Shown: positions 1 to 64,000 of the stretch, one piece after another
Layout: each line of letters starts with the position of its first letter
How positions within the stretch are numbered: position 1 is the first letter of the stretch
Assembly (NCBI RefSeq): GCF_016859125.1
Contig: NZ_CP069338.1
Coordinates: 5,705,501-5,769,500, forward strand
Direction of reading: 5' to 3'
DNA from: Archangium violaceum
GTDB lineage: Bacteria > Myxococcota > Myxococcia > Myxococcales > Myxococcaceae
Length of the DNA stretch: 64,000 bases
Program-made: the position numbers and the translations under genes
The notes under the pieces: generated by a model
What the model saw: only the letters and a program-made list of their open reading frames with translations
Database searches by the model: none
What the model was told of the DNA's origin: nothing

Positions 1-412
1 AGTCGGGCCCGAGCGCAGTGATCGTGAAGTCGGGCGCTCCATTGGGATCTCCCAGGTAGGGGATGCCGCACGACGTGGGGATCGTGCCCGCGTCCGGGGT
101 CGTCGTACCCGCGTCCGGAGTCGTCGTACCCGCGTCCGGAGTCTCCGTACCCGCGTCCGGGGTCGTCGTGCCCGAGTCCGGGTTCTCCGTACCCGCATCA
201 GGAGTCTCCGTACCCGAGTCGGGAGTCGTCGTGCCCGAGTCCGGGGTCTCCGCGCCCGAATCCGGAGTCGTCGTGCCCGCGTCCTGGCCCGTACCCGCGT
301 CCTCGAGGGTGCCCGAGTCCTGGGGGGTGCCGCCGCCCTCCGGGCCACAGCCCATGGCCAGACAGAGCGACAGCAACACGACGGGAACATATCTCATGGG
401 ATGCACTTGCAT
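1..412 (-). CDS. Asp-Ala-Gly/Asp-Ser-Gly repeat lipoprotein, partial (3' end outside window)
   Basis: Minus-strand reading frame open from the window edge. ATG at 412 follows AAGG, ten bases after the stop of the upstream gene; a second ATG at 397 is also possible. The N-terminus is a lipoprotein signal ending in LAMGC, so the protein should be anchored in the envelope. Then comes a low-complexity linker of seven-residue units (TPDAGTT, TPDSGTE and variants), a spacer style common in myxobacterial surface lipoproteins, then TSCGIPYLG at the start of a folded part that leaves the window. Function unknown. It probably shares a transcript with the copper monooxygenase-like gene upstream. The opposite-strand frame through here is only the shadow of the repeat. 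Confidence 0.75.
   Translation of the reverse strand, partial: MQVHPMRYVPVVLLSLCLAMGCGPEGGGTPQDSGTLEDAGTGQDAGTTTPDSGAETPDSGTTTPDSGTETPDAGTENPDSGTTTPDAGTETPDAGTTTPDAGTTTPDAGTIPTSCGIPYLGDPNGAPDFTITALGPD
80..268 (-). repeat. Nine 21-bp imperfect tandem repeats coding TPDAGTx units
   Basis: Nine consecutive 7-codon units (T/N-P-D-A/S-G-T/A-x) inside the partial lipoprotein. Units differ mainly by Ala/Ser and by the last residue. The GC-rich 21-bp period makes copy-number change by slippage likely. Confidence 0.8.
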
Positions 413-422
413 GACAGCCTTG

Positions 423-1523
423 TCAGAAGCAGTTCACGTCGTCCTGCTTCGGGTAGTAATAGATGAAGGCATTGCAGTGCTCGTTCTGATCCACCTGCGG
501 TCCGAAGGTGTAGCAGCAGTCGAGCAGCCTTTCGGGGGTCGAGTAGTTCGTGCGATCGAACTCGTCCAGGGCCTGGCAGCCCACGGGCGGAGGCGTCCAC
601 TCGTAGGTGCACGTGTACCAGATGCCACTGCCAGGAGGCAGCGTGAGGTCCAGCTCGGGCGAGCGCGTCATGGGCGGATCATCCCACGTCTCCGAGGTGT
701 AGAAGCGCTGGCTCTCCGGAGGCCGCACGATGCTCGAGCCATCCCAGGAGTAGATGCGGAACTCCTTGCCCCGGCTGTGGAAGTGGCCATTGGCCCCGAT
801 GACCTGCACGGGGGTCTGGTTGTTGATATGGCAGCTGCCGTCGAAAACGGGCGTGGGGTTCTTCGTGCAGACCCGGATGGACTGCTTGGTGGCGAAGATG
901 GTCCCCAGCTCGTACTTCACCTGCTCGGTCGGGATGACCCAGAAGTTCACCCACACCTTGCCGTAGTTCTGCGGCGTCTTCTGGGTGGAGGCGTTGACGA
1001 AGTGCGACTGCAACATCAGCCATTCATCCGGCTGGATGACATTGGCCACCCCCTCCGGATACGTCCAGTCGATGGTCCCATCCTGCTGGGTATTGGCCAG
1101 CAGGGGCCAGTCGGCCCAGTTGGCGCTGTTGAAGCAGGGACCGGAGCCGTTGGAGGCGGGCTGGAATTCGCCATTGGCCGGGTCCAGCTCCACGATGGTG
1201 CGCACCCGGTAGATGTTCATGTGGTGCGAGCCTTCACGCTGGGAGATCTGGATGCGGTGCAGGTTGATGGGCTGATTCGGCAGACCATTGGCCGCGGCGA
1301 TGTCACCCGCCTTGAAGAAGTAGCAGTCCTGCTGCTCGACGCCCTGGGGGACCTCGGTCTCCCGGGTGACGAGCTGGAACCCCTGGCCCGGTGGTACGGG
1401 TTCCAGTTCGTAGGGGTCCGGCGTGCCTGGAGCCGGCGTGCCTGGATCCGGCGGCTCGATGGTACTGGGACATGCCGTGGCCGTCAGTGCGAGCAGCGAG
1501 ATCAAGGCGAGCGGTGTTCTCAT
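423..1523 (-). CDS. Copper type II ascorbate-dependent monooxygenase-like lipoprotein
   Basis: 366 aa from ATG at 1523, chosen because AAGGAG lies just upstream and the product then begins with a lipoprotein signal (MRTPLALISLLALTATAC). The pattern matches the two-domain PHM/DBM copper monooxygenases: H100-H101 in GSHHMNIYR and H174 in LQSHFVN fit the three ligands of the first copper site (CuH), and H247/H249 in GHFHSRGKEF fit two ligands of the second (CuM). The third CuM ligand in this family is a Met in a D/E-E-M-C motif; here the motif reads NEHCNAFIYYYP, with H349 in its place. These enzymes hydroxylate C-H bonds using two copper ions and a reductant. The substrate here is unknown. The assignment rests on spaced motifs, not an alignment. 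Confidence 0.72.
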   Translation of the reverse strand: MRTPLALISLLALTATACPSTIEPPDPGTPAPGTPDPYELEPVPPGQGFQLVTRETEVPQGVEQQDCYFFKAGDIAAANGLPNQPINLHRIQISQREGSHHMNIYRVRTIVELDPANGEFQPASNGSGPCFNSANWADWPLLANTQQDGTIDWTYPEGVANVIQPDEWLMLQSHFVNASTQKTPQNYGKVWVNFWVIPTEQVKYELGTIFATKQSIRVCTKNPTPVFDGSCHINNQTPVQVIGANGHFHSRGKEFRIYSWDGSSIVRPPESQRFYTSETWDDPPMTRSPELDLTLPPGSGIWYTCTYEWTPPPVGCQALDEFDRTNYSTPERLLDCCYTFGPQVDQNEHCNAFIYYYPKQDDVNCF

Positions 1524-2156
1524 GGACGCTCCTTGGGGTGAAAAGAGTGTGGGTCTACCGACGATCATCCTGTACTTTTCCGCGAAAAGCACCCCAGGAA
1601 GCCCCCCTATTGCCACTCGGAGTACGAGAAGGGACCTGGAGGGGGGTGAGCGCCTGTGTGGAGAACAGCGCTCGAGAGGCGGGTTCCGGCGCGGGTATCA
1701 CACAGCAGGCGGAATCCTGAGCTCCAGGTGGGCCGCATGCCCGGGTTGGCGGTGGGGCGCATGGCCTCCGCGAAGGCGGAGCGTCTCGCGTCAATGTCTT
1801 TCAAATCGCGAAACCTCACCGAAGCCCGGTCGCTGGCAAGCCACTCGAGCATCGATTCCAGGTCGGCGATGGCGATGCCCGTGATCGAGGTGTCCCGCTT
1901 CTTCGGAGGCTTTCGCGGCCACGGTTCGCTCCCTGGCGGGGTCTTCGTCCTACTTCACTTCGTTGAGCGCTTCATCTTTGGGAAGGTGCAGCAGAGCTCG
2001 GCGCTCATTCCTGGGCCAGTATCCGACAGTGAGCTCGTCCTCCCCCACCTGCACGCTGGCGCCATGCGGAGGGCTTGGGTGGCTCTTCAGCCATCAGCCC
2101 CGCTCCCGCGGAGACGATGACGAAAGTGACTCCTGCGATGACGACGGACGTCCGAC
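1524..2156. other. Gene-poor stretch with short coding-like fragments
   Basis: No confident gene. On the minus strand two coding-like pieces appear without a good start: one ending at about 1955 (contains VQVGEDELTVGYWPRNERR, stop TAG) in a different frame from a signal-peptide-like stretch at about 2150-2085 (VVIAGVTFVIVSAGAGLMA), and one from an ATG at 1852 (LEWLASDRASVRFRDLKD). These may be the decayed parts of one or two small genes. Confidence 0.35.
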
Positions 2157-3035
2157 TCAGAGGATTTCCTCGACGTGCTTCCGGATGTTCTGGCTGATGC
2201 CATCGATGGGCAGGTCGTTGGCATCGATGCCGAAGGGGTTCTCGATCTCCTCCGCGATGAGCTCCATGGAGGCGAGCACGTAGAAGACGAAGGCCACCGC
2301 CAGGATGACGTAGTAGCCCAGGCTGAAGGCCAGACCGAAGGGCAGCGTCATCACATAGAAGAAGATGAACTTCTTCAGGAACACCGAGTAGGAGAAGGGG
2401 ATGGGGGTCTTGAGGATGCGCTCGCAGGCCCCGCAGATGTCGGTGAACGACTGCAACTCCGCGTTCACCGACAGCAGCTGCTCTCCGGTCAGCACGCCCT
2501 GCTTCTGCAGCGTGTAGGCCTTCCTCAGGAGGACCGAGGCGAGCTGGTTGGGCACGTGCTGGTTCGGGTTCAGGTGCCGGGCTTCCAGTCCGCCCGCCGC
2601 CACGAACTCCTCGGCCTTGAACTGGCCGCGGAGGTGATTCTTCAACGCGAAGGCGTAGTTGGGAATCATGGCCCGGTAGAGCTGCCGGCTCTCCTTGTCC
2701 TCCTCGGGCAGCAGGGCGTTCATCTTCAGGGCGAGGTTCCGGCTGTTGTTGACCAGCGAGCCCCAGAGCTTCCGCCCTTCCCACCAGCGGTCGTACGCGC
2801 TGTTGGAGCGGAATGCGAGGAGCAGCGAGATGACGAACCCCAGCAGGCTGTGCAGCATGGAGATGTTCTTGACGCGGCTGTCGTCGGGCAGCCTCCAGAC
2901 ATCGGCTTCCAGCCAGGCCACCAGCCCCGAGTACATGCAGATGGCGACGATCATCGGGAGCAGCTTCCGGACGGTGTCCGCTCGGTGGACCCGGAAGATG
3001 AAGGTGAACCAGTCCTTGGGGTTGTAATCAATCAT
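2157..3035 (-). CDS. Bestrophin family ion channel
   Basis: 292 aa from ATG at 3035 (MIDYNPKDWF); no strong Shine-Dalgarno is seen, but this start matches family length. The family signatures are present: hydrophobic helices near the N-terminus (LLPMIVAICMYSGLVAWL), the RSNSAYDRWWEGRKLWG segment after the second helix, a C-terminal pair of helices (FFYVMTLPFGLAFSLGYY and following), and IENPFGIDANDLP. Bacterial bestrophins are pentameric inner-membrane anion or cation channels. The upstream reading frame belongs to other genes and is not part of this protein. No partner gene is adjacent; the AgmX-type gene upstream on the same strand is 127 bp away. Confidence 0.9.
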   Translation of the reverse strand: MIDYNPKDWFTFIFRVHRADTVRKLLPMIVAICMYSGLVAWLEADVWRLPDDSRVKNISMLHSLLGFVISLLLAFRSNSAYDRWWEGRKLWGSLVNNSRNLALKMNALLPEEDKESRQLYRAMIPNYAFALKNHLRGQFKAEEFVAAGGLEARHLNPNQHVPNQLASVLLRKAYTLQKQGVLTGEQLLSVNAELQSFTDICGACERILKTPIPFSYSVFLKKFIFFYVMTLPFGLAFSLGYYVILAVAFVFYVLASMELIAEEIENPFGIDANDLPIDGISQNIRKHVEEIL

Positions 3036-3162
3036 GGGAGGTACGTGGGACCTCGTATACCTCAGTTGGTCACGGCCAGCAGGACATAGGTGCCGCTGTC
3101 GGTTCGGTAGGTGGTCTGGGATTGGTGTACGCGAGGCACATCGAAGTGGACGGAATTGGGGT

Positions 3163-3999
3163 CTACACCTCGAACGAGAACGTGAGGGCCACTGACACGT
3201 CATCCCCTGGCTTGAAGGGGAATATCCAACCGCGCAGGACCGTCCGGGTGCAGCTGGCCACCGCGTCATTGCCCAGGGTGTTCTTCTCGATTTCGATCTC
3301 CCCCATCCGCCCGGTGGGCCTGAAGCTGAAGCGCACCAGCACCTTGCCCTCGAGGTTGGGGTTGCGCCTGAGCTCCTTCTCGTAGCAGCTCTGGATGGAC
3401 CGGAGGCGGTTCTTGATGTAGCGGGCGAGCACCTCACGGTCCACCTCCGCGCTCTTTACCTCGGTGATGGAGAAGCTGATGCGACCGGAGACCGCGAGTT
3501 CCTCCGTGGGAGCCCATTTCACCTGGCCGACGCTTCTGTCGTCCTTGCTCCAGGAGCCAGACATGAGAGCTTTCAGCTGCTCCCTGCGATACTGCCTTCT
3601 CCACATCCTGTCGTGCCAGAGGTCAGGCACCCCGGCGCCGAAGGGCATCAGTGACTCGCGCCTGCTGTACCCGCGGTAGACAAGCGGTGCCTTCGGCGCC
3701 TTCGCACTGGCGGCCTGGCGCGTGCCAGAGTTCCGCGGCTTGGAAGCTTCAGGCCCGGCCGGGATGAGCACCCGGATGTAGCGATCATCCAATTGGGACA
3801 ACTCCAACTCGGGCACCTGGGGAGACTCGGAAGTGAGGATGAGCGCCGCGCCGGAAGAGAAGAGCAGCAGCACCGCGGCCAGAATGCCGAGGAACGTCCG
3901 GTCCAGGTTCCTCCACGCGCCACCCCGCAGCTCCAATGGAAGCTGCTCGGGCATCTGTCCATGAGCGCGCTCTCCCAGGTGCCGAGGGGAGGATTCCAT
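3163..3999 (-). CDS. AgmX/PglI C-terminal domain (TonB-like) membrane protein
   Basis: 278 aa from ATG at 3999, with GGAG ten bases upstream. A short cytoplasmic N-terminus is followed by one transmembrane helix (about residues 35-53, LGILAAVLLLFSSGAAL), a Lys/Ala/Pro-rich periplasmic linker, and a C-terminal domain with IKNRLRSIQSCYEKELRRNP then a beta-rich stretch (GKVLVRFSF, GRMGEIEIEKN). This matches the AgmX/PglI C-terminal domain found in myxobacterial gliding-related and TonB-like proteins. Role inferred: an envelope-spanning, periplasm-facing adaptor. It is divergent from the secreted protein at 4087 with an 87-bp shared promoter region. Confidence 0.78.
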   Translation of the reverse strand: MESSPRHLGERAHGQMPEQLPLELRGGAWRNLDRTFLGILAAVLLLFSSGAALILTSESPQVPELELSQLDDRYIRVLIPAGPEASKPRNSGTRQAASAKAPKAPLVYRGYSRRESLMPFGAGVPDLWHDRMWRRQYRREQLKALMSGSWSKDDRSVGQVKWAPTEELAVSGRISFSITEVKSAEVDREVLARYIKNRLRSIQSCYEKELRRNPNLEGKVLVRFSFRPTGRMGEIEIEKNTLGNDAVASCTRTVLRGWIFPFKPGDDVSVALTFSFEV

Positions 4000-4086
4000 G
4001 TTCTTCTCCGGGAGCCTTCGTGGGCCCGTGGGGGTCCGGGGAAGACTACTCCGGTTGGAATCGGCCCGATACATTGGGCCACGCGC

Positions 4087-5448
4087 ATGCGACCCCACCT
4101 CCTCCTTCCGGGCCTTCTGCTCTCTCTTCCCGTGTTCGCCGAAGACGCGGGTGTTCCTTCTTCCAGCGCTGTCGTCCGCATTCCCGCCGTGGGCGACTGG
4201 GAGGGCGCTTCCGAGGAGTCCGAGCGGCAGGAACGTCTCCCCCTGCGGTGTGGTCCCTCGTCCGGCGCGGAGGTTCTGCTGTCCACCAGCATCGACCATG
4301 GTGGCTCCTGTGCTCGGGACACGGTGAGCCAGAGCGTGACGGTGCGTGGCGCCGAGGGCCAGGTGTGGCTGGGCTTCGAACGGTCGAGAACCGACGGCGA
4401 GTCGACGCCACCGGCCCTGGAACTGGAGTGCCGGGAGCACACCCTCCGGGTGAGGGTCGGGCGTGCTCCCGCGCTCGAGCTGAAGCCGAAGCCCGAGGGG
4501 GGCGTGTCCGTGGGGCCGTCCCTGGAGCAGGAGCTGATGCGACGACTGTCGGCTCCGGCGCGTGGACAGGTGGAGGAGGCGCGGAGCCTCGAATTCCTGG
4601 TGTCGTTGTTTCTGCCCACGGATGCGTCCTCTTCCCGCCTCAGGACCCTGGCGCTCGTCCATTCCGTGCGCGAGCACGTGGCCGCGGGTGACTGGCGGAG
4701 TACGAGGCGATTGCCGGACCCTGGCGCGTTGGAGAAATGGCCCGACCTGGCCGCCTCCATCCGGGAGGTGGAACGCACCGTGGAGGAGGGCCGCCAGAAG
4801 AGCCAACCGCTGCGCGCGCTGGCGCCCCGCCGCATCGGCAAGCTGCTGCGATTCCCATCGCTGGCTCCGAACGGCCCCGGCCTCTTCTGGCGGGGACGCG
4901 AGCTCTGCGCGCAGCAGCAGGATGACTCCGGCCAGCTGCGCTGCTTCGACACCGGGAAGAACCGCTGGGGCACGCTCGAGCCCATGCCGGAATCACTGTC
5001 GGAGCGCTTCCTGGAATACGTCCCCGGTGGCTGTGGTGCCATCTGCGCCAGCGGGTCGTGCGTCGCGCCTCGGGCCGATCTACTCCTCCTGGGAAGCACC
5101 CTGGGCGAGGCGCTCGTGATGTTCAGCGAGGGCCGTTGGCGTGCCGGTGCCCGCGTGCTCTCCCCGAAGGAGGTGAGCGCCGAGTTCGCCCGTGGGCCCG
5201 GTGGACCGGTGCTGGGTGGCGGCCGCTATGTCTCCCTGGGAGGAGATTACTTCTCCTCCGCGAGTGGCGGGGACTCGCGCAGCTGGCACCTCTTCCCCGC
5301 GCCTCCGTCGGAGCCCGAGGGCGGGCATTGGTTGGGCATGGTCGTCTCGCCGGACCAGAGCCAGGTGGCCGCCATCTCTGGCACATCCTCCTCGCAGCCG
5401 CCGTTCTTCCTCTGGGTGGCGCGCATCGCCCCGGTCAAGGTTCCCTGA
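4087..5448 (+). CDS. Secreted protein of unknown function
   Basis: 453 aa from ATG at 4087, which gives a clean signal peptide (MRPHLLLPGLLLSLPVFA before EDAG). I do not recognise a family. The first half is mixed and charged (residues about 150-270 look helical); the second half has several short Cys-containing beta-like segments (LFWRGRELCAQQQ, CGAICASGSC) suggestive of a beta-propeller-like or disulfide-bonded fold in the periplasm. Divergent from the AgmX-type gene, so the two may be co-regulated. Confidence 0.7.
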   Translation: MRPHLLLPGLLLSLPVFAEDAGVPSSSAVVRIPAVGDWEGASEESERQERLPLRCGPSSGAEVLLSTSIDHGGSCARDTVSQSVTVRGAEGQVWLGFERSRTDGESTPPALELECREHTLRVRVGRAPALELKPKPEGGVSVGPSLEQELMRRLSAPARGQVEEARSLEFLVSLFLPTDASSSRLRTLALVHSVREHVAAGDWRSTRRLPDPGALEKWPDLAASIREVERTVEEGRQKSQPLRALAPRRIGKLLRFPSLAPNGPGLFWRGRELCAQQQDDSGQLRCFDTGKNRWGTLEPMPESLSERFLEYVPGGCGAICASGSCVAPRADLLLLGSTLGEALVMFSEGRWRAGARVLSPKEVSAEFARGPGGPVLGGGRYVSLGGDYFSSASGGDSRSWHLFPAPPSEPEGGHWLGMVVSPDQSQVAAISGTSSSQPPFFLWVARIAPVKVP

Positions 5449-5604
5449 ACGGCGCTTTCCACGGGGCCAACGGGTGATCCGATTGCATCAAGTCCACGAT
5501 TGACTGCATCATTCCCCTCGCCTTGGGCGTAGCTCGCCTCCGCCCAAGGGCTGTGCCGATGCCGTCCGCGCCCCCTCGTCGAGGCATCCCCTGGAGTGAT
5601 TTTC

Positions 5605-8600
5605 ATGACTGAGGAGCACGAGGCGGAACTGCGCATCGCCGTGGACAAGGGCTTCATCTCCCAGGAGGAGGTGGAGTCCCTGTGCGAACGGGCCCGTGGC
5701 CTCGCGCGCACTCCCCTGGAGCTGCTCCACGAGGAGGGCATCATCTCCGAGCAGACGCAGCTCGCCATACAGCAAGCCGTACATGCCGGGACACGGACGG
5801 GCGTCCGCTTGCTCGATGAGGGGATGACCCTGGTGCCGAACTCCGCCCGTGACGGCGGCTCGCCGGACGATGCGCCGTTTCCGGTACCCGGCTGGGAGCG
5901 CTACCAGGGGGGGCGCCTCCTCGGCCAGGGGGGCATGGGCCAGGTCTTCCTCGCCTATGATCCCCGCCTGCGTCGCAATGTGGCCCTCAAGTTCGTGCGG
6001 GGCGATGACACGGAGCTCGTCCGCCGCCTGCTGGCCGAGGCTCGCGCCCAGGCCCGTATCGAGCACGAGCACGTCTGCCAGGTGTACGAGGTGGGGGAGG
6101 TACAAGGCCGCCCCTTCATCGCCATGCAGTACATCCCGGGCGTCCTCCTGGGCCAGCTCGCCGACGAGCTCACCCTCGAGCAGAAGGTGCTGCTGCTGAG
6201 GGACGCCGCCGAGGGGGTGCATGCCGCCCACCGCGCCGGTCTCATCCACCGAGACCTGAAGCCCTCCAACATCCTCGTGGAGCGCACCGAGGACGGCCGC
6301 CTCAAGCCCTATGTCATGGACTTCGGGCTGGCCCGCGAATGGAGGGAGCAGGGCGCCACGGCCACGGGCACGGCACTGGGCACTCCCCACTACATGGCGC
6401 CCGAGCAGGCCCGCGGAGAGGTGACGCGCCTGGACCGCCGCGCCGACGTCTACAGCCTGGGCGCCACGCTCTACTTCCTGCTGACGGGCGCTCATGCCAT
6501 CCCCGGCGAAAACGGGCTGGAGGTGCTCAGCAACATCCCCACCGTGGAGCCGCGCCCTCCGCGCTCGTTCAATCCGGACTTCCCCGCGGACCTGGAGGCC
6601 ATCGTCCTCAAGTGCCTGGAGAAGGACCGCTCGGCCCGGTACGACTCGGCACGCGCGCTCGTCGAGGACCTGGATCGATGGCTGGCGGGCGAGCCGGTCC
6701 AGGCTCGTGCCACCGGCTGGGGGTACTGGCTGCGCAAGAAGGCGCACAAGCACCGGCGCCTCGTGGCCGTGGCCGCCGCCGCGCTGCTGGCCGTCACGCT
6801 GTCGCTCGGGTGGGCGGTCCACACGCGCCAGCAGGCCTCGCGGCGTGAGCAGCTGACGCGCCGCTTCACCGAGAAGGTGGAGCGCATCGAGGCGCTGGCC
6901 CGCTACTCGGGGCTCTCCCGGCTGCACGACACCGCGCGCGACCACGCGTTGCTCCAGGAGTCCATGGCGGCGTTGGAGCGGGAGATCGAGCAGGCGGGCG
7001 CGCTGGTCGCGGGGCCGGGCCACTACGCGCTGGGGCGCGGCGCCCTGGCGCTCGGGGATGACGCCACGGCGCGCACGCACCTGGAAGCCGCCTGGCGACT
7101 TGGCTTCCGTGAGCCGCGCGTCGCCTGGGCCCTGGCCCTGGCCCTGGGTCACCTGTACCAGGACGCGCTCCTGGAGGCCGGGCGCATCCGCGACCCCGAG
7201 GAGCGCAAGGCCCGCCTGGACTCCCTCCGGCGTCAGTACCGGGCCCCGGTGCTCGACTACCTTCGTCAGAGCCAGGAGTCCCGGGAAGCCCCCCCCGCGT
7301 ACGTGGAGGCGCGCATCGCCTTCTACGAGGAGCGGCTCCAGGATGCCCTGGCCCTCCTGGACGGGATGGGGGCGCCACCCCCCTGGTTCTACGAAGCGGC
7401 CCAGCTCAGGGGAGACATCCTGCGCGCCCGCGCCAGCGCGCTCTGGGACACGGGCGACCCGGAGGGCGCCAGGGCCGCCTTCGCCGAGGGCCGCCGGGCC
7501 TATGCGGACGCGGCCGACACCGGGCGCAGCGTGCTCGCCATTGCCCTGGCCCAGGCGGAGCTCGAGTACTCCGAGCTGATGATGGAAATCTATGGCCAGG
7601 GTCAGGTCCTTCCCCCCTTCGAGCGGGGGCTCGAGGCGGTGGCCCGCGCGCGACGGATCGCACCGGGCCGACCCGAGTCCTGGTTCCTGGAGGCCCGCCT
7701 GTACCGCCGCCTCGCGGAGTACCGCGTGGATCAGGGCAGCCCCGCGGACGAGCCCCTCCAGCAAGCGCTCGTGGCCGCGCGGAAGGCCGTCGACCTCTCG
7801 CCCCGGTCACCCATCTTCCGGATGGAACTGGTGCGGTGTCTCTGGCAGTGGGGCCGCGCTCGTGAGCGGCAGGGCCGCGATCCCCTCGAGCAACTCCGGG
7901 AGGCCTCCGCGCACCTTCGACACCTCGGGGCGAGCGAACAGGATGCCGGGTTCCACTTCCAGCGTGGACTGATTCTCGGGACCTGGGCCCAGTACGAGGC
8001 CCGGGTGGGCACGGATCCGGTGCCCCGCCTGAGCGAAGGGATCGCCGCGTACGAGGAAGCGGTCCGTGGCGATGAGCGCATGCTGGGGGCCTGGCTCAAC
8101 CTGGGCATCCTGTACCTCACGCGCGCCGAGCACTCCCACGGCGCCGGGAAGGACCCGGAGGGGGACCTGAAGCAGGCCCGCGCCGCGCTCGCCCGGGCGC
8201 AGGCGCTCAATCCCCGCCACATCGACACCTACTACTTCGCGGCGCAGGTGCACGAGCTGGAAGCCCAGCGGCACCGTGCCCGCGGGGAAGATGCCCGGCC
8301 CGACTGGAACCTCGCCCTCGAGCAGTACCAGCGCGGGATCGCCATCAATCACGCGATGCCCCGCTTCCACGACCAGGCGGGTTTCACCCTGCTGGAGTTG
8401 GCGCGCGAGAGCTGGGATCGCGGCGAGGATCCCTCCGCCCTCCTGGCGCGGGCCCGGGAGAGCTTCGGCGTGGCCATCACCGCTGCCCCCGAGCGGGGGA
8501 TTTCCCGGCACAACCTCAGTGAGGTGTGGCTCCAGCAGGCCCGGTACGAGCAGGCGCGGGGCGAGTCGCCGGAGGCGAGCCTCCGCGCGGCCGTGAGCAC

Positions 8601-9240
8601 CGTGCACGATGCCCTGAAGCGGCTCGAGGGCTTCCCCCAGCCCTGGGCCAACCTCGGAGCGGCCCATGCGCTGCAAGCCGCTTTCGAGCTGGAGCAGGGG
8701 AGGGACCCGAGCCAGAGCCTCGCCCGGGCGGAGGAGGCCCTGCGCAAGGCGTACGAGCTCAACCCCCGGTTCGCTCAGGCCTCACGCTACCTGGGAGAGA
8801 GCCAGTCCATTCGGGCTCGGTGGAAGGCCCGGCGGGGCCAGGGCCGCGATGAGGATTTCGAGCAGGCGGCAAGACACTTCCAGAAGGCGCTCGAGTTGGC
8901 GCCGGCTTCCCATGATTACCGGCTCGCCCATGGCCAGTTCTGCCGCGAGTGGGCCTCCTGGCGGGCCAGGACAGGCCAGGACGTGGAGGTCCCCCTGGCG
9001 CAGGGGCTCGCACAGGCGGAAGCGCTGGTCGCGGCCCGTCCTGGCTGGCCGGATGCCCGTCTCCTCCGCGCCAGCCTGCTCCTGCTGCGTGCGGAGACGT
9101 CCCGGGGCGTGGACCCGCTCACGTGGCGGCATCAGGCCCAGGAAGATCTCACCCAGGCCCTGGCGAGCAGCCCTCACTTCGAGCGTGCATGGAAGCCTCG
9201 GCTCCTGCAGTTGCGAAGGAGCCTCGGCTCGCCGCTCTAG
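5605..9240 (+). CDS. Ser/Thr protein kinase with transmembrane helix and TPR-rich C-terminus
   Basis: 1211 aa. ATG at 5605 is preferred over GTG at 5596 because GGAG sits eight bases before it. A 95-residue helical N-terminus precedes the kinase domain (about 100-365): GQGGMGQV glycine loop 107-114, catalytic Lys129 in VALKFV, HRDLKPSN 215-222, DFG 239-241, GTPHYMAPE ending at 267. All catalytic residues are present. A single transmembrane helix follows (about 385-405), then about 800 residues of helical repeats with repeated A-x-x-x-Y/L patterns typical of tetratricopeptide repeats. This is the standard layout of myxobacterial membrane kinases whose C-terminal repeats bind partner proteins. 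The activating signal cannot be read from the sequence. Its stop overlaps head-on with the small minus-strand gene ending at 9237. Confidence 0.92.
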   Translation: MTEEHEAELRIAVDKGFISQEEVESLCERARGLARTPLELLHEEGIISEQTQLAIQQAVHAGTRTGVRLLDEGMTLVPNSARDGGSPDDAPFPVPGWERYQGGRLLGQGGMGQVFLAYDPRLRRNVALKFVRGDDTELVRRLLAEARAQARIEHEHVCQVYEVGEVQGRPFIAMQYIPGVLLGQLADELTLEQKVLLLRDAAEGVHAAHRAGLIHRDLKPSNILVERTEDGRLKPYVMDFGLAREWREQGATATGTALGTPHYMAPEQARGEVTRLDRRADVYSLGATLYFLLTGAHAIPGENGLEVLSNIPTVEPRPPRSFNPDFPADLEAIVLKCLEKDRSARYDSARALVEDLDRWLAGEPVQARATGWGYWLRKKAHKHRRLVAVAAAALLAVTLSLGWAVHTRQQASRREQLTRRFTEKVERIEALARYSGLSRLHDTARDHALLQESMAALEREIEQAGALVAGPGHYALGRGALALGDDATARTHLEAAWRLGFREPRVAWALALALGHLYQDALLEAGRIRDPEERKARLDSLRRQYRAPVLDYLRQSQESREAPPAYVEARIAFYEERLQDALALLDGMGAPPPWFYEAAQLRGDILRARASALWDTGDPEGARAAFAEGRRAYADAADTGRSVLAIALAQAELEYSELMMEIYGQGQVLPPFERGLEAVARARRIAPGRPESWFLEARLYRRLAEYRVDQGSPADEPLQQALVAARKAVDLSPRSPIFRMELVRCLWQWGRARERQGRDPLEQLREASAHLRHLGASEQDAGFHFQRGLILGTWAQYEARVGTDPVPRLSEGIAAYEEAVRGDERMLGAWLNLGILYLTRAEHSHGAGKDPEGDLKQARAALARAQALNPRHIDTYYFAAQVHELEAQRHRARGEDARPDWNLALEQYQRGIAINHAMPRFHDQAGFTLLELARESWDRGEDPSALLARARESFGVAITAAPERGISRHNLSEVWLQQARYEQARGESPEASLRAAVSTVHDALKRLEGFPQPWANLGAAHALQAAFELEQGRDPSQSLARAEEALRKAYELNPRFAQASRYLGESQSIRARWKARRGQGRDEDFEQAARHFQKALELAPASHDYRLAHGQFCREWASWRARTGQDVEVPLAQGLAQAEALVAARPGWPDARLLRASLLLLRAETSRGVDPLTWRHQAQEDLTQALASSPHFERAWKPRLLQLRRSLGSPL

Positions 9241-9440
9241 GCCAGGCCAGACTCGAAGCCGGTTCCGTTGACCACGGGCGGGTCCTTGATGCCGTCGTGA
9301 AGCGTCGGGTCCGTGGGCATCGCGGTCGCCACCAACTGCTCCGTCATGCTGGCCGTAGGGGTCATCGCCTCCTGCTGTGTCCCCCCGGTTCCAGGGACGG
9401 ACGCGGACTTGTCATTCTTGTCATTCATGCTGGGGGTCAT
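9237..9440 (-). CDS. Small acidic, Met/Thr-rich peptide of unknown function
   Basis: 67 aa. The start ATG at 9440 has a good site (CAGGAG, eight bases upstream), so I think it is translated. The product has no signal peptide, no Cys and no obvious fold; it is rich in Thr, Met, Pro and Gly and ends in SGLA. Its stop codon (CTAG on the plus strand) overlaps that of the kinase gene, so the two are exactly convergent. It could be a small regulatory or secreted peptide or a ribosomal peptide precursor, but no maturation enzymes are next to it. Confidence 0.5.
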   Translation of the reverse strand: MTPSMNDKNDKSASVPGTGGTQQEAMTPTASMTEQLVATAMPTDPTLHDGIKDPPVVNGTGFESGLA

Positions 9441-9707
9441 GGCGATTGCTCCTGTGTGAATAGGGCTTTCTTACTGATTGATAATGCAAGACATCCACTG
9501 GACTCGGCCGTCAAAACCCAACCTTCATGCCAGGGTTGAAGCGGGGAGCTCGGGTTGGATCTGGCGAAGGTGAGTCCTTGTGTGTGCCTGCCATCCAAAC
9601 AGCAAGCCCGGTGCCAACATGAGCCACGCGAGTCGCTCGGTGCTGGCCGCTGTGCGCTCGGCCTTCGCCGTGACGACATGACGTGTTGGTGGGTGAGATC
9701 GACACGT

Positions 9708-9723
9708 CACTGACATGTCAGTG
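9708..9723. promoter_or_regulatory. 16-bp perfect palindrome, candidate operator
   Basis: CACTGACATGTCAGTG is identical to its reverse complement. It lies about 270 bp upstream of the response regulator start. Dimeric regulators bind such sites; which one is unknown. Confidence 0.45.
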
Positions 9724-9762
9724 CGCCTGACCTCGGTGTGGCGGCAACGGCTCGTCGGACGG

Positions 9763-9796
9763 CTCGGAAGGTGTCCTCGGAAGGTGTCCTCGGAAG
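9763..9796 (+). repeat. 13-bp tandem direct repeat, 2.6 copies
   Basis: CTCGGAAGGTGTC occurs twice head to tail (9763-9775, 9776-9788), followed by a partial copy CTCGGAAG (9789-9796). Non-coding, upstream of the response regulator. Confidence 0.8.
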
Positions 9797-9980
9797 CGGT
9801 GTGTACGGCAGCGGGAGCTGGAATGGGACGGTGGCCTTCAACAGGGGGATTTCACTGTCTGTCCGCCAATGGGATGACCCAGGGTCCAAACCACCAGGAG
9901 GGTTCCTCCCTCCGGATTACTGGAGCTGTCCAATCTTCAGGATTTCTGCGAGGATGAGACTGCTCTCCTTCCCCTCAGGT

Positions 9981-10442
9981 ATGATGGACGCAGGTTACAA
10001 ATCGCCCCCGTCCCACGAGGTGGAAGCCACCGCGGACGTTTTCCATCCGGAGGGACGCAAGGTCCTCGTGGTGGATGACTACGATGATGCTCGGGAAATG
10101 TATGCCGAGTTCCTCGAGTTCCTGGGCTACGAGGTCCAGACCGCCCGCGATGGACAGGAAGCGGTCGAGCTCGCTCGGGAGTCCCATCCCGACGTCATCC
10201 TGATGGACCTCTCACTGCCCGTGCTCAGTGGCTGGGACGCCACGTGGCAGCTCAAGACGGACGAGACGACCCGCGACATCCCCGTGATGGCGCTCACCGG
10301 CCACGTGTTTGCCTCGTCGTCGGAGAAGGCCCGGGCGGTCGGTTGTGATGCCTTCCTCACCAAGCCCGTCCTGCCCGATACGGTCGCGGATCAGATCCAG
10401 GCGCTCCTGAAGAAGACGGGAAGCAAGCCGCCCTCCCGGTGA
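9981..10442 (+). CDS. Single-domain response regulator (receiver)
   Basis: 153 aa from ATG at 9981 (MMDAGYKSPPS); ATG at 9954 is an in-frame alternative and neither has a strong site. After about 27 residues comes one receiver domain: acidic pair in KVLVVDDYDD, phospho-acceptor Asp76 in VILMDLSLP, Thr/Ala switch in VMALTGH, Lys in FLTKPV. There is no output domain, so it should act by protein contact, in the manner of CheY or DivK. Its TGA overlaps the GTG start of the downstream kinase-STAND gene (GTGA), which implies translational coupling and a shared pathway. Confidence 0.88.
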   Translation: MMDAGYKSPPSHEVEATADVFHPEGRKVLVVDDYDDAREMYAEFLEFLGYEVQTARDGQEAVELARESHPDVILMDLSLPVLSGWDATWQLKTDETTRDIPVMALTGHVFASSSEKARAVGCDAFLTKPVLPDTVADQIQALLKKTGSKPPSR

Positions 10443-13400
10443 ACGAGTCCCCGCTTCATCCCCCGGGCCCAGGTCCCCGCGACTGGCACCCCCCCTCCGA
10501 GGTCGATGAGTACCGGATCCTGCGCCCCCTGGGTCGAGGGCGGACCGGGCGCGTCTACCTCGCCCATGACACGCTGCTGGAGCGCACGGTCGCGGTGAAG
10601 TTCATTCCGGCGCTCGACGCGGAGGCCCTGCCGCGCTTCCTCATCGAGGCGCGCGCCGCCGCCCGCATCCAGCACCCCAACGTCGCCACCCTCTACCGTG
10701 CCGGTCAATTCGAGGGACACCCCTACCTCGTCTCCGAGTACATCCGTGGCACGAGTCTGGATCGGTTGCCCCGGCCCCAACCGTGGCAGCGCGTCCTGGA
10801 GATCGGCGTGGGGCTGGCGCGAGGGCTCGCCGCCGCCCATCGTCGCAACGTCCTCCACCGTGACATCAAGCCCGGCAACGCCATCCTCGAGGAGTCCGGC
10901 ACGGTGAAGCTGCTGGATTTTGGCCTGGCGAAGATCCTCGACGGGCCCGTGCTTCTGCCCTCCGCGTCCGAGAACCCGCGGGAGGGTCCTCCAGAAGAGG
11001 TGCTGCCCTCCGCACGGATCGAGCTGCCCTCGCTCTCCCATGGCTCGCTCGTGGGCACGCCCTACTTCATGTCCCCCGAGGCCTGGGCGCGAGAACCGGC
11101 CTCGACCCGCTCGGACCTCTTTTCCCTGGGCGCGGTGCTCTACGAGCTCGCCGCCGGTCATGGCCCCTTCCGCCATGTTCCTCCCCGGGAGCTGGCCCGG
11201 ACCGTCCAGCAACAGGATGCGCGCCCCCTGCTGCTGGCCCGCCCGGACGTGGACGCGCGTCTGGCCGCGGTGGTGGATCGCTGTCTGCGCCGTGATCCGC
11301 TCGAGCGCTTCGCTTCCGCGGATGCGCTGTTGGAGGCGCTGGAGGACGTGCGCTCCGGTGACATCGTCCTGCGTGTGCCCGAGGGCAACCCCTACCGCGG
11401 CCTGAATGCCTTCCATGAGGAGCACCGGGCGCTCTTCTTCGGGCGCCAGCGGGAGGTGCGCGCCGTCGTGGAGCGGTTGCGTGCCAGTGCCTTCGTGCTC
11501 GTCACCGGAGACTCCGGCGTGGGCAAGTCCTCCCTGTGTCTCGCGGGGGTCGTTCCGCTCGTGATCGAGGGCGCGCTGGAGGATGGCTACACCTGGCGTT
11601 CGGCGCGGATGGTGCCCGGACGCCGCCCCGTGGCCATGCTGGCCTCCGCGCTCGCCCCGCATCTTCCGCTCGAGGAGGCGCGCATCGAGCGGCTCGCCCG
11701 CGAGGAGCCCACCGCGCTGGTGCGTGCCCTGCGTGCCTCCCTGGGAGAGCGCACCCGTCGGGGCGTGTTGCTGCACGTGGACCAGCTGGAGGAGCTGGTG
11801 ACGCTCAGTGAGCCGGGGGAGGCGATGCTCATGGCGGAGCTGCTCGCGCAGCTCGCCTCCGGGTTGGCTGGGGTGCGCCTGCTCGCCACGGTCCGCAGTG
11901 ACTTCCTCACCCGGCTCGGCGTGCTGCCCGGCCTGGGCGAAGTCCTCTCGCGGGCTCTCTATCTGCTTCGCCCCCTGGGCCGTGCCGAGGTGCGTGAGGT
12001 GGTGACGGGTCCCGCCCGGCTCAAGGGCGCGCGCTTCGAGTCCGAGGCCCTCATCGGCATGCTGGTGGACTCCACCCTGCGCACCGAGGGGGGGCTGCCG
12101 CTGCTCCAGTTCACCCTGGCGGAGCTGTGGGAGGCGAGGGAGCGGTCCCAGGGCCTCATTCCCGCCTCGGCGCTGGAGGCCCTGGGCGGGGTCCATGGGG
12201 CGCTCGCCCGCTACGCGGACGGCGTCATCGCCCAGTTGCTGCCGGACCAGCAGGTGGCGGCCCGGCGGTTGCTCATGCGGCTCGTCACGGTGGACAAGAC
12301 CCGAGCCCGCCGCTCCGAGGCCGAGCTGCTGAGCCAGGAGCCGGCCGCGCCCGCCGCGTTGGAAGCACTCATCCGCGCGCGTCTGGTGGTGGCCCGCCGC
12401 TCCGAGGAGGGCTCCTCCTTCGACATCGCGCACGAGGCGCTGCTCACCGGCTGGCCCACGCTCGCCCAATGGCTGGCCGAGGCCCACGAGGCGCGCCAGC
12501 TCCACGCCCGGCTCGAGCAGGCCGCCTCCGAGTGGGAGCGGCTGGGCCGTCCGCGAGAGGCATTGTGGGGCGCCCGGCACCTGGCCGAGCTCCACTCCCT
12601 TTCCCAAGAGGCCCTGTCCGCCCGCGAGAAGGCCTTCCTGGACGCCTCGCGCGGGGCCCTGCGCCGCGGCAAGCTGCGCACGCGCGCCCTGGTCGTGGGA
12701 TTCGTCGCCTCGCTGGCGCTCGTGTACGCGGGGCTGCGGGTGAACGCCTGGTACACCCTGGAGCGTCAGGTGCGCGCGCGGATGGCCGAGGCCCTTCCCC
12801 TGTTGGAGCAGGCCCGCGAGCGGCAGCGCCTGCTGGAGCGCACCCGGGCGGAGTCGTTCGCCCTCTTCGACGCGGGCAGGCTGGAGGACGCCTCGGCGCG
12901 CTGGTCCGAGGCGCTGCGGCTGTCGCGCGACACGGAGCGGGCCTATCTCCACGCCAGTGACACGATGGAGAAGGCCCTGGTGCTGGCGCCAGACCGGGAA
13001 GAGGTGCGCGAGGCCTTCACCGAAGTGCTCTCGGAGCGCGCGATGCTCGCCGAGCGTGCTTTCCGCCCTGGAGACCGGGACGAGCTGCTGCAGCGTCTGC
13101 GCCTCTACGACACCTCGGGAGCCCGGATGGCGCGCTGGAACGCGCCCATGCGTCTGAACCTGCGCACCCGGCCCGCGCGGGCCACGGTGACCCTGGCCCG
13201 GTACGAGCTCGTGGACGAGCAGCGCGTCCCCACCACGGCGTTGCCCCAGGGCCGGACTCCGCTGGACGGACTTTCCCTGGAGCGCGGCTCCTGGCTGTTG
13301 GAAGTGAGTGCTCCCGGCCATGTCACGGTGCGCTATCCCCTGCGCGCCGAACCGGGGACGGAGCGCACCCTGGAGTTGGAGTTGCCCGAGGAGGGCCGTG

Positions 13401-14242
13401 TTCCCCAGGGGTTCGTCTACGTGCCGGGTGGCTCCTTCCTTTTCGGGACCGCCGCGGAGGAGAGCATCCGCCGCTTCTTCAACACCGCGCCGCTGCACAC
13501 CCTGGAGACGGGCCCCTACCTCATCTCCCGCACCGAGGTGACCTACGGTGAATACCTGGAGTGGTTGGAGACGCTGCCCCCCGAGCAGTTCGCCCGACAT
13601 GTTCCCCATGGGGCCTCGGCGACCTCGGTGAACGCCGAGGTGACGCTGAAGCGTTCGCCGGAGGGCCGGTGGAGCCTGCGCATCATGCCCAACGTGGTGG
13701 CCTACGAGGCGCGCGAGGGCGAGCCCATCCGCTACACCTCGCGTCCCCGCGATGTGGAACAGGATTGGCGGCGCATGCCCGTGGGCGCCATCGACTACGC
13801 GGATGCCCAGGCCTACGCCGCCTGGCTGGCGAGTACGGGCCGGGTTCCCGGTGCTCGGTTGTGCACCGAGCTGGAATGGGAGCGCGCCGCCCGAGGCGCC
13901 GATGAGCGGGAGTTCCCTCAAGGCGATGTGCTCCTGCCCCATCAGGCCAACTTCGATGAGACGTACGGGAAGGTGGGCGCCAACTTCGGTCCAGACGAAG
14001 TGGGCCGGCATCCCGGGTCGCGCAGTCCCTTCGGGGTGGATGACATGTCCGGTAACGTCTGGGAGTGGGTCGACTCCGTCCTGACGCCTGGCCGTCCCGT
14101 GGCGCGCGGGGGGAGCTACTACTACGCGTCCAGCACCGCCCGGGTGACCAACCGCGAGTCCCCCGAGCCCAACTTCCGGGACCTCAGCGTGGGCCTGCGC
14201 TTGTGCGCGACGGTTCCTCCTTTACGGTCTGACGCCCAGTAG
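10439..14242 (+). CDS. Ser/Thr kinase - STAND NTPase - FGE-like domain fusion
   Basis: 1267 aa, GTG start overlapping the upstream stop by four bases. Kinase domain about 25-305: GRGRTGRV loop 32-39, Lys54, HRDIKPGN 140-147, DFG 160-162, all present. It is followed directly by a STAND-type NTPase beginning NPYRGLNAFHEE, with Walker A GDSGVGKSS at 357-365 and a conserved-looking LLHVDQLEEL Walker B region. A helical linker and a transmembrane-like helix (LVVGFVASLALVYAGL) lead to a C-terminal domain (about 985-1262) of the formylglycine-generating-enzyme/C-type-lectin fold: GFVYVPGGSFLFGT, ELEWERAARGA, GNVWEWVDS, ARGGSYYYASS, VGLRLC. The cysteine pair needed for FGE oxidase activity is missing (Tyr/Ser/Thr instead), so it is probably a binding domain. 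Likely a sensor that couples ligand binding and NTP hydrolysis to kinase output. Confidence 0.9.
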   Translation: MNESPLHPPGPGPRDWHPPSEVDEYRILRPLGRGRTGRVYLAHDTLLERTVAVKFIPALDAEALPRFLIEARAAARIQHPNVATLYRAGQFEGHPYLVSEYIRGTSLDRLPRPQPWQRVLEIGVGLARGLAAAHRRNVLHRDIKPGNAILEESGTVKLLDFGLAKILDGPVLLPSASENPREGPPEEVLPSARIELPSLSHGSLVGTPYFMSPEAWAREPASTRSDLFSLGAVLYELAAGHGPFRHVPPRELARTVQQQDARPLLLARPDVDARLAAVVDRCLRRDPLERFASADALLEALEDVRSGDIVLRVPEGNPYRGLNAFHEEHRALFFGRQREVRAVVERLRASAFVLVTGDSGVGKSSLCLAGVVPLVIEGALEDGYTWRSARMVPGRRPVAMLASALAPHLPLEEARIERLAREEPTALVRALRASLGERTRRGVLLHVDQLEELVTLSEPGEAMLMAELLAQLASGLAGVRLLATVRSDFLTRLGVLPGLGEVLSRALYLLRPLGRAEVREVVTGPARLKGARFESEALIGMLVDSTLRTEGGLPLLQFTLAELWEARERSQGLIPASALEALGGVHGALARYADGVIAQLLPDQQVAARRLLMRLVTVDKTRARRSEAELLSQEPAAPAALEALIRARLVVARRSEEGSSFDIAHEALLTGWPTLAQWLAEAHEARQLHARLEQAASEWERLGRPREALWGARHLAELHSLSQEALSAREKAFLDASRGALRRGKLRTRALVVGFVASLALVYAGLRVNAWYTLERQVRARMAEALPLLEQARERQRLLERTRAESFALFDAGRLEDASARWSEALRLSRDTERAYLHASDTMEKALVLAPDREEVREAFTEVLSERAMLAERAFRPGDRDELLQRLRLYDTSGARMARWNAPMRLNLRTRPARATVTLARYELVDEQRVPTTALPQGRTPLDGLSLERGSWLLEVSAPGHVTVRYPLRAEPGTERTLELELPEEGRVPQGFVYVPGGSFLFGTAAEESIRRFFNTAPLHTLETGPYLISRTEVTYGEYLEWLETLPPEQFARHVPHGASATSVNAEVTLKRSPEGRWSLRIMPNVVAYEAREGEPIRYTSRPRDVEQDWRRMPVGAIDYADAQAYAAWLASTGRVPGARLCTELEWERAARGADEREFPQGDVLLPHQANFDETYGKVGANFGPDEVGRHPGSRSPFGVDDMSGNVWEWVDSVLTPGRPVARGGSYYYASSTARVTNRESPEPNFRDLSVGLRLCATVPPLRSDAQ

Positions 14243-14346
14243 ACAGTCCCAGCGTCCATTCGCAGACGTCCCGCGAGTCGTTGAGTCCCTGGATGGATTC
14301 CCTCGTGCCGGACAGGTGAAGATCCCGCTCCCCCCATAGGAGTGGC

Positions 14347-15339
14347 ATGCGTTCCAACTCGACCTTCCCCGGGCTCCTTGGAGCCCTGTTGCTGAGTGCC
14401 TGCGCTGGTCCCATCGAGGCCGAAAACGATTCAGAAGCGGAGCTGGCCATCATCGCCAATCCGCTCCTGGCGGAGAACGGCGGCAATCTCAATGGTGGCA
14501 ACCTCAATGGCGGCAATCTCAACGGCAACGACCTGTCCAACTTCGTCGTCAGTGTGAACTTCAATCCCTCGCGCAAGGGCAACCACGAGCTGGATACCGT
14601 GTGGCTCCAGGGCACCACCTTCTATGGCTATGATGGCCAGGAGGATGGCCGCATCATCCGGGACACGGACTTCATCGGCGTGGAATTCCAGGGCAACCTG
14701 GGCGACGGTGGCACCGTGCGCATGCGCATCACCGGGATGAACGCGGCGCCGGCGCCCAACGCGGATCTCAAGCTCTACAGCGTGCAGTACTTCGACGCGA
14801 AAGACTACACCTGGAAGCCGGCCTGCCGCGACGCCGCGGGCACCGTCGTGCAAGCCATTCCCGTGCAGGGCGTGTGGAACTACCTGCAGGACGTGCCCGG
14901 CGGTGGCTCGAAGTACAGTGATCCCGAGCGCTTCACCTTCGCCTGCCTGGGCGGTGCCATCGCCAAGTGCACGTTGTTCGGCTATCGGCCCTGGGCCAGC
15001 TACAACGGCACGCCGCTCGAGCCGTACCACCAGGCGTGTACGCGGCTGGTGCGCGCTGACTACTGCGGCAGTGGCAGGTCCTTCACGGTCGCGGGCAACC
15101 GCATCAACCTCTATGATCCGCTTGGCATCCAGCAGGACACCGAGGAGTGGATGTTCGAGGCGGCGTGGGATGTGAATGGCGCCCGCTGCTTCTACGCGCT
15201 CAACCGGACCCACTCGGAGCTGCCCTGCTTCAACTCCCGGCAGGATCTGTTGTGCGGAGTGGACCTGGGCTCGAACTCCCTGGGCGTGTTGCTGCGCAAC
15301 GAGACGCCCGGCACCCTGGGGATGGATCCGGGCAATTAG
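14347..15339 (+). CDS. ADYC-type lipoprotein with GGNLN repeats
   Basis: 330 aa; AGGAG four bases before the ATG. Lipoprotein signal MRSNSTFPGLLGALLLSAC, then an acidic stretch and a short Asn-Gly repeat (GGNLN x3, residues about 43-57), then a Cys-rich domain of about 260 residues. The segment VRADYCGSG carries the ADYC motif that names a domain family found mostly in myxobacterial lipoproteins; other Cys pairs (TFACLGGAIAKC, ARCFYAL, ELPC, LLCGVD) suggest disulfides. Function of the family is unknown. Transcribed on its own; convergent with the beta-propeller gene, with a hairpin between them. Confidence 0.75.
   Translation: MRSNSTFPGLLGALLLSACAGPIEAENDSEAELAIIANPLLAENGGNLNGGNLNGGNLNGNDLSNFVVSVNFNPSRKGNHELDTVWLQGTTFYGYDGQEDGRIIRDTDFIGVEFQGNLGDGGTVRMRITGMNAAPAPNADLKLYSVQYFDAKDYTWKPACRDAAGTVVQAIPVQGVWNYLQDVPGGGSKYSDPERFTFACLGGAIAKCTLFGYRPWASYNGTPLEPYHQACTRLVRADYCGSGRSFTVAGNRINLYDPLGIQQDTEEWMFEAAWDVNGARCFYALNRTHSELPCFNSRQDLLCGVDLGSNSLGVLLRNETPGTLGMDPGN
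14476..14527 (+). repeat. 15-bp repeats coding GGNLN
   Basis: Three consecutive near-identical 15-bp units encode Gly-Gly-Asn-Leu-Asn close to the N-terminus of the ADYC lipoprotein. Confidence 0.8.
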
Positions 15340-15360
15340 GGAGAGCCTCCGAATCGGGGT

Positions 15361-15393
15361 GGGCCCACGGCGGGTACACCTCCGCCGTGGCCC
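15361..15393. terminator. Bidirectional terminator-like hairpin
   Basis: GGGCCCACGGCGG (15361-15373) pairs with CCGCCGTGGCCC (15382-15393) with one bulged C and an eight-base loop. It lies between two convergent genes (ends at 15339 and 15439). No U-tract follows. Confidence 0.6.
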
Positions 15394-15438
15394 GGTGTTC
15401 AGCCGTCGGTCACGAGCCTCACACCGCCATCCTGAGCG

Positions 15439-16686
15439 TCACTGGAAGAGCGACTCCGCGAGCTTCGCGGTGCGCGCACGCTGCGGGTGATCGCCGACGG
15501 GGATGCGGGCCACCTCCTCCTCGGTCTCGTAGGAGATGACCGACACGGTGTCGTCGCCGGCCACCGAGACATAACAGTAGCGTCCGTCGGTGCTGGTCGC
15601 TGCCCAGTAGGTCCGCGCGCCGAGCGGGTGGACGCGGTAGCGGAACGTCTCGCGGGAGACGATCGCCGCGTAGTTGGACATCGTGCCCGCCACGCAGAGC
15701 TTCGTCCCATCGCCGCTCATCGCGAGTCCGTGATGGGCGGAGTCGAGGATGTACTCGTCGCGGCGCAGCTGTTGGGTCTCCGGGGGGACCGGCAGGTGGG
15801 CAATCCGTGTCACGCGATCCTCCTGCAGGTCGTACTCCACGAAGCCGTGGAAGAACGACACCTGGAAGTAGAGGAACCGCTCGTCGGGGGACAGCGCCAT
15901 CGGCCGGACCGCCGGGCTCATCTCGGGCATTCCGAGCTCGGCGAGCTTCTCGCGCATGTTCATCTTCCGGAGGACCTGGAGCGTGCGCGCATCGACGATC
16001 TGGAAGATCCGCTCACCCTTGGTGCCGTCCAGCTCCGGGGTATCGAACGGCGTGTAGACGACGCCAATGCTGGCATGGAAGATCTTGCTGCCATCGCGGG
16101 AGTAGTTGTTCTCGTGCGGCATGTCCCCCGAGGGGAAGTTCCCGACGATGTTTCCCGTGGCGGTATCGATGATGTCCACGCGCTTCGCCGTCGAGGCCGA
16201 GACGGCGAGCCGGGTGCCATCCGGAGAGATGGCCATGTGGTCGGCGCGCTGACCGGAGACCCGCGTCCGCCAGCGGATGTTGCCGGTGCTCAGCTCGATG
16301 GCGACGACGTCCGCGAAGCTGGGCCGCGAGACATAGATGACTTGCCCGTCGTTCGAGGCGAACAGGTCGTCCACGAGCTGATCATGACCCTCGCCCACCT
16401 GCTCGCGGATGAGCAGGAAGTACGTCAGGCGCGCCGGGTCGAGCAGGATTTCCTTCATCCGCTCGCTCCGGTCCGGGACCACGTTGATGCGGCGCAGGCG
16501 CTGGTGGCTCCGCACGTCGATGACGTCGGCGGTCCCGTCCCAGTTGTTGCCGACGAGCAGGACTTCGCGCATCGCGGTGGAGACGGGGGCGGCGGCGCTG
16601 GCCTCCGGGCTGAATGCCAGGAGCGCGGTGGTCAGCGCGAAGAGAATGGAGACTCGGGGGTGGGCTGCTCTCCGGGAACTATGCAT
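15439..16686 (-). CDS. Secreted YVTN/WD-type beta-propeller protein
   Basis: 415 aa from ATG at 16686 (GAGG eight bases upstream), giving a signal peptide ending ...FSPEASAAAP. The body is made of repeated blades with the pattern of YVTN/quinoprotein-like propellers: LLVGNNWDGTADVIDVRSHQ, GQVIYVSRPSFADVVAIELSTG, RLAVSASTAKRVDIIDTATG, RYCYVSVAGDDTVSVISYET. Blades repeat about every 40-45 residues. Such proteins usually act as secreted binding scaffolds or as parts of dehydrogenases; no cofactor site is evident. Same strand as the GH3 gene upstream, but a 207-bp gap with a nested dyad separates them. Confidence 0.8.
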   Translation of the reverse strand: MHSSRRAAHPRVSILFALTTALLAFSPEASAAAPVSTAMREVLLVGNNWDGTADVIDVRSHQRLRRINVVPDRSERMKEILLDPARLTYFLLIREQVGEGHDQLVDDLFASNDGQVIYVSRPSFADVVAIELSTGNIRWRTRVSGQRADHMAISPDGTRLAVSASTAKRVDIIDTATGNIVGNFPSGDMPHENNYSRDGSKIFHASIGVVYTPFDTPELDGTKGERIFQIVDARTLQVLRKMNMREKLAELGMPEMSPAVRPMALSPDERFLYFQVSFFHGFVEYDLQEDRVTRIAHLPVPPETQQLRRDEYILDSAHHGLAMSGDGTKLCVAGTMSNYAAIVSRETFRYRVHPLGARTYWAATSTDGRYCYVSVAGDDTVSVISYETEEEVARIPVGDHPQRARTAKLAESLFQ

Positions 16687-16784
16687 GACGGGGGCCTCAT
16701 CGGGTTGTCGCTCCCGGGGGCACGACCATCGTGCCCGAGCGGGGCGAAAGGCCGAGAGACCATGGAATTCAGCGATTTGTATGT

Positions 16785-16826
16785 CAACCAGTGAAACCCA
16801 GTCATACTGGGAGTGTTGATTGGTTG
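16785..16826. promoter_or_regulatory. Nested inverted repeats between GH3 and beta-propeller genes
   Basis: CCCAGT-CAT-ACTGGG (16797-16811) is flanked by an outer pair CAACCA (16785-16790) / TGGTTG (16821-16826). It lies downstream of the GH3 stop and about 100 bp upstream of the beta-propeller start, so it may be an operator of the latter or a terminator of the former. Confidence 0.4.
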
Positions 16827-16893
16827 GCATCTGTGGCGGGCCGGAGGGGAGTCACGAGGTCGCGGAGCGCGCCGAGTCTGATTGGGATACGCG

Positions 16894-19221
16894 CTATTCC
16901 ATCACGAAGCGGGCGTGTTGTGTGGCCTCGGAGCTATCGCCCACCCAGAGATCGTATTGGGTTCCGGGTTCCACCACGCGCGCCGCGCTGGCATCGAGGA
17001 ACGACAGCTCCTGGAACCCCAATTCGAACTCCACGTCACGGGACTCGCCGGGCGTCAACGTGAGACGCTGGAAGCCCACGAGCCGACGCACGGGTTGTGC
17101 GGTGCTGGCACCTCGGATCCGGAGATAGAGCTGCGCCACCACCGTTCCCCGCACCTTGCCCGTGTTGCGAACCTGGGACTTCACGCGCATCACGCCCTGG
17201 CCCCGCTTCTTGACCGTGGCGGCCTTCAGCACGGGGACGCTCAGCACCGGCGGCGAGAAGTCGAAGGTGGTGTAGGAGAGGCCGTAGCCGAAGGGGTAGA
17301 GCGGGCTGTTCTGCTCGTCGATATAGCGGGAGACGTACTTCTCTCCCGTGCTCGTGGGAAGGCGCGTCAGGTCGGCGGTCCCCGCCGGACGCCCGGTGCT
17401 GAGATGGCTGTAGTAGAGCGGCAGCTGCCCGACGCCGCGGGGCAGGCTGACCGGCAGCCGGGCGCTGAAGTTCACGTCGCCAAACAGCAGGTTGGCCACC
17501 GCGTTACCGGCCTCGAGCCCGGGATGCCAGGCCTCCACGATGGCCCTGGCGTGCGCTTGGGCGTTTTCGAGGAGCAGGGGATGGCCATTGAACAGGACCA
17601 GGACGACCGGCTTGCCGGTGGCGGCCAGGGCCTGGAGCAACTGCTCCTGCTCTCCGGGCAGACCGAGTCGGGTACGTGAGGCGGCTTCGCCACTCATCAG
17701 GCTCGCGTCCTCGCCCAGCGCGGCGATCACCACGTCGGAGGCCTCCGCTGCCTTCACGGCCTGCTGGAGGCCGGAAGGGTCATGCGAGAGGATGCCGGTT
17801 CCCTTCGCGTAGAGCAGTTGGGCCTTGCCCTCCAATCGGCGCTCCAGCGCGGCGCGCAGGGTGACGACGTCCCTGGGGTCACCCTTGCCGCTCCAGGCTC
17901 CCAGCATGTCGGCCGCCGAGTCCGCCAGCGGACCGATGAGCGCGATCTTCTGCCCCGAGGAGGAGAGCGGCAGCACCCCTCCCTCGTTCTTCAGCAGGAC
18001 GATGGATTCTTCCGCCACGCGCCGGGCCAGCTCGCGCTTCTCCGCGGTCGCCGAATAGGCCGCGGCCTTCTCGTCCGCATACGGATGCTCGAAGAGCCCC
18101 AGCGCGAACTTGACGCGCAGCACGCGGCGCACGGCCTCGTCCACCACCGCCTGGCTCAGCTTGCCGGAGCGCACCAGCTGTGGAATCCCGGGCCCATAGA
18201 GATGGCTCTCCATGTCCATCTCGACGCCGGCCGTCAGCGCCTTGCGAACGGCCGTTGCCCCGTCCAATGCGATGCCATGGTTCACCAACTCCTGGATCGC
18301 GGTCCAATCACTGACCACGAAACCGTTGAAGCCCCACTCCTTTCTCAGGATGCCGGTCAGGAGCTGGGGATTGGCCGTGGCTGGCACCCCATTGAGCGAA
18401 TTGAAGGCGCTCATCATCGTGGCCGCGCCCTCCTCGACGGCGGCCTGGAAGGGCGGCAGATACACCTGCCGAAGCGTCAGCTCGGACATGTCGACCGTGT
18501 TGTAGTCCCGGCCCGCTTCCGCCGCGCCGTAGGCGGCGAAGTGCTTCACCGAGGCCGCCACCGAGGTGGGGTCCGCCAGCGACCTGCCCTGATAGCCCCG
18601 GACGTAGGCCCGTGCCATGGCGGCCCCCAGGTAGGGGTCCTCTCCCGAGCCCTCGATGATACGGCCCCAGCGGGCGTCACGCGCGATATCGACCATGGGG
18701 GAGAACACCCAGCGGATGCCCTCCGAGGAGGCTTCCGCTCCGGCCATGCGCATGGCCTGCTCCACCAGGGCGGGATCGAAGCTCGACGCCATGGCCAGGG
18801 GGGTCGGGAAGATGGTGCGGTGGCCGTGGATCACATCGAAGCCAAAGAGCAGGGGTATCTTGAGGCGGCTCTGCTCCATCGCGATGCGTTGATAGTGATT
18901 GGTTTCCCGGGCTCCGACCACGTTGAACAGCGAGCCCACGGCTCCGGTGCGCACCAGCGTCTCGTAGTCGTCGCGGCCGGTGCCTGGACCGGTGGGCGTG
19001 CCGGGTGAATATTGAGCGAGCTGGCCGGCCTTTTCCTCGAGCGTCATCCGTCGCAGCAGCTTCTCGACCCGGCGATTCAGTTCGGCCCCAGCCAGCTGCG
19101 TGTTGGACGGCGCTTGGACCGCCCCCGCTCCGAGGGAGAAGAGGAGCGCGACGATTCCGTTGGCTCTCGCGCTTCGCCACAGCGCCTGCCGGATCCGGCC
19201 TCGCCGCTCTCCCACGCTCAT
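16894..19221 (-). CDS. bglX: Glycoside hydrolase family 3 beta-glucosidase, exported
   Basis: 775 aa from ATG at 19221 (AGGA upstream), which supplies a signal-like N-terminus (ANGIVALLFSLGAGAVQA); the longer frame is not needed. Family 3 layout: N-terminal TIM barrel with MTLEEKAGQL, FGFDVIHGHRTIFPTPLA, ARWGRIIEGSGEDPYL, SVKHFAAYGAAEAGRDYN and the nucleophile Asp305 in GFVVSDW; a second alpha/beta domain with VLLKNEGGVLPL, VVIAALGEDASLMSGEAASR and VVLVLFNGHPL; a C-terminal fibronectin III-like domain (VRNTGKVRGTVVAQLYL). This is the architecture of periplasmic BglX, which releases glucose from beta-glucosides. Apparently monocistronic. Confidence 0.93.
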   Translation of the reverse strand: MSVGERRGRIRQALWRSARANGIVALLFSLGAGAVQAPSNTQLAGAELNRRVEKLLRRMTLEEKAGQLAQYSPGTPTGPGTGRDDYETLVRTGAVGSLFNVVGARETNHYQRIAMEQSRLKIPLLFGFDVIHGHRTIFPTPLAMASSFDPALVEQAMRMAGAEASSEGIRWVFSPMVDIARDARWGRIIEGSGEDPYLGAAMARAYVRGYQGRSLADPTSVAASVKHFAAYGAAEAGRDYNTVDMSELTLRQVYLPPFQAAVEEGAATMMSAFNSLNGVPATANPQLLTGILRKEWGFNGFVVSDWTAIQELVNHGIALDGATAVRKALTAGVEMDMESHLYGPGIPQLVRSGKLSQAVVDEAVRRVLRVKFALGLFEHPYADEKAAAYSATAEKRELARRVAEESIVLLKNEGGVLPLSSSGQKIALIGPLADSAADMLGAWSGKGDPRDVVTLRAALERRLEGKAQLLYAKGTGILSHDPSGLQQAVKAAEASDVVIAALGEDASLMSGEAASRTRLGLPGEQEQLLQALAATGKPVVLVLFNGHPLLLENAQAHARAIVEAWHPGLEAGNAVANLLFGDVNFSARLPVSLPRGVGQLPLYYSHLSTGRPAGTADLTRLPTSTGEKYVSRYIDEQNSPLYPFGYGLSYTTFDFSPPVLSVPVLKAATVKKRGQGVMRVKSQVRNTGKVRGTVVAQLYLRIRGASTAQPVRRLVGFQRLTLTPGESRDVEFELGFQELSFLDASAARVVEPGTQYDLWVGDSSEATQHARFVME

Positions 19222-19356
19222 CCCCGAGTCCTTTCGTTCGTTCGTGTGGCGCACCAGTGTAGAGCAGCGGAGCCGTTCGTGGAGCCTGGTCCGCGCTGAC
19301 GCGCCGTGCCCATCGCCGCGCGGCGCGCGCGGGATGTTGAACGACACCCACGTTCC

Positions 19357-20781
19357 TCAGGCCTCCACGCGGACGTAGGCAAAGTCCAGCGGCTTGCCTT
19401 GGATGCCCCGGGTGGGAGGCGCAATCCAGTTCGCCATCTCACCACGCGCCATCACGGCCCGGGCCTGCACGCTCCTCACGGCCGCCCGCTCCTCGGGAGT
19501 GGGCAACCACTCCGCCCTTCGGCGCTCCCACTCCTCCGCCGTCAGGGGAGTGCCCTCCGGCGAGAAGTGGCCGGTTGCCAGCAGGCCCTGGTGGCGGTTG
19601 AAGCGAGGAGACGGCAGCTGCACCCGCTCGCTCAGGCCCTCTTCGGCGAGGACGCGGTTCCAGCGCTCCACCACGCGCTCGCAGTCCTGGATGAAGAGCT
19701 CTCGCAGCACCTCGTTCATCGCCGAGCGCATGGGGACGTCCTGGTAGCGGAACGTGCGGGTCTCCGCATCCCAGGACTCGATGCGATAGGGGCGCTCGGT
19801 TCCATCGTGGTCCTCGAACCTCGCCTCGCGAGGACGCCCCTTCACGCCACCGCTGAAGACCGCGGCTGCCTTGCGGGAGATCTCCGAACCGAACAAGTCC
19901 AACGTCAGCGAGTACCAGAGGTTGAGGTACTTCTGGATGACGGAGAGATCGATTCCCCCCAGCTCTCGAGCACTTCCGTTGGGTGAGCGCCTCATCAGCT
20001 CGGCCGTGCGCCGGAGCACGCGCGCCACGCCCGTCTCACCGACGAACAGGTGGTGGGCCTCCTCGATGGCCATGAAGTGGGCCGTCCGGGAGAGCGGATC
20101 GAACGCGGACTCGGCGGCGGCGAGCAGCTGCATCTTGCCCACCCGGTCCGTGAAGGTCGTGTACATGAAGAAGTGCAGCCAGTCCTCCACCGGGGCGTTG
20201 AACGCATCGAGGATGCGCGGCTGCTCCTGGCTGCCGCTGCTCCGGGCGAGCAACTCCTCGGCGCTGTTCCTGCCCTCCGCGCCGAAGTGGCGGATCAGCA
20301 GGTACACCATCGCCCAGAGGTGGCGGGCCTCTTCCACGTTCACCTGGAGGAGGTTGCGCAGGTCATACAGCGAGGGGCACGTGCGGCCCAGCAGCCGCTG
20401 CTGCTCCACGGAAGCCGGCTCGGCGTCCCCCTGCGTCGCGATGAGCCAGCGCAGGGCGGCGCTCTGCTCCTCGGGAGGCTCCTGCCACACCGGCTGCCCG
20501 CGCAGATCTCCGAAACCGATGGTCCGGTTCCTCTCCGGCTGGGACAGGAAGATGCCCCAGCGGTACTCCGGGAGCCGGACATAGTCGTAGTGCGCCCAGC
20601 CGTTGGGCTCCACGCCGACGGCCGTGCGCAGGTAGACCTCGTGCGACTGGAAGTCGGCGGGGCCCCGCTCCATCCACCACTCCTTGAAGCGCGACTGCCA
20701 GTGCGTCAGCGCTCGCGCCACGGACGGGGATGAGGCCAGATCGACGTTATTCGGGATATACGCATTGCACATGGGAGACAC
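19357..20781 (-). CDS. boxB: Benzoyl-CoA 2,3-epoxidase subunit BoxB
   Basis: 474 aa from GTG at 20781, chosen because GGAGGA lies nine bases upstream and this gives the family's usual length; ATG at 20772 is an alternative. Family segments are unmistakable: YIPNNVDL, YLRTAVGVEPNGWAHYDYV, TQGDAEPASVEQQRLLG, PSLYDLRNLLQVNVEEARHLWAMVYLL, FTDRVGKMQL, EEAHHLFVGETGVARV. Candidate di-iron ligands are E121, E151, H154, D212, E241 and H244. BoxB makes the 2,3-epoxide of benzoyl-CoA in aerobic benzoate breakdown and normally works with the BoxA reductase, followed by BoxC and a CoA ligase. None of these partners is in the window, so it is an orphan here. Confidence 0.93.
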   Translation of the reverse strand: MSPMCNAYIPNNVDLASSPSVARALTHWQSRFKEWWMERGPADFQSHEVYLRTAVGVEPNGWAHYDYVRLPEYRWGIFLSQPERNRTIGFGDLRGQPVWQEPPEEQSAALRWLIATQGDAEPASVEQQRLLGRTCPSLYDLRNLLQVNVEEARHLWAMVYLLIRHFGAEGRNSAEELLARSSGSQEQPRILDAFNAPVEDWLHFFMYTTFTDRVGKMQLLAAAESAFDPLSRTAHFMAIEEAHHLFVGETGVARVLRRTAELMRRSPNGSARELGGIDLSVIQKYLNLWYSLTLDLFGSEISRKAAAVFSGGVKGRPREARFEDHDGTERPYRIESWDAETRTFRYQDVPMRSAMNEVLRELFIQDCERVVERWNRVLAEEGLSERVQLPSPRFNRHQGLLATGHFSPEGTPLTAEEWERRRAEWLPTPEERAAVRSVQARAVMARGEMANWIAPPTRGIQGKPLDFAYVRVEA

Positions 20782-21144
20782 GATGACAGGTCCTCCGGTC
20801 GGGCCAGAGCCCAATCGGGGGACTCGACCCAACCGGAAATTGGTGAACCGGACGCGGATGGGATCTGTCTTGGTCTCTCTGGGCCTGCAATTTCTTGGAA
20901 TTGTTTAGAAACCGCCGGGCATACAGTTCAGGATTACACGACGGTTCCGGGGGACACTGGAACATTCCGGGCCTGACGCAATCAGGTCCGGTTCCGCTCG
21001 TTGGCGCCGACCTCCAGAGGATGGAGTTGCCTGACATCAACCTCATTCCATTGGTATGGGATTGATTGCGCTACCCGGGAATCGAGCTCTCGAATCGGCG
21101 GGGTGGCCGAGTCCTCCGCGCAACGCCCACCAGGAGCCGGCAGG
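20782..21144. other. Intergenic region upstream of boxB
   Basis: 363 bp without a gene. It contains the boxB ribosome-binding site, an imperfect dyad CAATT...AATTG at 20888-20903 that could lie in the boxB promoter, and a short perfect inverted repeat CCTGA-CGCAA-TCAGG at 20972-20986. Nothing else is seen. Confidence 0.5.
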
Positions 21145-22080
21145 TCATGGCATGGCCGCGCTACGAGCGGGAACGAAGAGGAATCCGCGGATGTTCGCGA
21201 TCTTGGACTGGCCCGAGCCCACGATGTAGAGCGTGTGGATTCCGGGGACTGGCGTGACAGAGGAGCTCTGGATGCCTGACCAGGTATCCCATCCGCCCGT
21301 CCCCGTCACGGTGTGCGTTCCGATGAGCTGGCCCGTTGGGCTATTCAGGCGAAGCTCGAGCTGCTGGCCCGCGTATTCATGGGGCGCCGCGACGGTCAGC
21401 CAGACCTGGCTCGCGCCGGTCGAGCCGAAGTCCATTCCCGAGAATTGGATCCAGTCACCGTCATCGAAGTCACTCACGACCTGGGTTCCAGAGGACGTGA
21501 CCAACGTGGTGCCGGACTGATCGTTGTAGTCCCTGGCCCAGATCCCGGACAGGCTGAATGGATTCAGGGTATGTACGGTGCCACTCTTGATGAAGAGCAG
21601 TTGATGGATGTTCCCAACGGCGTTCTTCCCCCTCGCCACGATGTAGACATCGTGCACTCCGGCCACGGGGACGGTGGACCCGTACTGGGTCGTGAAGTTG
21701 TTCCATCCTCCCGTCGAGGAGACATGGAGGACGTCGAGCAGTTGTCCCGTCGGCCTGTCCAGTCTGATTTCGAAGGACCCGCCGACCTCATGGTCCGGGA
21801 GCGCGACGATCAGTTGATAGGAGCTTGGGCCATTGGCCTCGAAGTCCACCTCGGCGAATTTGATCCAATCGCCGTCATCGAAGCTGCCTACAGCCCCCCC
21901 GGCCTCACCGTTGGGTCCCGGGGTGAGCCTGGTACCCGATTGAGCGTCGTAGGTGTTGGCCACGAGGGCCTGGTAATAGGGAGTGCGTGCCGCCAGTGCC
22001 GTACCTGGCAGGAGCTGCACGGCGCTCATGACGAGCCCCAGAGACAACAATCGAGAGAGCTGTCCACGGAAGAGATTCAT
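21145..22080 (-). CDS. Secreted protein with two tandem CBM6-like domains
   Basis: 311 aa from ATG at 22080 (GGAG nine bases upstream; ATG at 22095 also in frame). Signal peptide ending ...LLPGTALAA. Two homologous modules of about 130 residues follow, each with SFDDGDWIKF or DFDDGDWIQF, then a beta-sandwich pattern (RLDRPTGQLL / RLNSPTGQLI, TGGWNN / TGGWDT, GVHDVYIVA / GIHTLYIVG, NIHQLLFIK / NIRGFLFVP). This is the signature of family 6 carbohydrate-binding modules. No catalytic domain is attached, so it is probably a stand-alone secreted polysaccharide-binding protein. Confidence 0.85.
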   Translation of the reverse strand: MNLFRGQLSRLLSLGLVMSAVQLLPGTALAARTPYYQALVANTYDAQSGTRLTPGPNGEAGGAVGSFDDGDWIKFAEVDFEANGPSSYQLIVALPDHEVGGSFEIRLDRPTGQLLDVLHVSSTGGWNNFTTQYGSTVPVAGVHDVYIVARGKNAVGNIHQLLFIKSGTVHTLNPFSLSGIWARDYNDQSGTTLVTSSGTQVVSDFDDGDWIQFSGMDFGSTGASQVWLTVAAPHEYAGQQLELRLNSPTGQLIGTHTVTGTGGWDTWSGIQSSSVTPVPGIHTLYIVGSGQSKIANIRGFLFVPARSAAMP

Positions 22081-22326
22081 GGGTGTGTTCTCCATCTCGG
22101 TCTCGACGTTTCACCTTTGCTGCCGTCGAGGAACTCGTACTCCCCGTAGCAGGGCCGCATGACTGGAGCGTGACTGGGGAGCGCTGGCCGGTCCGTGGAG
22201 CAGGCCGGCAGGCGCCAATGTCCAGGTAGGGGGGAGGGGTTCGAGGTCCCTGGATGTGGGCCTTGCGCACCGCCCGGGGCGCTTTACTCAAGAGGCGTCC
22301 GAACATCTGGGAAAGGAGGTTTCCTC

Positions 22327-22650
22327 GTGCCATCCATCATCTTTCGTAACGGTCCGACGTTTCCCCTTCTCCGGGCCCTGGGTGACTGGCCTTCGCGGTA
22401 CGTCGAGGTCCGCATCGAGGGGCAGGTTCTCTCCATCGTGGCCACGCGCCGTCACGGCATCCTCACGGTCGTGTTCCCCAAGACGCCGGTTGTCTCGTCG
22501 CGCTCCATCCCCGTGCGCGCTGGATGGAATGAGTCCTCGAGGCCCGTGCGCTCGTTGGACCTGGGCACGCTGCCTCGTGAAGAGCGGCGCCCCGGCTTCT
22601 GGCAGCGGGTGAAGGAGTGGCTCATGGGGCCCCGGCGCTCCGCCGTGTAG
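22327..22650 (+). CDS. Small basic protein of unknown function
   Basis: 107 aa from GTG at 22327; the site AAAGGAGG seven bases upstream is among the best in the window and fixes the start. Not recognised. The N-terminal half looks beta-rich (YVEVRIEGQVLSIVATRR, GILTVVFPKTPV), the C-terminal half is Arg/Pro-rich and ends with an amphipathic piece (WQRVKEWLMG). No signal peptide or Cys. Flanked by unrelated genes on the opposite strand. Confidence 0.6.
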   Translation: MPSIIFRNGPTFPLLRALGDWPSRYVEVRIEGQVLSIVATRRHGILTVVFPKTPVVSSRSIPVRAGWNESSRPVRSLDLGTLPREERRPGFWQRVKEWLMGPRRSAV

Positions 22651-22782
22651 GCCCCACGAGTCATACCCCCGGCTGCCTGCGCAGTGGGCTCCGGGGGCTC
22701 CTTCACGCAGCAGGGGCGGAGGCGAGCGTGGAACCTGAGGCCGCGGCGAGGGAGGCGCGGAAGAAGGACGGGGACTGCGCCG

Positions 22783-23544
22783 TCAGTCAGCCAGCGGATC
22801 CTCGAGGATCTCCGGCATCTCGAACGCGTCGAGGATCGGCGGCCAGCGCTCCCAGAACACCGCCCAATTGTACTCCGTGGGCGGTGAGGTGAGGGGATTC
22901 CCATCCCGGTCCGGATGGGCATACGCGTAATCCGCCAACGTCCACTCCAGTGTGCCGAAGTGCACCACGAGCAGTGGCGTCAGCGCCCGCATCAACGCGG
23001 GGCGTGACACCTCGTCCGCGTGTGGCCAGGCCGGCGTGAAGACCGCCTGCACCGTATCGTGCTGCTCGCGCCACGCCAGGTAGTTGTTGGCCATGGCGAT
23101 GAACGCCTCGCGCTCCTGGCGCCCGGGGGTGAGCCGGGCCTGCTCGTAGAGCGCGAAGGCCGCCACCATCAGGCTCCGGCTGTCCATTCCGGGGAAGAGC
23201 GCGTCGAAGGCGTGGGGCCTCGGTGTGTCGAACGCATGGGCGAGCGCGTAGTCGTAGGCGAGCTGGGCTTCCACGGGAGCTGCTCCGGACAGGGAGAACT
23301 CCGCGAGCACGCGCTCCGGAGTCACCGCTCCGGCGGACTGGCGCCATGTCAGGTACGAGGTCGCCGCGCCGCCGATGTCCGTGAAGATGGCCACGTCGCC
23401 CCCGTGCAGCGTGCGCTCCAGCGTGAGCACCACGGCCTCCGCCTTGTCGAGCGGGTTCCATGCCGGTGCGCTCCAGTAGAGCGCGGCCATGCGTGCCGCG
23501 GTGAGGGTGAGAGTGCGGGGAGCCGCGAGCGCCTTGCCGTTCAT
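22783..23544 (-). CDS. Hypothetical protein, start uncertain, possibly 5'-truncated
   Basis: 253 aa from ATG at 23544. No Shine-Dalgarno precedes this ATG, and the 14 codons before it still read like protein (DAAASLAALTTA) up to an in-frame TGA; beyond that TGA the same frame again reads EEGRWQGQPEQ. The gene may therefore have lost its 5' end. The product is mainly alpha-helical, rich in Ala, Trp and Tyr, with YNWAVFWERWPPILDAF near the C-terminus; no signal peptide from this start. I do not recognise the family. Confidence 0.6.
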   Translation of the reverse strand: MNGKALAAPRTLTLTAARMAALYWSAPAWNPLDKAEAVVLTLERTLHGGDVAIFTDIGGAATSYLTWRQSAGAVTPERVLAEFSLSGAAPVEAQLAYDYALAHAFDTPRPHAFDALFPGMDSRSLMVAAFALYEQARLTPGRQEREAFIAMANNYLAWREQHDTVQAVFTPAWPHADEVSRPALMRALTPLLVVHFGTLEWTLADYAYAHPDRDGNPLTSPPTEYNWAVFWERWPPILDAFEMPEILEDPLAD

Positions 23545-23720
23545 CGCCGTGGTGAGCGCGGCGAGCGAGGCGGCCGCATCCCGGGCTCACTGCTCGGGCT
23601 GCCCCTGCCAGCGGCCCTCCTCGGCCCCTCCGCTCCAGCCCTCACCCTCAACACGGCCTCTCTTCCGCCTATGCGCCGCTTACCCAGGTCGCGCGCGAGT
23701 AGCCCTGAGCCCGCGCTGGC

Positions 23721-24746
23721 TCAGCGGTACTTCTCGATGAACTGAGTCACCGCAGTGAGGAATGCCTCGGGCTCCTCGAAGGGTGCCATGTGCGCGGACT
23801 TCTCGAAGATGACGAGGAACTTGTGCTCGGGAGGTGTACCCAGGTTGTCATAGGCGTCGTGCGCCATGGCGACCGGCACCGCGCCGTCGTGCCGCCCCCA
23901 CAGCACGAGTGAGGGGATGGTGATGCGCGAGAGCTTCGGGGACATCTGCAGCGCGTCGTAGAAGGCGTCGTCGGAGAGGATCTTCTCGAGGACGAGACCG
24001 TTGTTCGTGAGCATGGCCCCGAACGAGAAGGGCGAGAAGAGCAGCAGATCCGCGCCAACGCCGGGCGAATTCGACGGATCATGGAAGTAGCCCCCCGCCT
24101 TGGTGCACAGGCGCTGCCATTTCCAGAGGTTGTCGCTGCTCATCCGCGTCCCCTTCATCGACTCGGCCCACTCGGGAACGCCGCGCCACGTGTCCACCTC
24201 CTCGCCCGCTGCCAGCTTCCGCTCGGCGTAGACCTTCACGTAGTCGAGCGCGAAGTCCCAGTTCTTCTGCCAGTCGTGGTTGCCATCCAGGTCGATCCAT
24301 CCGGCCACGCCCTCCTGGTGCTTGAGGAGGTAGGCGGTCCCCAGGGTGCCGCCCCAGCTCGGGCCGAAGAGGAAGAGCTTCTGGACATCATTGCGCTGGC
24401 GAAGCGTGCTGATGACGGCGTGGGTGTCCGCGACGAACTGCTCGAGCGAGAGCGTCTCGGGTGTGGGGTTGCCCTGGGCCACCCCGGTGGCGCGCTGGTC
24501 CCAGTAGACGACGGCGTACTTCTCCTCGAGGGACTCCGTGACGGGCGACACATAGGACATGCTCGAATTGCCAGGGCCTCCGGCGAGCACCACCATGAAG
24601 ACACCGGAGTCCGTGTTGCCACGCACCCACACCGGCAGGTCCGCGCCGGCACTGCGCACGAAGAAGAAATCGCCCTCGGTCTGGAACCGGCCGCAGCCAG
24701 TCAGGAGCGCGGAGAGCAACAGGGCGACGGTCGCGAGGGTTCTCAT
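23721..24746 (-). CDS. Alpha/beta hydrolase lipoprotein (proline iminopeptidase-like, S33)
   Basis: 341 aa. Lipoprotein signal MRTLATVALLLSALLTGC (Cys18). Catalytic features of the alpha/beta-hydrolase fold: oxyanion-hole strand VVLAGGPGNSS, VYWDQRATG, nucleophile Ser130 in GPSWGG, Asp in LWGRHDGAVPV and His in EKSAHMAPFEEP. The AGGPG plus WDQRG-like pattern is that of the S33 prolyl aminopeptidase group, so peptidase or esterase activity in the periplasm is likely, substrate unknown. Its ATG overlaps the TGA of the upstream barrel gene (ATGA), so both are translated as an operon. Confidence 0.85.
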   Translation of the reverse strand: MRTLATVALLLSALLTGCGRFQTEGDFFFVRSAGADLPVWVRGNTDSGVFMVVLAGGPGNSSMSYVSPVTESLEEKYAVVYWDQRATGVAQGNPTPETLSLEQFVADTHAVISTLRQRNDVQKLFLFGPSWGGTLGTAYLLKHQEGVAGWIDLDGNHDWQKNWDFALDYVKVYAERKLAAGEEVDTWRGVPEWAESMKGTRMSSDNLWKWQRLCTKAGGYFHDPSNSPGVGADLLLFSPFSFGAMLTNNGLVLEKILSDDAFYDALQMSPKLSRITIPSLVLWGRHDGAVPVAMAHDAYDNLGTPPEHKFLVIFEKSAHMAPFEEPEAFLTAVTQFIEKYR

Positions 24747-25369
24747 TGGAAGCGGACTCCGAGTTGCACGGCCGCATGGGGCAACAGCCGCTGGTTGAAG
24801 GGGAATTGACCGAAGAGCGTCACGCGGGTGAAGAGGGCAAGCGGGGCCACTCCATTGCGTTGCAGGTCCCAGCCCAGGCCCAGGCTGGCGGTGGGCATGA
24901 GGGCAGGCCTGCCAGCATCCGCGGCCGGCTGCACGGCGCCGTCCGGCGAGACCACATAGGCCGGGCCTTGCAGGAAGGTGTGCAGGTAACCAGCACCGGC
25001 GAGCAGCTCGCCATACAGGCCAAAGGAAGCCGTGAGGCGTCCGCCTACCTCGGCGGAGGCGAAGAGCCCCACGTGGTTGCGCGGGTGGACGTAGCCGCCC
25101 AGATTGCCCGTCAGAACGATGGCACCGCTGCCACCACGGACCAGGCTCAGCTCCGTCCCAACGGTAAGTCCCGGATGAACGAGCGTCTCTCCAAAGTACG
25201 CCACGGTCAGCGGAAGGCGCGTCGGCGACTCATCGGCGCGGGCCGGGGAAGAGAGAAGAGCGGCAGCAGATATCACGGCGGCGAGCGCCAGCCGCACGGA
25301 TGGGCGAGACAGGATGGGCCCGAGACACAGGGGCGTTCCAGCCTGGGTGACGGGTAACTGAAAATCCAT
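24743..25369 (-). CDS. Predicted outer-membrane beta-barrel protein
   Basis: 208 aa from ATG at 25369 with GGAGGA nine bases upstream. An N-terminal signal (LALAAVISAAALLSSPARA) with a longer than usual n-region precedes a chain of alternating amphipathic strands rich in Gly and aromatics (GLFASAEVGGRL, FGLYGELLAGAGYLH, ASLGLGWDL) ending in VQLGVRFQ, with a terminal aromatic-x pattern typical of BAM-assembled barrels. Cotranscribed with the hydrolase lipoprotein downstream, suggesting a shared envelope role. Confidence 0.72.
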   Translation of the reverse strand: MDFQLPVTQAGTPLCLGPILSRPSVRLALAAVISAAALLSSPARADESPTRLPLTVAYFGETLVHPGLTVGTELSLVRGGSGAIVLTGNLGGYVHPRNHVGLFASAEVGGRLTASFGLYGELLAGAGYLHTFLQGPAYVVSPDGAVQPAADAGRPALMPTASLGLGWDLQRNGVAPLALFTRVTLFGQFPFNQRLLPHAAVQLGVRFQ

Positions 25370-25557
25370 GGGTGTTGTTCCTCCTCCCCATGGAACACCG
25401 CGGCCCCGTCAAACCGTCACCGCGCTTGCGCGGAGGGCACAGTCCCCCTTTCCCAGAACGCGAGACGGACCGCCGCATTCTCAATTTCCTCCGCCTCGCG
25501 CGGTCCGGCGTGCGCTCCACCACCCAGCGGTAGCGTCCCAGCCTACGTTCTCGAAGT

Positions 25558-26361
25558 TCAGGGCGAACGGTCGCTTCGGGTGATCGCCTCGATGGCGCCT
25601 TTCATGTGCCGTATGCAGGCCTCCACCTCCTCGGTGCGATTCGTCCAATCGTCCTCGCATTCTCCGAGATAGGCGGCGCGCGCCAGTTCGAGCGCCGGCC
25701 TATGCGCCGGCGGCAGCCGTTCCAGCGCCCATGTCGCGGCGACGTCTTTGGGGAAGATCGCTCCCGTCGCGCGTGTCACCCAGATGCGCGCGAGTGCGAG
25801 CAGGACGTTGCGCTCGTCGCCTTCCCAGGTGTCTTCGCTCGTCCACTGTGCTGTCGTTTCGGCGAGGGCTCGGTTCAAATCGGCCGTGGGAATCGGGTCG
25901 AAGAGTTCAGTCGCGGGCGGTCCGAACAGCGCGACGCTGCGCTGTCTCAGCATGGTGAAGAGTATCGCGAGATCCGGATCGAAGGTCGGCGGCGGAATCC
26001 GCTTCGCCACGAGCTCATCGCGCAACCACTCACCAAACTGGAGATCGCGCCGCGCTGGATACCGCCACGGTTTGATGTCATCAATGACGACCGCGGTCAC
26101 TTCGACCGGCCGGACCCGGTCGCCCCGCTTTGGATCGCCCGAGAGCGCCAACAGTTGCTCGACCAGCCGTACACGCCGGTCGCCGACGATGGGCTGCTTG
26201 ACCGCGAGCAGAATGTCGATATCGCTTTTCGGCCGGAGTCCGCCGTTCATCGCCGAGCCGAAGAGATACATGCCGATGACGTCGTCCCCGAGCAGCCGGG
26301 TGAGCATGTTCTCGACCCGAGAAACCTGCGCGTGAGATGCCGTGTCCAAAGCGGTGTTCAT
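25558..26361 (-). CDS. AadA-like aminoglycoside nucleotidyltransferase, ANT(3'')/ANT(9) type
   Basis: 267 aa from ATG at 26361 (AGGATT nine bases upstream). The nucleotidyltransferase signature GSAMNGGLRPKSDIDILL at 35-52 contains the GS and the catalytic Asp47/Asp49 pair. Downstream segments (VTAVVIDDIKPWRYPARRDLQFGEW, NVLLALARIWVTRATGAIFPKDVAATWALERLP) match the AadA family along its length of about 260 aa. These enzymes adenylylate streptomycin/spectinomycin. Sits alone, without integron or transposon features, so it is best viewed as a chromosomal homologue; actual resistance is not shown by sequence. Confidence 0.88.
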   Translation of the reverse strand: MNTALDTASHAQVSRVENMLTRLLGDDVIGMYLFGSAMNGGLRPKSDIDILLAVKQPIVGDRRVRLVEQLLALSGDPKRGDRVRPVEVTAVVIDDIKPWRYPARRDLQFGEWLRDELVAKRIPPPTFDPDLAILFTMLRQRSVALFGPPATELFDPIPTADLNRALAETTAQWTSEDTWEGDERNVLLALARIWVTRATGAIFPKDVAATWALERLPPAHRPALELARAAYLGECEDDWTNRTEEVEACIRHMKGAIEAITRSDRSP

Positions 26362-26624
26362 GATGCACAATCCTGGTGCGTCTTCCGGTAGGTGGAATAC
26401 TCGTTCCGGACCGAAGTGGAGCAGTCGGAGCGTCAGCGAAGCTGGCCAGGGTTCACTTCACCCCCTTCCTGGCCCGGGTCAAATTCCCATCCCCTTGCGC
26501 ACCGAGTCGCCCGTGCGGGATTGAACGACCTGAATGTGCCCATATGGGACTTGTGGTATCCTCATCCATTCTGGCTTCCTGCCGGTTGTTCAGGAGTACA
26601 ACGTGCTGCACGGGAGAGGCTCTC

Positions 26625-27182
26625 TTGAGAAGGTTGTTTGTCTTTTTCGCGATGGTGGGAGTCGTCGTGACGTTCGTGCGATGCGGGGACGGCTCTTCCG
26701 GGGAGCTCGATGCGGGGGTCATTGACAACGAGACGGACGGCGGCGCGCCGGATGCGTCCTCCGGTGGGAGTGTGCCCGTGGACGGTGGTGACGTTCCGGA
26801 TGGGGGCGCACCGGATGCGTCCATGGACGCGGGAGAGCCCGCGGACGGCGGTGGCAACGTTCCCGATGCGGGCATTCCGGGGGGCGGCTCACGGCTCGCG
26901 TGCACGTTCAACAGCGAATGCCCGGTTGACGAGCGCTGCGAGTGTGATGAATCGGAGGGCTGTATGTGCCTCACAGGGCGGCGCGGGGCCGGGCGCCCGG
27001 GGATGGATGCCTGCACCAGCGGCAATGATTGCGAGAGCTCGCTCTGTGTCGAGGGCTGGGGTGGCTACTATTGCTCGGGGCAGTGCTACACCGACACGGA
27101 CTGCGGGCCACAGTTGCCCATCTGTTCCTCCATCGCCTTCATCGGCAACATCTGCATCCGCCAGCCAGACGGTGGCCGCTGA
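26625..27182 (+). CDS. Cys-rich envelope protein with DGG/DAS repeats
   Basis: 185 aa. I choose TTG at 26625 because GGAGAGG sits just upstream and translation then gives a signal (MRRLFVFFAMVGVVVTFVRC) with Cys at the position of a lipobox, although Arg at -1 is not ideal. A linker rich in D-G-G and D-A-S follows, then a compact domain with 12 or so cysteines (CTFNSECPVDERCECDESEGCMCL, CTSGNDCESSLC, YYCSGQCYTDTDC) resembling small disulfide-knit modules of myxobacterial lipoproteins. Function unknown. Confidence 0.65.
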   Translation: MRRLFVFFAMVGVVVTFVRCGDGSSGELDAGVIDNETDGGAPDASSGGSVPVDGGDVPDGGAPDASMDAGEPADGGGNVPDAGIPGGGSRLACTFNSECPVDERCECDESEGCMCLTGRRGAGRPGMDACTSGNDCESSLCVEGWGGYYCSGQCYTDTDCGPQLPICSSIAFIGNICIRQPDGGR

Positions 27183-27189
27183 CCCGGCT

Positions 27190-27374
27190 CCACGCGGGAT
27201 GTTGTCGTTGACGTAATGCACGAGCGCAGCGGCGTCGGAGGCGTGAATGTCGTTGTCACCGATGGTGCCCTTGACGGCAATCATGGGCGTGCCGCCGATG
27301 GCGCGGATGGCGGCGAAGTACCGGGCGCCTTCGTGAGCGCTCTGATTGGGAGCAGCGCGTGACGCTGGACGCAA
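27190..27374 (-). pseudogene. Unassigned gene fragment
   Basis: A minus-strand stretch reads like real protein (GARYFAAIRAIGGTPMIAVK, DNDIHASDAAALVHYVNDN) but has no plausible start site and runs into unrelated sequence at both ends. Family not recognised. It lies immediately upstream of, and antisense to the start of, the lasso precursor. Confidence 0.35.
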
Positions 27375-27484
27375 GGGTGGTCTACGAGCCGCCCGTGTTG
27401 ACCGTTATGGGAAAGGTCGAACACCTCACGGCACTCTTCCCTCGCGGCGTGCCTGATGTGTTGGGGCACGGCAACCTCATCTAG
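27359..27484 (+). CDS. Candidate lasso peptide precursor (A)
   Basis: 41 aa from GTG at 27359, with GGGAG six bases upstream; too short for routine gene calling. Residues 9-24 fit the lasso leader motif YxxPxLxxxGxxxxxT exactly: Tyr9, Pro12, Leu14, Gly18, Thr24. In this class the Thr is the penultimate leader residue, so cleavage after Ala25 would release the core LFPRGVPDVLGHGNLI. Asp33 is core residue 8, the right place for a Leu1-Asp8 macrolactam; Leu at position 1 with Asp at 8 is known from citrulassin-type lasso peptides. A lasso B2-type protease gene lies 430 bp downstream, which strongly supports the call. Confidence 0.72.
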   Translation: MTLDARVVYEPPVLTVMGKVEHLTALFPRGVPDVLGHGNLI

Positions 27485-27581
27485 CATCGCGCAGGCAGTG
27501 TAGGCACTGTAGCGAGCCGTCGTAGCCGATCGAACCATTCAGTGAAGATCGCGGGGCCCCGGGTCGACGCTGGTGTGTTGA

Positions 27582-27914
27582 GACCGTAAACACAGCTCGC
27601 TGGATGAATGGCTCGGATCCGGCAGCTTCACGGTGCAGTTATGTTGCATGGCACCGAGATCATCGGAGACTACACGGGCTGCTCAGGGCAAGTCGTTTTC
27701 TACCAATCCGGCGGACTTGATCGAGGAGCCGGACGCGGACATCGACCGCGCGGCGATCTGGCGCTGCTGTCGGGGCGAAGGGCCCATCATCTACCACTCC
27801 ATGGAGCGAGTCCGGCCGGGCCTGGTGGTGGTCCTCGAGCAGCACCGCACGACCGCCGTCGAGTACGATCGGATCACCCCGATGGCGCTGCCGCGCACGC
27901 CGCCCGCGCCCTGA
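27582..27914 (+). pseudogene. Lasso cyclase (asparagine synthetase-like, C) remnant
   Basis: 111 open codons after a TGA at 27579; possible GTG at 27633 but no good site. The segment from FSTNPADLIEEPDADIDRAA to MERVRPGLVVVLEQHRTT and VEYDRITPM has the spacing of the end of the glutaminase-like domain of lasso cyclases and AsnB. A cyclase should have about 600 residues; the catalytic synthetase domain is missing here and the frame ends eleven codons later, two bases before the next ATG. An internal deletion that removed the rest of C and any B1 (RRE) gene would explain this. Assignment by pattern only. Confidence 0.5.
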
Positions 27915-27916
27915 GG

Positions 27917-28330
27917 ATGCTGCGAAAGCAAGGCTGGGGACCAGCTTCTCGCTATCTGCGGCAGTTGCGCCCCGTCCCGGGGAGTGACCGCTACGCCGCG
28001 CTTCCGCCGCTCGCCGCGATCCGCCTCGCCCGCCAGGAGATCCTGTGGAGCCAGCTCGTCCTGCGGCTCCTCGAGCCCAACGGGATCTGTCTGCCTGGCT
28101 CGTTCTCGCTCGCTGTCTACCTCTCCGCCTTCGGCCTGCCCTGCGAGGTCACGGTGGCGCGCGAGCTTTGCTCGAGCAACCCGGAGTACAGCTTCCACTC
28201 CTGGGCTGAGCTCCACGGCGAGGTGCTCAATGACACTCCAGCGGTCAAGCAGGGATTCAAGGTGCTCCAGCGGGTTTCCGCTGACGCCATCGCCGCTCGC
28301 AAGGGCGGCGGGAACCCGGAGCGGCGCTGA
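27917..28330 (+). CDS. Lasso peptide biosynthesis B2 protein (leader protease)
   Basis: 137 aa from ATG at 27917. A helical N-terminus (LAAIRLARQEILWSQLVLRLL) leads into the transglutaminase-like cysteine protease core of lasso B2 proteins: Cys58 in GICLPGSFSLAVYLSAFGL, His94 in FHSWAELHG and Asp106 in GEVLND form the expected Cys-His-Asp triad. B2 cuts the leader from the precursor so that the cyclase can close the ring. No B1 (RRE) gene is found, and the cyclase next to it is truncated, so this protease appears intact but stranded. Confidence 0.8.
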   Translation: MLRKQGWGPASRYLRQLRPVPGSDRYAALPPLAAIRLARQEILWSQLVLRLLEPNGICLPGSFSLAVYLSAFGLPCEVTVARELCSSNPEYSFHSWAELHGEVLNDTPAVKQGFKVLQRVSADAIAARKGGGNPERR

Positions 28331-28673
28331 GGAGAGCAGACTCGCCTCCGTCACCTCCTCGTCGATACCCGGGTACTCGTCGCGCTGGCCGAACCGAACG
28401 AGCGAAAATCTCGGGAGGGGCGGCGGCGAGCATCGCGGCCGTCGATCGCACCTGGCCGCAGCGGTTCACCGGCGCCGCAACGGAGTCGGCCGCACGATGC
28501 GGTGACGCGTGTGCTTGAGCGGCTGCGGATGGGGACGGAGAGGCCCCTGGCCCCTGCCGCGCCCGCGTGTACCTCGAGCTGGCCGACGCGACGCCGGCCG
28601 AAGCCGATCGCGGGATGGCGATGCTCGAGAAGCTGGTGGGGTGAGGCCGGGGGTCGGGGCTCCGCGGAAATAA
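28331..28673. other. Intergenic region with a possible gene tail
   Basis: No complete gene. On the plus strand a frame ending with TGA at about 28643 (ARVYLELADATPAEADRG, then EKLVG) looks like the last 30 residues of a lost gene. Nothing else recognised. Confidence 0.35.
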
Positions 28674-28695
28674 CGGAACCAGATAGTTTCGGAAC

Positions 28696-28724
28696 TTGAC
28701 GGTTCCGGAACTCGCGGGTATCAA
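28696..28724 (+). promoter_or_regulatory. Promoter with embedded palindromic operator for the TetR-VOC pair
   Basis: TTGACG (28696-28701), 17 bases, TATCAA (28719-28724). The spacer contains the perfect palindrome GTTCCGGAAC (28702-28711). Further GGAAC half-sites lie at 28675 and 28691. The layout fits autorepression by the TetR protein encoded just downstream. Confidence 0.6.
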
Positions 28725-28745
28725 CATCATCTCGAGGATGACTGC

Positions 28746-29483
28746 ATGACTCAGAACGATGACGACGCCGTTGCCGCCGAGCCCGCACAGCCAGGACGCA
28801 AGCGAGACCACTCGCGCGACGCGAAGATCCTCGACGCCACGCTCGAGGTTCTCGCCGAGGTGGGCGCAGCGGGCCTGACAATGGACATCGTGGCCGCGCG
28901 AGCCGGAGCCGGGAAGGCGACCATCTACCGCCGATGGACGTCGAAGACGGAGCTGGTCATCGATGCCGTCGCGCACATGAAACGCAATCAGGTCGATCTC
29001 GAGCGTCTGCCCGACACGGGCACGCTCCGCGGAGACCTGCTCGGCCTGTTCAAGCCGCAGTCGATCGAAGAAGGCGAGCGCAAGCTCAAGATCATGACGG
29101 GGCTCGCCTCGTTGCTCTCGCAGGACCAGACGCTCGCCGAGGCAGCAAACGCCGCGGTGGTCCAACCGTGGGCCGAAGCGCACTTCGCGCTGATGCGGCG
29201 AGCGGTCGAACGCGGTGAGATCTCGGCGTCCGCCGACATCGTCACTCTGTCCCAGGTCATCCCGTCGATGGCCGCCTACCGCACCCTGGTTCAGCGCAAG
29301 CCGATGGACCTGGCCTTCCTCGTGTCGATGGTTGACGGAGTCATCATGCCGGCCCTCCGGCCTCAGCCCTCGGCGGTACCACCAGATTCGACAGGTCACA
29401 GACCTGTCCCCATCACCTCACGGGTCGAAGAATCCCCGTCGCCCCGACGAGCCGCGAGCGTGCGGAGACGCTCGAAAACCTGA
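28746..29483 (+). CDS. TetR family transcriptional regulator
   Basis: 245 aa; GAGG eight bases before the ATG. N-terminal helix-turn-helix domain typical of TetR (KILDATLEVLAEVGAAGLTMDIVAARAGAGKATIYRRWTSKTELV, about residues 27-72), then a helical ligand-binding domain resembling the TetR_C_11/16 group (VVQPWAEAHFALMRRAVERGEIS). The last 35 residues are a disordered Pro/Ser/Arg tail. Probably represses its own promoter and the VOC gene 19 bp downstream through the palindrome in the spacer. Confidence 0.9.
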   Translation: MTQNDDDAVAAEPAQPGRKRDHSRDAKILDATLEVLAEVGAAGLTMDIVAARAGAGKATIYRRWTSKTELVIDAVAHMKRNQVDLERLPDTGTLRGDLLGLFKPQSIEEGERKLKIMTGLASLLSQDQTLAEAANAAVVQPWAEAHFALMRRAVERGEISASADIVTLSQVIPSMAAYRTLVQRKPMDLAFLVSMVDGVIMPALRPQPSAVPPDSTGHRPVPITSRVEESPSPRRAASVRRRSKT

Positions 29484-29502
29484 ACCTGCATAGGAGAGAG
29501 AC

Positions 29503-29928
29503 ATGACCGTCAGCGTTACCAACCACCTCAACTTCCGTGGCGATGCTCGTGCGGCGCTGGAGTTCTACCAGTCCGTGTTCGGCGGGGACATCACCATTGT
29601 CACCTACAAGGACGCCCATAGCGTCCAGGATCCGTCCGAGGCGAATCAGGTGATGTGGGGCCAGGTCGCCGCCAAGAACGGCTTTCGAGTGATGGCGTAC
29701 GACGTGCCGTCCCGGATGCCGTGGGACGAAGGCAAGAATGCATTCTTCGTCTCTGTCCGCGGTGACTCGGATAAGGAAATCACCGCGCTCTGGGAAAAGC
29801 TCTCCGTTGGCGCGACCGTCGCGCAGCCACTGGCGCCGTCGGGATGGGCGCCCCTCTACGGCATGCTCAAGGACCGCTTCGGCATCACGTGGGTCCTGGA
29901 TGTCGCTACGGAGTACAAGGCGCACTGA
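29503..29928 (+). CDS. VOC family protein (PhnB-like glyoxalase superfamily)
   Basis: 141 aa, strong site AGGAGAG before the ATG. PhnB-type pattern: NHLNFRGDARAALEFYQSVFGGDITIVTYKD at the N-terminus, FFVSVRGDSDKEITALWEKLSVGATV in the middle, PLAPSGWAPLYGMLKDRFGITWVLDV at the end, which is the usual paired beta-alpha-beta-beta-beta module fold. Family members bind small ligands or metal; reaction unknown. In an operon behind the TetR regulator, so it is the likely regulated target. Confidence 0.88.
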   Translation: MTVSVTNHLNFRGDARAALEFYQSVFGGDITIVTYKDAHSVQDPSEANQVMWGQVAAKNGFRVMAYDVPSRMPWDEGKNAFFVSVRGDSDKEITALWEKLSVGATVAQPLAPSGWAPLYGMLKDRFGITWVLDVATEYKAH

Positions 29929-29980
29929 GCCAGCGACGGAACGGGCGCGGATCCGCCAGGCAACATCGCTACTCTCGAGC

Positions 29981-30385
29981 ATGGTCGAGCGAACCAATGC
30001 GGACCTCGCTGCTCGAGGTAGACCTCTGTTCACGCTCAAGACCATTCCCCAAGGCGCCGCGACCTCGGTCTGGGCTGGAGTGGTGGCCTCGGCGGACGAC
30101 GTTGGAGGCCGCTACTGCGAAAATCGCCATGTCACCACCAGGGGGGCCTTCAACCCGCTCGATCCCAGCAGCGAAGGGGGCCGTCTGGGCGAAGAGCGGA
30201 GCGTTGGTGTGCGAGAGTTTCTGAGTCGGCTCCTGGGAGTCCCCGAGACGGCAGGCATCGCCGCGATGCACACCATTTTCGATGATACTGTGTCGTTCAG
30301 GCCCATGTTTGAATTGGAAGGCTTGGCATGCATCCACCCGAAGCTCGCTCATTCGAGACAGTTGACCAGCTCGAAAGTTGGCTGA
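29981..30385 (+). pseudogene. Short-chain dehydrogenase C-terminal remnant
   Basis: Open frame of 134 codons whose first half reads FTLKTIPQGAATSVWAGVVA then DVGGRYCENRHV and FNPLDPSSEGG, which is the C-terminal end of retinol-dehydrogenase-like SDRs (EQGAATSVW...GG.YCE). The nucleotide-binding and catalytic parts are absent. After about residue 75 the sequence is unrelated. No site before the ATG. A decayed gene end. Confidence 0.55.
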
Positions 30386-30897
30386 AAGCGAATCATGAGA
30401 CCAGGCGAGAGCTCTGGGTCCGCATCTTCAAGAAGGACTCGGGCACTCCAACTGTCACCTGGAACGATTGTGTCGTCGCGGCGATCGCGTGGGGCTGGAT
30501 CGACGGTCAGCGTAAGTCGCTCGACGAAGTCTCGTTTCTACAGCGCTTGACGCCGCGCCGTCCCAGATCGGACTGGTCGAAGAGGAACCGTGAACACGCC
30601 GAGCGTCTGGTGGCCGAGGGGCGCATGCGGCCACCTGGCCTGGCTCATGTCCAAGCGGCGCGCGAGGACGGGCGCTGGGAGCAGGCCTATTCGGGGTCGT
30701 CTGAGGTGGTCGTCCCGGATGACTTCCTCGAAGAGCTGCGGAAGACCCCTGCTGCCAGGCGGTTCTTCGAAACGCTCGATCGCAGAAACCTATACGTGAT
30801 TTATCGTCGCCTTCAGACTGCCAAGCGCTTGGAAACCCGGAAGAAGCGAATCGCGGATATGGTTGCGCAATTGGCGCGCGGCAAAGCGTTCCACTGA
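30328..30897 (+). CDS. YdeI/OmpD-associated family protein
   Basis: 189 aa from ATG at 30328 (GGAAGG six bases upstream). Pattern of the YdeI/OmpD-associated (bacteriocin-protection) family: FETVDQLESWLKANHETRRELWVRIFKK, VVAAIAWGWIDGQRKSLDE, FLQRLTPRRPRSDWSKRN, then a helical C-terminus with VPDDFLEELRKTPAARRFFETLDRRNLYVIYRRLQTAKRLETRKKRI broken into typical helices. Cytoplasmic. The family is linked to resistance to some antimicrobial peptides, but the mechanism is not known. It overlaps the end of the SDR remnant frame. Confidence 0.88.
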   Translation: MHPPEARSFETVDQLESWLKANHETRRELWVRIFKKDSGTPTVTWNDCVVAAIAWGWIDGQRKSLDEVSFLQRLTPRRPRSDWSKRNREHAERLVAEGRMRPPGLAHVQAAREDGRWEQAYSGSSEVVVPDDFLEELRKTPAARRFFETLDRRNLYVIYRRLQTAKRLETRKKRIADMVAQLARGKAFH

Positions 30898-31260
30898 GAG
30901 CATGAGGTTGCTTCGCCTGCGTCCGCGGTTCCGGCGATCGAACTCTGTCCACCCGGTCGTGCCGCAGGCTCGGTGAGCAAGCCATCCGGCCGCAATGGAA
31001 ATCAGGTCTCCTTATCGGTTTGAACAAGGCGAGCCGCTGCCCTCGGAGCCGCACAACATCATCATCGGCGGCATCTCCATTCCTGCCAGGCGTTCTTTCG
31101 CCAATGCTCCAAAGCTGCTCGCTTCGACAAATGATTGTTGTTTGACGGGGAGATGGACTCCGGGCAGTAGGCAGGATTGATCCAAAGTCCGTAGGAGAGG
31201 TTTTGAAGAGGCGGAGAGCAAGTCCAGACATTCACAGGCAAAGAGGGAGCATCCCTCCGG
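30898..31260. other. Intergenic region before the IS-like element
   Basis: 363 bp without a supported gene. A minus-strand open frame (31012-31221) lacks a site and family resemblance. The right part probably belongs to the flank or end of the transposase element, but I could not identify terminal inverted repeats. Confidence 0.4.
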
Positions 31261-31285
31261 ACGGCGCCTGAAAGAGGGGCGCCGT
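31261..31285. terminator. Perfect 8-bp stem hairpin
   Basis: ACGGCGCC (31261-31268) pairs with GGCGCCGT (31278-31285), loop TGAAAGAGG. Lies 87 bp beyond the transposase stop; may be its terminator or part of the element end. Confidence 0.5.
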
Positions 31286-31371
31286 GGAAGGACAGGAGTG
31301 AAGGTACACAGGCCGAACAGCCAGGGGAGAAGAGGCGCGGGAAGGCCGGAGCGGGAGCAGCTGGCGGGCGC

Positions 31372-32684
31372 TCAGGCAAGTGTGGCCAGACTCTCGGGCA
31401 GCACGGCCAGACCCAACAGGCCCTGGTAGAGCACCTCCATGGTGCGTGCGAAGCTTTGGGGCCGTTTGTCGCGAGTCGGCAGGTGCGTGCGCACCAGGGC
31501 CAGCAGGTTGTAGGCCAGCAAACGCAGCCAGCTGAGTACCAGGGGTGCATTGCCTCGCAGGCTGGGCGAGGCGCTGTCCTCCTCCAGCACCACGTCCGCT
31601 GTCCAGTTGGGCCCGTTCTCAATCCCCCAGTGCCGGCGTACCAACGTCAGCATCCGCTCCGGGGACAGTTGCCCTGTGGGAATGGAGGTGAGGAACAGCC
31701 GCGTCTCCACCTTCGGCAGCTCGCCGTCTCTGGTTCGCGTCTGCCTCACCCATACCCATTGCTGGGCGCCGGGAAAGTCCTCCTCTGGCGGCTTGTCCAC
31801 CACCCTCAACTCCCTCTCCACCCACTCCCCGCTCGTCCGCTCGCGCGTGCGCACCTTCACTGGCGCCACCGCCAGCGCCACCCACGCCTTGTCATGTAGC
31901 CGGTGGAAGTTCTCCTTGAGCGCCATCAGGTAGTGCTTGCCCGCCTCCCTCACCACCCGCGCATTGGCCGCGCTCGTCATTCCCGCGTCCACTGTCACGT
32001 ACTCGAAATGCCGCCCGAACTTCTCCACCACCCGTTTGAACAACTCCGGGAACGCCGTCGCCTCTCCCTGCTTGCCTTCCAGCAACTTCTGGTCGAGCAC
32101 CGGCTGGGCCGCGCTGCTGGTGAGACTGGCGCGCAGCGCGTACGGGTACCAGTACTCCCGCCCCTGCTCATCCTTCGTCGTGTGGCTCGGCTCGCACGGC
32201 GGCTGCCCCGGCGTGCTCTCCCCTGCCTTCCCGTCAATGCTGACGACGCCCCGGGCGAAGAGCTCATGGCGTATCAGCCCCACTTCCAGGCCTCGGTGCA
32301 CCATCTGGTGCACCTCCTGCTCCAACCCCTCTGGCTCCAACTTCCCCAGCAGCCTATCCAACGTCGTGTCGGACACCGGCCGCTTCAGCCCCTCGGGCGC
32401 CGTGCCTTCGCGCAGCATGTCCTCCCCCAGCGCCTCGGCATGCCTCAACACCCGCCGCCCCACCGCCAGCGCCTGCACCAGCAGCATCAACATCGCCGCC
32501 AGCGGATGCCTCTGTCCCCGGCGGGCCCGGGGTCCTTTACCTCCTTGAATGTCAGCCCCAGGCTCGCCATCATCCTCTGCACGCGGGAGGGGGTTTCCTG
32601 CTCGTCCTTCTTCCCCTTCCCGTTTCCCGCTTGGGGTGTGGATGGCCCGCCAGTCCTCCCGCCCCGGTTTTTCTTCCCACTCAT
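31372..32684 (-). pseudogene. ISAs1-type transposase split by a -1 frameshift
   Basis: The coding region starts at ATG 32684 (GGGGAG seven bases upstream) and runs in one frame to about 32530, then continues in another to 31372. Joining them restores VKDPRARRGQRHPLAAM, the usual N-terminal motif of ISAs1 transposases. The shift falls in GACCCCGGG: one extra C would repair it. The DDE parts are intact: Asp in VVSIDGKAG, Asp in VTVDAGMTS, and Glu in the HWGIENGPNWTADVVLEED segment. About 437 aa if repaired. Either an inactivated copy, a programmed frameshift, or a sequencing error. Clear terminal inverted repeats and target duplication were not found. Confidence 0.85.
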
Positions 32685-32952
32685 CCTTCTTCTCCCCGGA
32701 CCTGTCCGGCCCGTCTCCGGCTCTGTGCTGGCGCTCCCCCTCGCGATCAGCCCGCGGCTGCTCGCCTCCGGTGGGCGCCTGTAGGCGGGACTATACTTCA
32801 GCCGTAGGCCCGGGTGGGATGACCTCTCCCGTGGGACTTTGAATCAAGCCTGCGGGCAGTAGGTGGCCCGTGCGGTGCCGTGCCAGGAAAGGCCTCGCCG
32901 CACAGCGCTACTGTCGCTTCATCTATTTCCTGTCATTCTCAAAGAGAGAAAA

Positions 32953-34076
32953 ATGCATTTCTTGAGAAGGAATCCGGCTGTCATCGCTGTGTTGTCCACA
33001 ACGCTCGCCCTGTCGGCCTGCGGCAGCGGGCAGGATGATTCCTCCCCGGGGCTCGTCGAGCAGCGCGGGATGCCCTGACGGGTTGGACCGTGCCCTCGTG
33101 CAGTCACATTACTGGAACGAATGCCATCACCTTCACCCGGGACGAGGGCGCGACCCTGGCGTCGACGGGGACGCTCACGGGCACCGTTTCCACCCCTGGG
33201 CTGGTGGCGCTGGATACGGCGAACACGCTGCTCGCGGTGCACGCCAACAGCCTCCTCCGGTCCACCGACGCGGGCTGCACCTGGAACACCGTTGGAACGG
33301 TGCACTCGGGCCTGACGCTGACCGCCGCAACCGGAGGCCGAGCCTATGCCTGGGCGGAGAACGGCTCGAGCCTCTACCGCATCGATGGCTCCACCCTCAC
33401 CGCGCTGACCTCACCCGCGGCGAACATCCTGGGCCTGGGCGTGGACGCCGCCAACGGCAGCCACGTGCGCGTCGGTGACAGGCGGGGCCAACTGTACGAG
33501 TCCTTCAATGGTGGCGCCTCGTGGACGGCCATCGGTGTGGCTCCGGTCAGCGAGGACTTCGTCCTCGGATACACGGTGGCGTTCGACCCGGCCAATCTCA
33601 ACCACGTGTTGTATGGTCTGGCCGGTCAGGGCGCCTTCGTATCGACCAATGGTGGCTCCACCTGGACGCAGGTGAAGGGCCTGTCGACGACCCGCGCCAA
33701 CGGGTTCACCATCGCCGTGTCCCCGGCCAACGGGCAGATCGTCTGGCTCGTGGGCATGGACCTGGAGACGAGCACCCGGAAGCTCTACCGCTCGGCGGAC
33801 GGCGGTCAGACCTTTGCTCCGGTGGTGGTGGAATCGGAGAACGTGAGTTTGACCAACGGCGTCCTGGTCGCGCCGCATCCGAAGGACGCCCAGGTCATCT
33901 ATTTCGAGTTCGGCACCTACTACCAGGACTATGGCACGGACATCTACAAATACAACCACGCAACGGGCGTGGTGACGCAGACGCATAACGCCAATGATGA
34001 TGTGTCGTCGATCGCGTTCTCGCCCGCCGACCCGTCCGTGATGTATTTCGGTCTCACGTCCGTCATTCCCAGCTGA
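32953..34076 (+). pseudogene. Beta-propeller (BNR/sialidase-like repeat) lipoprotein with frameshift
   Basis: ATG at 32953 begins a lipoprotein signal (FLRRNPAVIAVLSTTLALSAC) that hits TGA at 33076. The next frame continues without a break from just before it (DALTGWTVPSCSHITGTNA) to 34076. The run GGG at 33067-33069 needs one more G to join them, giving a protein of about 374 aa. The body has several Ser/Asn-x-Asp-x-Gly-x-x-W Asp-box repeats (RSTDAGCTW, SFNGGASW, STNGGSTW, RSADGGQTF) typical of sialidase-like propellers. Secreted binding or hydrolase-like protein, function unknown; broken as written. Confidence 0.75.
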
Positions 34077-34151
34077 GACGGAGCACGGACGATTCCCCAT
34101 CGCTTCGGGGGAGGAGCCGAGACCTCCCTCCGGCCGCACTTTTCTCCAACT

Positions 34152-34168
34152 TGTCCGACTGTCGGACA
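34152..34168. terminator. Hairpin between convergent genes
   Basis: TGTCCGA (34152-34158) and TCGGACA (34162-34168) pair perfectly around CTG, between the beta-propeller stop and the HxlR stop. No U-tract. Confidence 0.5.
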
Positions 34169-34231
34169 GGTCGCGGAAGACCGCGTCCGGAGGGGCTCCT
34201 CTTGGCTCGTTGGTCCCTGAAGGGACTTTCT

Positions 34232-34585
34232 TCAACTGGCCTGGCTGCCGCGGATCGGCTCGTCCGTCCGGCGCCGCCGCTGAAGGTCCTCCCACCAATC
34301 GCCGAGTGCATTGAGCAGGGGCACCAACCCGCGGCCTTCCGCCGAGAGCTCATAGTCCACGCGCGCGGGTACGCCCGGGTAGACCGTGCGGGACACAATC
34401 CCGGCGGCCTCCAGCTCGCGAAGCTCGAGCGTCAGCATCCGTTGCGAGATCTTCGGGTTGTCGCGGCGCAACTCGCTGAACCGCTTGGGGCCGTTGCTCA
34501 AGTAATAGATCAGCAGCGTGGGCCAGCGCCCGCTCAGAAGGCGCATCACATCTTCGATGGGACATCCGGAAACCGTGTCTTTCAT
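34232..34585 (-). CDS. HxlR family transcriptional regulator
   Basis: 117 aa from ATG at 34585; the upstream ATG at 34618 would start inside the inverted repeat operator and is less likely. Winged-helix HxlR pattern: CPIEDVMRLLSGRWPTLLIYYLSNGPKRFSELRR, ISQRMLTLELRELEAAGIVSRTVYPGVPARVDYELS, LVPLLNALGDWWED. Cys8 is the position of the redox- or electrophile-sensing Cys seen in many members. Divergent from the GST gene with a shared 134-bp region carrying the dyad at 34603-34627, so it probably controls both. Confidence 0.92.
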   Translation of the reverse strand: MKDTVSGCPIEDVMRLLSGRWPTLLIYYLSNGPKRFSELRRDNPKISQRMLTLELRELEAAGIVSRTVYPGVPARVDYELSAEGRGLVPLLNALGDWWEDLQRRRRTDEPIRGSQAS

Positions 34586-34602
34586 CGTCGTCACCGAGTA
34601 TG

Positions 34603-34627
34603 AAAAATGTAACCACACAACATTTTT
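34603..34627. promoter_or_regulatory. Inverted repeat operator between hxlR and GST genes
   Basis: AAAAATGT (34603-34610) and ACATTTTT (34620-34627) are exact inverse copies separated by nine bases, in a distinctly AT-rich patch. Position and symmetry fit a binding site for the HxlR dimer. Confidence 0.65.
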
Positions 34628-34719
34628 GTGCCTACTTCACAAACATTTCGAACTGACGCATATGAGTTCCAGCCGCTGCGCTTCAGGCGCGGCGACGTCG
34701 ACCCAGGAGAAGACAAGAC

Positions 34720-35421
34720 ATGGAACCCGTGCTTCTTTATGGAATCCCGCTGGGGTGTTCATTCGGTTCGATCGTGGCGATGGAGTGGCTCGGACTGCCG
34801 TACCGGCTCTGTCGGATCAACATGCCCGAGGATACGCAGCGGGACCTCTTCGTGCAGCTCAACCCTGTTCGCCAGACGCCGGTCCTGCTGCTCGAGAATG
34901 GTACCGTCCTGACCGAAAGCGCCGCGATCCTGCCGCATCTCGCCAACAGGGCACCGGCCCGGCGGTTGGGCTTCGCCCAGGGCACGCCCGAACACGACCG
35001 GCTCAATGAGACCCTGGCCTTCCTCAACACGACCTTCTTCTCGGCGTTCGGCCCGCTCTGGACGGCCTACGAGATGGAGGAGAATCCACCCGTCCAGGAG
35101 ATGCTGAGGGAGATGGGCCGCAAGAAGGTCGCCAAGGCGCACGAGGAGTTGGAGGCGCTGATGGCGAAACGGGAATGGCTCGCGGGCGACACGCGCACGA
35201 TCGCCGATGCCTACTTCATCGGCATCGCGCGCTGGGCCGAGTTCCACGGCGTGGCGGATCCTCGGGAGTATCCGAGGCTCCATGCGCATATCCGAAGGCT
35301 GGAGGAGGACCCCGCGGTGATCTTCGCTCACGCGATCGAGGAGCAGCGTTCGGCCACGAGCGCGGGTGGATTCAAGGGCCATGTCGCGCTCGAGGACTTG
35401 AGGGCGCGTCTGGCGGTTTGA
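34720..35421 (+). CDS. Glutathione S-transferase family protein
   Basis: 233 aa; AGGAG ten bases before the ATG. N-terminal thioredoxin-like domain (LLYGIPLGCSFGSIVAMEWLGLPYRLCRIN, NPVRQTPVLLLENGTVLTESAAILPHL with the cis-Pro and the ES glutathione contacts), then the helical C-terminal domain (LAGDTRTIADAYFIGIARWAEF with the conserved Asp). SFGS may carry the catalytic Ser or Cys of beta/nu-type GSTs. Conjugates or reduces electrophiles in the cytoplasm. Divergent from the HxlR gene, which probably senses the same stress. Confidence 0.9.
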   Translation: MEPVLLYGIPLGCSFGSIVAMEWLGLPYRLCRINMPEDTQRDLFVQLNPVRQTPVLLLENGTVLTESAAILPHLANRAPARRLGFAQGTPEHDRLNETLAFLNTTFFSAFGPLWTAYEMEENPPVQEMLREMGRKKVAKAHEELEALMAKREWLAGDTRTIADAYFIGIARWAEFHGVADPREYPRLHAHIRRLEEDPAVIFAHAIEEQRSATSAGGFKGHVALEDLRARLAV

Positions 35422-35465
35422 TGCCCGCGGGCAGCTGGCCCGGCGCAGGTGCCGGGGCCGGCCAT

Positions 35466-35630
35466 TCACGGAGTCACCTGGGGTCCCGTCGAGGATTGCG
35501 CGGGGCAATCCACCCCAGCTCCCGACGGGCCCATGAGGCCGGTGTCACCCTTGGGCCTCGTGGCACCCGCCGGACCCTGGGGACCCGCCGGGCCCGTATC
35601 GGTGAGTGTCAACGGCGTTATCGCGAGAAG
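35466..35630 (-). pseudogene. Collagen-like repeat gene fragment
   Basis: A minus-strand frame encodes GPAGPQGPAGATRPKGDTG then LMGPSGAG and stops at 35466. These G-x-y repeats are typical of bacterial collagen-like or tail-fibre-like proteins. Only about 50 residues are left, without a start. The rest of 35422-35854 shows nothing. Confidence 0.45.
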
Positions 35631-35854
35631 ATGACTCGAGCAGTGGGCAAAAGAGATGGCACTGCAGGGGTGGGGTTGAGGCGGACAGGGCCAGCAGGAG
35701 TCCAGTCGTCCGTCTCCTGGTAGAGGAGGGTCTGGGCAGGCGTGTACTCCAGCGGTGCGCTGCTCCATCGTCGTGCCCGATGCCATCTCCCTGAGCGCGG
35801 CGGGTTGGCTCTTCTCCGGGACCCCGTACGACTCCGGGGTCCGGATGGCTCGGC

Positions 35855-37408
35855 TCAGCTGCGCACGAAAGCGCTCGCATCGGGGAGCCCGCTGCCTGAG
35901 GTATCGACGCCCAGGGCGGTCAGGACACCCGAGAAGATGTCCGGCTCGTTCGTCGTCATCTTGCCGCGTTGTGGCTCTCCGGTACGCGGGTCGAACCCGT
36001 AGGTCAGCGTGGTGGACGGGTCGATTCCACCCAGCAGCGTGTTGCCCTCGAGCATCGGTGAGAACATCACGAAACCGTTGTTCAGGTCATGCCCGGAGCT
36101 GAACGCGGTGGCGTTGTTGGGCCGCGAGCGCGTGCGCCCGAACTCGGTCGCCACGTAGATCAACGTGCGGTCCCACATGCTCTCTCCCGTGGTCTCATCG
36201 AAGGGCTCCGTTTTGAGCAGGTCGATGAGCTTGTCCACCACGGACATCACCCGTGACCACATGAAGGCCTGAGCCGCACGATGATCGGTGTGGCTGAAGT
36301 CGAAGGCCAGCGGTGGGTTGGCGATGAGCTCGTGCTCTCCACCCACCGACACGTTGAACGATGGACCCAGCGTCACCGTCACCGATACGCGGTGTTTGAG
36401 GAGCAGGAACGCCAGCGCTGCCTGTCCCTCCACGGGGTCGGTCAGGTAGTACGGGAACGCATTGCGCAGCCGATCCCCGTCGGGGGAGCTCGACAGGCCG
36501 TACTCCGAGAGCGGCATCTTCGGAGGCTGATCGGGCAACACGTTGAGGCGGTTGATCAGATCCTTCGCCTCCAACGCCGGTTGCCCCACGATGCGCTGCT
36601 CGTTCCACCTCTGGAGCGCCGCCGCGTTCTCGAAGGTCCGCCCGAAGATCGACTGTGAATCGAGCGTGTTGCGCGTGCGCCGGGCCATCTCCACCACGTC
36701 GCGCGGGGGCGCTTCCTTGATGCCCTTGCTGCCATCGAGGCCCAACGGCCAGAACGAGGCGTTGGACACCACCTCCCCGTAGCAGTACGAGGGCAGCGAG
36801 CTGTCGGTGCCGCGCTCGGAGTAGCCCCCCATCCCCATGTTCACATTGGGAATGGGGAAGCCGGCTCCGTACTGCAGGGCCACGCACTCCTGCAGCGTGC
36901 GGCCGCGCCAGGCCGCGTTGCCGGTGAGGCTCCGCTTCTGCGCGATGGCGTGGTTCACCGAGGTTCCCACCGAGGTGGCTACCAGCATGTGGTCCTTGTG
37001 CTTGCGCACGAAGGGCAGTTGATCCGTGTTCACCGGCTGGGGAATGTTGCCCAGCAGCTGGTTGATCACCTTCACCGCGCGGAACGGGGAGCCGTCCACG
37101 CTCTGCACCAGCTCGTCGGGGAAGGTGTTGAGCTTCGAGGCGTTCTCGCCGGCCTCCGAGGCGCGCACCGCCAGCAGGCTGTCGACGATGGAGGCGCCGC
37201 CTGCCGCGCCTATGACGATGAGGAAGCGGGGCTTGCCATCGAGACGGGCGCGGCGCACGCCCCCGAGCCGCTCGAGTGTCTCCGGGGTGTTGAGCGTGTC
37301 GCGGCAGCCCGTCAGCAGGGGCCCCAGCGTCGCGGAGCCCGCTGCGCACAGCGATAGTGCCTTCAACATCTCCCGGCGCGAAAGCCGGCCATTGTTGCGG
37401 AGTGACAT
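35855..37408 (-). CDS. DUF1501 family protein, Tat-exported
   Basis: 517 aa from ATG at 37408 (AAAGGG upstream). Twin-arginine signal near the N-terminus (GRLSRREMLKALSLCAAGSA) with a following Cys. The body has the DUF1501 pattern: RFLIVIGAAGGASIVDSLL, ATSVGTSVNHAIAQK, AFDFSHTDHRAAQAFMWSRV, LIYVATEFGRTRSRPNNATAFSSGHDLNN and NGFVMFSPMLEGN. DUF1501 proteins resemble the sulfatase/alkaline phosphatase superfamily and are commonly paired with cytochrome-domain proteins. Last gene of a three-gene operon (39493 to 35855), 11 bp after the lipoprotein stop. Function of the system is not known. Confidence 0.88.
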   Translation of the reverse strand: MSLRNNGRLSRREMLKALSLCAAGSATLGPLLTGCRDTLNTPETLERLGGVRRARLDGKPRFLIVIGAAGGASIVDSLLAVRASEAGENASKLNTFPDELVQSVDGSPFRAVKVINQLLGNIPQPVNTDQLPFVRKHKDHMLVATSVGTSVNHAIAQKRSLTGNAAWRGRTLQECVALQYGAGFPIPNVNMGMGGYSERGTDSSLPSYCYGEVVSNASFWPLGLDGSKGIKEAPPRDVVEMARRTRNTLDSQSIFGRTFENAAALQRWNEQRIVGQPALEAKDLINRLNVLPDQPPKMPLSEYGLSSSPDGDRLRNAFPYYLTDPVEGQAALAFLLLKHRVSVTVTLGPSFNVSVGGEHELIANPPLAFDFSHTDHRAAQAFMWSRVMSVVDKLIDLLKTEPFDETTGESMWDRTLIYVATEFGRTRSRPNNATAFSSGHDLNNGFVMFSPMLEGNTLLGGIDPSTTLTYGFDPRTGEPQRGKMTTNEPDIFSGVLTALGVDTSGSGLPDASAFVRS

Positions 37409-37419
37409 GGCGTTTCCCT

Positions 37420-38082
37420 TTAGAAGAAGATGGACTCGGCGGAGGAGAGGACGACGAAGCAGGCGGCCTTCATCCAGTCGCGGCCGGGCGCCTGACTGCC
37501 CGAGGACTCGATGTCGGTGGCCAATTGCAACAACGCGCCCACCTCGGCCTCCGTGGGGTCTCGCAGCAGTGCGCGCTGGTAGAGCGCGGTGATGGCGTTC
37601 CTCACCGGTGCACTCTCCCGGCTCGCCAGGCGACCCTGGGAGTCGAGGTCGATGCCTCCGAAGATGACGGCCTCCGTGGGGGGGGTGAGGTCGAGCGTGA
37701 CGCGTTGGCCACAGGCCGACAGTGCCACGCGGTCGACGGCGATGGGCGTGGTCACTCCGGTGAATGGCATAGGCTCGTAGATGCCAATGCCATACGGCTC
37801 GACGCCGCCCAGGGCCACGGTGTGCACGGAGGAGGTGCAGGGGTACTGGCCCAACTCGTTGCACACCTGGGCGACCGGCAGCGACAGCGCCGCCGCGAAG
37901 TCGGACGTCAGCCGCTCCGGTCCCTTGAAGCGCAGGTTGTTGCGCGTGGAGCGAGCCAGCTCGGGAGGCGGTGGCGTGCCGGCGTCTTCCCCCGGGGGAG
38001 TGGGAGCGGGGGAGGGCGAGGGACAGGCGGTGAGCGCGCAGGCGGCGGACAGGATCAAGACGCGAAGGGAATCAGGGCGCAC
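37420..38082 (-). CDS. Lipoprotein of the DUF1501/cytochrome operon
   Basis: 220 aa from GTG at 38082 (GGAGG six bases upstream), overlapping the end of the cytochrome-domain gene by 11 bp. Lipoprotein signal (MRPDSLRVLILSAACALTAC) followed by a Pro/Ser linker. The body includes RSTRNNLRFKGPERLTSDFAAAL cut by family-typical features: VCNELGQYPC, LGGVEPYGIGIYEPMP, and a C-terminal helix (ALYQRALLRDPTEAEVGALLQL) that resembles segments of DUF1592/1595-type cytochrome-associated proteins. Acts in the periplasm or at the outer membrane with its operon partners. Confidence 0.78.
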   Translation of the reverse strand: MRPDSLRVLILSAACALTACPSPSPAPTPPGEDAGTPPPPELARSTRNNLRFKGPERLTSDFAAALSLPVAQVCNELGQYPCTSSVHTVALGGVEPYGIGIYEPMPFTGVTTPIAVDRVALSACGQRVTLDLTPPTEAVIFGGIDLDSQGRLASRESAPVRNAITALYQRALLRDPTEAEVGALLQLATDIESSGSQAPGRDWMKAACFVVLSSAESIFF

Positions 38083-39493
38083 CGTAGGCCTCCGTGCGGA
38101 TCAGATCGTGAAGCATGCGCTGCACGCGATACTGGTGCGTGCCCTTGAAGCGCTGCCAGATAGCGACGAACTCAGCGTTCTCCTCGGCCGTCGGGGCGTG
38201 GCCGATGAGCAACTTCCAGTAGTCGGTGACGGCTGCGATGGCGAAGGCGTCGCTGTTGGCGCCCACGTGCGCCCACTCCACGAGGTTGTTCACGGGCTGG
38301 CCGAGGATGTAGCCGGCCTCGGGGGTCTGGGTGATGTTCGGCGCGACGTCACTGAAGTACGTTTCGAGGCGGTTGGGGATGTAGTTCGCCGAGCTTGGGA
38401 TATCCGTGAGGGAGATGCCCTGGTAGTTGCGGAAGGGGTAGCTCAGCGGGTCGAGCGTCGCGTGGCAGGCGGCGCAGGCGGGCTCCGCCACACCCTTGGC
38501 GTCGTAGTCGCGGGGCTCGTTGGGGATGCTGTAGAGGCCCTCCTGCCTGGCGATGTCGTAGCCCAGATACGCACGGTAGGCCTGTGACGCGGCGTTACGA
38601 GGCAGCGCGGTGAACATCACGAAGTAGGTGAGGCTCCACGAGGAGGTGAGATTGCCCGCGCGGTGCTCCTCCTGCCGGACGTACAGCGGAGACATCGGCT
38701 CCGTCGCTCGCGTGTAGCGCGTGGGGTCCTTCTTGCTCCAGTGCACGAAGTACTTCGCCGTCATCACATCGCGCGCGTCGTGGTCGTCGATCTGTGAGTA
38801 GGTATAGAGCGCGTAGTCCTCGTAGTAGTCGGCGATGAGAATGGTTCCTTCGTCCTCTCCGTACTTGAGCGAGCCCACCGGGCGGATCTTCGGATGCGCC
38901 AGTTTCCATAGCTGCCCATCCTTGCCGCGCCAGAACGCAGTCTGGGTGCAGCGGTCGAGCTCGGCGTCGAGTCGGGCGCGCTGCTCCTCGACGCTCAACG
39001 CGGCGAACTCCTTGAGCTGCTCATAGGTGGGCGACTGTCCGCAGAAATCCAGCAGCACGCGCCGGTACGCGAAGCGTGTGTCGTAGCGGCACACGTCGTA
39101 CTGGGGGTTGGTGCCCGCCGAGCAGCCGCCCGTATCCACGGGCACGCTGTTGGCGTCAGCCGGCAGGGTACCGCGCTGGATCTCCACGAGGTTCGGCACG
39201 CCGTCGCCATCCGCATCCACCTCCTCGACCGCCCTGAGCGCGGTGGGGAGCGCGAATGCGAAGTCCGTATCGGACAGCGGGCGCGGCGCACCGGGTGCCA
39301 GGTGGGGCTCCAGCCCGGCTCCGAAGGCATTGCGCTGTGGCGGAGCGACGTGACAGTAGGTGCAGGATGGCTGTTGCCCGGTACAGGCGGGTGCCGAGGG
39401 ATATGTGGTGCAGAACACGCTGCCCGCGGGCGGTTTGGCTAACGCCTCCCCTGACAGGCAGAGGGCAGCCCCCAGAATGAGTCGTCGAAACAC
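38072..39493 (-). CDS. Exported cytochrome c-like domain protein (planctomycete-type DUF family)
   Basis: 473 aa from GTG at 39493 (AAGGAG five bases upstream). Signal peptide MFRRLILGAALCLSGEALA. Two haem-type CxxCH motifs: CTYCH near the N-terminus and CAACH in EPACAACHATLDPLSYPF, the latter typical of PSCyt/DUF1588-like proteins. A calcium-binding thrombospondin-3-like motif (DADGDGVPNLVEI) follows the first haem site. The middle part (FAYRRVLLDFCGQSPTYEQL) matches DUF1549/1592-type helices. First gene of the operon with the lipoprotein and DUF1501 protein; likely a periplasmic redox or polymer-processing complex, function unproven. Confidence 0.82.
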   Translation of the reverse strand: MFRRLILGAALCLSGEALAKPPAGSVFCTTYPSAPACTGQQPSCTYCHVAPPQRNAFGAGLEPHLAPGAPRPLSDTDFAFALPTALRAVEEVDADGDGVPNLVEIQRGTLPADANSVPVDTGGCSAGTNPQYDVCRYDTRFAYRRVLLDFCGQSPTYEQLKEFAALSVEEQRARLDAELDRCTQTAFWRGKDGQLWKLAHPKIRPVGSLKYGEDEGTILIADYYEDYALYTYSQIDDHDARDVMTAKYFVHWSKKDPTRYTRATEPMSPLYVRQEEHRAGNLTSSWSLTYFVMFTALPRNAASQAYRAYLGYDIARQEGLYSIPNEPRDYDAKGVAEPACAACHATLDPLSYPFRNYQGISLTDIPSSANYIPNRLETYFSDVAPNITQTPEAGYILGQPVNNLVEWAHVGANSDAFAIAAVTDYWKLLIGHAPTAEENAEFVAIWQRFKGTHQYRVQRMLHDLIRTEAYGAP

Positions 39494-39699
39494 CTGTGCT
39501 CCTTGTGTGTGGGGACTTCAAGACAAACAGGGATGATCCAGCGGCTTCTGGGCCGAAAAGCCGCGGACCATTCCCTGAAAAACCAATCCCCCCATCAAGT
39601 GTCACTAGGCAGAACAGATCTTGTGTTCTGAGAAAGCAATTGATGTTGTGGGGCCGTGACCTACAGTCATTCCCAACATCTCGCGGGAGATCGGCGCCT

Positions 39700-39980
39700 C
39701 GTTTCACCAGCGCCCGTACGCGCGTGCGCTACAACTCCGAGCACCCGGGGGCACGTCAGGAGCTGTTTCTCTTCCCGCCCCCCCACCGCACGGGACTCGT
39801 CTTCGATTTCAAGAGCACCATGTCCTACGTGACGCCGCGGCGCTGTCTGGAGCTGGGTCGGGTCGAGGGGCCTCACTGGCGTCCCTCGGTCCCGGACTAC
39901 TACCGCTTCGTGCTCGGCCGGCCCCAGCTTGATGACATCCTCATCGCGCCCTCCACGCGCGGGGCTGGCGCGCGTCTGCT
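39700..39980 (+). pseudogene. Aldo/keto reductase C-terminal remnant
   Basis: In frame: VRYNSEHPGARQELFLFPP, GLVFDFKSTMSY, DYYRFVLGRPQLDDILIAPS. These match the last 90 residues of aldo/keto reductases (the VRYNAAHRGAE...YRFVLSHP...GP pattern). The barrel up to this point is missing and there is no start, so the piece is a truncated gene end abutting the SDR gene. Confidence 0.55.
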
Positions 39981-40744
39981 CAGAGCACCACCTTGCTCGC
40001 GACGGCGTCGAAGAGGACGTTGGGCACGAACTTCGCCAGGCCCACGGCCCGATCCATCGGCCAGGGGAATCCGTATTCGTCCTCCCCTCGCACGATGGCC
40101 CGCGCCATGAAATCCACGGCGGGCTCCGCTTCCAGGAGGAAGGGCATGGTGTGCTGGATGTTGGCCGTCATCTCCGTCTTCACGAAGCCAGGTTTGATGC
40201 AGGTGACGCGCACCTGTGTGCCGTGGAGATCCACCCGCAGGCTCTCCAGGAAGGTGTTGAGGAAGGCCTTGGATGCCGAGTAGGCCGCGTTCTGCGGCAG
40301 GCCCCGGCAGCTCGCCAGGCTGGAGACTCCCACCAGGTGTCCCCGGTTGCGCTCCACCATTCGCGGTAGCACCGCCGACAGCGTGGCCACGGCCCCGGTG
40401 ACGTTCACGTCGATGACCTTCTTCGCGTGCTCCCACGGGAAGTTCCGGCCGTCCGTCATTCCTCCCACCCCCGCGTTGGCCACCACCAGGTCCAGTCCGC
40501 CGCAGGCGTCGTCCAGCTCGCGGATGCGCTCGAGCGTGGCCTCCGCCTGGGAGACATCCAGCTCCACGGGCTCGATGTTGGCACCGGCCGCCCGTGCCTC
40601 CCTCGCGAGGTCGTCCAGCTGGGGGCGGCGTCGTGCGGCGGCGTACACCTTCACGCCCTTCTTGCCGAACCACAGCGCCAGTCCGCGTCCCAGGCCGCTC
40701 GAGGCCCCCGTCACCAGCGCCGTCCGATAGTTCATCTCCTTCAT
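39980..40744 (-). CDS. Short-chain dehydrogenase/reductase
   Basis: 254 aa from ATG at 40744 with GGAGGA seven bases upstream. Classical SDR: TGASSGLG cofactor motif at 12-19, NAGVGG, catalytic Ser141/142 region VSSLAS, Tyr155 and Lys159 in YSASK, PGFVKTEM after it. The Arg-rich stretch after the second strand (AAARRR) suggests NADPH preference. The C-terminal 45 residues (FPWPMDRAVGLAKFVPNVLFDAVAS) resemble membrane-associated SDRs. Substrate unknown. Divergent from the suf operon. Confidence 0.92.
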   Translation of the reverse strand: MKEMNYRTALVTGASSGLGRGLALWFGKKGVKVYAAARRRPQLDDLAREARAAGANIEPVELDVSQAEATLERIRELDDACGGLDLVVANAGVGGMTDGRNFPWEHAKKVIDVNVTGAVATLSAVLPRMVERNRGHLVGVSSLASCRGLPQNAAYSASKAFLNTFLESLRVDLHGTQVRVTCIKPGFVKTEMTANIQHTMPFLLEAEPAVDFMARAIVRGEDEYGFPWPMDRAVGLAKFVPNVLFDAVASKVVL

Positions 40745-40879
40745 TCGCTTCCTCCTCTGGCTCGGGGACTTAGCGCGGGGACCCCGTCGTCAACAGGGGG
40801 CTCCTCTCCTGCTCGCCCCGGCGTGTTCTGCACCTTGCTCAGTTCGGTGCGCGTGCGGGGGTGCACCCGGGGATCCGCA

Positions 40880-40917
40880 TACCCTCACCCCAGCCCTCTC
40901 CCGGAGGGAGAGGGGGC
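40880..40917. repeat. REP-like 38-bp repeat, copy 1
   Basis: Contains the stem CCCTCTCCC/GGGAGAGGG with a four-base loop. A second copy at 48767-48804 matches at 36 of 38 positions; the two differences are in the loop. Confidence 0.8.
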
Positions 40918-40978
40918 ATACACGGCCGGTCGGGGTGCAGCCCGTTCGCCAGGTGCGTGATGGCACGATTTTTAATGC

Positions 40979-40993
40979 GGACCAACTTAGTCC
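40979..40993. promoter_or_regulatory. Candidate Rrf2/SufR operator of the suf operon
   Basis: GGACCAACTTAGTCC is palindromic at 6 of 7 paired positions and resembles the GACT...AGTC core of IscR/SufR-type sites. It lies 67 bp before the Rrf2 gene that starts the operon, in an AT-rich patch flanked by TTTAA and TTTAAA. Confidence 0.6.
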
Positions 40994-41060
40994 TGTTTAA
41001 AGAGCCAGAACGCAGGTGCCCCCGGCAGTCGGGGGCGCCCAATCGGTGGAGAGATTCCGA

Positions 41061-41566
41061 ATGCTCCGGATGAGCAAGATGACCGACTACGGCATCGTGC
41101 TGCTGACCGAGCTGGCGCGTGCCGGGAATGAAACGCGCACGGCGAGGGAATTGGCGGCCGGTACCGGTGTGCCCCTGCCCTCGGTGAGCAAGGTGCTCAA
41201 GGGGCTCCAGGGTGCCGGCCTGCTCGTGTCCCATCGGGGCGCGAGCGGTGGTTATGGCCTGGCCCAGCCCGCGGATCGCATTCCCCTCACCGACATCATC
41301 GCCGCGCTCGAGGGCCCCGTCTCCCTCACCGAGTGTGGTGCGCACGGTGCGCATCCTCCGGCCGGCACCTGTGAGCTGGAGACGGTATGCCGCGTGCGCG
41401 GCCACTGGCGTGTCATCAACCGCACCATCCAGGACGCGCTCGGGCGCCTGACGCTGGCCGATCTCTGTGCGCCGGTACCTCGCCTGGTGGGCCTCGGAGT
41501 GCCCGCCCGCCCGTCCGCCCCCACCCAGAATCCCACCCCTCCGGCCACCGTGAGAGGAGTCCCATC

Positions 41567-41570
<4 letters not shown>
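41061..41570 (+). CDS. Rrf2 family SUF system regulator
   Basis: 169 aa from ATG at 41061 (GGAGAG eight bases upstream). Winged-helix of Rrf2 proteins ([50 protein letters not shown]) and three cysteines Cys92, Cys104, Cys110 in the loop that binds a [2Fe-2S] cluster. Closest in form to the SUF-specific regulators found in Xanthomonas-like operons. Likely senses iron-sulfur status and represses this operon when clusters are plentiful. The C-terminal 30 residues are Pro-rich. Overlaps sufB by ATGA. Confidence 0.92.
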
Positions 41571-43772
<2,202 letters not shown>

Positions 43773-43776
<4 letters not shown>

Positions 43777-45098
43777 CGGATGCGGGGTTGCAGCACTACC
43801 TCGACCTGGCCGAGCGCTTCCAGGCGGAGCGGGCCGCGGGTGCTCCCTCGTGGCTGCGGGCCTTGCGGCAGGACGGCATCGCGCAGCTCGCGCGCCAGGG
43901 CTTCCCCACCTCGAGGAACGAGGACTGGAAGTACACGAACGTGGCCCCCATCTCCGGCCATGCCTTCAGCCCCGTGCGCACCGTGCACGAGGCGGGCGTG
44001 GAGGCGGCGGTGGCGCGGCTCGCGCTGCCGGGCAGCGGCCCGAGGCTGGTGTTCGTGGATGGCTGGTTCGTCCGGGAGCTGTCTCGGGTGGACGGTCTGC
44101 CCGCGGGCCTCACGGTGCGCAGCCTGCGCGAGGCGCTGCAAGAGGGCGGGGAGGTGGAGTCGCTGGTGGGCCGCCGGGCGCGCGCGGAGGCGAGTGCCTT
44201 CACCGCGCTCAACGCGGCGCTGCTGGAGGAGGGCGCGCTGGTGTGCGTGGAGCGCGGGACGGTGTGTCCGGAGCCCGTGCAGCTCCTCTTCCTCGCGCGC
44301 GGGGACAACCACGTGGCGCTGGCGAGCCCCCGGGTGGTGGTGCGGGCCGGGGAGAACAGTGAGCTCACGCTGGTGGAGAGCTACGTGGGCGCGGCGCCGG
44401 GCGTCTCCTTCACCAACGCGGTGACGGAGGTGGTGCTGGGTGATGGGGCGCGGCTCACGCACCTCAAGCTGCAGGCCGAGTCCGAGACGGCCTACCACAT
44501 CGGCAGCCTGCACGTGGAGCAGGGACGGGACAGCCGCTTCGCCTCGCATGTCATCTCCCTGGGCGGGGCGCTCGCGCGCAACGAGATACACGCGCTCTTC
44601 TGCGCCGAGGGGGGCGAGGCCACCCTGAACGGGCTGTACGTGGGCCACGGCACGCAGCACCTGGACAACTGGACGAACCTGGACCACGCGCACCCGCGCT
44701 GCAGCAGCCGCGAGCTGTACAAGGGCGTGCTGGACGACAAGGCGCGTGGCACCTTCCACGGCAAGGTGCTGGTGCGTCCGGACGCGCAGCAGACGGATGC
44801 GCGCCAGGCCAACCGCAACCTCCTCCTCTCGGAGTCGGCGATGGCGGATGCCCGGCCGCAGCTGGAGATCCTCGCGGACGACGTGAGGTGCGCGCACGGC
44901 GCGACGGTGGGCCGTCTGGACGAGCAGGCGCTCTTCTACCTCCGGTCCCGGGGCATTCCCCGGGCGCAGGCGGAGTCGTTGCTGACGCACGCCTTCGCCA
45001 CCGAGGTGGTGGGCGCGGTCCCGCTGGCGACGCTGAGGGATCAGGTGGAGGAATTGCTGGCGCGCAAGTTGCCGGGAGCGAAGGAGGGAAGGGCATGA
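43773..45098 (+). CDS. sufD: Fe-S cluster assembly protein SufD
   Basis: 441 aa; GTG start overlaps the sufC stop (GTGA). SufD pattern: FPTSRNEDWKYTNVAPI near the N-terminus and the beta-helix with GDGARLTHLKLQ, GGALARNEIHALFCAEGGEATLNGLYVG, HQHLDN-like THGTQHLDNWTNLDH, RELYKGVLDDKARGTFHGKVLV and CAHGATVGRLDEQALFYLRSRG. Partner of SufB and SufC. Its stop overlaps the SufS start (ATGA). Confidence 0.95.
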
Positions 45099-46324
45099 GC
45101 GGCTCATCTTTCGACGTGGCGCGCATCCGCGCGGACTTCCCCATCCTCCACCAGGAGGTGCGGGGCCGGCCGCTGGTGTACCTGGACAGCGCGGCGACGA
45201 CGCAGAAGCCCCAGGCCGTCATCGACGCCCTGGTGCACTACTACACGCACGACAACGCCAACGTGCACCGGGGCGTGCACGCGCTCTCCGAGCGGGCCAC
45301 GCAGGCCTACGAGGGTGCTCGCGAGCGGGTGCGCCGGTTCATCAACGCGCGCGAGACGAAGGAGATCATCTTCGTGCGCGGCTGCACCGAGGCCGTCAAC
45401 CTGGTGGCGCAGACGTACGGGCGCAGCAAGGTGGGCCCCGGTGACGAGGTGCTCATCACCGCCATGGAGCACCACTCGGACATCGTCCCCTGGCAGATGC
45501 TCTGCCAGCAGGCGGGCGCCACGCTGAAGGTGGTGCCGGTGGACGAGCGGGGTGACCTGCGGATGGAGCAGCTCGACGCGCTGCTGACGGAGCGCACGCG
45601 CATCCTCGCGGTGACGCACGTGTCCAACGCGCTGGGCACGGTGAATCCGGTGCGGGAGATCGTGAAGCGGGCCCACGCTCGAGGCGTGCCGGTGCTGGTG
45701 GATGGCGCGCAGGCGCTGGCGCACTTCCGGGTGGACGTGCAGGAGCTGGACTGCGACTTCTACGCGTTCTCCGGACACAAGATGTTCGGGCCCACGGGCA
45801 TCGGTGTGCTGTACGGCAAGGCCTCGGTGCTGGAGTCGATGCCGCCCTGGCAGGGCGGGGGGGACATGATCCTCACCGTCACCATGGAGAAGACGGTCTA
45901 CAACCGGCTGCCGTACCGCCTGGAGGCGGGCACGCCGGACATCTCGGGTGCGGTGGGGCTGGCGGCGGCGATGGATTACATCGACGCGGTGGGGTTGGAG
46001 GGCATCTCGGCGCACGACCGCGAGCTGCTGGAGTACGGCTCGCGTGCGCTGGAGAGCGTGCCGGGCTTGAAGCTGTTGAGCCGGGGGCGCGAGCGCTCCG
46101 GAGTGCTGTCCTTCATCATGGAGGACGTGCACGCCCACGACGTGGGCACCATCCTGGATCGCGAGGGCGTGGCCATCCGGGCGGGGCACCACTGCGCGCA
46201 GCCGCTGCTGTCGTGCTTCGGGGTGGCGGCCACCGTGCGTGCGTCGCTGGCCATGTACAACACGCGCGAGGACATCGACGCGTTGGTTCGCGGGCTGCAC
46301 AAGGTGCGGGAGGTGTTCGCATGA
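45095..46324 (+). CDS. sufS: Cysteine desulfurase SufS
   Basis: 409 aa from ATG at 45095. Class II cysteine desulfurase: VYLDSAATTQKPQAVIDA, NVHRGVHALSERAT, MEHHSDIVPWQ, PLP Lys229 in AFSGHKMFGPTGIG, EAGTPDISGAVGLAAAMDY, and the active-site Cys367 in RAGHHCAQPLL with the short loop of the SufS type. Releases sulfur from cysteine and passes it to SufU. Stop overlaps sufU start. Confidence 0.97.
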   Translation: MSGSSFDVARIRADFPILHQEVRGRPLVYLDSAATTQKPQAVIDALVHYYTHDNANVHRGVHALSERATQAYEGARERVRRFINARETKEIIFVRGCTEAVNLVAQTYGRSKVGPGDEVLITAMEHHSDIVPWQMLCQQAGATLKVVPVDERGDLRMEQLDALLTERTRILAVTHVSNALGTVNPVREIVKRAHARGVPVLVDGAQALAHFRVDVQELDCDFYAFSGHKMFGPTGIGVLYGKASVLESMPPWQGGGDMILTVTMEKTVYNRLPYRLEAGTPDISGAVGLAAAMDYIDAVGLEGISAHDRELLEYGSRALESVPGLKLLSRGRERSGVLSFIMEDVHAHDVGTILDREGVAIRAGHHCAQPLLSCFGVAATVRASLAMYNTREDIDALVRGLHKVREVFA

Positions 46325-46773
46325 GCTCGGAGTTGCAGGACCTCTACCAGGAGGTGGTGCTGGAGCACGGGAAGCGCCCGCGCAACTTCCGCGAGGTGGA
46401 GGGCGCCAACCGGAAGGCGGATGGTTACAACCCGCTCTGTGGCGACCAGCTCACGGTGACGCTGCGGATGGAGGGCGACGTCATCAAGGACGTGGGCTTC
46501 GTGGGGCAGGGGTGTGCCATCTCCCGCGCCTCGGCGTCGCTGATGACGGGCGCGGTGAAGGAGCTGTCCCGGGCGGACGCCGAGCGGCTCTTCGAGCTGG
46601 TCCACAAGCTGGTGACGGAGGGCCCCGACGGTGTGGACATGGAGGCGTTGGGGAAGCTGGCGGTGCTGTCCGGCGTGAATGCGTTCCCGTCCCGGGTGAA
46701 GTGCGCGAGCCTGGCGTGGCATGCGCTGCGCGCGGCGCTCGAGGGCCAGTCATCCTCGGTCTCGACGGAGTAG
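46321..46773 (+). CDS. sufU: SufU sulfur-transfer protein
   Basis: 150 aa, ATG overlapping the sufS stop (ATGA). IscU-like fold with the SufU arrangement: Cys40 and Asp42 in NPLCGD, Cys65 in GCAISRASAS, Cys128 in RVKCASLAWHAL, the zinc ligands through which SufU accepts persulfide from SufS. It has the extra residues between Cys65 and Cys128 typical of SufU and lacks the IscU LPPVK motif. Confidence 0.94.
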   Translation: MSSELQDLYQEVVLEHGKRPRNFREVEGANRKADGYNPLCGDQLTVTLRMEGDVIKDVGFVGQGCAISRASASLMTGAVKELSRADAERLFELVHKLVTEGPDGVDMEALGKLAVLSGVNAFPSRVKCASLAWHALRAALEGQSSSVSTE

Positions 46774-46786
46774 GGAGGAGGTTCGG

Positions 46787-47347
46787 ATGAGAGGCTTGCT
46801 GACACCGCTCGCGCGCGACTGCGAAGTGACGATGATTCCCAGCGGCGAGCGGGTGATGGTGCCCGCGGGCACCGAGGTGCGAGTGCTCCAGACGCTCGGC
46901 GGCAATGTGACCGTCCAGGGCGACTACGGGCAGCTCATGCGCATCGACGAGAAGGACGCGGAGGTGCTGGGGGCTGACTACCTCGCGCAGAATCCGAGGT
47001 CCGAGGCGTCCCAGGCGGAGGCCGCCGAGGGCTCGTTCGACGAGGAGCGCGTCTGGGAGCAGCTGCGCACGGTGTATGACCCGGAGATTCCGGTGAACAT
47101 CGTGGAGCTGGGGCTGGTGTACCAGTGCAAGTCCACGTCGCTGCCCGAGGGCGGTTACCGGGTGGAGATCCACATGACGGTGACGGCTCCGGGGTGCGGC
47201 ATGGGCCCCGTGCTGGTGGATGACGTGCGGCGCAAGGTGCAGGACCTGCCCGGGGTGAAGGAGGCGGATGTGCAACTCGTGTGGGATCCGCCCTGGGACC
47301 AGAGTCGCATGTCGGATGTCGCGCGATTGCAACTCGGTTGGATGTAG
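46787..47347 (+). CDS. sufT: SufT-type Fe-S assembly protein (MIP18/DUF59)
   Basis: 186 aa from ATG at 46787 (GGGAGGAGG upstream). An N-terminal beta segment (VMVPAGTEVRVLQTLGGNVTVQGDYGQLMRI) and a C-terminal MIP18-family domain: VWEQLRTVYDPEIPVNIVELGLVY, TVTAPGCGMGPVLVDDVRRKV, VQLVWDPPWDQSRMSD, with the conserved Asp-Pro-Glu and the Cys in PGCGMG. This is the two-part SufT architecture, which helps mature Fe-S proteins. Last gene of the operon. Its TAG overlaps the first base of a hairpin that contains the next gene's Shine-Dalgarno. Confidence 0.93.
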   Translation: MRGLLTPLARDCEVTMIPSGERVMVPAGTEVRVLQTLGGNVTVQGDYGQLMRIDEKDAEVLGADYLAQNPRSEASQAEAAEGSFDEERVWEQLRTVYDPEIPVNIVELGLVYQCKSTSLPEGGYRVEIHMTVTAPGCGMGPVLVDDVRRKVQDLPGVKEADVQLVWDPPWDQSRMSDVARLQLGWM

Positions 47348-47368
47348 CCTCCTGCTTTCTCAGGAGGC
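47347..47368 (+). promoter_or_regulatory. Hairpin sequestering the ribosome-binding site of the downstream lipoprotein
   Basis: GCCTCCTG (47347-47354), loop CTTTCT, CAGGAGGC (47361-47368): eight perfect pairs. The 3' arm holds the AGGAGG that serves the ATG at 47371, and the 5' arm begins on the last base of the sufT stop codon. A ribosome ending sufT would open the stem. Confidence 0.65.
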
Positions 47369-47370
47369 AT

Positions 47371-47916
47371 ATGCGCAAGCCAATCTGGAGCGGTTTCGTT
47401 CTCTGTGCCCTGCTCGGATGTGCGGGGCCGAAGTCCTCGACCGGGGGCGGTGACACCCCCTCCACCCCCGTGGTGAGCCCCGCGGAAACTCCGACGGAAA
47501 CTCCGGTGGCGGCTCCCCCGGGTGAGCAGCAGTCCCCGGCCGCCACTGACTCCACTCCCAGTGCCGTGCGGGTGACAGCGTCCCCCTCGCCCAAGGATGA
47601 GATCGCCATCAAGAGCGTCGAGGTCCAGGGCGATACGCTCGTGGCGAGGGTGATGCACTCGGGCGGCTGCGGTCCGCACACGTACGAGCTTCTCTGGGCG
47701 GGTAGCTTCCAGAAGTCGGCGGCGGGTGAAGCGCAGGCGGAGCTCGTCCTGGCCCACGACGCGCACGGGGATTCGTGCGAGGCCCTGCTGAACCGGACCG
47801 CGAGCTTCGACCTCGGTCCGTTGAAGCAGCGCTGGCGCGAGCAGAACAAGAGCGAGCACGGCACCGTCGAGCTGCGCTTCGCGGGCTCCCAGGCCATCGC
47901 GCGCTACACGTTCTGA
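47371..47916 (+). CDS. Lipoprotein, HDAH-type paralogue 1
   Basis: 181 aa from ATG at 47371. Lipoprotein signal ending LLGC; a linker of about 50 residues rich in Thr/Pro; then a domain of about 110 residues with SGGCGPHTYELLWAGSF, LVLAHDAHGDSCEALL, FDLGPLKQRWREQNKSEHG. The protein at 48085 has the same motifs in the same order, so they form a recent or maintained tandem pair. The two Cys residues (GGCG and DSCE) may form a disulfide. Function unknown. Translation probably depends on sufT translation through the hairpin. Confidence 0.75.
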   Translation: MRKPIWSGFVLCALLGCAGPKSSTGGGDTPSTPVVSPAETPTETPVAAPPGEQQSPAATDSTPSAVRVTASPSPKDEIAIKSVEVQGDTLVARVMHSGGCGPHTYELLWAGSFQKSAAGEAQAELVLAHDAHGDSCEALLNRTASFDLGPLKQRWREQNKSEHGTVELRFAGSQAIARYTF

Positions 47917-47944
47917 CAGTGCCCCCACGTGGCGGCTTTCCGAT

Positions 47945-47970
47945 GAGCGCCTCGAATTTTCGAGGCGCTC
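47945..47970. terminator. Strong terminator-like hairpin
   Basis: GAGCGCCTCG (47945-47954) and CGAGGCGCTC (47961-47970) pair perfectly around AATTTT. Lies between the two paralogous lipoprotein genes, so each is probably transcribed separately. No U-tract. Confidence 0.65.
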
Positions 47971-48084
47971 GGACGTGTGGCGCCGAACGACGTGGGGTGT
48001 TCCTCCGAGGGACATCCCGGAGAACGCAGGGTGGTCCCGGACTTGCTCAGGCCTGCTCCCCGATTCGATTCAACAGGAGGGAGC

Positions 48085-48543
48085 ATGCTGCGTCTGGTTT
48101 CGTCCGTGGTCGTTCTGTTGTGTCTGAGTGGGTGTTGCTTCCAGGATCCTGACATCATCTGGGGGGATGATCAGCAGGTCATCCGCTTGACGATCGGGGA
48201 GGCAGGGGTGGCTCCCTCGGGACCTCGGGACCCCGTCGACGTCGAGGGCCTCTCCCTCTCGGGGGACTTGTTGCTCGTGAATGTCTCCTACGGAGGGGGC
48301 TGTGCGGAGCACGACTTCGCGCTTTCGTGGGACGGTTCTTTCGCCGAATCCAACCCCACGCAAGCGTCGCTCGTCCTCCTCCACGATGCGCATGACGACC
48401 AATGCCGGGCGCACGTCACCACGACATTGCGTTTCGACCTGACGCCCGTGAAGGAGCGCTGGCGGGAGATGTACCGGAGTGAGCACGGGAGCACGATTCC
48501 GCACGTCGCTGGAGCTCGGGACATCGTCCTCTACGAATTCTAG
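48085..48543 (+). CDS. Lipoprotein, HDAH-type paralogue 2
   Basis: 152 aa from ATG at 48085 (AGGAGG upstream). Lipoprotein signal MLRLVSSVVVLLCLSGC. The same domain as paralogue 1: YGGGCAEHDFALSWDGSF, LVLLHDAHDDQCRAHV, FDLTPVKERWREMYRSEHG. It lacks the Thr/Pro linker. Conserved positions are the GGC, the HDAH plus D-x-C, and the RWRE...SEHG end. Function unknown. Confidence 0.75.
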   Translation: MLRLVSSVVVLLCLSGCCFQDPDIIWGDDQQVIRLTIGEAGVAPSGPRDPVDVEGLSLSGDLLLVNVSYGGGCAEHDFALSWDGSFAESNPTQASLVLLHDAHDDQCRAHVTTTLRFDLTPVKERWREMYRSEHGSTIPHVAGARDIVLYEF

Positions 48544-48766
48544 GGATGGGCGACGGGGTCTCCGTACAGGCGGCGGCAGAGCCCGCGGGGTCCGTCCTGG
48601 CGCGGGTGCTCGCCAGTTCCCAGCGGCCATCGTGTGGAGCCTGATCCGTGAGGATGCGCTGCGCGGGTACGTCCTCACGCCGCACCCGGTCGTCCGTATC
48701 GCCGGGAGCGCCCCGCCTTCTCCTCGTGCGGAGCAGGGAACTCCCGCTGGGACTCCGGGGCCCTGA

Positions 48767-48804
48767 TACCCTCACCCCAGCCCTCTCCCAGCGGGAGAGG
48801 GGGC
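48767..48804. repeat. REP-like 38-bp repeat, copy 2
   Basis: Matches copy 1 at 36 of 38 positions and keeps the CCCTCTCCC/GGGAGAGGG stem. Here it lies between convergent genes; the rest of 48544-48820 holds nothing else I can support. Confidence 0.8.
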
Positions 48805-48820
48805 GTAGTACTCGGGATGG

Positions 48821-51800
48821 CTACGGCTTCTTCTCCAGTACCAGGTCCCTCGATTGAATGAGGTCCACCTCTCCCGCGAAGTGCGCGAAGTCCTCGTACT
48901 TCTTCACCGGGATGCGCCCTCGCTCCACCCGCAGCGTCTCCTCGATGGTGAGTGTGCGTCCCTCCTGCTTCTCCGTGCGCAGCAGCCGCCCGAACGGGCT
49001 CTCCACCTTCAGCTGCGCCTGGGGATCCGTCAGCCGGTAGCCCTGCGGCATCGTCAGCGTCACCACCGTCTGGCTCGCATCGGTGTCGTCGAGGTACAGC
49101 GGCGTACTGCGCGTGCTGAGCTGCACGTACTGACGTCCCAGCATCGCCGGCATGGTGATGGTCGGCATCACCAGCCTGTCCTTGTCCGCCCGGGCGAAGT
49201 TCGGGGCCTTGAACTCGTAGCGCACCGTGAAGGGCGCCCCCACCTCCGCCGAGCGCTCCAGCTTCAGGCCCGTCAGCTCCGCTCCGCCGAAGTAGCGGCC
49301 CACCGCTCCTTGCAGTGCCTGCCGCCGGCGCTCACCGGAGATGGCCTCGAAGGCCTCCGCGAGCTGTGCCGCCTCGATACCCGTGTACTGCTCCTCGCCC
49401 TTGCCGATGAGCTGGCCGCTTCCATCCACTTCCAGCGCCAGCTTCACCTGCTTGCCGGTCTGCTGCTTCATGGGCGGCGTCTTCACCTTCTCCAGGGGAC
49501 GGCCGGGCTCGGGCATCAGCCAGGCGTCACGCTCGCCCAGTGCCGTCTCGGGCAGCTCGCCGAACGGGGCGAACCGCGTGTTGGTGTCCAACCACACGGG
49601 GTCCTCGCCCGGCACGTCCACTCGCAGCACCACGTACGGCAGCAGCGACTCCTCGGGGAACAGGTACTCCGCCGGATCCGCCGAGAAGGTGCGCACCGCC
49701 GCGATGCGCGTGGGAATCCCCAGCGACTCCAGGCCCGCCTTCAGCACCCACAGCCTGCTGCCCCGGTCCTGCGCCACCGACGACGCCGCCGACTGCGTCA
49801 GCCCCGCGTCCCGGCCGCTGAAGCGCTTCATCACCGCCGCGTACAGCGCTCGCACCGCCTCCAGCCCACGCTTGTCTCCCACCGCCTCGCGCGCGAACGC
49901 CTCCACCTCCCAGTTGAGCATGCCCCGGTCCAGGAAGGAGTCCGCGTACACACCCACCAGCTTGTCGTTGCCCGTCGTGCCCGCGCCCACCACCACGAAC
50001 GGCAGGTACTCCTTGCTCGACGGCGGGCCATCCGGCTCGGGGATGAAGGGCGGCACGTTCCGCACCTCGAAGGTGAAGACCTCCTCGTCTCCCTTCACCA
50101 CCGGGGGCGGCACCTTCATGTTGTGCGCGTCCACCTTCATGCCCGTGCCCTTCGGCGCCACCACCGTGTACGTGGCCCGATGGTCCGGCATGTTGGCGAT
50201 GCGGTAGTAGAAGTCCGAGGCCTTGAAGCCGGGCTGCGCCGGGCCGCGTGGGCCCTCCGCCAGCAGGTACTCCACCTCCACGTAGTCCCCCACCTGCACG
50301 CCCGGCAGACTGACGGTGTCCTTGCCCTCGATGCTCTCCGGCTCCAGCACCGTGCCGTCCGCCTTGATCGTCCGCAGCGCCAGCACCTGCGCGCCCGAGG
50401 GCAGGTGCACCTCGGCGATCTCCTGCACGCCGCTCTGCTCCAGCGCCTTCTGGATGCCGTGGATGCGGGTGACCTGTGAGCCGTCCGGGTAGACCTGCGT
50501 GGCCGCCGAGTCCAGCACGTAGGCGGCGGCGCTCTCCTCGGGGCCCGGGTTGGCCTCGTAGTCCTTGATGGCCTGCCGGCCGTCGATGGCATACGCCTGG
50601 AGGAGCTCCTGCCCCGTCTTCGCACGCACCACGGCGCGGCGCAGCGCCAGGTTGCTCCCGTCCAGCAGCAGGGCCTGCTCGCGCAGTGCCAGCGCGCCCT
50701 TCGCGTCTCCGGCGAGCTCGCGCACGTCCGCCAGCTTCTCCACCACCCTCGCGTTGCGCGGCCAGAGCGCGTTCAGGGCCCTCAGGGTGGCCGTGGCCTC
50801 GTCGAAGCGGCGCTGCGCCACGTACGCGCTCGTCAGTGCCACGCCCGTGGTCACGTCGCCGGGGTTGCGCGCGAGCTGCTGCTGGTAGAGCTCGGCGGCC
50901 CGAGCCAGGTCTCCCCGCATCCGCGCGTGCTCGGCGGCTCGGACGAGCGCTCCCGGGCAGCCCTCCAACGTCGCCACCAGCTCGTCCGCGCGCGTCACCG
51001 CGTCACGGCGTCGCGCCAGCGCGTAGCGCATCCCCTGCGCATCACACAGGCCCGGCTGCTCCTGGAGCGCCGCCAGCAGGCTCTCCTCGGCCGCGCTGTC
51101 CACCTCCAGCGCCAGCGCCGCGCGCGCCTCCAGCATGTAGACGGGCCAGCCCGTGGGCTTCGCCGCGGCCCGCGCCGTCTTGAGCGTCTCCAGCGCCGCG
51201 GCCGCCTGTCCGTCGTTGAGGGTCAGCTCGGCGCGCAGCAGCAGCGCCGTCACATCGCCTGGATCCTTCGCCAGCGCCGCCTCCAGGTCCCTCGTCGCGC
51301 GCCCGCGTGACACCTTGCTGGGGATGCTCCGGTCCTGCGAGGCCAGCTCGGCGCGAAGCGAGAGGACGGCGGGGACTTGCGAGGCCTTCTGCAGGCGCGT
51401 CATCAGCTTCCAGGCGCCGTTCGAGTCCCGTCCCATCCCATCGCGCACCGCGACGAAGTCCGCCAGCAGCGGGCCCGCCTCGGGGGTGAGCGCGGCGGCC
51501 AGGTCCTCCGCGCGCGGGTAGACGAGCTCCGCCTCGGCGTCCTTCGGGGCCGAGCCCCACGAGGAGGGCGCGGGCCCGGTGGCCGGGCTGTAGCGGATGG
51601 CCGACGGGCGCCCGTCCGCGCGTGCGAGCGCGAAGGTCATGTTGGCGCCGCGCTGGTCCTTCAGCAGCTTGAGGAGGATGCGGTGCCGGCCCGCCGCGAG
51701 CCGCACGGGGTGCGCCGTCACCGTGGAGGCGGCGCGGGCGAAGGCGCGGCGCTCCATCAGCGGCGTGCCATCCAGCATCACCTTGTGGGAGGAGGCGGAG

Positions 51801-52600
51801 ACGGAGCGCACCACGTAGACACCGGCCTCGGGCACCTCCGCGTCCACGGCCAGCAGGTAGATGTCGCCTGGGCCCGGCTCGCCCGCCACGTCCAGGCGGC
51901 TGTCCGGCGCGCGCAGGGTGCGCGGCACGAGCGGGCCGAAGGGGCCGGTGAAGGGGCCCGCCAGCGAGCCGTCCTTCTCCGGAGGAGTGGTGTCGTCGAA
52001 GGCGAGCAGGTGCCAGGGAGAGAAGGGCCCCAGCAGCGTGGCCGTGCCCGTGGCGCCCATGTCCTCGAGCGCCTTGGCCTGGGCGGTCCGGTCGCCCCTC
52101 AGGCCGAGAATGGCGGCCTGGCTGGCACGCAGCAGCTGGGCGGCCTCGCCCATGGAGCCGGCGTCGAGCGCTGTCTTGAGGCCCGTGAGGATGACTTCAT
52201 CCAGCGCGGGAGAGGAGCCCACCAGGTCCAGCACGTAACGCGCGGAGGGCACCGCGAGCGGATGGCGGGGAGCACGGGTGGCCACTGCCAGCGCGGCATC
52301 CAGCGCGCGGCGGGGCTGGGCGGCGCGGCGCGCGAGCAGGTGCTGGCCGTAGAGGGCGTAGGGGTCGGCCGGGTCCTTCGCCACGGCCTCGTCGAAGCGG
52401 CCCTGGGCCGCGGCCGCGTCTCCCGTCATCAACCACGCGTGGAAGCCGGCGAGCGCGAGTGTGCGGGCTTCGCTGTTCCCCTCCTTCGCCGCCGTGGCGG
52501 CTTGTTCGAGTACCTCGTTGGATGAGGGGGAGTGGGCACAGCCGGCCATGAGGCCGGCGACGAGCAGGAGCGCGGTGAGTCCGCGGTTGAGCGTGCGCAT
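48821..52600 (-). CDS. Large TPR lipoprotein with DUF3857 and transglutaminase-like domains
   Basis: 1259 aa from ATG at 52600 (GTG at 52609 also in frame; no clear site). Lipoprotein signal ending LMAGC. Helical TPR-like repeats fill most of the first half (DPADPYALYGQHLLARRA, DVTALLLRAELTLNDGQAAAALETL, RNPGDVTTGVALTSAYV). From about residue 700 there is a DUF3857 domain (QVTRIHGIQKALEQSG, EGKDTVSLPGVQVGDYVEVEYL), then a transglutaminase-like domain around 900-1000 (SRLWVLKAGLESLGIPTRIAAV, VWLDTNTRFAPFGELPE). The Cys expected before the helix in active members and the following His are not seen, so it is probably a non-catalytic fold. Large envelope scaffold; role unknown. Confidence 0.85.
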   Translation of the reverse strand: MRTLNRGLTALLLVAGLMAGCAHSPSSNEVLEQAATAAKEGNSEARTLALAGFHAWLMTGDAAAAQGRFDEAVAKDPADPYALYGQHLLARRAAQPRRALDAALAVATRAPRHPLAVPSARYVLDLVGSSPALDEVILTGLKTALDAGSMGEAAQLLRASQAAILGLRGDRTAQAKALEDMGATGTATLLGPFSPWHLLAFDDTTPPEKDGSLAGPFTGPFGPLVPRTLRAPDSRLDVAGEPGPGDIYLLAVDAEVPEAGVYVVRSVSASSHKVMLDGTPLMERRAFARAASTVTAHPVRLAAGRHRILLKLLKDQRGANMTFALARADGRPSAIRYSPATGPAPSSWGSAPKDAEAELVYPRAEDLAAALTPEAGPLLADFVAVRDGMGRDSNGAWKLMTRLQKASQVPAVLSLRAELASQDRSIPSKVSRGRATRDLEAALAKDPGDVTALLLRAELTLNDGQAAAALETLKTARAAAKPTGWPVYMLEARAALALEVDSAAEESLLAALQEQPGLCDAQGMRYALARRRDAVTRADELVATLEGCPGALVRAAEHARMRGDLARAAELYQQQLARNPGDVTTGVALTSAYVAQRRFDEATATLRALNALWPRNARVVEKLADVRELAGDAKGALALREQALLLDGSNLALRRAVVRAKTGQELLQAYAIDGRQAIKDYEANPGPEESAAAYVLDSAATQVYPDGSQVTRIHGIQKALEQSGVQEIAEVHLPSGAQVLALRTIKADGTVLEPESIEGKDTVSLPGVQVGDYVEVEYLLAEGPRGPAQPGFKASDFYYRIANMPDHRATYTVVAPKGTGMKVDAHNMKVPPPVVKGDEEVFTFEVRNVPPFIPEPDGPPSSKEYLPFVVVGAGTTGNDKLVGVYADSFLDRGMLNWEVEAFAREAVGDKRGLEAVRALYAAVMKRFSGRDAGLTQSAASSVAQDRGSRLWVLKAGLESLGIPTRIAAVRTFSADPAEYLFPEESLLPYVVLRVDVPGEDPVWLDTNTRFAPFGELPETALGERDAWLMPEPGRPLEKVKTPPMKQQTGKQVKLALEVDGSGQLIGKGEEQYTGIEAAQLAEAFEAISGERRRQALQGAVGRYFGGAELTGLKLERSAEVGAPFTVRYEFKAPNFARADKDRLVMPTITMPAMLGRQYVQLSTRSTPLYLDDTDASQTVVTLTMPQGYRLTDPQAQLKVESPFGRLLRTEKQEGRTLTIEETLRVERGRIPVKKYEDFAHFAGEVDLIQSRDLVLEKKP

Positions 52601-52666
52601 GGAGCGCACAGGGATAATGCAAAGCCCCGGGTGAGGCCACTTCCACTTACAGGGAGCGGCCCCTTG

Positions 52667-54481
52667 CTACTTCGAGCGCTTACCTTTGGACGGGGCGGGC
52701 TTGGTGGCGGGCCGCCTGGTGGGGGCTGGGGCGGAGGTCCTCACGGTCTGCTGGCGAGGGGGCTCGGCGGATTGGCTCGCGGTGGCCGGGGGCTGGTGCT
52801 TCACGATGTAGTTGAAGCCCTCGGCCTGGCAGATGCCCTCGATGCAGCCGAAAGCGGGGAAGGGGGCCCTGCCGAAATGCCTCTCCTGCCAGTTCAGCCC
52901 CAGGTGGAGGGGCTCGGCGATGGGGCGCTTGTCACCCTTGGTTCCCACCGAGGCGATCAGCACACCCTCTTCATCGATGTTCAGCTCGAGCTCCACGGGG
53001 CCCTCGGGGGACACGCCCCCCAGCATGGCTCCCTGCTTCTCTCCCAGTTTCCACTCCAGCCGGAGCGGCGCACCGGCGCCGTTGTACACCAGGGCCACGT
53101 ACCGGTTTATCTCCCGCGTGCTGTTCACCAGCATCAGCGCGGTCTCGGGGTCCGGCGGAGGTCCGTAGATGAGGGGCCGGAGGTCCACGGTGTCGGACTC
53201 GGGGTTGCGGGTGTTCACCCGGGCCGTGAGGCGGGCGGTATCGCCCTTCATTCCGAGGACGTCCACGATCATGAGGCCCACGCGCGACTGGCCCTCCACG
53301 GCGGGGAAGACGAGCGTGCGGTCATCCAGGGTGAGCGGCCGGCCGGACACCAGCACGGAGGGCTGGTCCACCCCTTCACCCAGGGTCACCCTGCGTGGCT
53401 CGCCGTTGGCCGAGGTCAGCCGCCCCGCCATTCGCTGCGCCGAGGGGGGGCCGAGCTCCGCGGTGAGGGCGGCGCCCGGCGTCATGGGCACGCGCCTCTC
53501 CGTGTTGCGCAGCCACGTCACGCCCAGCACGGCCAGCGCGGCCAGCACCAGCAGCGTGGCCGTCGCCTGCAGGAAGACACGCACCGCGCGCTTCACCGCC
53601 AGCTTCACGCGCTGCATCCGGCTGAGCTTCGCCGGCCGCACGGTGGTGTAGTTGGGGGCGAGCGGCTCCAGCGCCCGGATGAGCTCGGACACGCTCGAGT
53701 AGCGGTCCGCGGGCAGCTGCTTGATGCAGTTGGCGATGATGCCGTCCAGCCGCGGGTCCAGCCCCGGCCTGCGGCGCGAGGGCGGATCATAGTGGCCCGC
53801 GGGCAGCTCGCCCACGAGCATCTCGTAGAAGATGAGGCCGAGCGCGAAGATGTCCGCGCGTCCGTCCGCGTTCTTCGAGTCCACCTTCTGCTCGGGCGCC
53901 ATATAGGACAGCGTCCCCATGGCCACGTGCGTGCTGGTGAGCGCGAAGCGCGTGCTGGTATCCTCCAGGAAGGAGGCCAGGCCGAAGTCCGTCACCTTGG
54001 GGAGGTCCCCGGCCTGCGCGTCGAAGAGGATGTTCTCCGGCTTGAGATCCCGGTGGATGACGCCCCGGTTGTGCGCGTACTCGATGGCCCGGCAGATCTG
54101 CAGCATGACCCGCAGCGTCTCGTTCGGGTCTTCCTGGGGCGTGCGCATCCACTCGCGCAGGGAGGGCCCGTCCACGAACTCCATCACCAGGTAGTACGTC
54201 GACGCGGTGCTGCCCTTGTCGACGATGGAGACGATGTTCGGGTGGTGCAGGGTGGCGAGCGCCGCGGCCTCCTTCTGGAAGCGGGCGACGAAGCTCTCTT
54301 CCTGGGCGAGCTGCTGGCTGAGCAGCTTGACGGCGACGGTGCGGCCCAGGGACAGCTGGGTGGCCTTGTGGACCTCTCCCATGCCTCCGGTTCCGACGAG
54401 TTTCTCCAGTCGGTAGCCGGGGATGAGATCCGGCGCGTGCGGCCGGCTGATGGCGGTGGCGGTGGCGTCGAGCGAGGACAT
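52667..54481 (-). CDS. Membrane Ser/Thr protein kinase
   Basis: 604 aa. Cytoplasmic kinase domain about 22-290: GTGGMGEV loop, VAVKLL with the catalytic Lys, HRDLKPENILFD, TDFGLASF, GTLSYMAPEQ, all intact. One transmembrane helix (LQATATLLVLAALAVLGVTWL, about 309-330) and an extracytoplasmic part of about 270 residues, beta-rich (GLMIVDVLGMKGDTARLTARVN, VALVYNGAGAPLRLEWKLG), with Cys pair CIEGIC, and a basic Pro/Arg/Lys tail. The sensor part is not a family I recognise. Encoded just upstream of and in line with the large TPR lipoprotein (66 bp), so they may work together. Confidence 0.92.
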   Translation of the reverse strand: MSSLDATATAISRPHAPDLIPGYRLEKLVGTGGMGEVHKATQLSLGRTVAVKLLSQQLAQEESFVARFQKEAAALATLHHPNIVSIVDKGSTASTYYLVMEFVDGPSLREWMRTPQEDPNETLRVMLQICRAIEYAHNRGVIHRDLKPENILFDAQAGDLPKVTDFGLASFLEDTSTRFALTSTHVAMGTLSYMAPEQKVDSKNADGRADIFALGLIFYEMLVGELPAGHYDPPSRRRPGLDPRLDGIIANCIKQLPADRYSSVSELIRALEPLAPNYTTVRPAKLSRMQRVKLAVKRAVRVFLQATATLLVLAALAVLGVTWLRNTERRVPMTPGAALTAELGPPSAQRMAGRLTSANGEPRRVTLGEGVDQPSVLVSGRPLTLDDRTLVFPAVEGQSRVGLMIVDVLGMKGDTARLTARVNTRNPESDTVDLRPLIYGPPPDPETALMLVNSTREINRYVALVYNGAGAPLRLEWKLGEKQGAMLGGVSPEGPVELELNIDEEGVLIASVGTKGDKRPIAEPLHLGLNWQERHFGRAPFPAFGCIEGICQAEGFNYIVKHQPPATASQSAEPPRQQTVRTSAPAPTRRPATKPAPSKGKRSK

Positions 54482-54575
54482 GGGGAGCCGAGGCTCGTCA
54501 GGCTACCAGAACCTTTCGGCCTCGGGCGTACAGGATGATCCCGCCCGCTACAGCCATTTCCGCGTATTTTTCCAT

Positions 54576-56150
54576 CTACACCGCATTGGCGGTGTCCGCC
54601 GTGGTGGGGGGAGTGGCGATGCGTGTGGGACTGGCCGCGTCGAAGTGCCCGGCGGCCCGCTCCTCGCAGTTGTCGCAGTGCCCGCATTCGGCGTGTTCCG
54701 GCTCGTCGAAGTACTCGCCGAGGAAGCGCCAGCGGCACCCGGTGGTCTGCCCGTAGCGCATCATCTGCTGGAGGCGCTCCCGGTCGCTCTGGTGGCGCTT
54801 CTCGTAGGCGATGAGGTACTCGCCGAGCTCCTCGGCGCTCTCGAAGTCACGCAGTCGTTTCAGCCCGCGCGAGCCGCGATCGAGGATGCCGGCCCCGGCG
54901 AGCTGTGCCACCAGCACCTTCACCCGGTTGGCGGGCAGTCCCGAGGCCTCCGTCAGCACCTTCAGGGGCACGGGCTTGCCCTGGCGGTGGGCCCACAGCT
55001 CGCGCAGCACCGAGTAGAGCGCCTGGGACTCCTCGCGCCGGGGGTACTTGCCCCCGAGGAAGTAGCCCTGGATGCGCCGATCCTCCAGCCGGTAGAAGAG
55101 CACGGCGCGCGCTGGCTGTCCGTCCCGGCCCGCGCGCCCCGCCTCCTGGTAGTAGCTCTCCAGCGAGTCGGGGAACTGCCAGTGCGCCACGAAGCGGATG
55201 TCCGGCTTGTCGATGCCCAGGCCGAAGGCCTTGGTGGCCACGATGACGCGGTAGCCGTTCTCCATGAAGCGCTGCTGCACCTCCTCGCGCTCGGAGGCCT
55301 TCATCTTGCCGTGGTAGCGGCCCGCCTCGATGCCGGCGTCCTTCAGCCACTGCCACACCTCCTCGGCCTTGCGGACGGTGGCGGTGTAGACGATGCCCGT
55401 GCCCGGCTCCTCCTTCAGCAGCTTCATCAGCCGCGCCCGCTTGGCCTCGGGGTTCACCGTGCGCGCCACCTCCAGGAAGAGGTTGTCGCGCTGGATGCCG
55501 GTGTTCATCACCCTGGCCCCCCGCATGCCGAGCTGCTCGAGCACGTCCTCGCGCACCTGGGGGGTGGCGGTGGCCGTCAGCGCGAGGATGGGGGGCCGGC
55601 CGAGCTGCTGCACGGCGTCACGCAGCGCGAGGAAGGCCGGGCGGAAGTCGTGCCCCCACTGGGAGACGCAGTGGGCCTCGTCCACGACGAAGAGGGAGAC
55701 GCCGGCCTTGCGCAGTGCCTCGATGCGCTCGGGCTTCTCCAGCTGCTCGGGCGTCATGTAGATGAGCCCGTGCTCGCCGCGGCGGACCTCTCTCGCCACC
55801 TCGTCCGCCTCGCGTTGGGTGAGCGTGGAGTCCAGCTTCACCACGTCCACCTCCGCCTCCGAGAGCTTCTCGTGCTGATCCCGCATCAGCGCCAGCAGCG
55901 GGGAGACGACGACGGTGGCCTTCGGCAGGAGGAGGGCGGGGAGCTGGAAGCACAGCGACTTGCCCGCGCCGGTGGGCATCACCCCGAGCACGTCCCTGCC
56001 CTGCAGCAGCGCCTCGATGATTTCCCGTTGGCCGGGCCGGAGCTCCTCCACGCCGAAGTGGGCGCGGGCCTCGGCCATGAGCTGCTCCCAGCTCGGCCGA
56101 TGATTGCCGGATGTCCCTCCTGCCGCGTTCCTGTCTTCGGGAGTGTCCAT
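54576..56150 (-). CDS. recQ: RecQ family ATP-dependent DNA helicase
   Basis: 524 aa from ATG at 56150. Superfamily 2 helicase motifs: FGVEELRPGQREII (motif 0), PTGAGKSLCFQLP (Walker A), VVSPLLALMRDQ, DEAHCVSQWGHDFRP (DEAH), ALTATATP, GIVYTATVRKAEEV, ATKAFGLGIDKPDIRFVAH and QEAGRAGRDGQP. The RecQ-C-terminal zinc site is at the end: CRWRFLGEYF then CGHCDNC. It lacks an HRDC domain, as in short RecQ proteins. Unwinds DNA 3'-5' in repair and recombination. Confidence 0.95.
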   Translation of the reverse strand: MDTPEDRNAAGGTSGNHRPSWEQLMAEARAHFGVEELRPGQREIIEALLQGRDVLGVMPTGAGKSLCFQLPALLLPKATVVVSPLLALMRDQHEKLSEAEVDVVKLDSTLTQREADEVAREVRRGEHGLIYMTPEQLEKPERIEALRKAGVSLFVVDEAHCVSQWGHDFRPAFLALRDAVQQLGRPPILALTATATPQVREDVLEQLGMRGARVMNTGIQRDNLFLEVARTVNPEAKRARLMKLLKEEPGTGIVYTATVRKAEEVWQWLKDAGIEAGRYHGKMKASEREEVQQRFMENGYRVIVATKAFGLGIDKPDIRFVAHWQFPDSLESYYQEAGRAGRDGQPARAVLFYRLEDRRIQGYFLGGKYPRREESQALYSVLRELWAHRQGKPVPLKVLTEASGLPANRVKVLVAQLAGAGILDRGSRGLKRLRDFESAEELGEYLIAYEKRHQSDRERLQQMMRYGQTTGCRWRFLGEYFDEPEHAECGHCDNCEERAAGHFDAASPTRIATPPTTADTANAV

Positions 56151-56387
56151 GAGGTGTGCGGCGCCCCGGGATGAAGGGCGGAGGGCCGTGACTCTCAAGC
56201 TAGGGGGCGGGGATGTCCCCAGGGAGCCTGGACTCCGGATCCATGGGGTTCGCCAGGGGAGCAGGCAGGTGCGCTCGCCCGATGGAGCGGGATGCGAGGA
56301 GGCCCTTGCCTCCCTGCCTGTCACACCCCGCGCCTTCCGCTCCGCGCGTACCCACCTTTCCCCGTGAGAACACACGGGAGCGCATCC

Positions 56388-56843
56388 ATGGAGACCCTCG
56401 CCGATATGATGGAGGCCGGAAGGGAGCGGCTCTTCGCGCGCTGGTTGGAGCGGGTCCAGCAACACCATGCTCCGGGTCCGCGCACGGAGCCGGAGCTGGC
56501 GGATCACATCCCGGAATTCCTACGGGAGGTCATCGCCGCCCTGCGTCGTGAGGAGGAAGGCGAGGCGCCGAAGACGCACCGGGTGGGCCCTCTGGGATGG
56601 GAGCATGGCGAGCAACGCTTCCTCATCGGGTTCGACCTCCGCGGCATCGTGCGCGAGTACGGTGCGCTGCACGAATGCATCTTCGAACTGGTGCAGGAGC
56701 GGGGGCACGCGCTGCTCCGCCTGGAGGAGGCGTGGATCCTCCTCCAATGCTTCAACAGGGCCATCGCGGATGCCGTCGCGCACTACACGCGGATGCGCGA
56801 GCGGGAGCTCGGAGGCGGCGAGGCGCATTCCTCCGCGAGCTAG
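56388..56843 (+). CDS. RsbRD-N-type sensor domain protein
   Basis: 151 aa from ATG at 56388 (GGGAG eight bases upstream). All-helical: MMEAGRERLFARWLERVQQH, ELADHIPEFLREVIAAL, QRFLIGFDLRGIVREYGALHECIFELV, LLQCFNRAIADAVAHYTRMRERE. This is the globin-like RsbT co-antagonist N-terminal (RsbRD-N) domain that in myxobacteria often precedes a histidine kinase or STAS domain. Here it stands alone, with no output domain, so it may act by protein contact. Divergent from recQ. Confidence 0.8.
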   Translation: METLADMMEAGRERLFARWLERVQQHHAPGPRTEPELADHIPEFLREVIAALRREEEGEAPKTHRVGPLGWEHGEQRFLIGFDLRGIVREYGALHECIFELVQERGHALLRLEEAWILLQCFNRAIADAVAHYTRMRERELGGGEAHSSAS

Positions 56844-56872
56844 AATTCTCCCGGCCCGGGAAACGACGGGGG

Positions 56873-56893
56873 CGCCCCCCTTCGCGGGGGGCG
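56873..56893. terminator. GC-only hairpin between convergent genes
   Basis: CGCCCCCC (56873-56880) and GGGGGGCG (56886-56893) pair perfectly around TTCGC. Between the RsbRD-N gene and the repeat protein gene that end on either side. Confidence 0.6.
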
Positions 56894-56899
56894 GTAGGA

Positions 56900-57148
56900 C
56901 TACTGGAGCTCCTCGGCGGTCTTCGGGGCCTTCTTCGCGGCCTTCTTCGCGGGCTTCTTCGCCTCGGCCTTCACGGGCTCGGGCTTGGCCTCGGCCTTCA
57001 CGGGCTCGGGCTTGGCCTCGGCCTTCACGGGCTCGGGCTTGGCCTCCGCCTTCACCTCGGCGGGCGCGGGCTCGGCGGCCTTGGCCGGCTCCGAGGCAAA
57101 CGCGGACATGGAGGCGGTCAGGGCGATGGCGGCGATGAGGTTCTTCAT
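56900..57148 (-). CDS. Small exported Lys/Ala/Glu/Pro repeat protein
   Basis: 82 aa; GGAG eight bases before the ATG. Signal peptide MKNLIAAIALTASMSAFA, then three exact KAEAKPEPV repeats and a Lys/Ala tail (KKPAKKAAKKAPK). Strongly charged, low complexity, probably extended in the periplasm. Resembles histone-H1-like or TonB-linker compositions, but the signal peptide argues for export. Function unknown. Confidence 0.7.
   Translation of the reverse strand: MKNLIAAIALTASMSAFASEPAKAAEPAPAEVKAEAKPEPVKAEAKPEPVKAEAKPEPVKAEAKKPAKKAAKKAPKTAEELQ
56961..57041 (-). repeat. Three perfect 27-bp tandem repeats
   Basis: Exact copies at 56961-56987, 56988-57014 and 57015-57041, coding KAEAKPEPV three times. 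Identity also at synonymous positions shows recent duplication or homogenisation. Confidence 0.9.
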
Positions 57149-57431
57149 GTGAATTCTCCGTGCAGCAACGAAACGTCGCGGCAGTGCGGCGTTGCACTCG
57201 CGACACAGAGCATCCGCCGTGCCAGGATTTACCTAGAGTGAGGAAGTCACCGGTCTGCGGAGAAACTCCCCATTCCGCCTGCCCGGCCTGGGGGCACCCT
57301 CCCCAGAAAGCGCCGGAGGTCTTTGACGGCATCGCCTGTCTTGGGGATGCTGGCCCGTGTCTGTCGGTGACGCTAGAGCCCGGTCTAGGCCGGATGCGCA
57401 TGCCGCGCGTGCGGAGGACGGGAGCGAAGGT

Positions 57432-57902
57432 ATGCGGTACCTCTTCATCGCGTTGGTCGCGGGTGGGTTGGGAGTGGGATGCGCGACCCCGAAGGTATCC
57501 TCCCAACCCCAGGTGTCGGTCGAGGTGGAGCGGTGGCGGCAGCGGTATCAGGAAGAGCGTGAACGTGCGGAGGCCCTCGCGATGCGGCTCGCCGAAGTGG
57601 AGAGTGCGCTCGAAGCGGCGGCCCAGGAGCGCGCGGAGTCCGAGCAGCTCTCCCATCTGTTGGAGGACGAGCTGGACCGCGTGCAGGCGGAGCGGCACTC
57701 GCTGGTCGAGCACAACGCGCAGCTGGTGAACCGGCAGAAGGAGCTGACGGAGCTGCAGGAGCTGCAGCAGGAGTTGGAGGACGTGTGGTTCCAGTCGGCG
57801 CTCTCCCGGGCCCGGCGGCGCAGCCAGCCGCAGCCCGCGCAACCCGTGCAGCCCCCCGCCGGGCAGGAGCAGCCGCCGCAGGAGGCGAGCAGTAATCCGT
57901 GA
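57432..57902 (+). CDS. Coiled-coil lipoprotein
   Basis: 156 aa from ATG at 57432. Lipoprotein signal MRYLFIALVAGGLGVGC, then a long continuous helix rich in Glu/Arg/Gln/Leu (about residues 35-125) with heptad-like spacing, ending in a Gln/Pro-rich tail. Likely a periplasmic coiled-coil. Its stop overlaps the start of the sensor kinase (GTGA), so it may be an accessory to that kinase. Confidence 0.8.
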   Translation: MRYLFIALVAGGLGVGCATPKVSSQPQVSVEVERWRQRYQEERERAEALAMRLAEVESALEAAAQERAESEQLSHLLEDELDRVQAERHSLVEHNAQLVNRQKELTELQELQQELEDVWFQSALSRARRRSQPQPAQPVQPPAGQEQPPQEASSNP

Positions 57903-59290
57903 GGTCACCCGCGTCCATTCGTGGCTACCGCGCGGGCTTCCTGTTCGCGGTGATGCTGCTGTCGGGGGTTGCCGCCTTCACGCTCTGGTCGGAGGTCCGC
58001 ACCAGCCGTCAGGTGGACGAGCGCGTCCAGGAGGCGTTGGATCGAGCGGGCCTCATCGGCCGCATCCGGGTGGACGCGCTCTCGCTGGACTCGGCCATCG
58101 AGGCCCATATCCGCGCCACCGACGACGAGCAGCGACAGATCGCCAACGAGGTGATGGAGGACATCCTCGCGGACATCCGCGAGGCGACCAACGACTACAC
58201 GCGCAAGCTCCCCCGCAACGACACGCTCGTGGTGTGGCAGCGCTTCAACATGGCCTGTACCCGGCTGGCCCAGCAGGTGCGCGCCGCGGCGGTCTTCTCC
58301 CATCGTCAGCAGGCCGAGCAGGCCCGGCACCACCTGGTGGAGCAGGTGCGCCCGCTGGCCGAGGAGATCGACGGGCTGGCGGGACAGCTCGCCCATGAGA
58401 ACGCGGATGAGGCGCGCATGCTGTTGGAGCACCTGGCCGCCCTGCGCGTGCGCAACCTCGCCTACGGGGGCGTGGTGACGCTGCTGGCGGTGTTCGTGTC
58501 GCTGGCGGTGGGCCTGCGCATCACCTCGGTGCTCAAGCGGCAGGAGGCCACCATCCAGGCGCAGATGGAGGAGCTGGACCGGCGCAACCAGGAGCTGGAT
58601 GCCTTCACCCGGCGTGTGGCGCATGACTTGATGGGGCCGCTGTCGCCACTCAAGGGGTACCTCACGCTGCTGCGGCGCTCGGGGGCGGTGAAGGACGCGC
58701 AGGCGCTGGAGCTGGTGTCGCTCTCCGAGTCCAGCGCGAAGCGCATGGGCGAGCTCATCGAGGCACTGCTGCGCTTCTGCCGTGCCGGCACCCGGGGCGA
58801 TCCCCTGGTGGGTGAGCTGGACACCGCGGTGAGCACGCTGCTGCTGGAGGTGAGTCAGACGGCCGCCGCGCAGGGCGTGGCGTTGGAGCGCTCCCTGGAG
58901 TCCGGGGTGCGGGTGCCGTGTCCCTCTCAGCTGCTGCAGATCATCGCGCAGAACCTGCTGTCCAACGCGGTGAAGTACACGGCGGGCCGGCCCGACGCGC
59001 GCGTCTCCGTCAGGGTGGCGCGGGAGGGGGGCGAGGCGGTGCTGGAAGTGGTCGACAACGGTGCCGGCATGAGCCCGGAGACGCAGGCGAAGCTCTTCCA
59101 GCCCTTCTTCCGTGCGCCGGAGACCCGGGAGATTCCCGGACATGGGCTCGGCCTGGCCACCACCAAGAGGTTGGTGGATGCACACGGGGGCACGTTGCTG
59201 GTGCACTCGGCGCTGAACGCGGGTACACGGGTACTGGTCCGCTTTCCCCTCGCGACGGAAGCCGCGCCTCCTGTCCGCGGAGCTGCCTGA
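57899..59290 (+). CDS. Membrane sensor histidine kinase
   Basis: 463 aa, GTG start overlapping the upstream stop. Helix about 10-30, a periplasmic helical sensor of about 160 residues, second helix (YGGVVTLLAVFVSLAVGL, about 191-208), a coiled linker, then HisKA with phospho-acceptor His242 in RRVAHDLMGPLSPLKGY and HATPase_c with N box (IIAQNLLSNAVKY), DNGAG and GLGLATTK. Complete kinase. Overlaps the regulator gene by one base (TGATG), so the pair forms one two-component system. Confidence 0.95.
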   Translation: MRSPASIRGYRAGFLFAVMLLSGVAAFTLWSEVRTSRQVDERVQEALDRAGLIGRIRVDALSLDSAIEAHIRATDDEQRQIANEVMEDILADIREATNDYTRKLPRNDTLVVWQRFNMACTRLAQQVRAAAVFSHRQQAEQARHHLVEQVRPLAEEIDGLAGQLAHENADEARMLLEHLAALRVRNLAYGGVVTLLAVFVSLAVGLRITSVLKRQEATIQAQMEELDRRNQELDAFTRRVAHDLMGPLSPLKGYLTLLRRSGAVKDAQALELVSLSESSAKRMGELIEALLRFCRAGTRGDPLVGELDTAVSTLLLEVSQTAAAQGVALERSLESGVRVPCPSQLLQIIAQNLLSNAVKYTAGRPDARVSVRVAREGGEAVLEVVDNGAGMSPETQAKLFQPFFRAPETREIPGHGLGLATTKRLVDAHGGTLLVHSALNAGTRVLVRFPLATEAAPPVRGAA

Positions 59291-60627
59291 TGAATCCCAC
59301 CCGTATCCTCGTCGTCGATGATGATCCCCACGCGAGGGATCTGCTCAAGCGCCTGCTCGGGATGCTCGGAGAGGTGTTCCAGGCCGCGCATCCGAAGGAG
59401 GCCCAGGCGCGCCTCGCGGAGGATGGGCCGTTCGATCTGGTGCTCACCGACATGGCCATGCCCAGCGCGGGGGATGGGCTCACCGTGCTGAACGAGGTGC
59501 GCGCGCAGCTGCCGGACACGCCCGTCATCGTGGTGACGGCCTTCGGCAACATCGAGGGCGCGCTGGACAGCATCCAGCAGGGCGCCTTCGACTACCTCTC
59601 CAAGCCCTTCGACGTGGACGCCATCGTGCGTGTCGCGAAGCGGGCGTTGGAGCAGAAGCGCCTGGTGGAGGAGAACCGTTCGCTGCGCAAGCGGGTGGAG
59701 CGTGGCTCCATGGTGGGGCGCAGCCCCGCGTTGCTCGAGGTCTACAAGCAGGTGGCCCGGGCGGCGGCCACCGCGGTGCCGGTGCTCATCACCGGGGAGA
59801 CGGGCACGGGCAAGGAGATGGTGGCGCGCGCGCTGCACCGGCGCTCACCGCGCTCCAACGGGCCCTTCATCCCCGTGGACTGTGGCGCCATCGCCGAGTC
59901 CCTCATGGAGAGCGAGCTGTTCGGCCATGCCCGTGGCGCGTTCACCGGAGCCTCGGGCGCGCGGCGCGGTCTCTTCGAGGAGGCCCATGGCGGCACGTTG
60001 TTCCTCGATGAGATTGGTGACGTGGGGCCCAAGGTGCAGGCGCAGCTCCTGCGCGCGCTGCAGGAGGGGGAGATCCGCCGCGTGGGCGAGAGCGCTCCCG
60101 TGAAGGTGGACGTGCGCGTGGTGGCCGCGACGAACAAGGACTTGAAGGAGCGGGTGGCCGAGGGGCTGTTCCGGGAGGATCTGCTCTACCGGCTGGACGT
60201 GGTGCACCTGCACCTGCCACCCCTGCGCGAGCGGCGTGAGGACATCCCCGCGCTGGTGGAGCACTTCGCGGCGATGCATGCCCGGGGTGGGGTGGCGCCC
60301 GTGGTGACGGCGGAGGTCATGACGCGGCTCACCGCGTATGACTGGCCGGGCAACGTGCGGCAGTTGGAGAACGTGATGGCCCGGGCGCTCGCGCTCAACG
60401 TGACGGGGGTGCTGGCGCCCCAGGACTTCCCCGAGCCCATCGGGGATGCGCCCAAGAAGCTCAGTGGCCTGACCGGGGACATGCCGAGTCTGGCCGAGCT
60501 GTCACGGCGCTACGCGGCCCATGTGCTCCAGTTCGTCGGCGGCAACAAGAGCGAGGCCGCGCGCCTGCTGGATGTGGATAGGAAGACGCTCTACAAGCTG
60601 CTCGAGGCCCAGGAGCCCACGGAGTAG
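59290..60627 (+). CDS. NtrC-family sigma-54-dependent response regulator
   Basis: 445 aa from ATG at 59290. Receiver domain with Asp54 (FDLVLTDMAMPS), AAA+ domain with GETGTGKE (169-176) and the sigma-54 contact loop GAFTGA (216-221), Walker B LFLDEIGD, and a C-terminal Fis-type helix-turn-helix (LQFVGGNKSEAARLLDVDRKTLYKLL). Should activate sigma-54 promoters after phosphorylation by the kinase encoded just upstream. Typical of myxobacterial developmental or envelope-stress regulators. Confidence 0.97.
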   Translation: MNPTRILVVDDDPHARDLLKRLLGMLGEVFQAAHPKEAQARLAEDGPFDLVLTDMAMPSAGDGLTVLNEVRAQLPDTPVIVVTAFGNIEGALDSIQQGAFDYLSKPFDVDAIVRVAKRALEQKRLVEENRSLRKRVERGSMVGRSPALLEVYKQVARAAATAVPVLITGETGTGKEMVARALHRRSPRSNGPFIPVDCGAIAESLMESELFGHARGAFTGASGARRGLFEEAHGGTLFLDEIGDVGPKVQAQLLRALQEGEIRRVGESAPVKVDVRVVAATNKDLKERVAEGLFREDLLYRLDVVHLHLPPLRERREDIPALVEHFAAMHARGGVAPVVTAEVMTRLTAYDWPGNVRQLENVMARALALNVTGVLAPQDFPEPIGDAPKKLSGLTGDMPSLAELSRRYAAHVLQFVGGNKSEAARLLDVDRKTLYKLLEAQEPTE

Positions 60628-60632
60628 GGGGC

Positions 60633-61049
60633 TCAGCCCACCACGGAGACGGTGAGCCGGCGGTGATGCGGCGAGGTCCGGTGCTCCCAGACGTAGATGC
60701 CCTGCCACGTGCCGAGATGGGCTTCGCCATTCTTCACCGGCACGTTGAGCGAGTTCTGCGTCAGCACCGTCCTCACGTGCGCCGGCATGTCGTCGGGGCC
60801 CTCGGCGTCGTGGCGGAAGAGTGGGTCTCCGTCCTTCACCAGTCTCGAGAAGAAGGCCTCCAGGTCCCTTCGCACGTCCGGGTCCGCGTTCTCGCACAGC
60901 AGCAGCGAGGCGCTCGTGTGGTGCAGGAAGATGGTGCACAGGCCCTCCTGTGCACCGCTCTCCGCCACCGCCCGCTGCACCTCGTCCGTGATGTCGTAGA
61001 AGCCCCGGCCCCGCGTCGTCGCCACCGTCAGTTCCTTCGCGCGATACAT
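60633..61049 (-). CDS. YjbQ family (UPF0047) protein
   Basis: 138 aa; GGAGG five bases upstream of the ATG. Small trimeric fold: ITDEVQRAVAESGAQEGLCTIFLHHTSASLLLCENADPDVRRDLE in pieces, DGDPLFRHDAEGPDDMPAHVR, GTWQGIYVWEHR. Known for weak thiamine-phosphate synthase activity; true role unknown. Convergent with the NtrC gene, five bases apart. Confidence 0.93.
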   Translation of the reverse strand: MYRAKELTVATTRGRGFYDITDEVQRAVAESGAQEGLCTIFLHHTSASLLLCENADPDVRRDLEAFFSRLVKDGDPLFRHDAEGPDDMPAHVRTVLTQNSLNVPVKNGEAHLGTWQGIYVWEHRTSPHHRRLTVSVVG

Positions 61050-61080
61050 GGCTTGCCTCCTCGGGGTCCGGGGTTCGGGT

Positions 61081-61812
61081 TCAACGCTTCTCGAGACGGT
61101 TGTGCAGGAACTCCGCCATCCGCTCCAGTACGTCCGGCATGATCGTGTGCGGTCCGTCGAAGGGGATGAGCTCCACCGGCAGCCCCGCGTTCGTCAGCAG
61201 GGAATGGAGCCGCTCCGCCGCGTGGAACGCCAGGATGTCGTCGTAGCGCCCGTGGCTCTGCAGCACCGGCATGCCCTCGCGCCGCTCCGCGCGCGCCTTC
61301 CACTCGTCCTGGCAGATCAGCGTCCCCGACAGGATGCACAACCCCGCCGGAGCCTCCTCCAGCCGCAGCGCCACGTCCGTCGTCACCATCGCGCCCTGGC
61401 TGAACCCGCCCAGGACGATCCGCCCGTAGGGCAGCTTCGTCGCCGTGGACAGCGCGGCGAGCAGGCTCATCACCCCGCGCCGCGCCTGGGCCAGCCCCTC
61501 CGGCGTCGAGGCCGCGAACTGCTCCCAGTTCCGCTCCCGCCCCATCAGCACCTCCGGGGGCAGGTTGAACCACGCGGGGACGCTCTGCCCCATCATGGCC
61601 TGCTTCAGTGGGGCCGCCGGGAACACGAACCGCACCTTCGGTCCCAGCTCCGGCTTCAGCCCCACCAGCTCCGGTGCCAGGGGCACCAGATCCGTGGGAG
61701 GTGCTCCGAAGCCGTGGCACAGCACCACCGCCAGCTCCGGACCCGCTCCCTCGGGAATGGCGTCGACCACCACGCAGTCCAGCTCGCCCAGGCGCGTTCT
61801 CACACTCCGCAT
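61081..61812 (-). CDS. Carboxylesterase/phospholipase-type alpha/beta hydrolase
   Basis: 243 aa from ATG at 61812 (GGAG six bases upstream); GTG at 61824 is less likely. Pattern of the acyl-protein-thioesterase/carboxylesterase group: VVLCHGFGAPPTDLVPLAPEL, nucleophile Ser in LGGFSQGAM, Asp in QSHGRYDDIL, His in FDGPHTIM. Cytoplasmic. Begins 12 bases after the cyclophilin stop, so the two are cotranscribed. Confidence 0.92.
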   Translation of the reverse strand: MRSVRTRLGELDCVVVDAIPEGAGPELAVVLCHGFGAPPTDLVPLAPELVGLKPELGPKVRFVFPAAPLKQAMMGQSVPAWFNLPPEVLMGRERNWEQFAASTPEGLAQARRGVMSLLAALSTATKLPYGRIVLGGFSQGAMVTTDVALRLEEAPAGLCILSGTLICQDEWKARAERREGMPVLQSHGRYDDILAFHAAERLHSLLTNAGLPVELIPFDGPHTIMPDVLERMAEFLHNRLEKR

Positions 61813-61823
61813 CACTCGCTCCA

Positions 61824-62633
61824 CTACTTCTTCGGCTGCGTGTCGCTGATCGTCACCTTCTTCATCACCACGTCCTTCACGGGCCTGTCCTGCGGTCCCG
61901 TCTGCACGTTGGAGATGCGCTCCACCACGTCGTAGCCCTTCACCACCTCGCCGAAGATGGTGTACCCGCCGTTGAGGCGCGGCTGCGGCGCCACCGTGAT
62001 GAAGAACTGGCTGCCGTTCGTGTTCCGTCCCCGGTTCGCCATCGCCAGGATGCCCGGCTTGTCGAACGTCCGGCCGCTCTGGAATTCATCCTCGAACATG
62101 TAGCCCGGCGAGCCCGTGCCCCTGCCCAGCGGATCTCCGCCCTGGATCATGAAGCCCGGGATGATCCGGTGGAAGAGGATGTCCCGGTACATCGGCGTGT
62201 TCTGCTTCACCTCGCCCGTATTCGGATCCGTCCACGCCTGCTCGCCGGTGGCCAGGCCCACGAAGTTCGCCACCGTGACCGGAGCGTCCTTCGAGAAGAG
62301 CCTCACCACGACGTTGCCGTGGTTCGTCTCCAGCGTGGCGTACAGCTCCTGGCCGTTCAGCGCCTTCTGCTGCCAGGGCCCCGGCTTCTCCGCGGGAGGC
62401 CGCGAGCGGGGCACCGGGCTGGAGCCATGCACCTTCGGCTCCGTGTTCGTCTGGGCCGCCTGGGGCGCCGGATTCGCGGGCGCCTGCGTCCCCGTGTTGG
62501 CCGGGGCGCTCTGCGTCGTCGCCTGGGGCGTCGTGCTCGCGGGGGGCGTGCCCTCCGCCTGCTTGTCCTTGTCCTTCGAGCAGGCCGTCAGGGAGAGGAG
62601 GAGGAGTCCGGTCGTGAGGAGTCTCGTTCGCAT
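61824..62633 (-). CDS. Cyclophilin-type peptidyl-prolyl isomerase lipoprotein
   Basis: 269 aa. Lipoprotein signal MRTRLLTTGLLLLSLTAC, a linker of about 60 residues rich in Ala/Gln/Thr/Pro, then a cyclophilin domain: NGQELYATLETNHGNVVVRLF, APVTVANFVGLATG, FHRIIPGFMIQGGDP, FEDEF, LAMANRGRNTNGSQFFIT and FGEVVKGYDVV. Catalytic Arg (FHRII) and the GSQFFIT segment are intact, so active isomerase. Assists folding of envelope proteins. Confidence 0.95.
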   Translation of the reverse strand: MRTRLLTTGLLLLSLTACSKDKDKQAEGTPPASTTPQATTQSAPANTGTQAPANPAPQAAQTNTEPKVHGSSPVPRSRPPAEKPGPWQQKALNGQELYATLETNHGNVVVRLFSKDAPVTVANFVGLATGEQAWTDPNTGEVKQNTPMYRDILFHRIIPGFMIQGGDPLGRGTGSPGYMFEDEFQSGRTFDKPGILAMANRGRNTNGSQFFITVAPQPRLNGGYTIFGEVVKGYDVVERISNVQTGPQDRPVKDVVMKKVTISDTQPKK

Positions 62634-62864
62634 GGGGCGGGCATCCTACAGAGGGAAGGAGTGCTAGCAACCCATGCTCTCGGTGAATGAATCCCTCTGA
62701 ACCCGTGTTCAGAACCGCTCACGTCGGCCTGGAGCGTTCAGTCCCGTACCGTTGCCCTTTTCCGTTGGGTCGGAAGGGAACCGTAGACTACCGGGGATCG
62801 TCAGTTCTCCCGGTGCTCGCGCGTACGAGCGCCCGGGGGCGAGCCCCCTCTGCTGGAGGTAGTC

Positions 62865-64000
62865 ATGGCCGCCGTCATCAAGGATGTCGTCGTTCTTCTG
62901 CCGGGTCTGCTCGGCAGTGTGCTCAAGCGGGACGGCAAGGAGATCTGGGGACTGTCCGGTAGTGCCATCTTCCGTGCCCTCTTCAGCGGCGCGGGCAGCG
63001 TGAAGTCCCTCACGCTGAAGTCCGACAGCGGGGGCGAGCTCGCCGACGATGGCGTGGAGGCCACCGCCGTCCTGCCCGACACGCATCTCATCCCCGGGCT
63101 GTGGAAGGTGGATGGCTACACCCGCGTGGCGGAGACGCTGGTGGGGAAGCTGGGGCTCATCCCCGGCGCGAACTTCTTCGAGTTCCCCTACGACTGGCGG
63201 CGAGACATCCGCTTCACCGCGAAGCGGCTCGCTCGCGAGTCCGAGCGGTGGCTCCATGCGTGGCGCAACAGCAACGGCGGCTCCAAGGATGCGCGCCTCA
63301 TCCTCGTGGGTCACTCCATGGGCGGCGTCGTGTCGCGCTACTTCCTCGAGTGCCTCGGGGGATGGAAGGACACGCGCGCGCTCATCACCTTCGGCACGCC
63401 CCACCGTGGCTCGTTCATGGCGCTGCAGGCGCTCGCGCTGGGCTTCCGCAAGAACCTGGGGCCGGTGAACCTCTTCGATCTGTCCGAGATGGTGCGCTCG
63501 CTCCCCTCGGCGTACCAGCTCCTGCCCACGTACCCATGCGTGCAGCTGCCCGATGGGAGCATCGTCCGTCCGGGCGAGGCCCAGGGCCTCGGCCAGCTCG
63601 ATGCCGTCAAGGCCGCGGCGGGACTCGCCTTCCAGCGGGAGATCGAGCAGGCGATCGAGACCAACGCGAAGAGCACCGGGTACCTCGACCCCAAGCGGGG
63701 CTACGCGCTCTACCCGGTGGTGGGCAGCACCCAGCCCACGCTGCAAGGGGTTCGCCTCACCGCGTCCGGAGCGCTGGAGATGCTTCACAGCGATCCGGAT
63801 GGCACGGACCACGGGGGTGATGGCACGGTGCCACGCGTCTCCGCGCTGCCGCTGGAGGAGCGCCACCAGGTGCGCGTCATGTACAGCCCCACGTCTCACG
63901 CCTCGCTGCAGAACGCCTTCGAGGTGCTGGCCCACGTGGAGGGCGTGCTCACCGGCCAGCTCATCAACCTCGACAAGTACCGGGACAGCCTGTTCGGGCC
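62865..64000 (+). CDS. Lecithin:cholesterol acyltransferase-like protein, partial (3' end outside window)
   Basis: 378 codons from ATG at 62865 (GGAGG six bases upstream) and still open at the window end. LCAT/PDAT-type alpha/beta hydrolase: VVVLLPGLLGSVLKRDGKEIW, GYTRVAETLV, FFEFPYDWRRDIR, nucleophile Ser151 in LVGHSMGGVVSRYFL, ITFGTPHRGSF, GDGTVPRVSALPL (Asp in the acid position) and SHASL with the likely catalytic His. No signal peptide. Members transfer acyl groups from phospholipids or act as esterases; substrate unknown. Confidence 0.9.
   Translation, partial: MAAVIKDVVVLLPGLLGSVLKRDGKEIWGLSGSAIFRALFSGAGSVKSLTLKSDSGGELADDGVEATAVLPDTHLIPGLWKVDGYTRVAETLVGKLGLIPGANFFEFPYDWRRDIRFTAKRLARESERWLHAWRNSNGGSKDARLILVGHSMGGVVSRYFLECLGGWKDTRALITFGTPHRGSFMALQALALGFRKNLGPVNLFDLSEMVRSLPSAYQLLPTYPCVQLPDGSIVRPGEAQGLGQLDAVKAAAGLAFQREIEQAIETNAKSTGYLDPKRGYALYPVVGSTQPTLQGVRLTASGALEMLHSDPDGTDHGGDGTVPRVSALPLEERHQVRVMYSPTSHASLQNAFEVLAHVEGVLTGQLINLDKYRDSLFG

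Follow-up and report, generated by a model that had tools for sequence, protein, structure and literature searches.

Genes and features of the locus

The window analysed here is a 64,000-nt stretch of the Archangium violaceum genome (NZ_CP069338.1, positions 5,705,501 to 5,769,500); positions given without further label refer to it. Elements of a lasso-peptide locus, namely a precursor (A), a cyclase (C) fragment and a leader peptidase (B2), were located on the plus strand at 27359-28330, each where the first-pass annotation had placed it. The precursor ORF (27359..27484, GTG start) encodes 41 aa, MTLDARVVYEPPVLTVMGKVEHLTA/LFPRGVPDVLGHGNLI, with the leader at 27359-27433 and the predicted core, LFPRGVPDVLGHGNLI, at 27434-27481. 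As that annotation had described, the leader carries the motif YxxPxLxxxGxxxxxT, with Thr at position -2, and the core has Asp8, a ring acceptor of the Asp/Glu type at core positions 7-9. The strict motif occurred once in the six-frame translation of the window and in none of 30 second-order Markov simulations of the window. The NCBIfam profile lasso_leader_L3 matched the precursor at E=0.0015 (18.4 bits, just below the cut-off of 19).

The precursor is followed by the A-C spacer (27485..27640, plus strand), an N-terminal remnant of C reading MLHGTEIIGDYTGCSGQVV... (27641..27697, plus strand), a second remnant, from the C-terminal portion of the glutaminase half of C (27698..27893, plus strand) and an N-terminally truncated B2 of 137 aa (27917..28330, plus strand). 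The second C remnant is readable in a 93-aa ORF (27633-27914), out of frame with the first; this ORF matched no family by profile but aligned to the cyclase gene of the related cluster described below. The ORF listing also contains an open frame of 240 aa (27608..28330, plus strand) in which the N-terminus of C, C sequence read out of frame and B2 are fused. This frame gave the lasso-family match predicted for the protease product, to PF13471 at 26.4 bits (cut-off 26), and a sub-threshold match to NF033537 (lasso_biosyn_B2) at 25.9 bits (cut-off 33). Because profile support from the window by itself is marginal, the case for a lasso origin rests on comparison with a related cluster.

A related cluster in a soil metagenome

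One relative was found among ~85,000 genomes scanned. This uncharacterised cluster, here called L006, lies on contig VBLP01000432.1 of a soil metagenome-assembled genome (MAG) titled Deltaproteobacteria isolate DP_38, and has the gene order A-C-B1-B2. Its precursor is 42 aa (MKTKTNKVSYAKPTLTVKGKVEQLTALVDRGTPDLLSHGNII; lasso_cyano 23 bits, below the cut-off of that profile), its cyclase gene matched Asn_synthase at 62 bits and encodes an SGGIDSS loop, its B1 is 92 aa (PqqD, PF05402, 35 bits; lasso_PqqD_Strm 48 bits) and its B2 is 177 aa (PF13471, 29.7 bits). No transporter gene was seen directly downstream of the cluster, no relative was found in the plasmid and viral collections searched, and the L006 B2 sequence had no match among solved structures. 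A precursor profile run over 318 genomes of the class to which L006 belongs gave a strong match to L006 only, and the remaining matches were rejected as leader-level or chance.

The 41-aa ORF of the window is conserved in this relative, where a counterpart of 61% identity heads the cluster. From Val7 onward 13 of 19 leader residues agree, as do 10 of the 16 core residues, which include Leu1, Arg4, Gly5, Pro7, Asp8 and HGN. The reading that a chance motif happens to lie beside a generic transglutaminase-like protein, with no lasso locus at all, could draw on the 25.9 bits of B2 against the NF033537 cut-off of 33 and on a precursor narrowly under the leader cut-off, but it is refuted by the syntenic L006 cluster with its C and B1 and by precursors that agree at 61%, core Asp8 included; we give it a negligible probability. 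The open-licence literature searched contained no account of this peptide and none of lasso clusters in the genus, in line with the first-pass view that the peptide appears undescribed. The two sequences indicate a core family, probably not described before, with the pattern L-x-x-R-G-x-P-D-x-L-x-H-G-N-[IL]-I and a fuller cluster in the soil MAG; for heterologous expression, a cluster of the L006 type is to be preferred. What is new is the peptide sequence added to the record; the biology itself is not new.

L006 has the full gene order, but the integrity of its C is unproven because window positions 27740-27815 (76 bp) are missing from it (at about 4416-4418), which shifts the frame of the L006 cyclase and splits it. 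This gap is possibly an independent decay event or a metagenome assembly error. The A-C-B1-B2 cluster anticipated in related genomes was therefore recovered as a gene order; a fully intact copy was not seen, L006 included.

Two internal deletions

Window and L006 aligned in four collinear blocks of 73, 83, 86 and 88% identity, running from the precursor to the exact stop codon of B2. The precursor and A-C spacer agree with L006 at 70-74% nucleotide identity (spacer, 72% over 141 aligned bases). The C N-terminal remnant is 72% identical to L006 3962-4018, after which the first deletion junction (approximately 27697/27698) joins the equivalents of L006 4018 and 4376, so that about 357 bp of C are missing relative to L006. 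This deletion falls within the N-terminal half of C and causes a frameshift. The next remnant matches L006 4376-4417 and 4417-4495 at 83% and 90% nucleotide identity, respectively. At the second junction (approximately 27885..27897), where there is partial sequence similarity, the alignment passes from about 4495 to about 5977 of L006; the roughly 1.48 kb missing here holds, in L006, the synthetase domain of C, the complete B1 gene and some 30-40 codons at the start of B2. The 240-aa chimeric ORF exists because the two deletions together keep the C N-terminus in the frame of B2, with the middle C segment out of frame.

The fragment likened in the first-pass annotation to the glutaminase half of a lasso cyclase is thus homologous to a cyclase gene, with the correction that it is internally deleted and frameshifted. 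The loss of the synthetase domain and B1 was likewise borne out by L006, but it involved two deletions rather than the single event proposed. Of the cyclase, scraps of the N-terminal half are left, and both C and B1, which a functional lasso cluster needs, were looked for and are absent at the locus. The arrangement is that of a degraded remnant, collinear with an A-C-B1-B2 cluster and internally deleted.

The leader peptidase

The B2 of the window is 85% identical to L006 B2 in amino acids and 88% in nucleotides, with homology beginning at 27893, and has lost about 30-40 N-terminal residues. Cys58, His94 and Asp106, named in the first-pass annotation as those of a B2 protease, are all present. 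In an alignment with 40 B2 proteins drawn from the search matches, Cys58, His94 and Trp96 fell at positions invariant in 40/40; at the Asp106 position Glu was commonest (17) and Asp occurred in 2. Gly61 stands where these proteins have a conserved polar residue (Arg in 30, Gln in 8, Lys in 2) and where L006 has Arg (Arg101 of L006 B2). An AlphaFold2 model of B2 built from a two-row alignment was set aside (mean pLDDT 39).

Over B2, window and L006 differ by 49 substitutions and 20 amino acid changes (31.8 +/- 2.8 amino acid changes expected when these substitutions are placed neutrally; 0/5000 simulations as low), with dN/dS of 0.29 (NG86) or 0.12 (YN00). The few amino acid changes and the low dN/dS indicate that B2 was constrained for much of the divergence; similar totals could come from constraint on the L006 branch only, and they do not show that B2 functioned recently on the window branch. 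With two copies only, the changes are not assignable to either branch and do not date the decay.

Edges of the island

Homology to L006 ended at both edges of the segment, falling to 36% upstream, near the precursor start, and to 42% downstream, at the B2 stop codon, against a mean of 46% for unrelated controls; on both sides the flanking DNA of the two loci is unrelated. Directly 5' of the precursor, at the upper island edge, lies a fragment of approximately 50 codons of an unrelated gene (27187..27340, minus strand); over 46 aa it shares 67% identity with a portion of a predicted lipoprotein of 488 aa encoded by a family relative (G031), and it was not found in the five genus relatives. The precursor has probably lost its native 5' region, because the upstream DNA is non-homologous to L006 and holds this debris. 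No sigma-70-like promoter was found for the precursor, and the apparent ribosome site, called good in the first-pass annotation, is doubtful: judged from the non-homologous upstream DNA with its other-strand gene debris, it is likely fortuitous, and the ORF itself stands. The description of the protease as intact-looking was generous: the B2 frame is open and its catalytic residues are kept, but its N-terminus is lost and Gly61 stands at the site of a conserved polar residue. The 5' flank of the precursor has apparently been replaced.

At the lower edge of the island, an 88-bp stretch (28557-28645) recurs in the genome at positions 603 and 13200 (89-90% identity).

The open frames bear on the reading that the reduced locus is still functional, B2 or the 240-aa chimera cutting the precursor to give a linear peptide with a role of its own. 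Both the precursor and B2 frames remain open, B2 retains its Cys, His and Asp, and B2 has overall been constrained since the split from L006. Against this, the locus lacks B1, which is described as delivering the leader to the peptidase (PMC10368454), B2 has lost its N-terminus and has Gly at the position of L006 Arg101, the precursor has probably lost its native upstream DNA and no sigma-70-like promoter was found, and no relative among 95 of the family keeps the arrangement. We regard such a function as very improbable, and its more specific form, in which expression of the precursor and B2 (or of the C-B2 chimeric frame) continues and yields a linear, unthreaded core peptide for use by the bacterium, as slightly more improbable again; if true, it would mean that a lasso system had been converted into a linear-peptide system.

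Search for a cyclase in trans and distribution of the cluster

Maturation in trans was also considered, with a lasso cyclase and RRE encoded elsewhere in the genome acting on the precursor. Genes for lasso tailoring enzymes can lie far from their clusters, as does that for the PAD of citrulassin (PMC9266682). A search of the complete, single-contig 12.68-Mb genome with PF00733 (Asn_synthase), however, gave two matches only, one of them MnmA and the other a protein that we read as LarE-like from its sequence and motif. The genome therefore has no lasso cyclase able to act in trans, contrary to the possibility of a second cyclase raised in the first-pass annotation, and its single lasso-like B2 is that of the locus. 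Maturation in trans is largely refuted and we place it, like the chance reading, at the very bottom of the scale. With B1 missing from the locus and the cyclase missing genome-wide, no lasso peptide would be made by the known route.

Among 95 family relatives no close B2 was found and none scored above the family cut-off. B2 proteins above the cut-off were present in 11/195 genomes of the phylum set of the window and in 69/318 of the class of L006. Genus relatives matched each of the two flanks, but the matches did not share a single location. The lasso segment was unmatched in them over any length save for 68 bp in one (G004:C23:186002-186069), 82% identical to window 27884-27951, where the C remnant ends and B2 starts; this stretch might be a further, smaller piece of lasso B2 or a GC-rich match due to chance. 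Weak B2-like matches in two other genomes (G144 and G145) fell far below the L006 match and were rejected, as were two more (G217 and G209), read as chance, which also fell far below L006 and whose neighbourhoods (L034 and L035) had no lasso genes.

The organisms carrying the window locus and L006 are distant, as the L006 genome falls outside the 195-genome phylum set of the window. The 88% DNA identity of B2 between distant organisms, together with the unrelated flanks and the patchy distribution, points to horizontal transfer, most simply into the lineage of the window.

Interpretation and comparison with known systems

We read 27359-28330 as the pseudogenised, decayed remnant of an A-C-B1-B2 lasso-peptide cluster that was probably acquired horizontally and then suffered two deletions (probability roughly 0.93). 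The ancestral cluster would have encoded, in order, a precursor, an Asn-synthetase-like cyclase, a PqqD-like recognition element and a transglutaminase-like leader peptidase, and its product would have been a 16-residue lasso peptide with a putative Leu1-Asp8 isopeptide ring. It probably arrived horizontally, from a candidate donor in the same class as the L006 MAG. Two internal deletions, which probably followed its arrival, took out most of C, B1 in its entirety and the start of B2. What survives is a precursor that is nearly complete but has probably lost its native 5' flank, together with fragments of C and a shortened B2. The remnant is almost certainly non-functional, and from its sequence the cluster, demonstrably derived from a lasso cluster, appears dead or dying, the still-open precursor and B2 frames, the latter without an internal stop, being the evidence counter to decay. 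As such the locus would record how a lineage otherwise without such clusters gained a lasso cluster that then decayed. It also calls for caution, in that a profile search alone could report the fragment as a lasso B2 match though the pathway is missing.

A parallel with the citrulassin family of Streptomyces, whose ring joins Leu1 and Asp8, was drawn in the first-pass annotation; apart from Leu1/Asp8 the cores are unlike, and the window cluster is broken. L006 is the closest comparison, with a homologous and collinear precursor (61%), B2 (85% in amino acids), A-C spacer and parts of C, but it differs in having the synthetase domain and B1, in the 76-bp gap in its C and in its unrelated flanks. 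The bsf cluster of Bradymonas sediminis (PMC10368454) resembles the ancestral arrangement in its discrete B1 and B2 and in the YxxPxL motif of its leader, but has in addition an ABC transporter, a kinase and a nucleotidyltransferase, and has Ile at leader position -2 where the window precursor has Thr; two steps of the bsf pathway, those of the peptidase and the kinase, have been demonstrated in vitro. McjB of microcin J25 (PMC11420955) is, like the window B2, a transglutaminase-like Cys-His-Asp leader peptidase, but is an RRE-protease fusion, whereas the window B2 was a separate protein and is now truncated.

Neighbouring elements

A 1.68-kb stretch at 31170-32853, containing a DDE transposase gene (31372-32493, minus strand), is 99.8% identical to a second copy in the same genome (G000:C1, about 10942399-10944083) and represents a recently moved insertion sequence. 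A stretch with a TetR regulator and a glyoxalase-like gene (28686-30228) has a second genome copy near 10.94 Mb at 84-87% identity, adjoining the other copy of the insertion sequence. On the other side of the locus, an AadA-type aminoglycoside nucleotidyltransferase homologue (25558-26370, minus strand; AadA_C 107 bits) is shared with one genus relative, and an element of roughly 140 bp (26377-26515) has many repeats in the genus at 74-86% identity.
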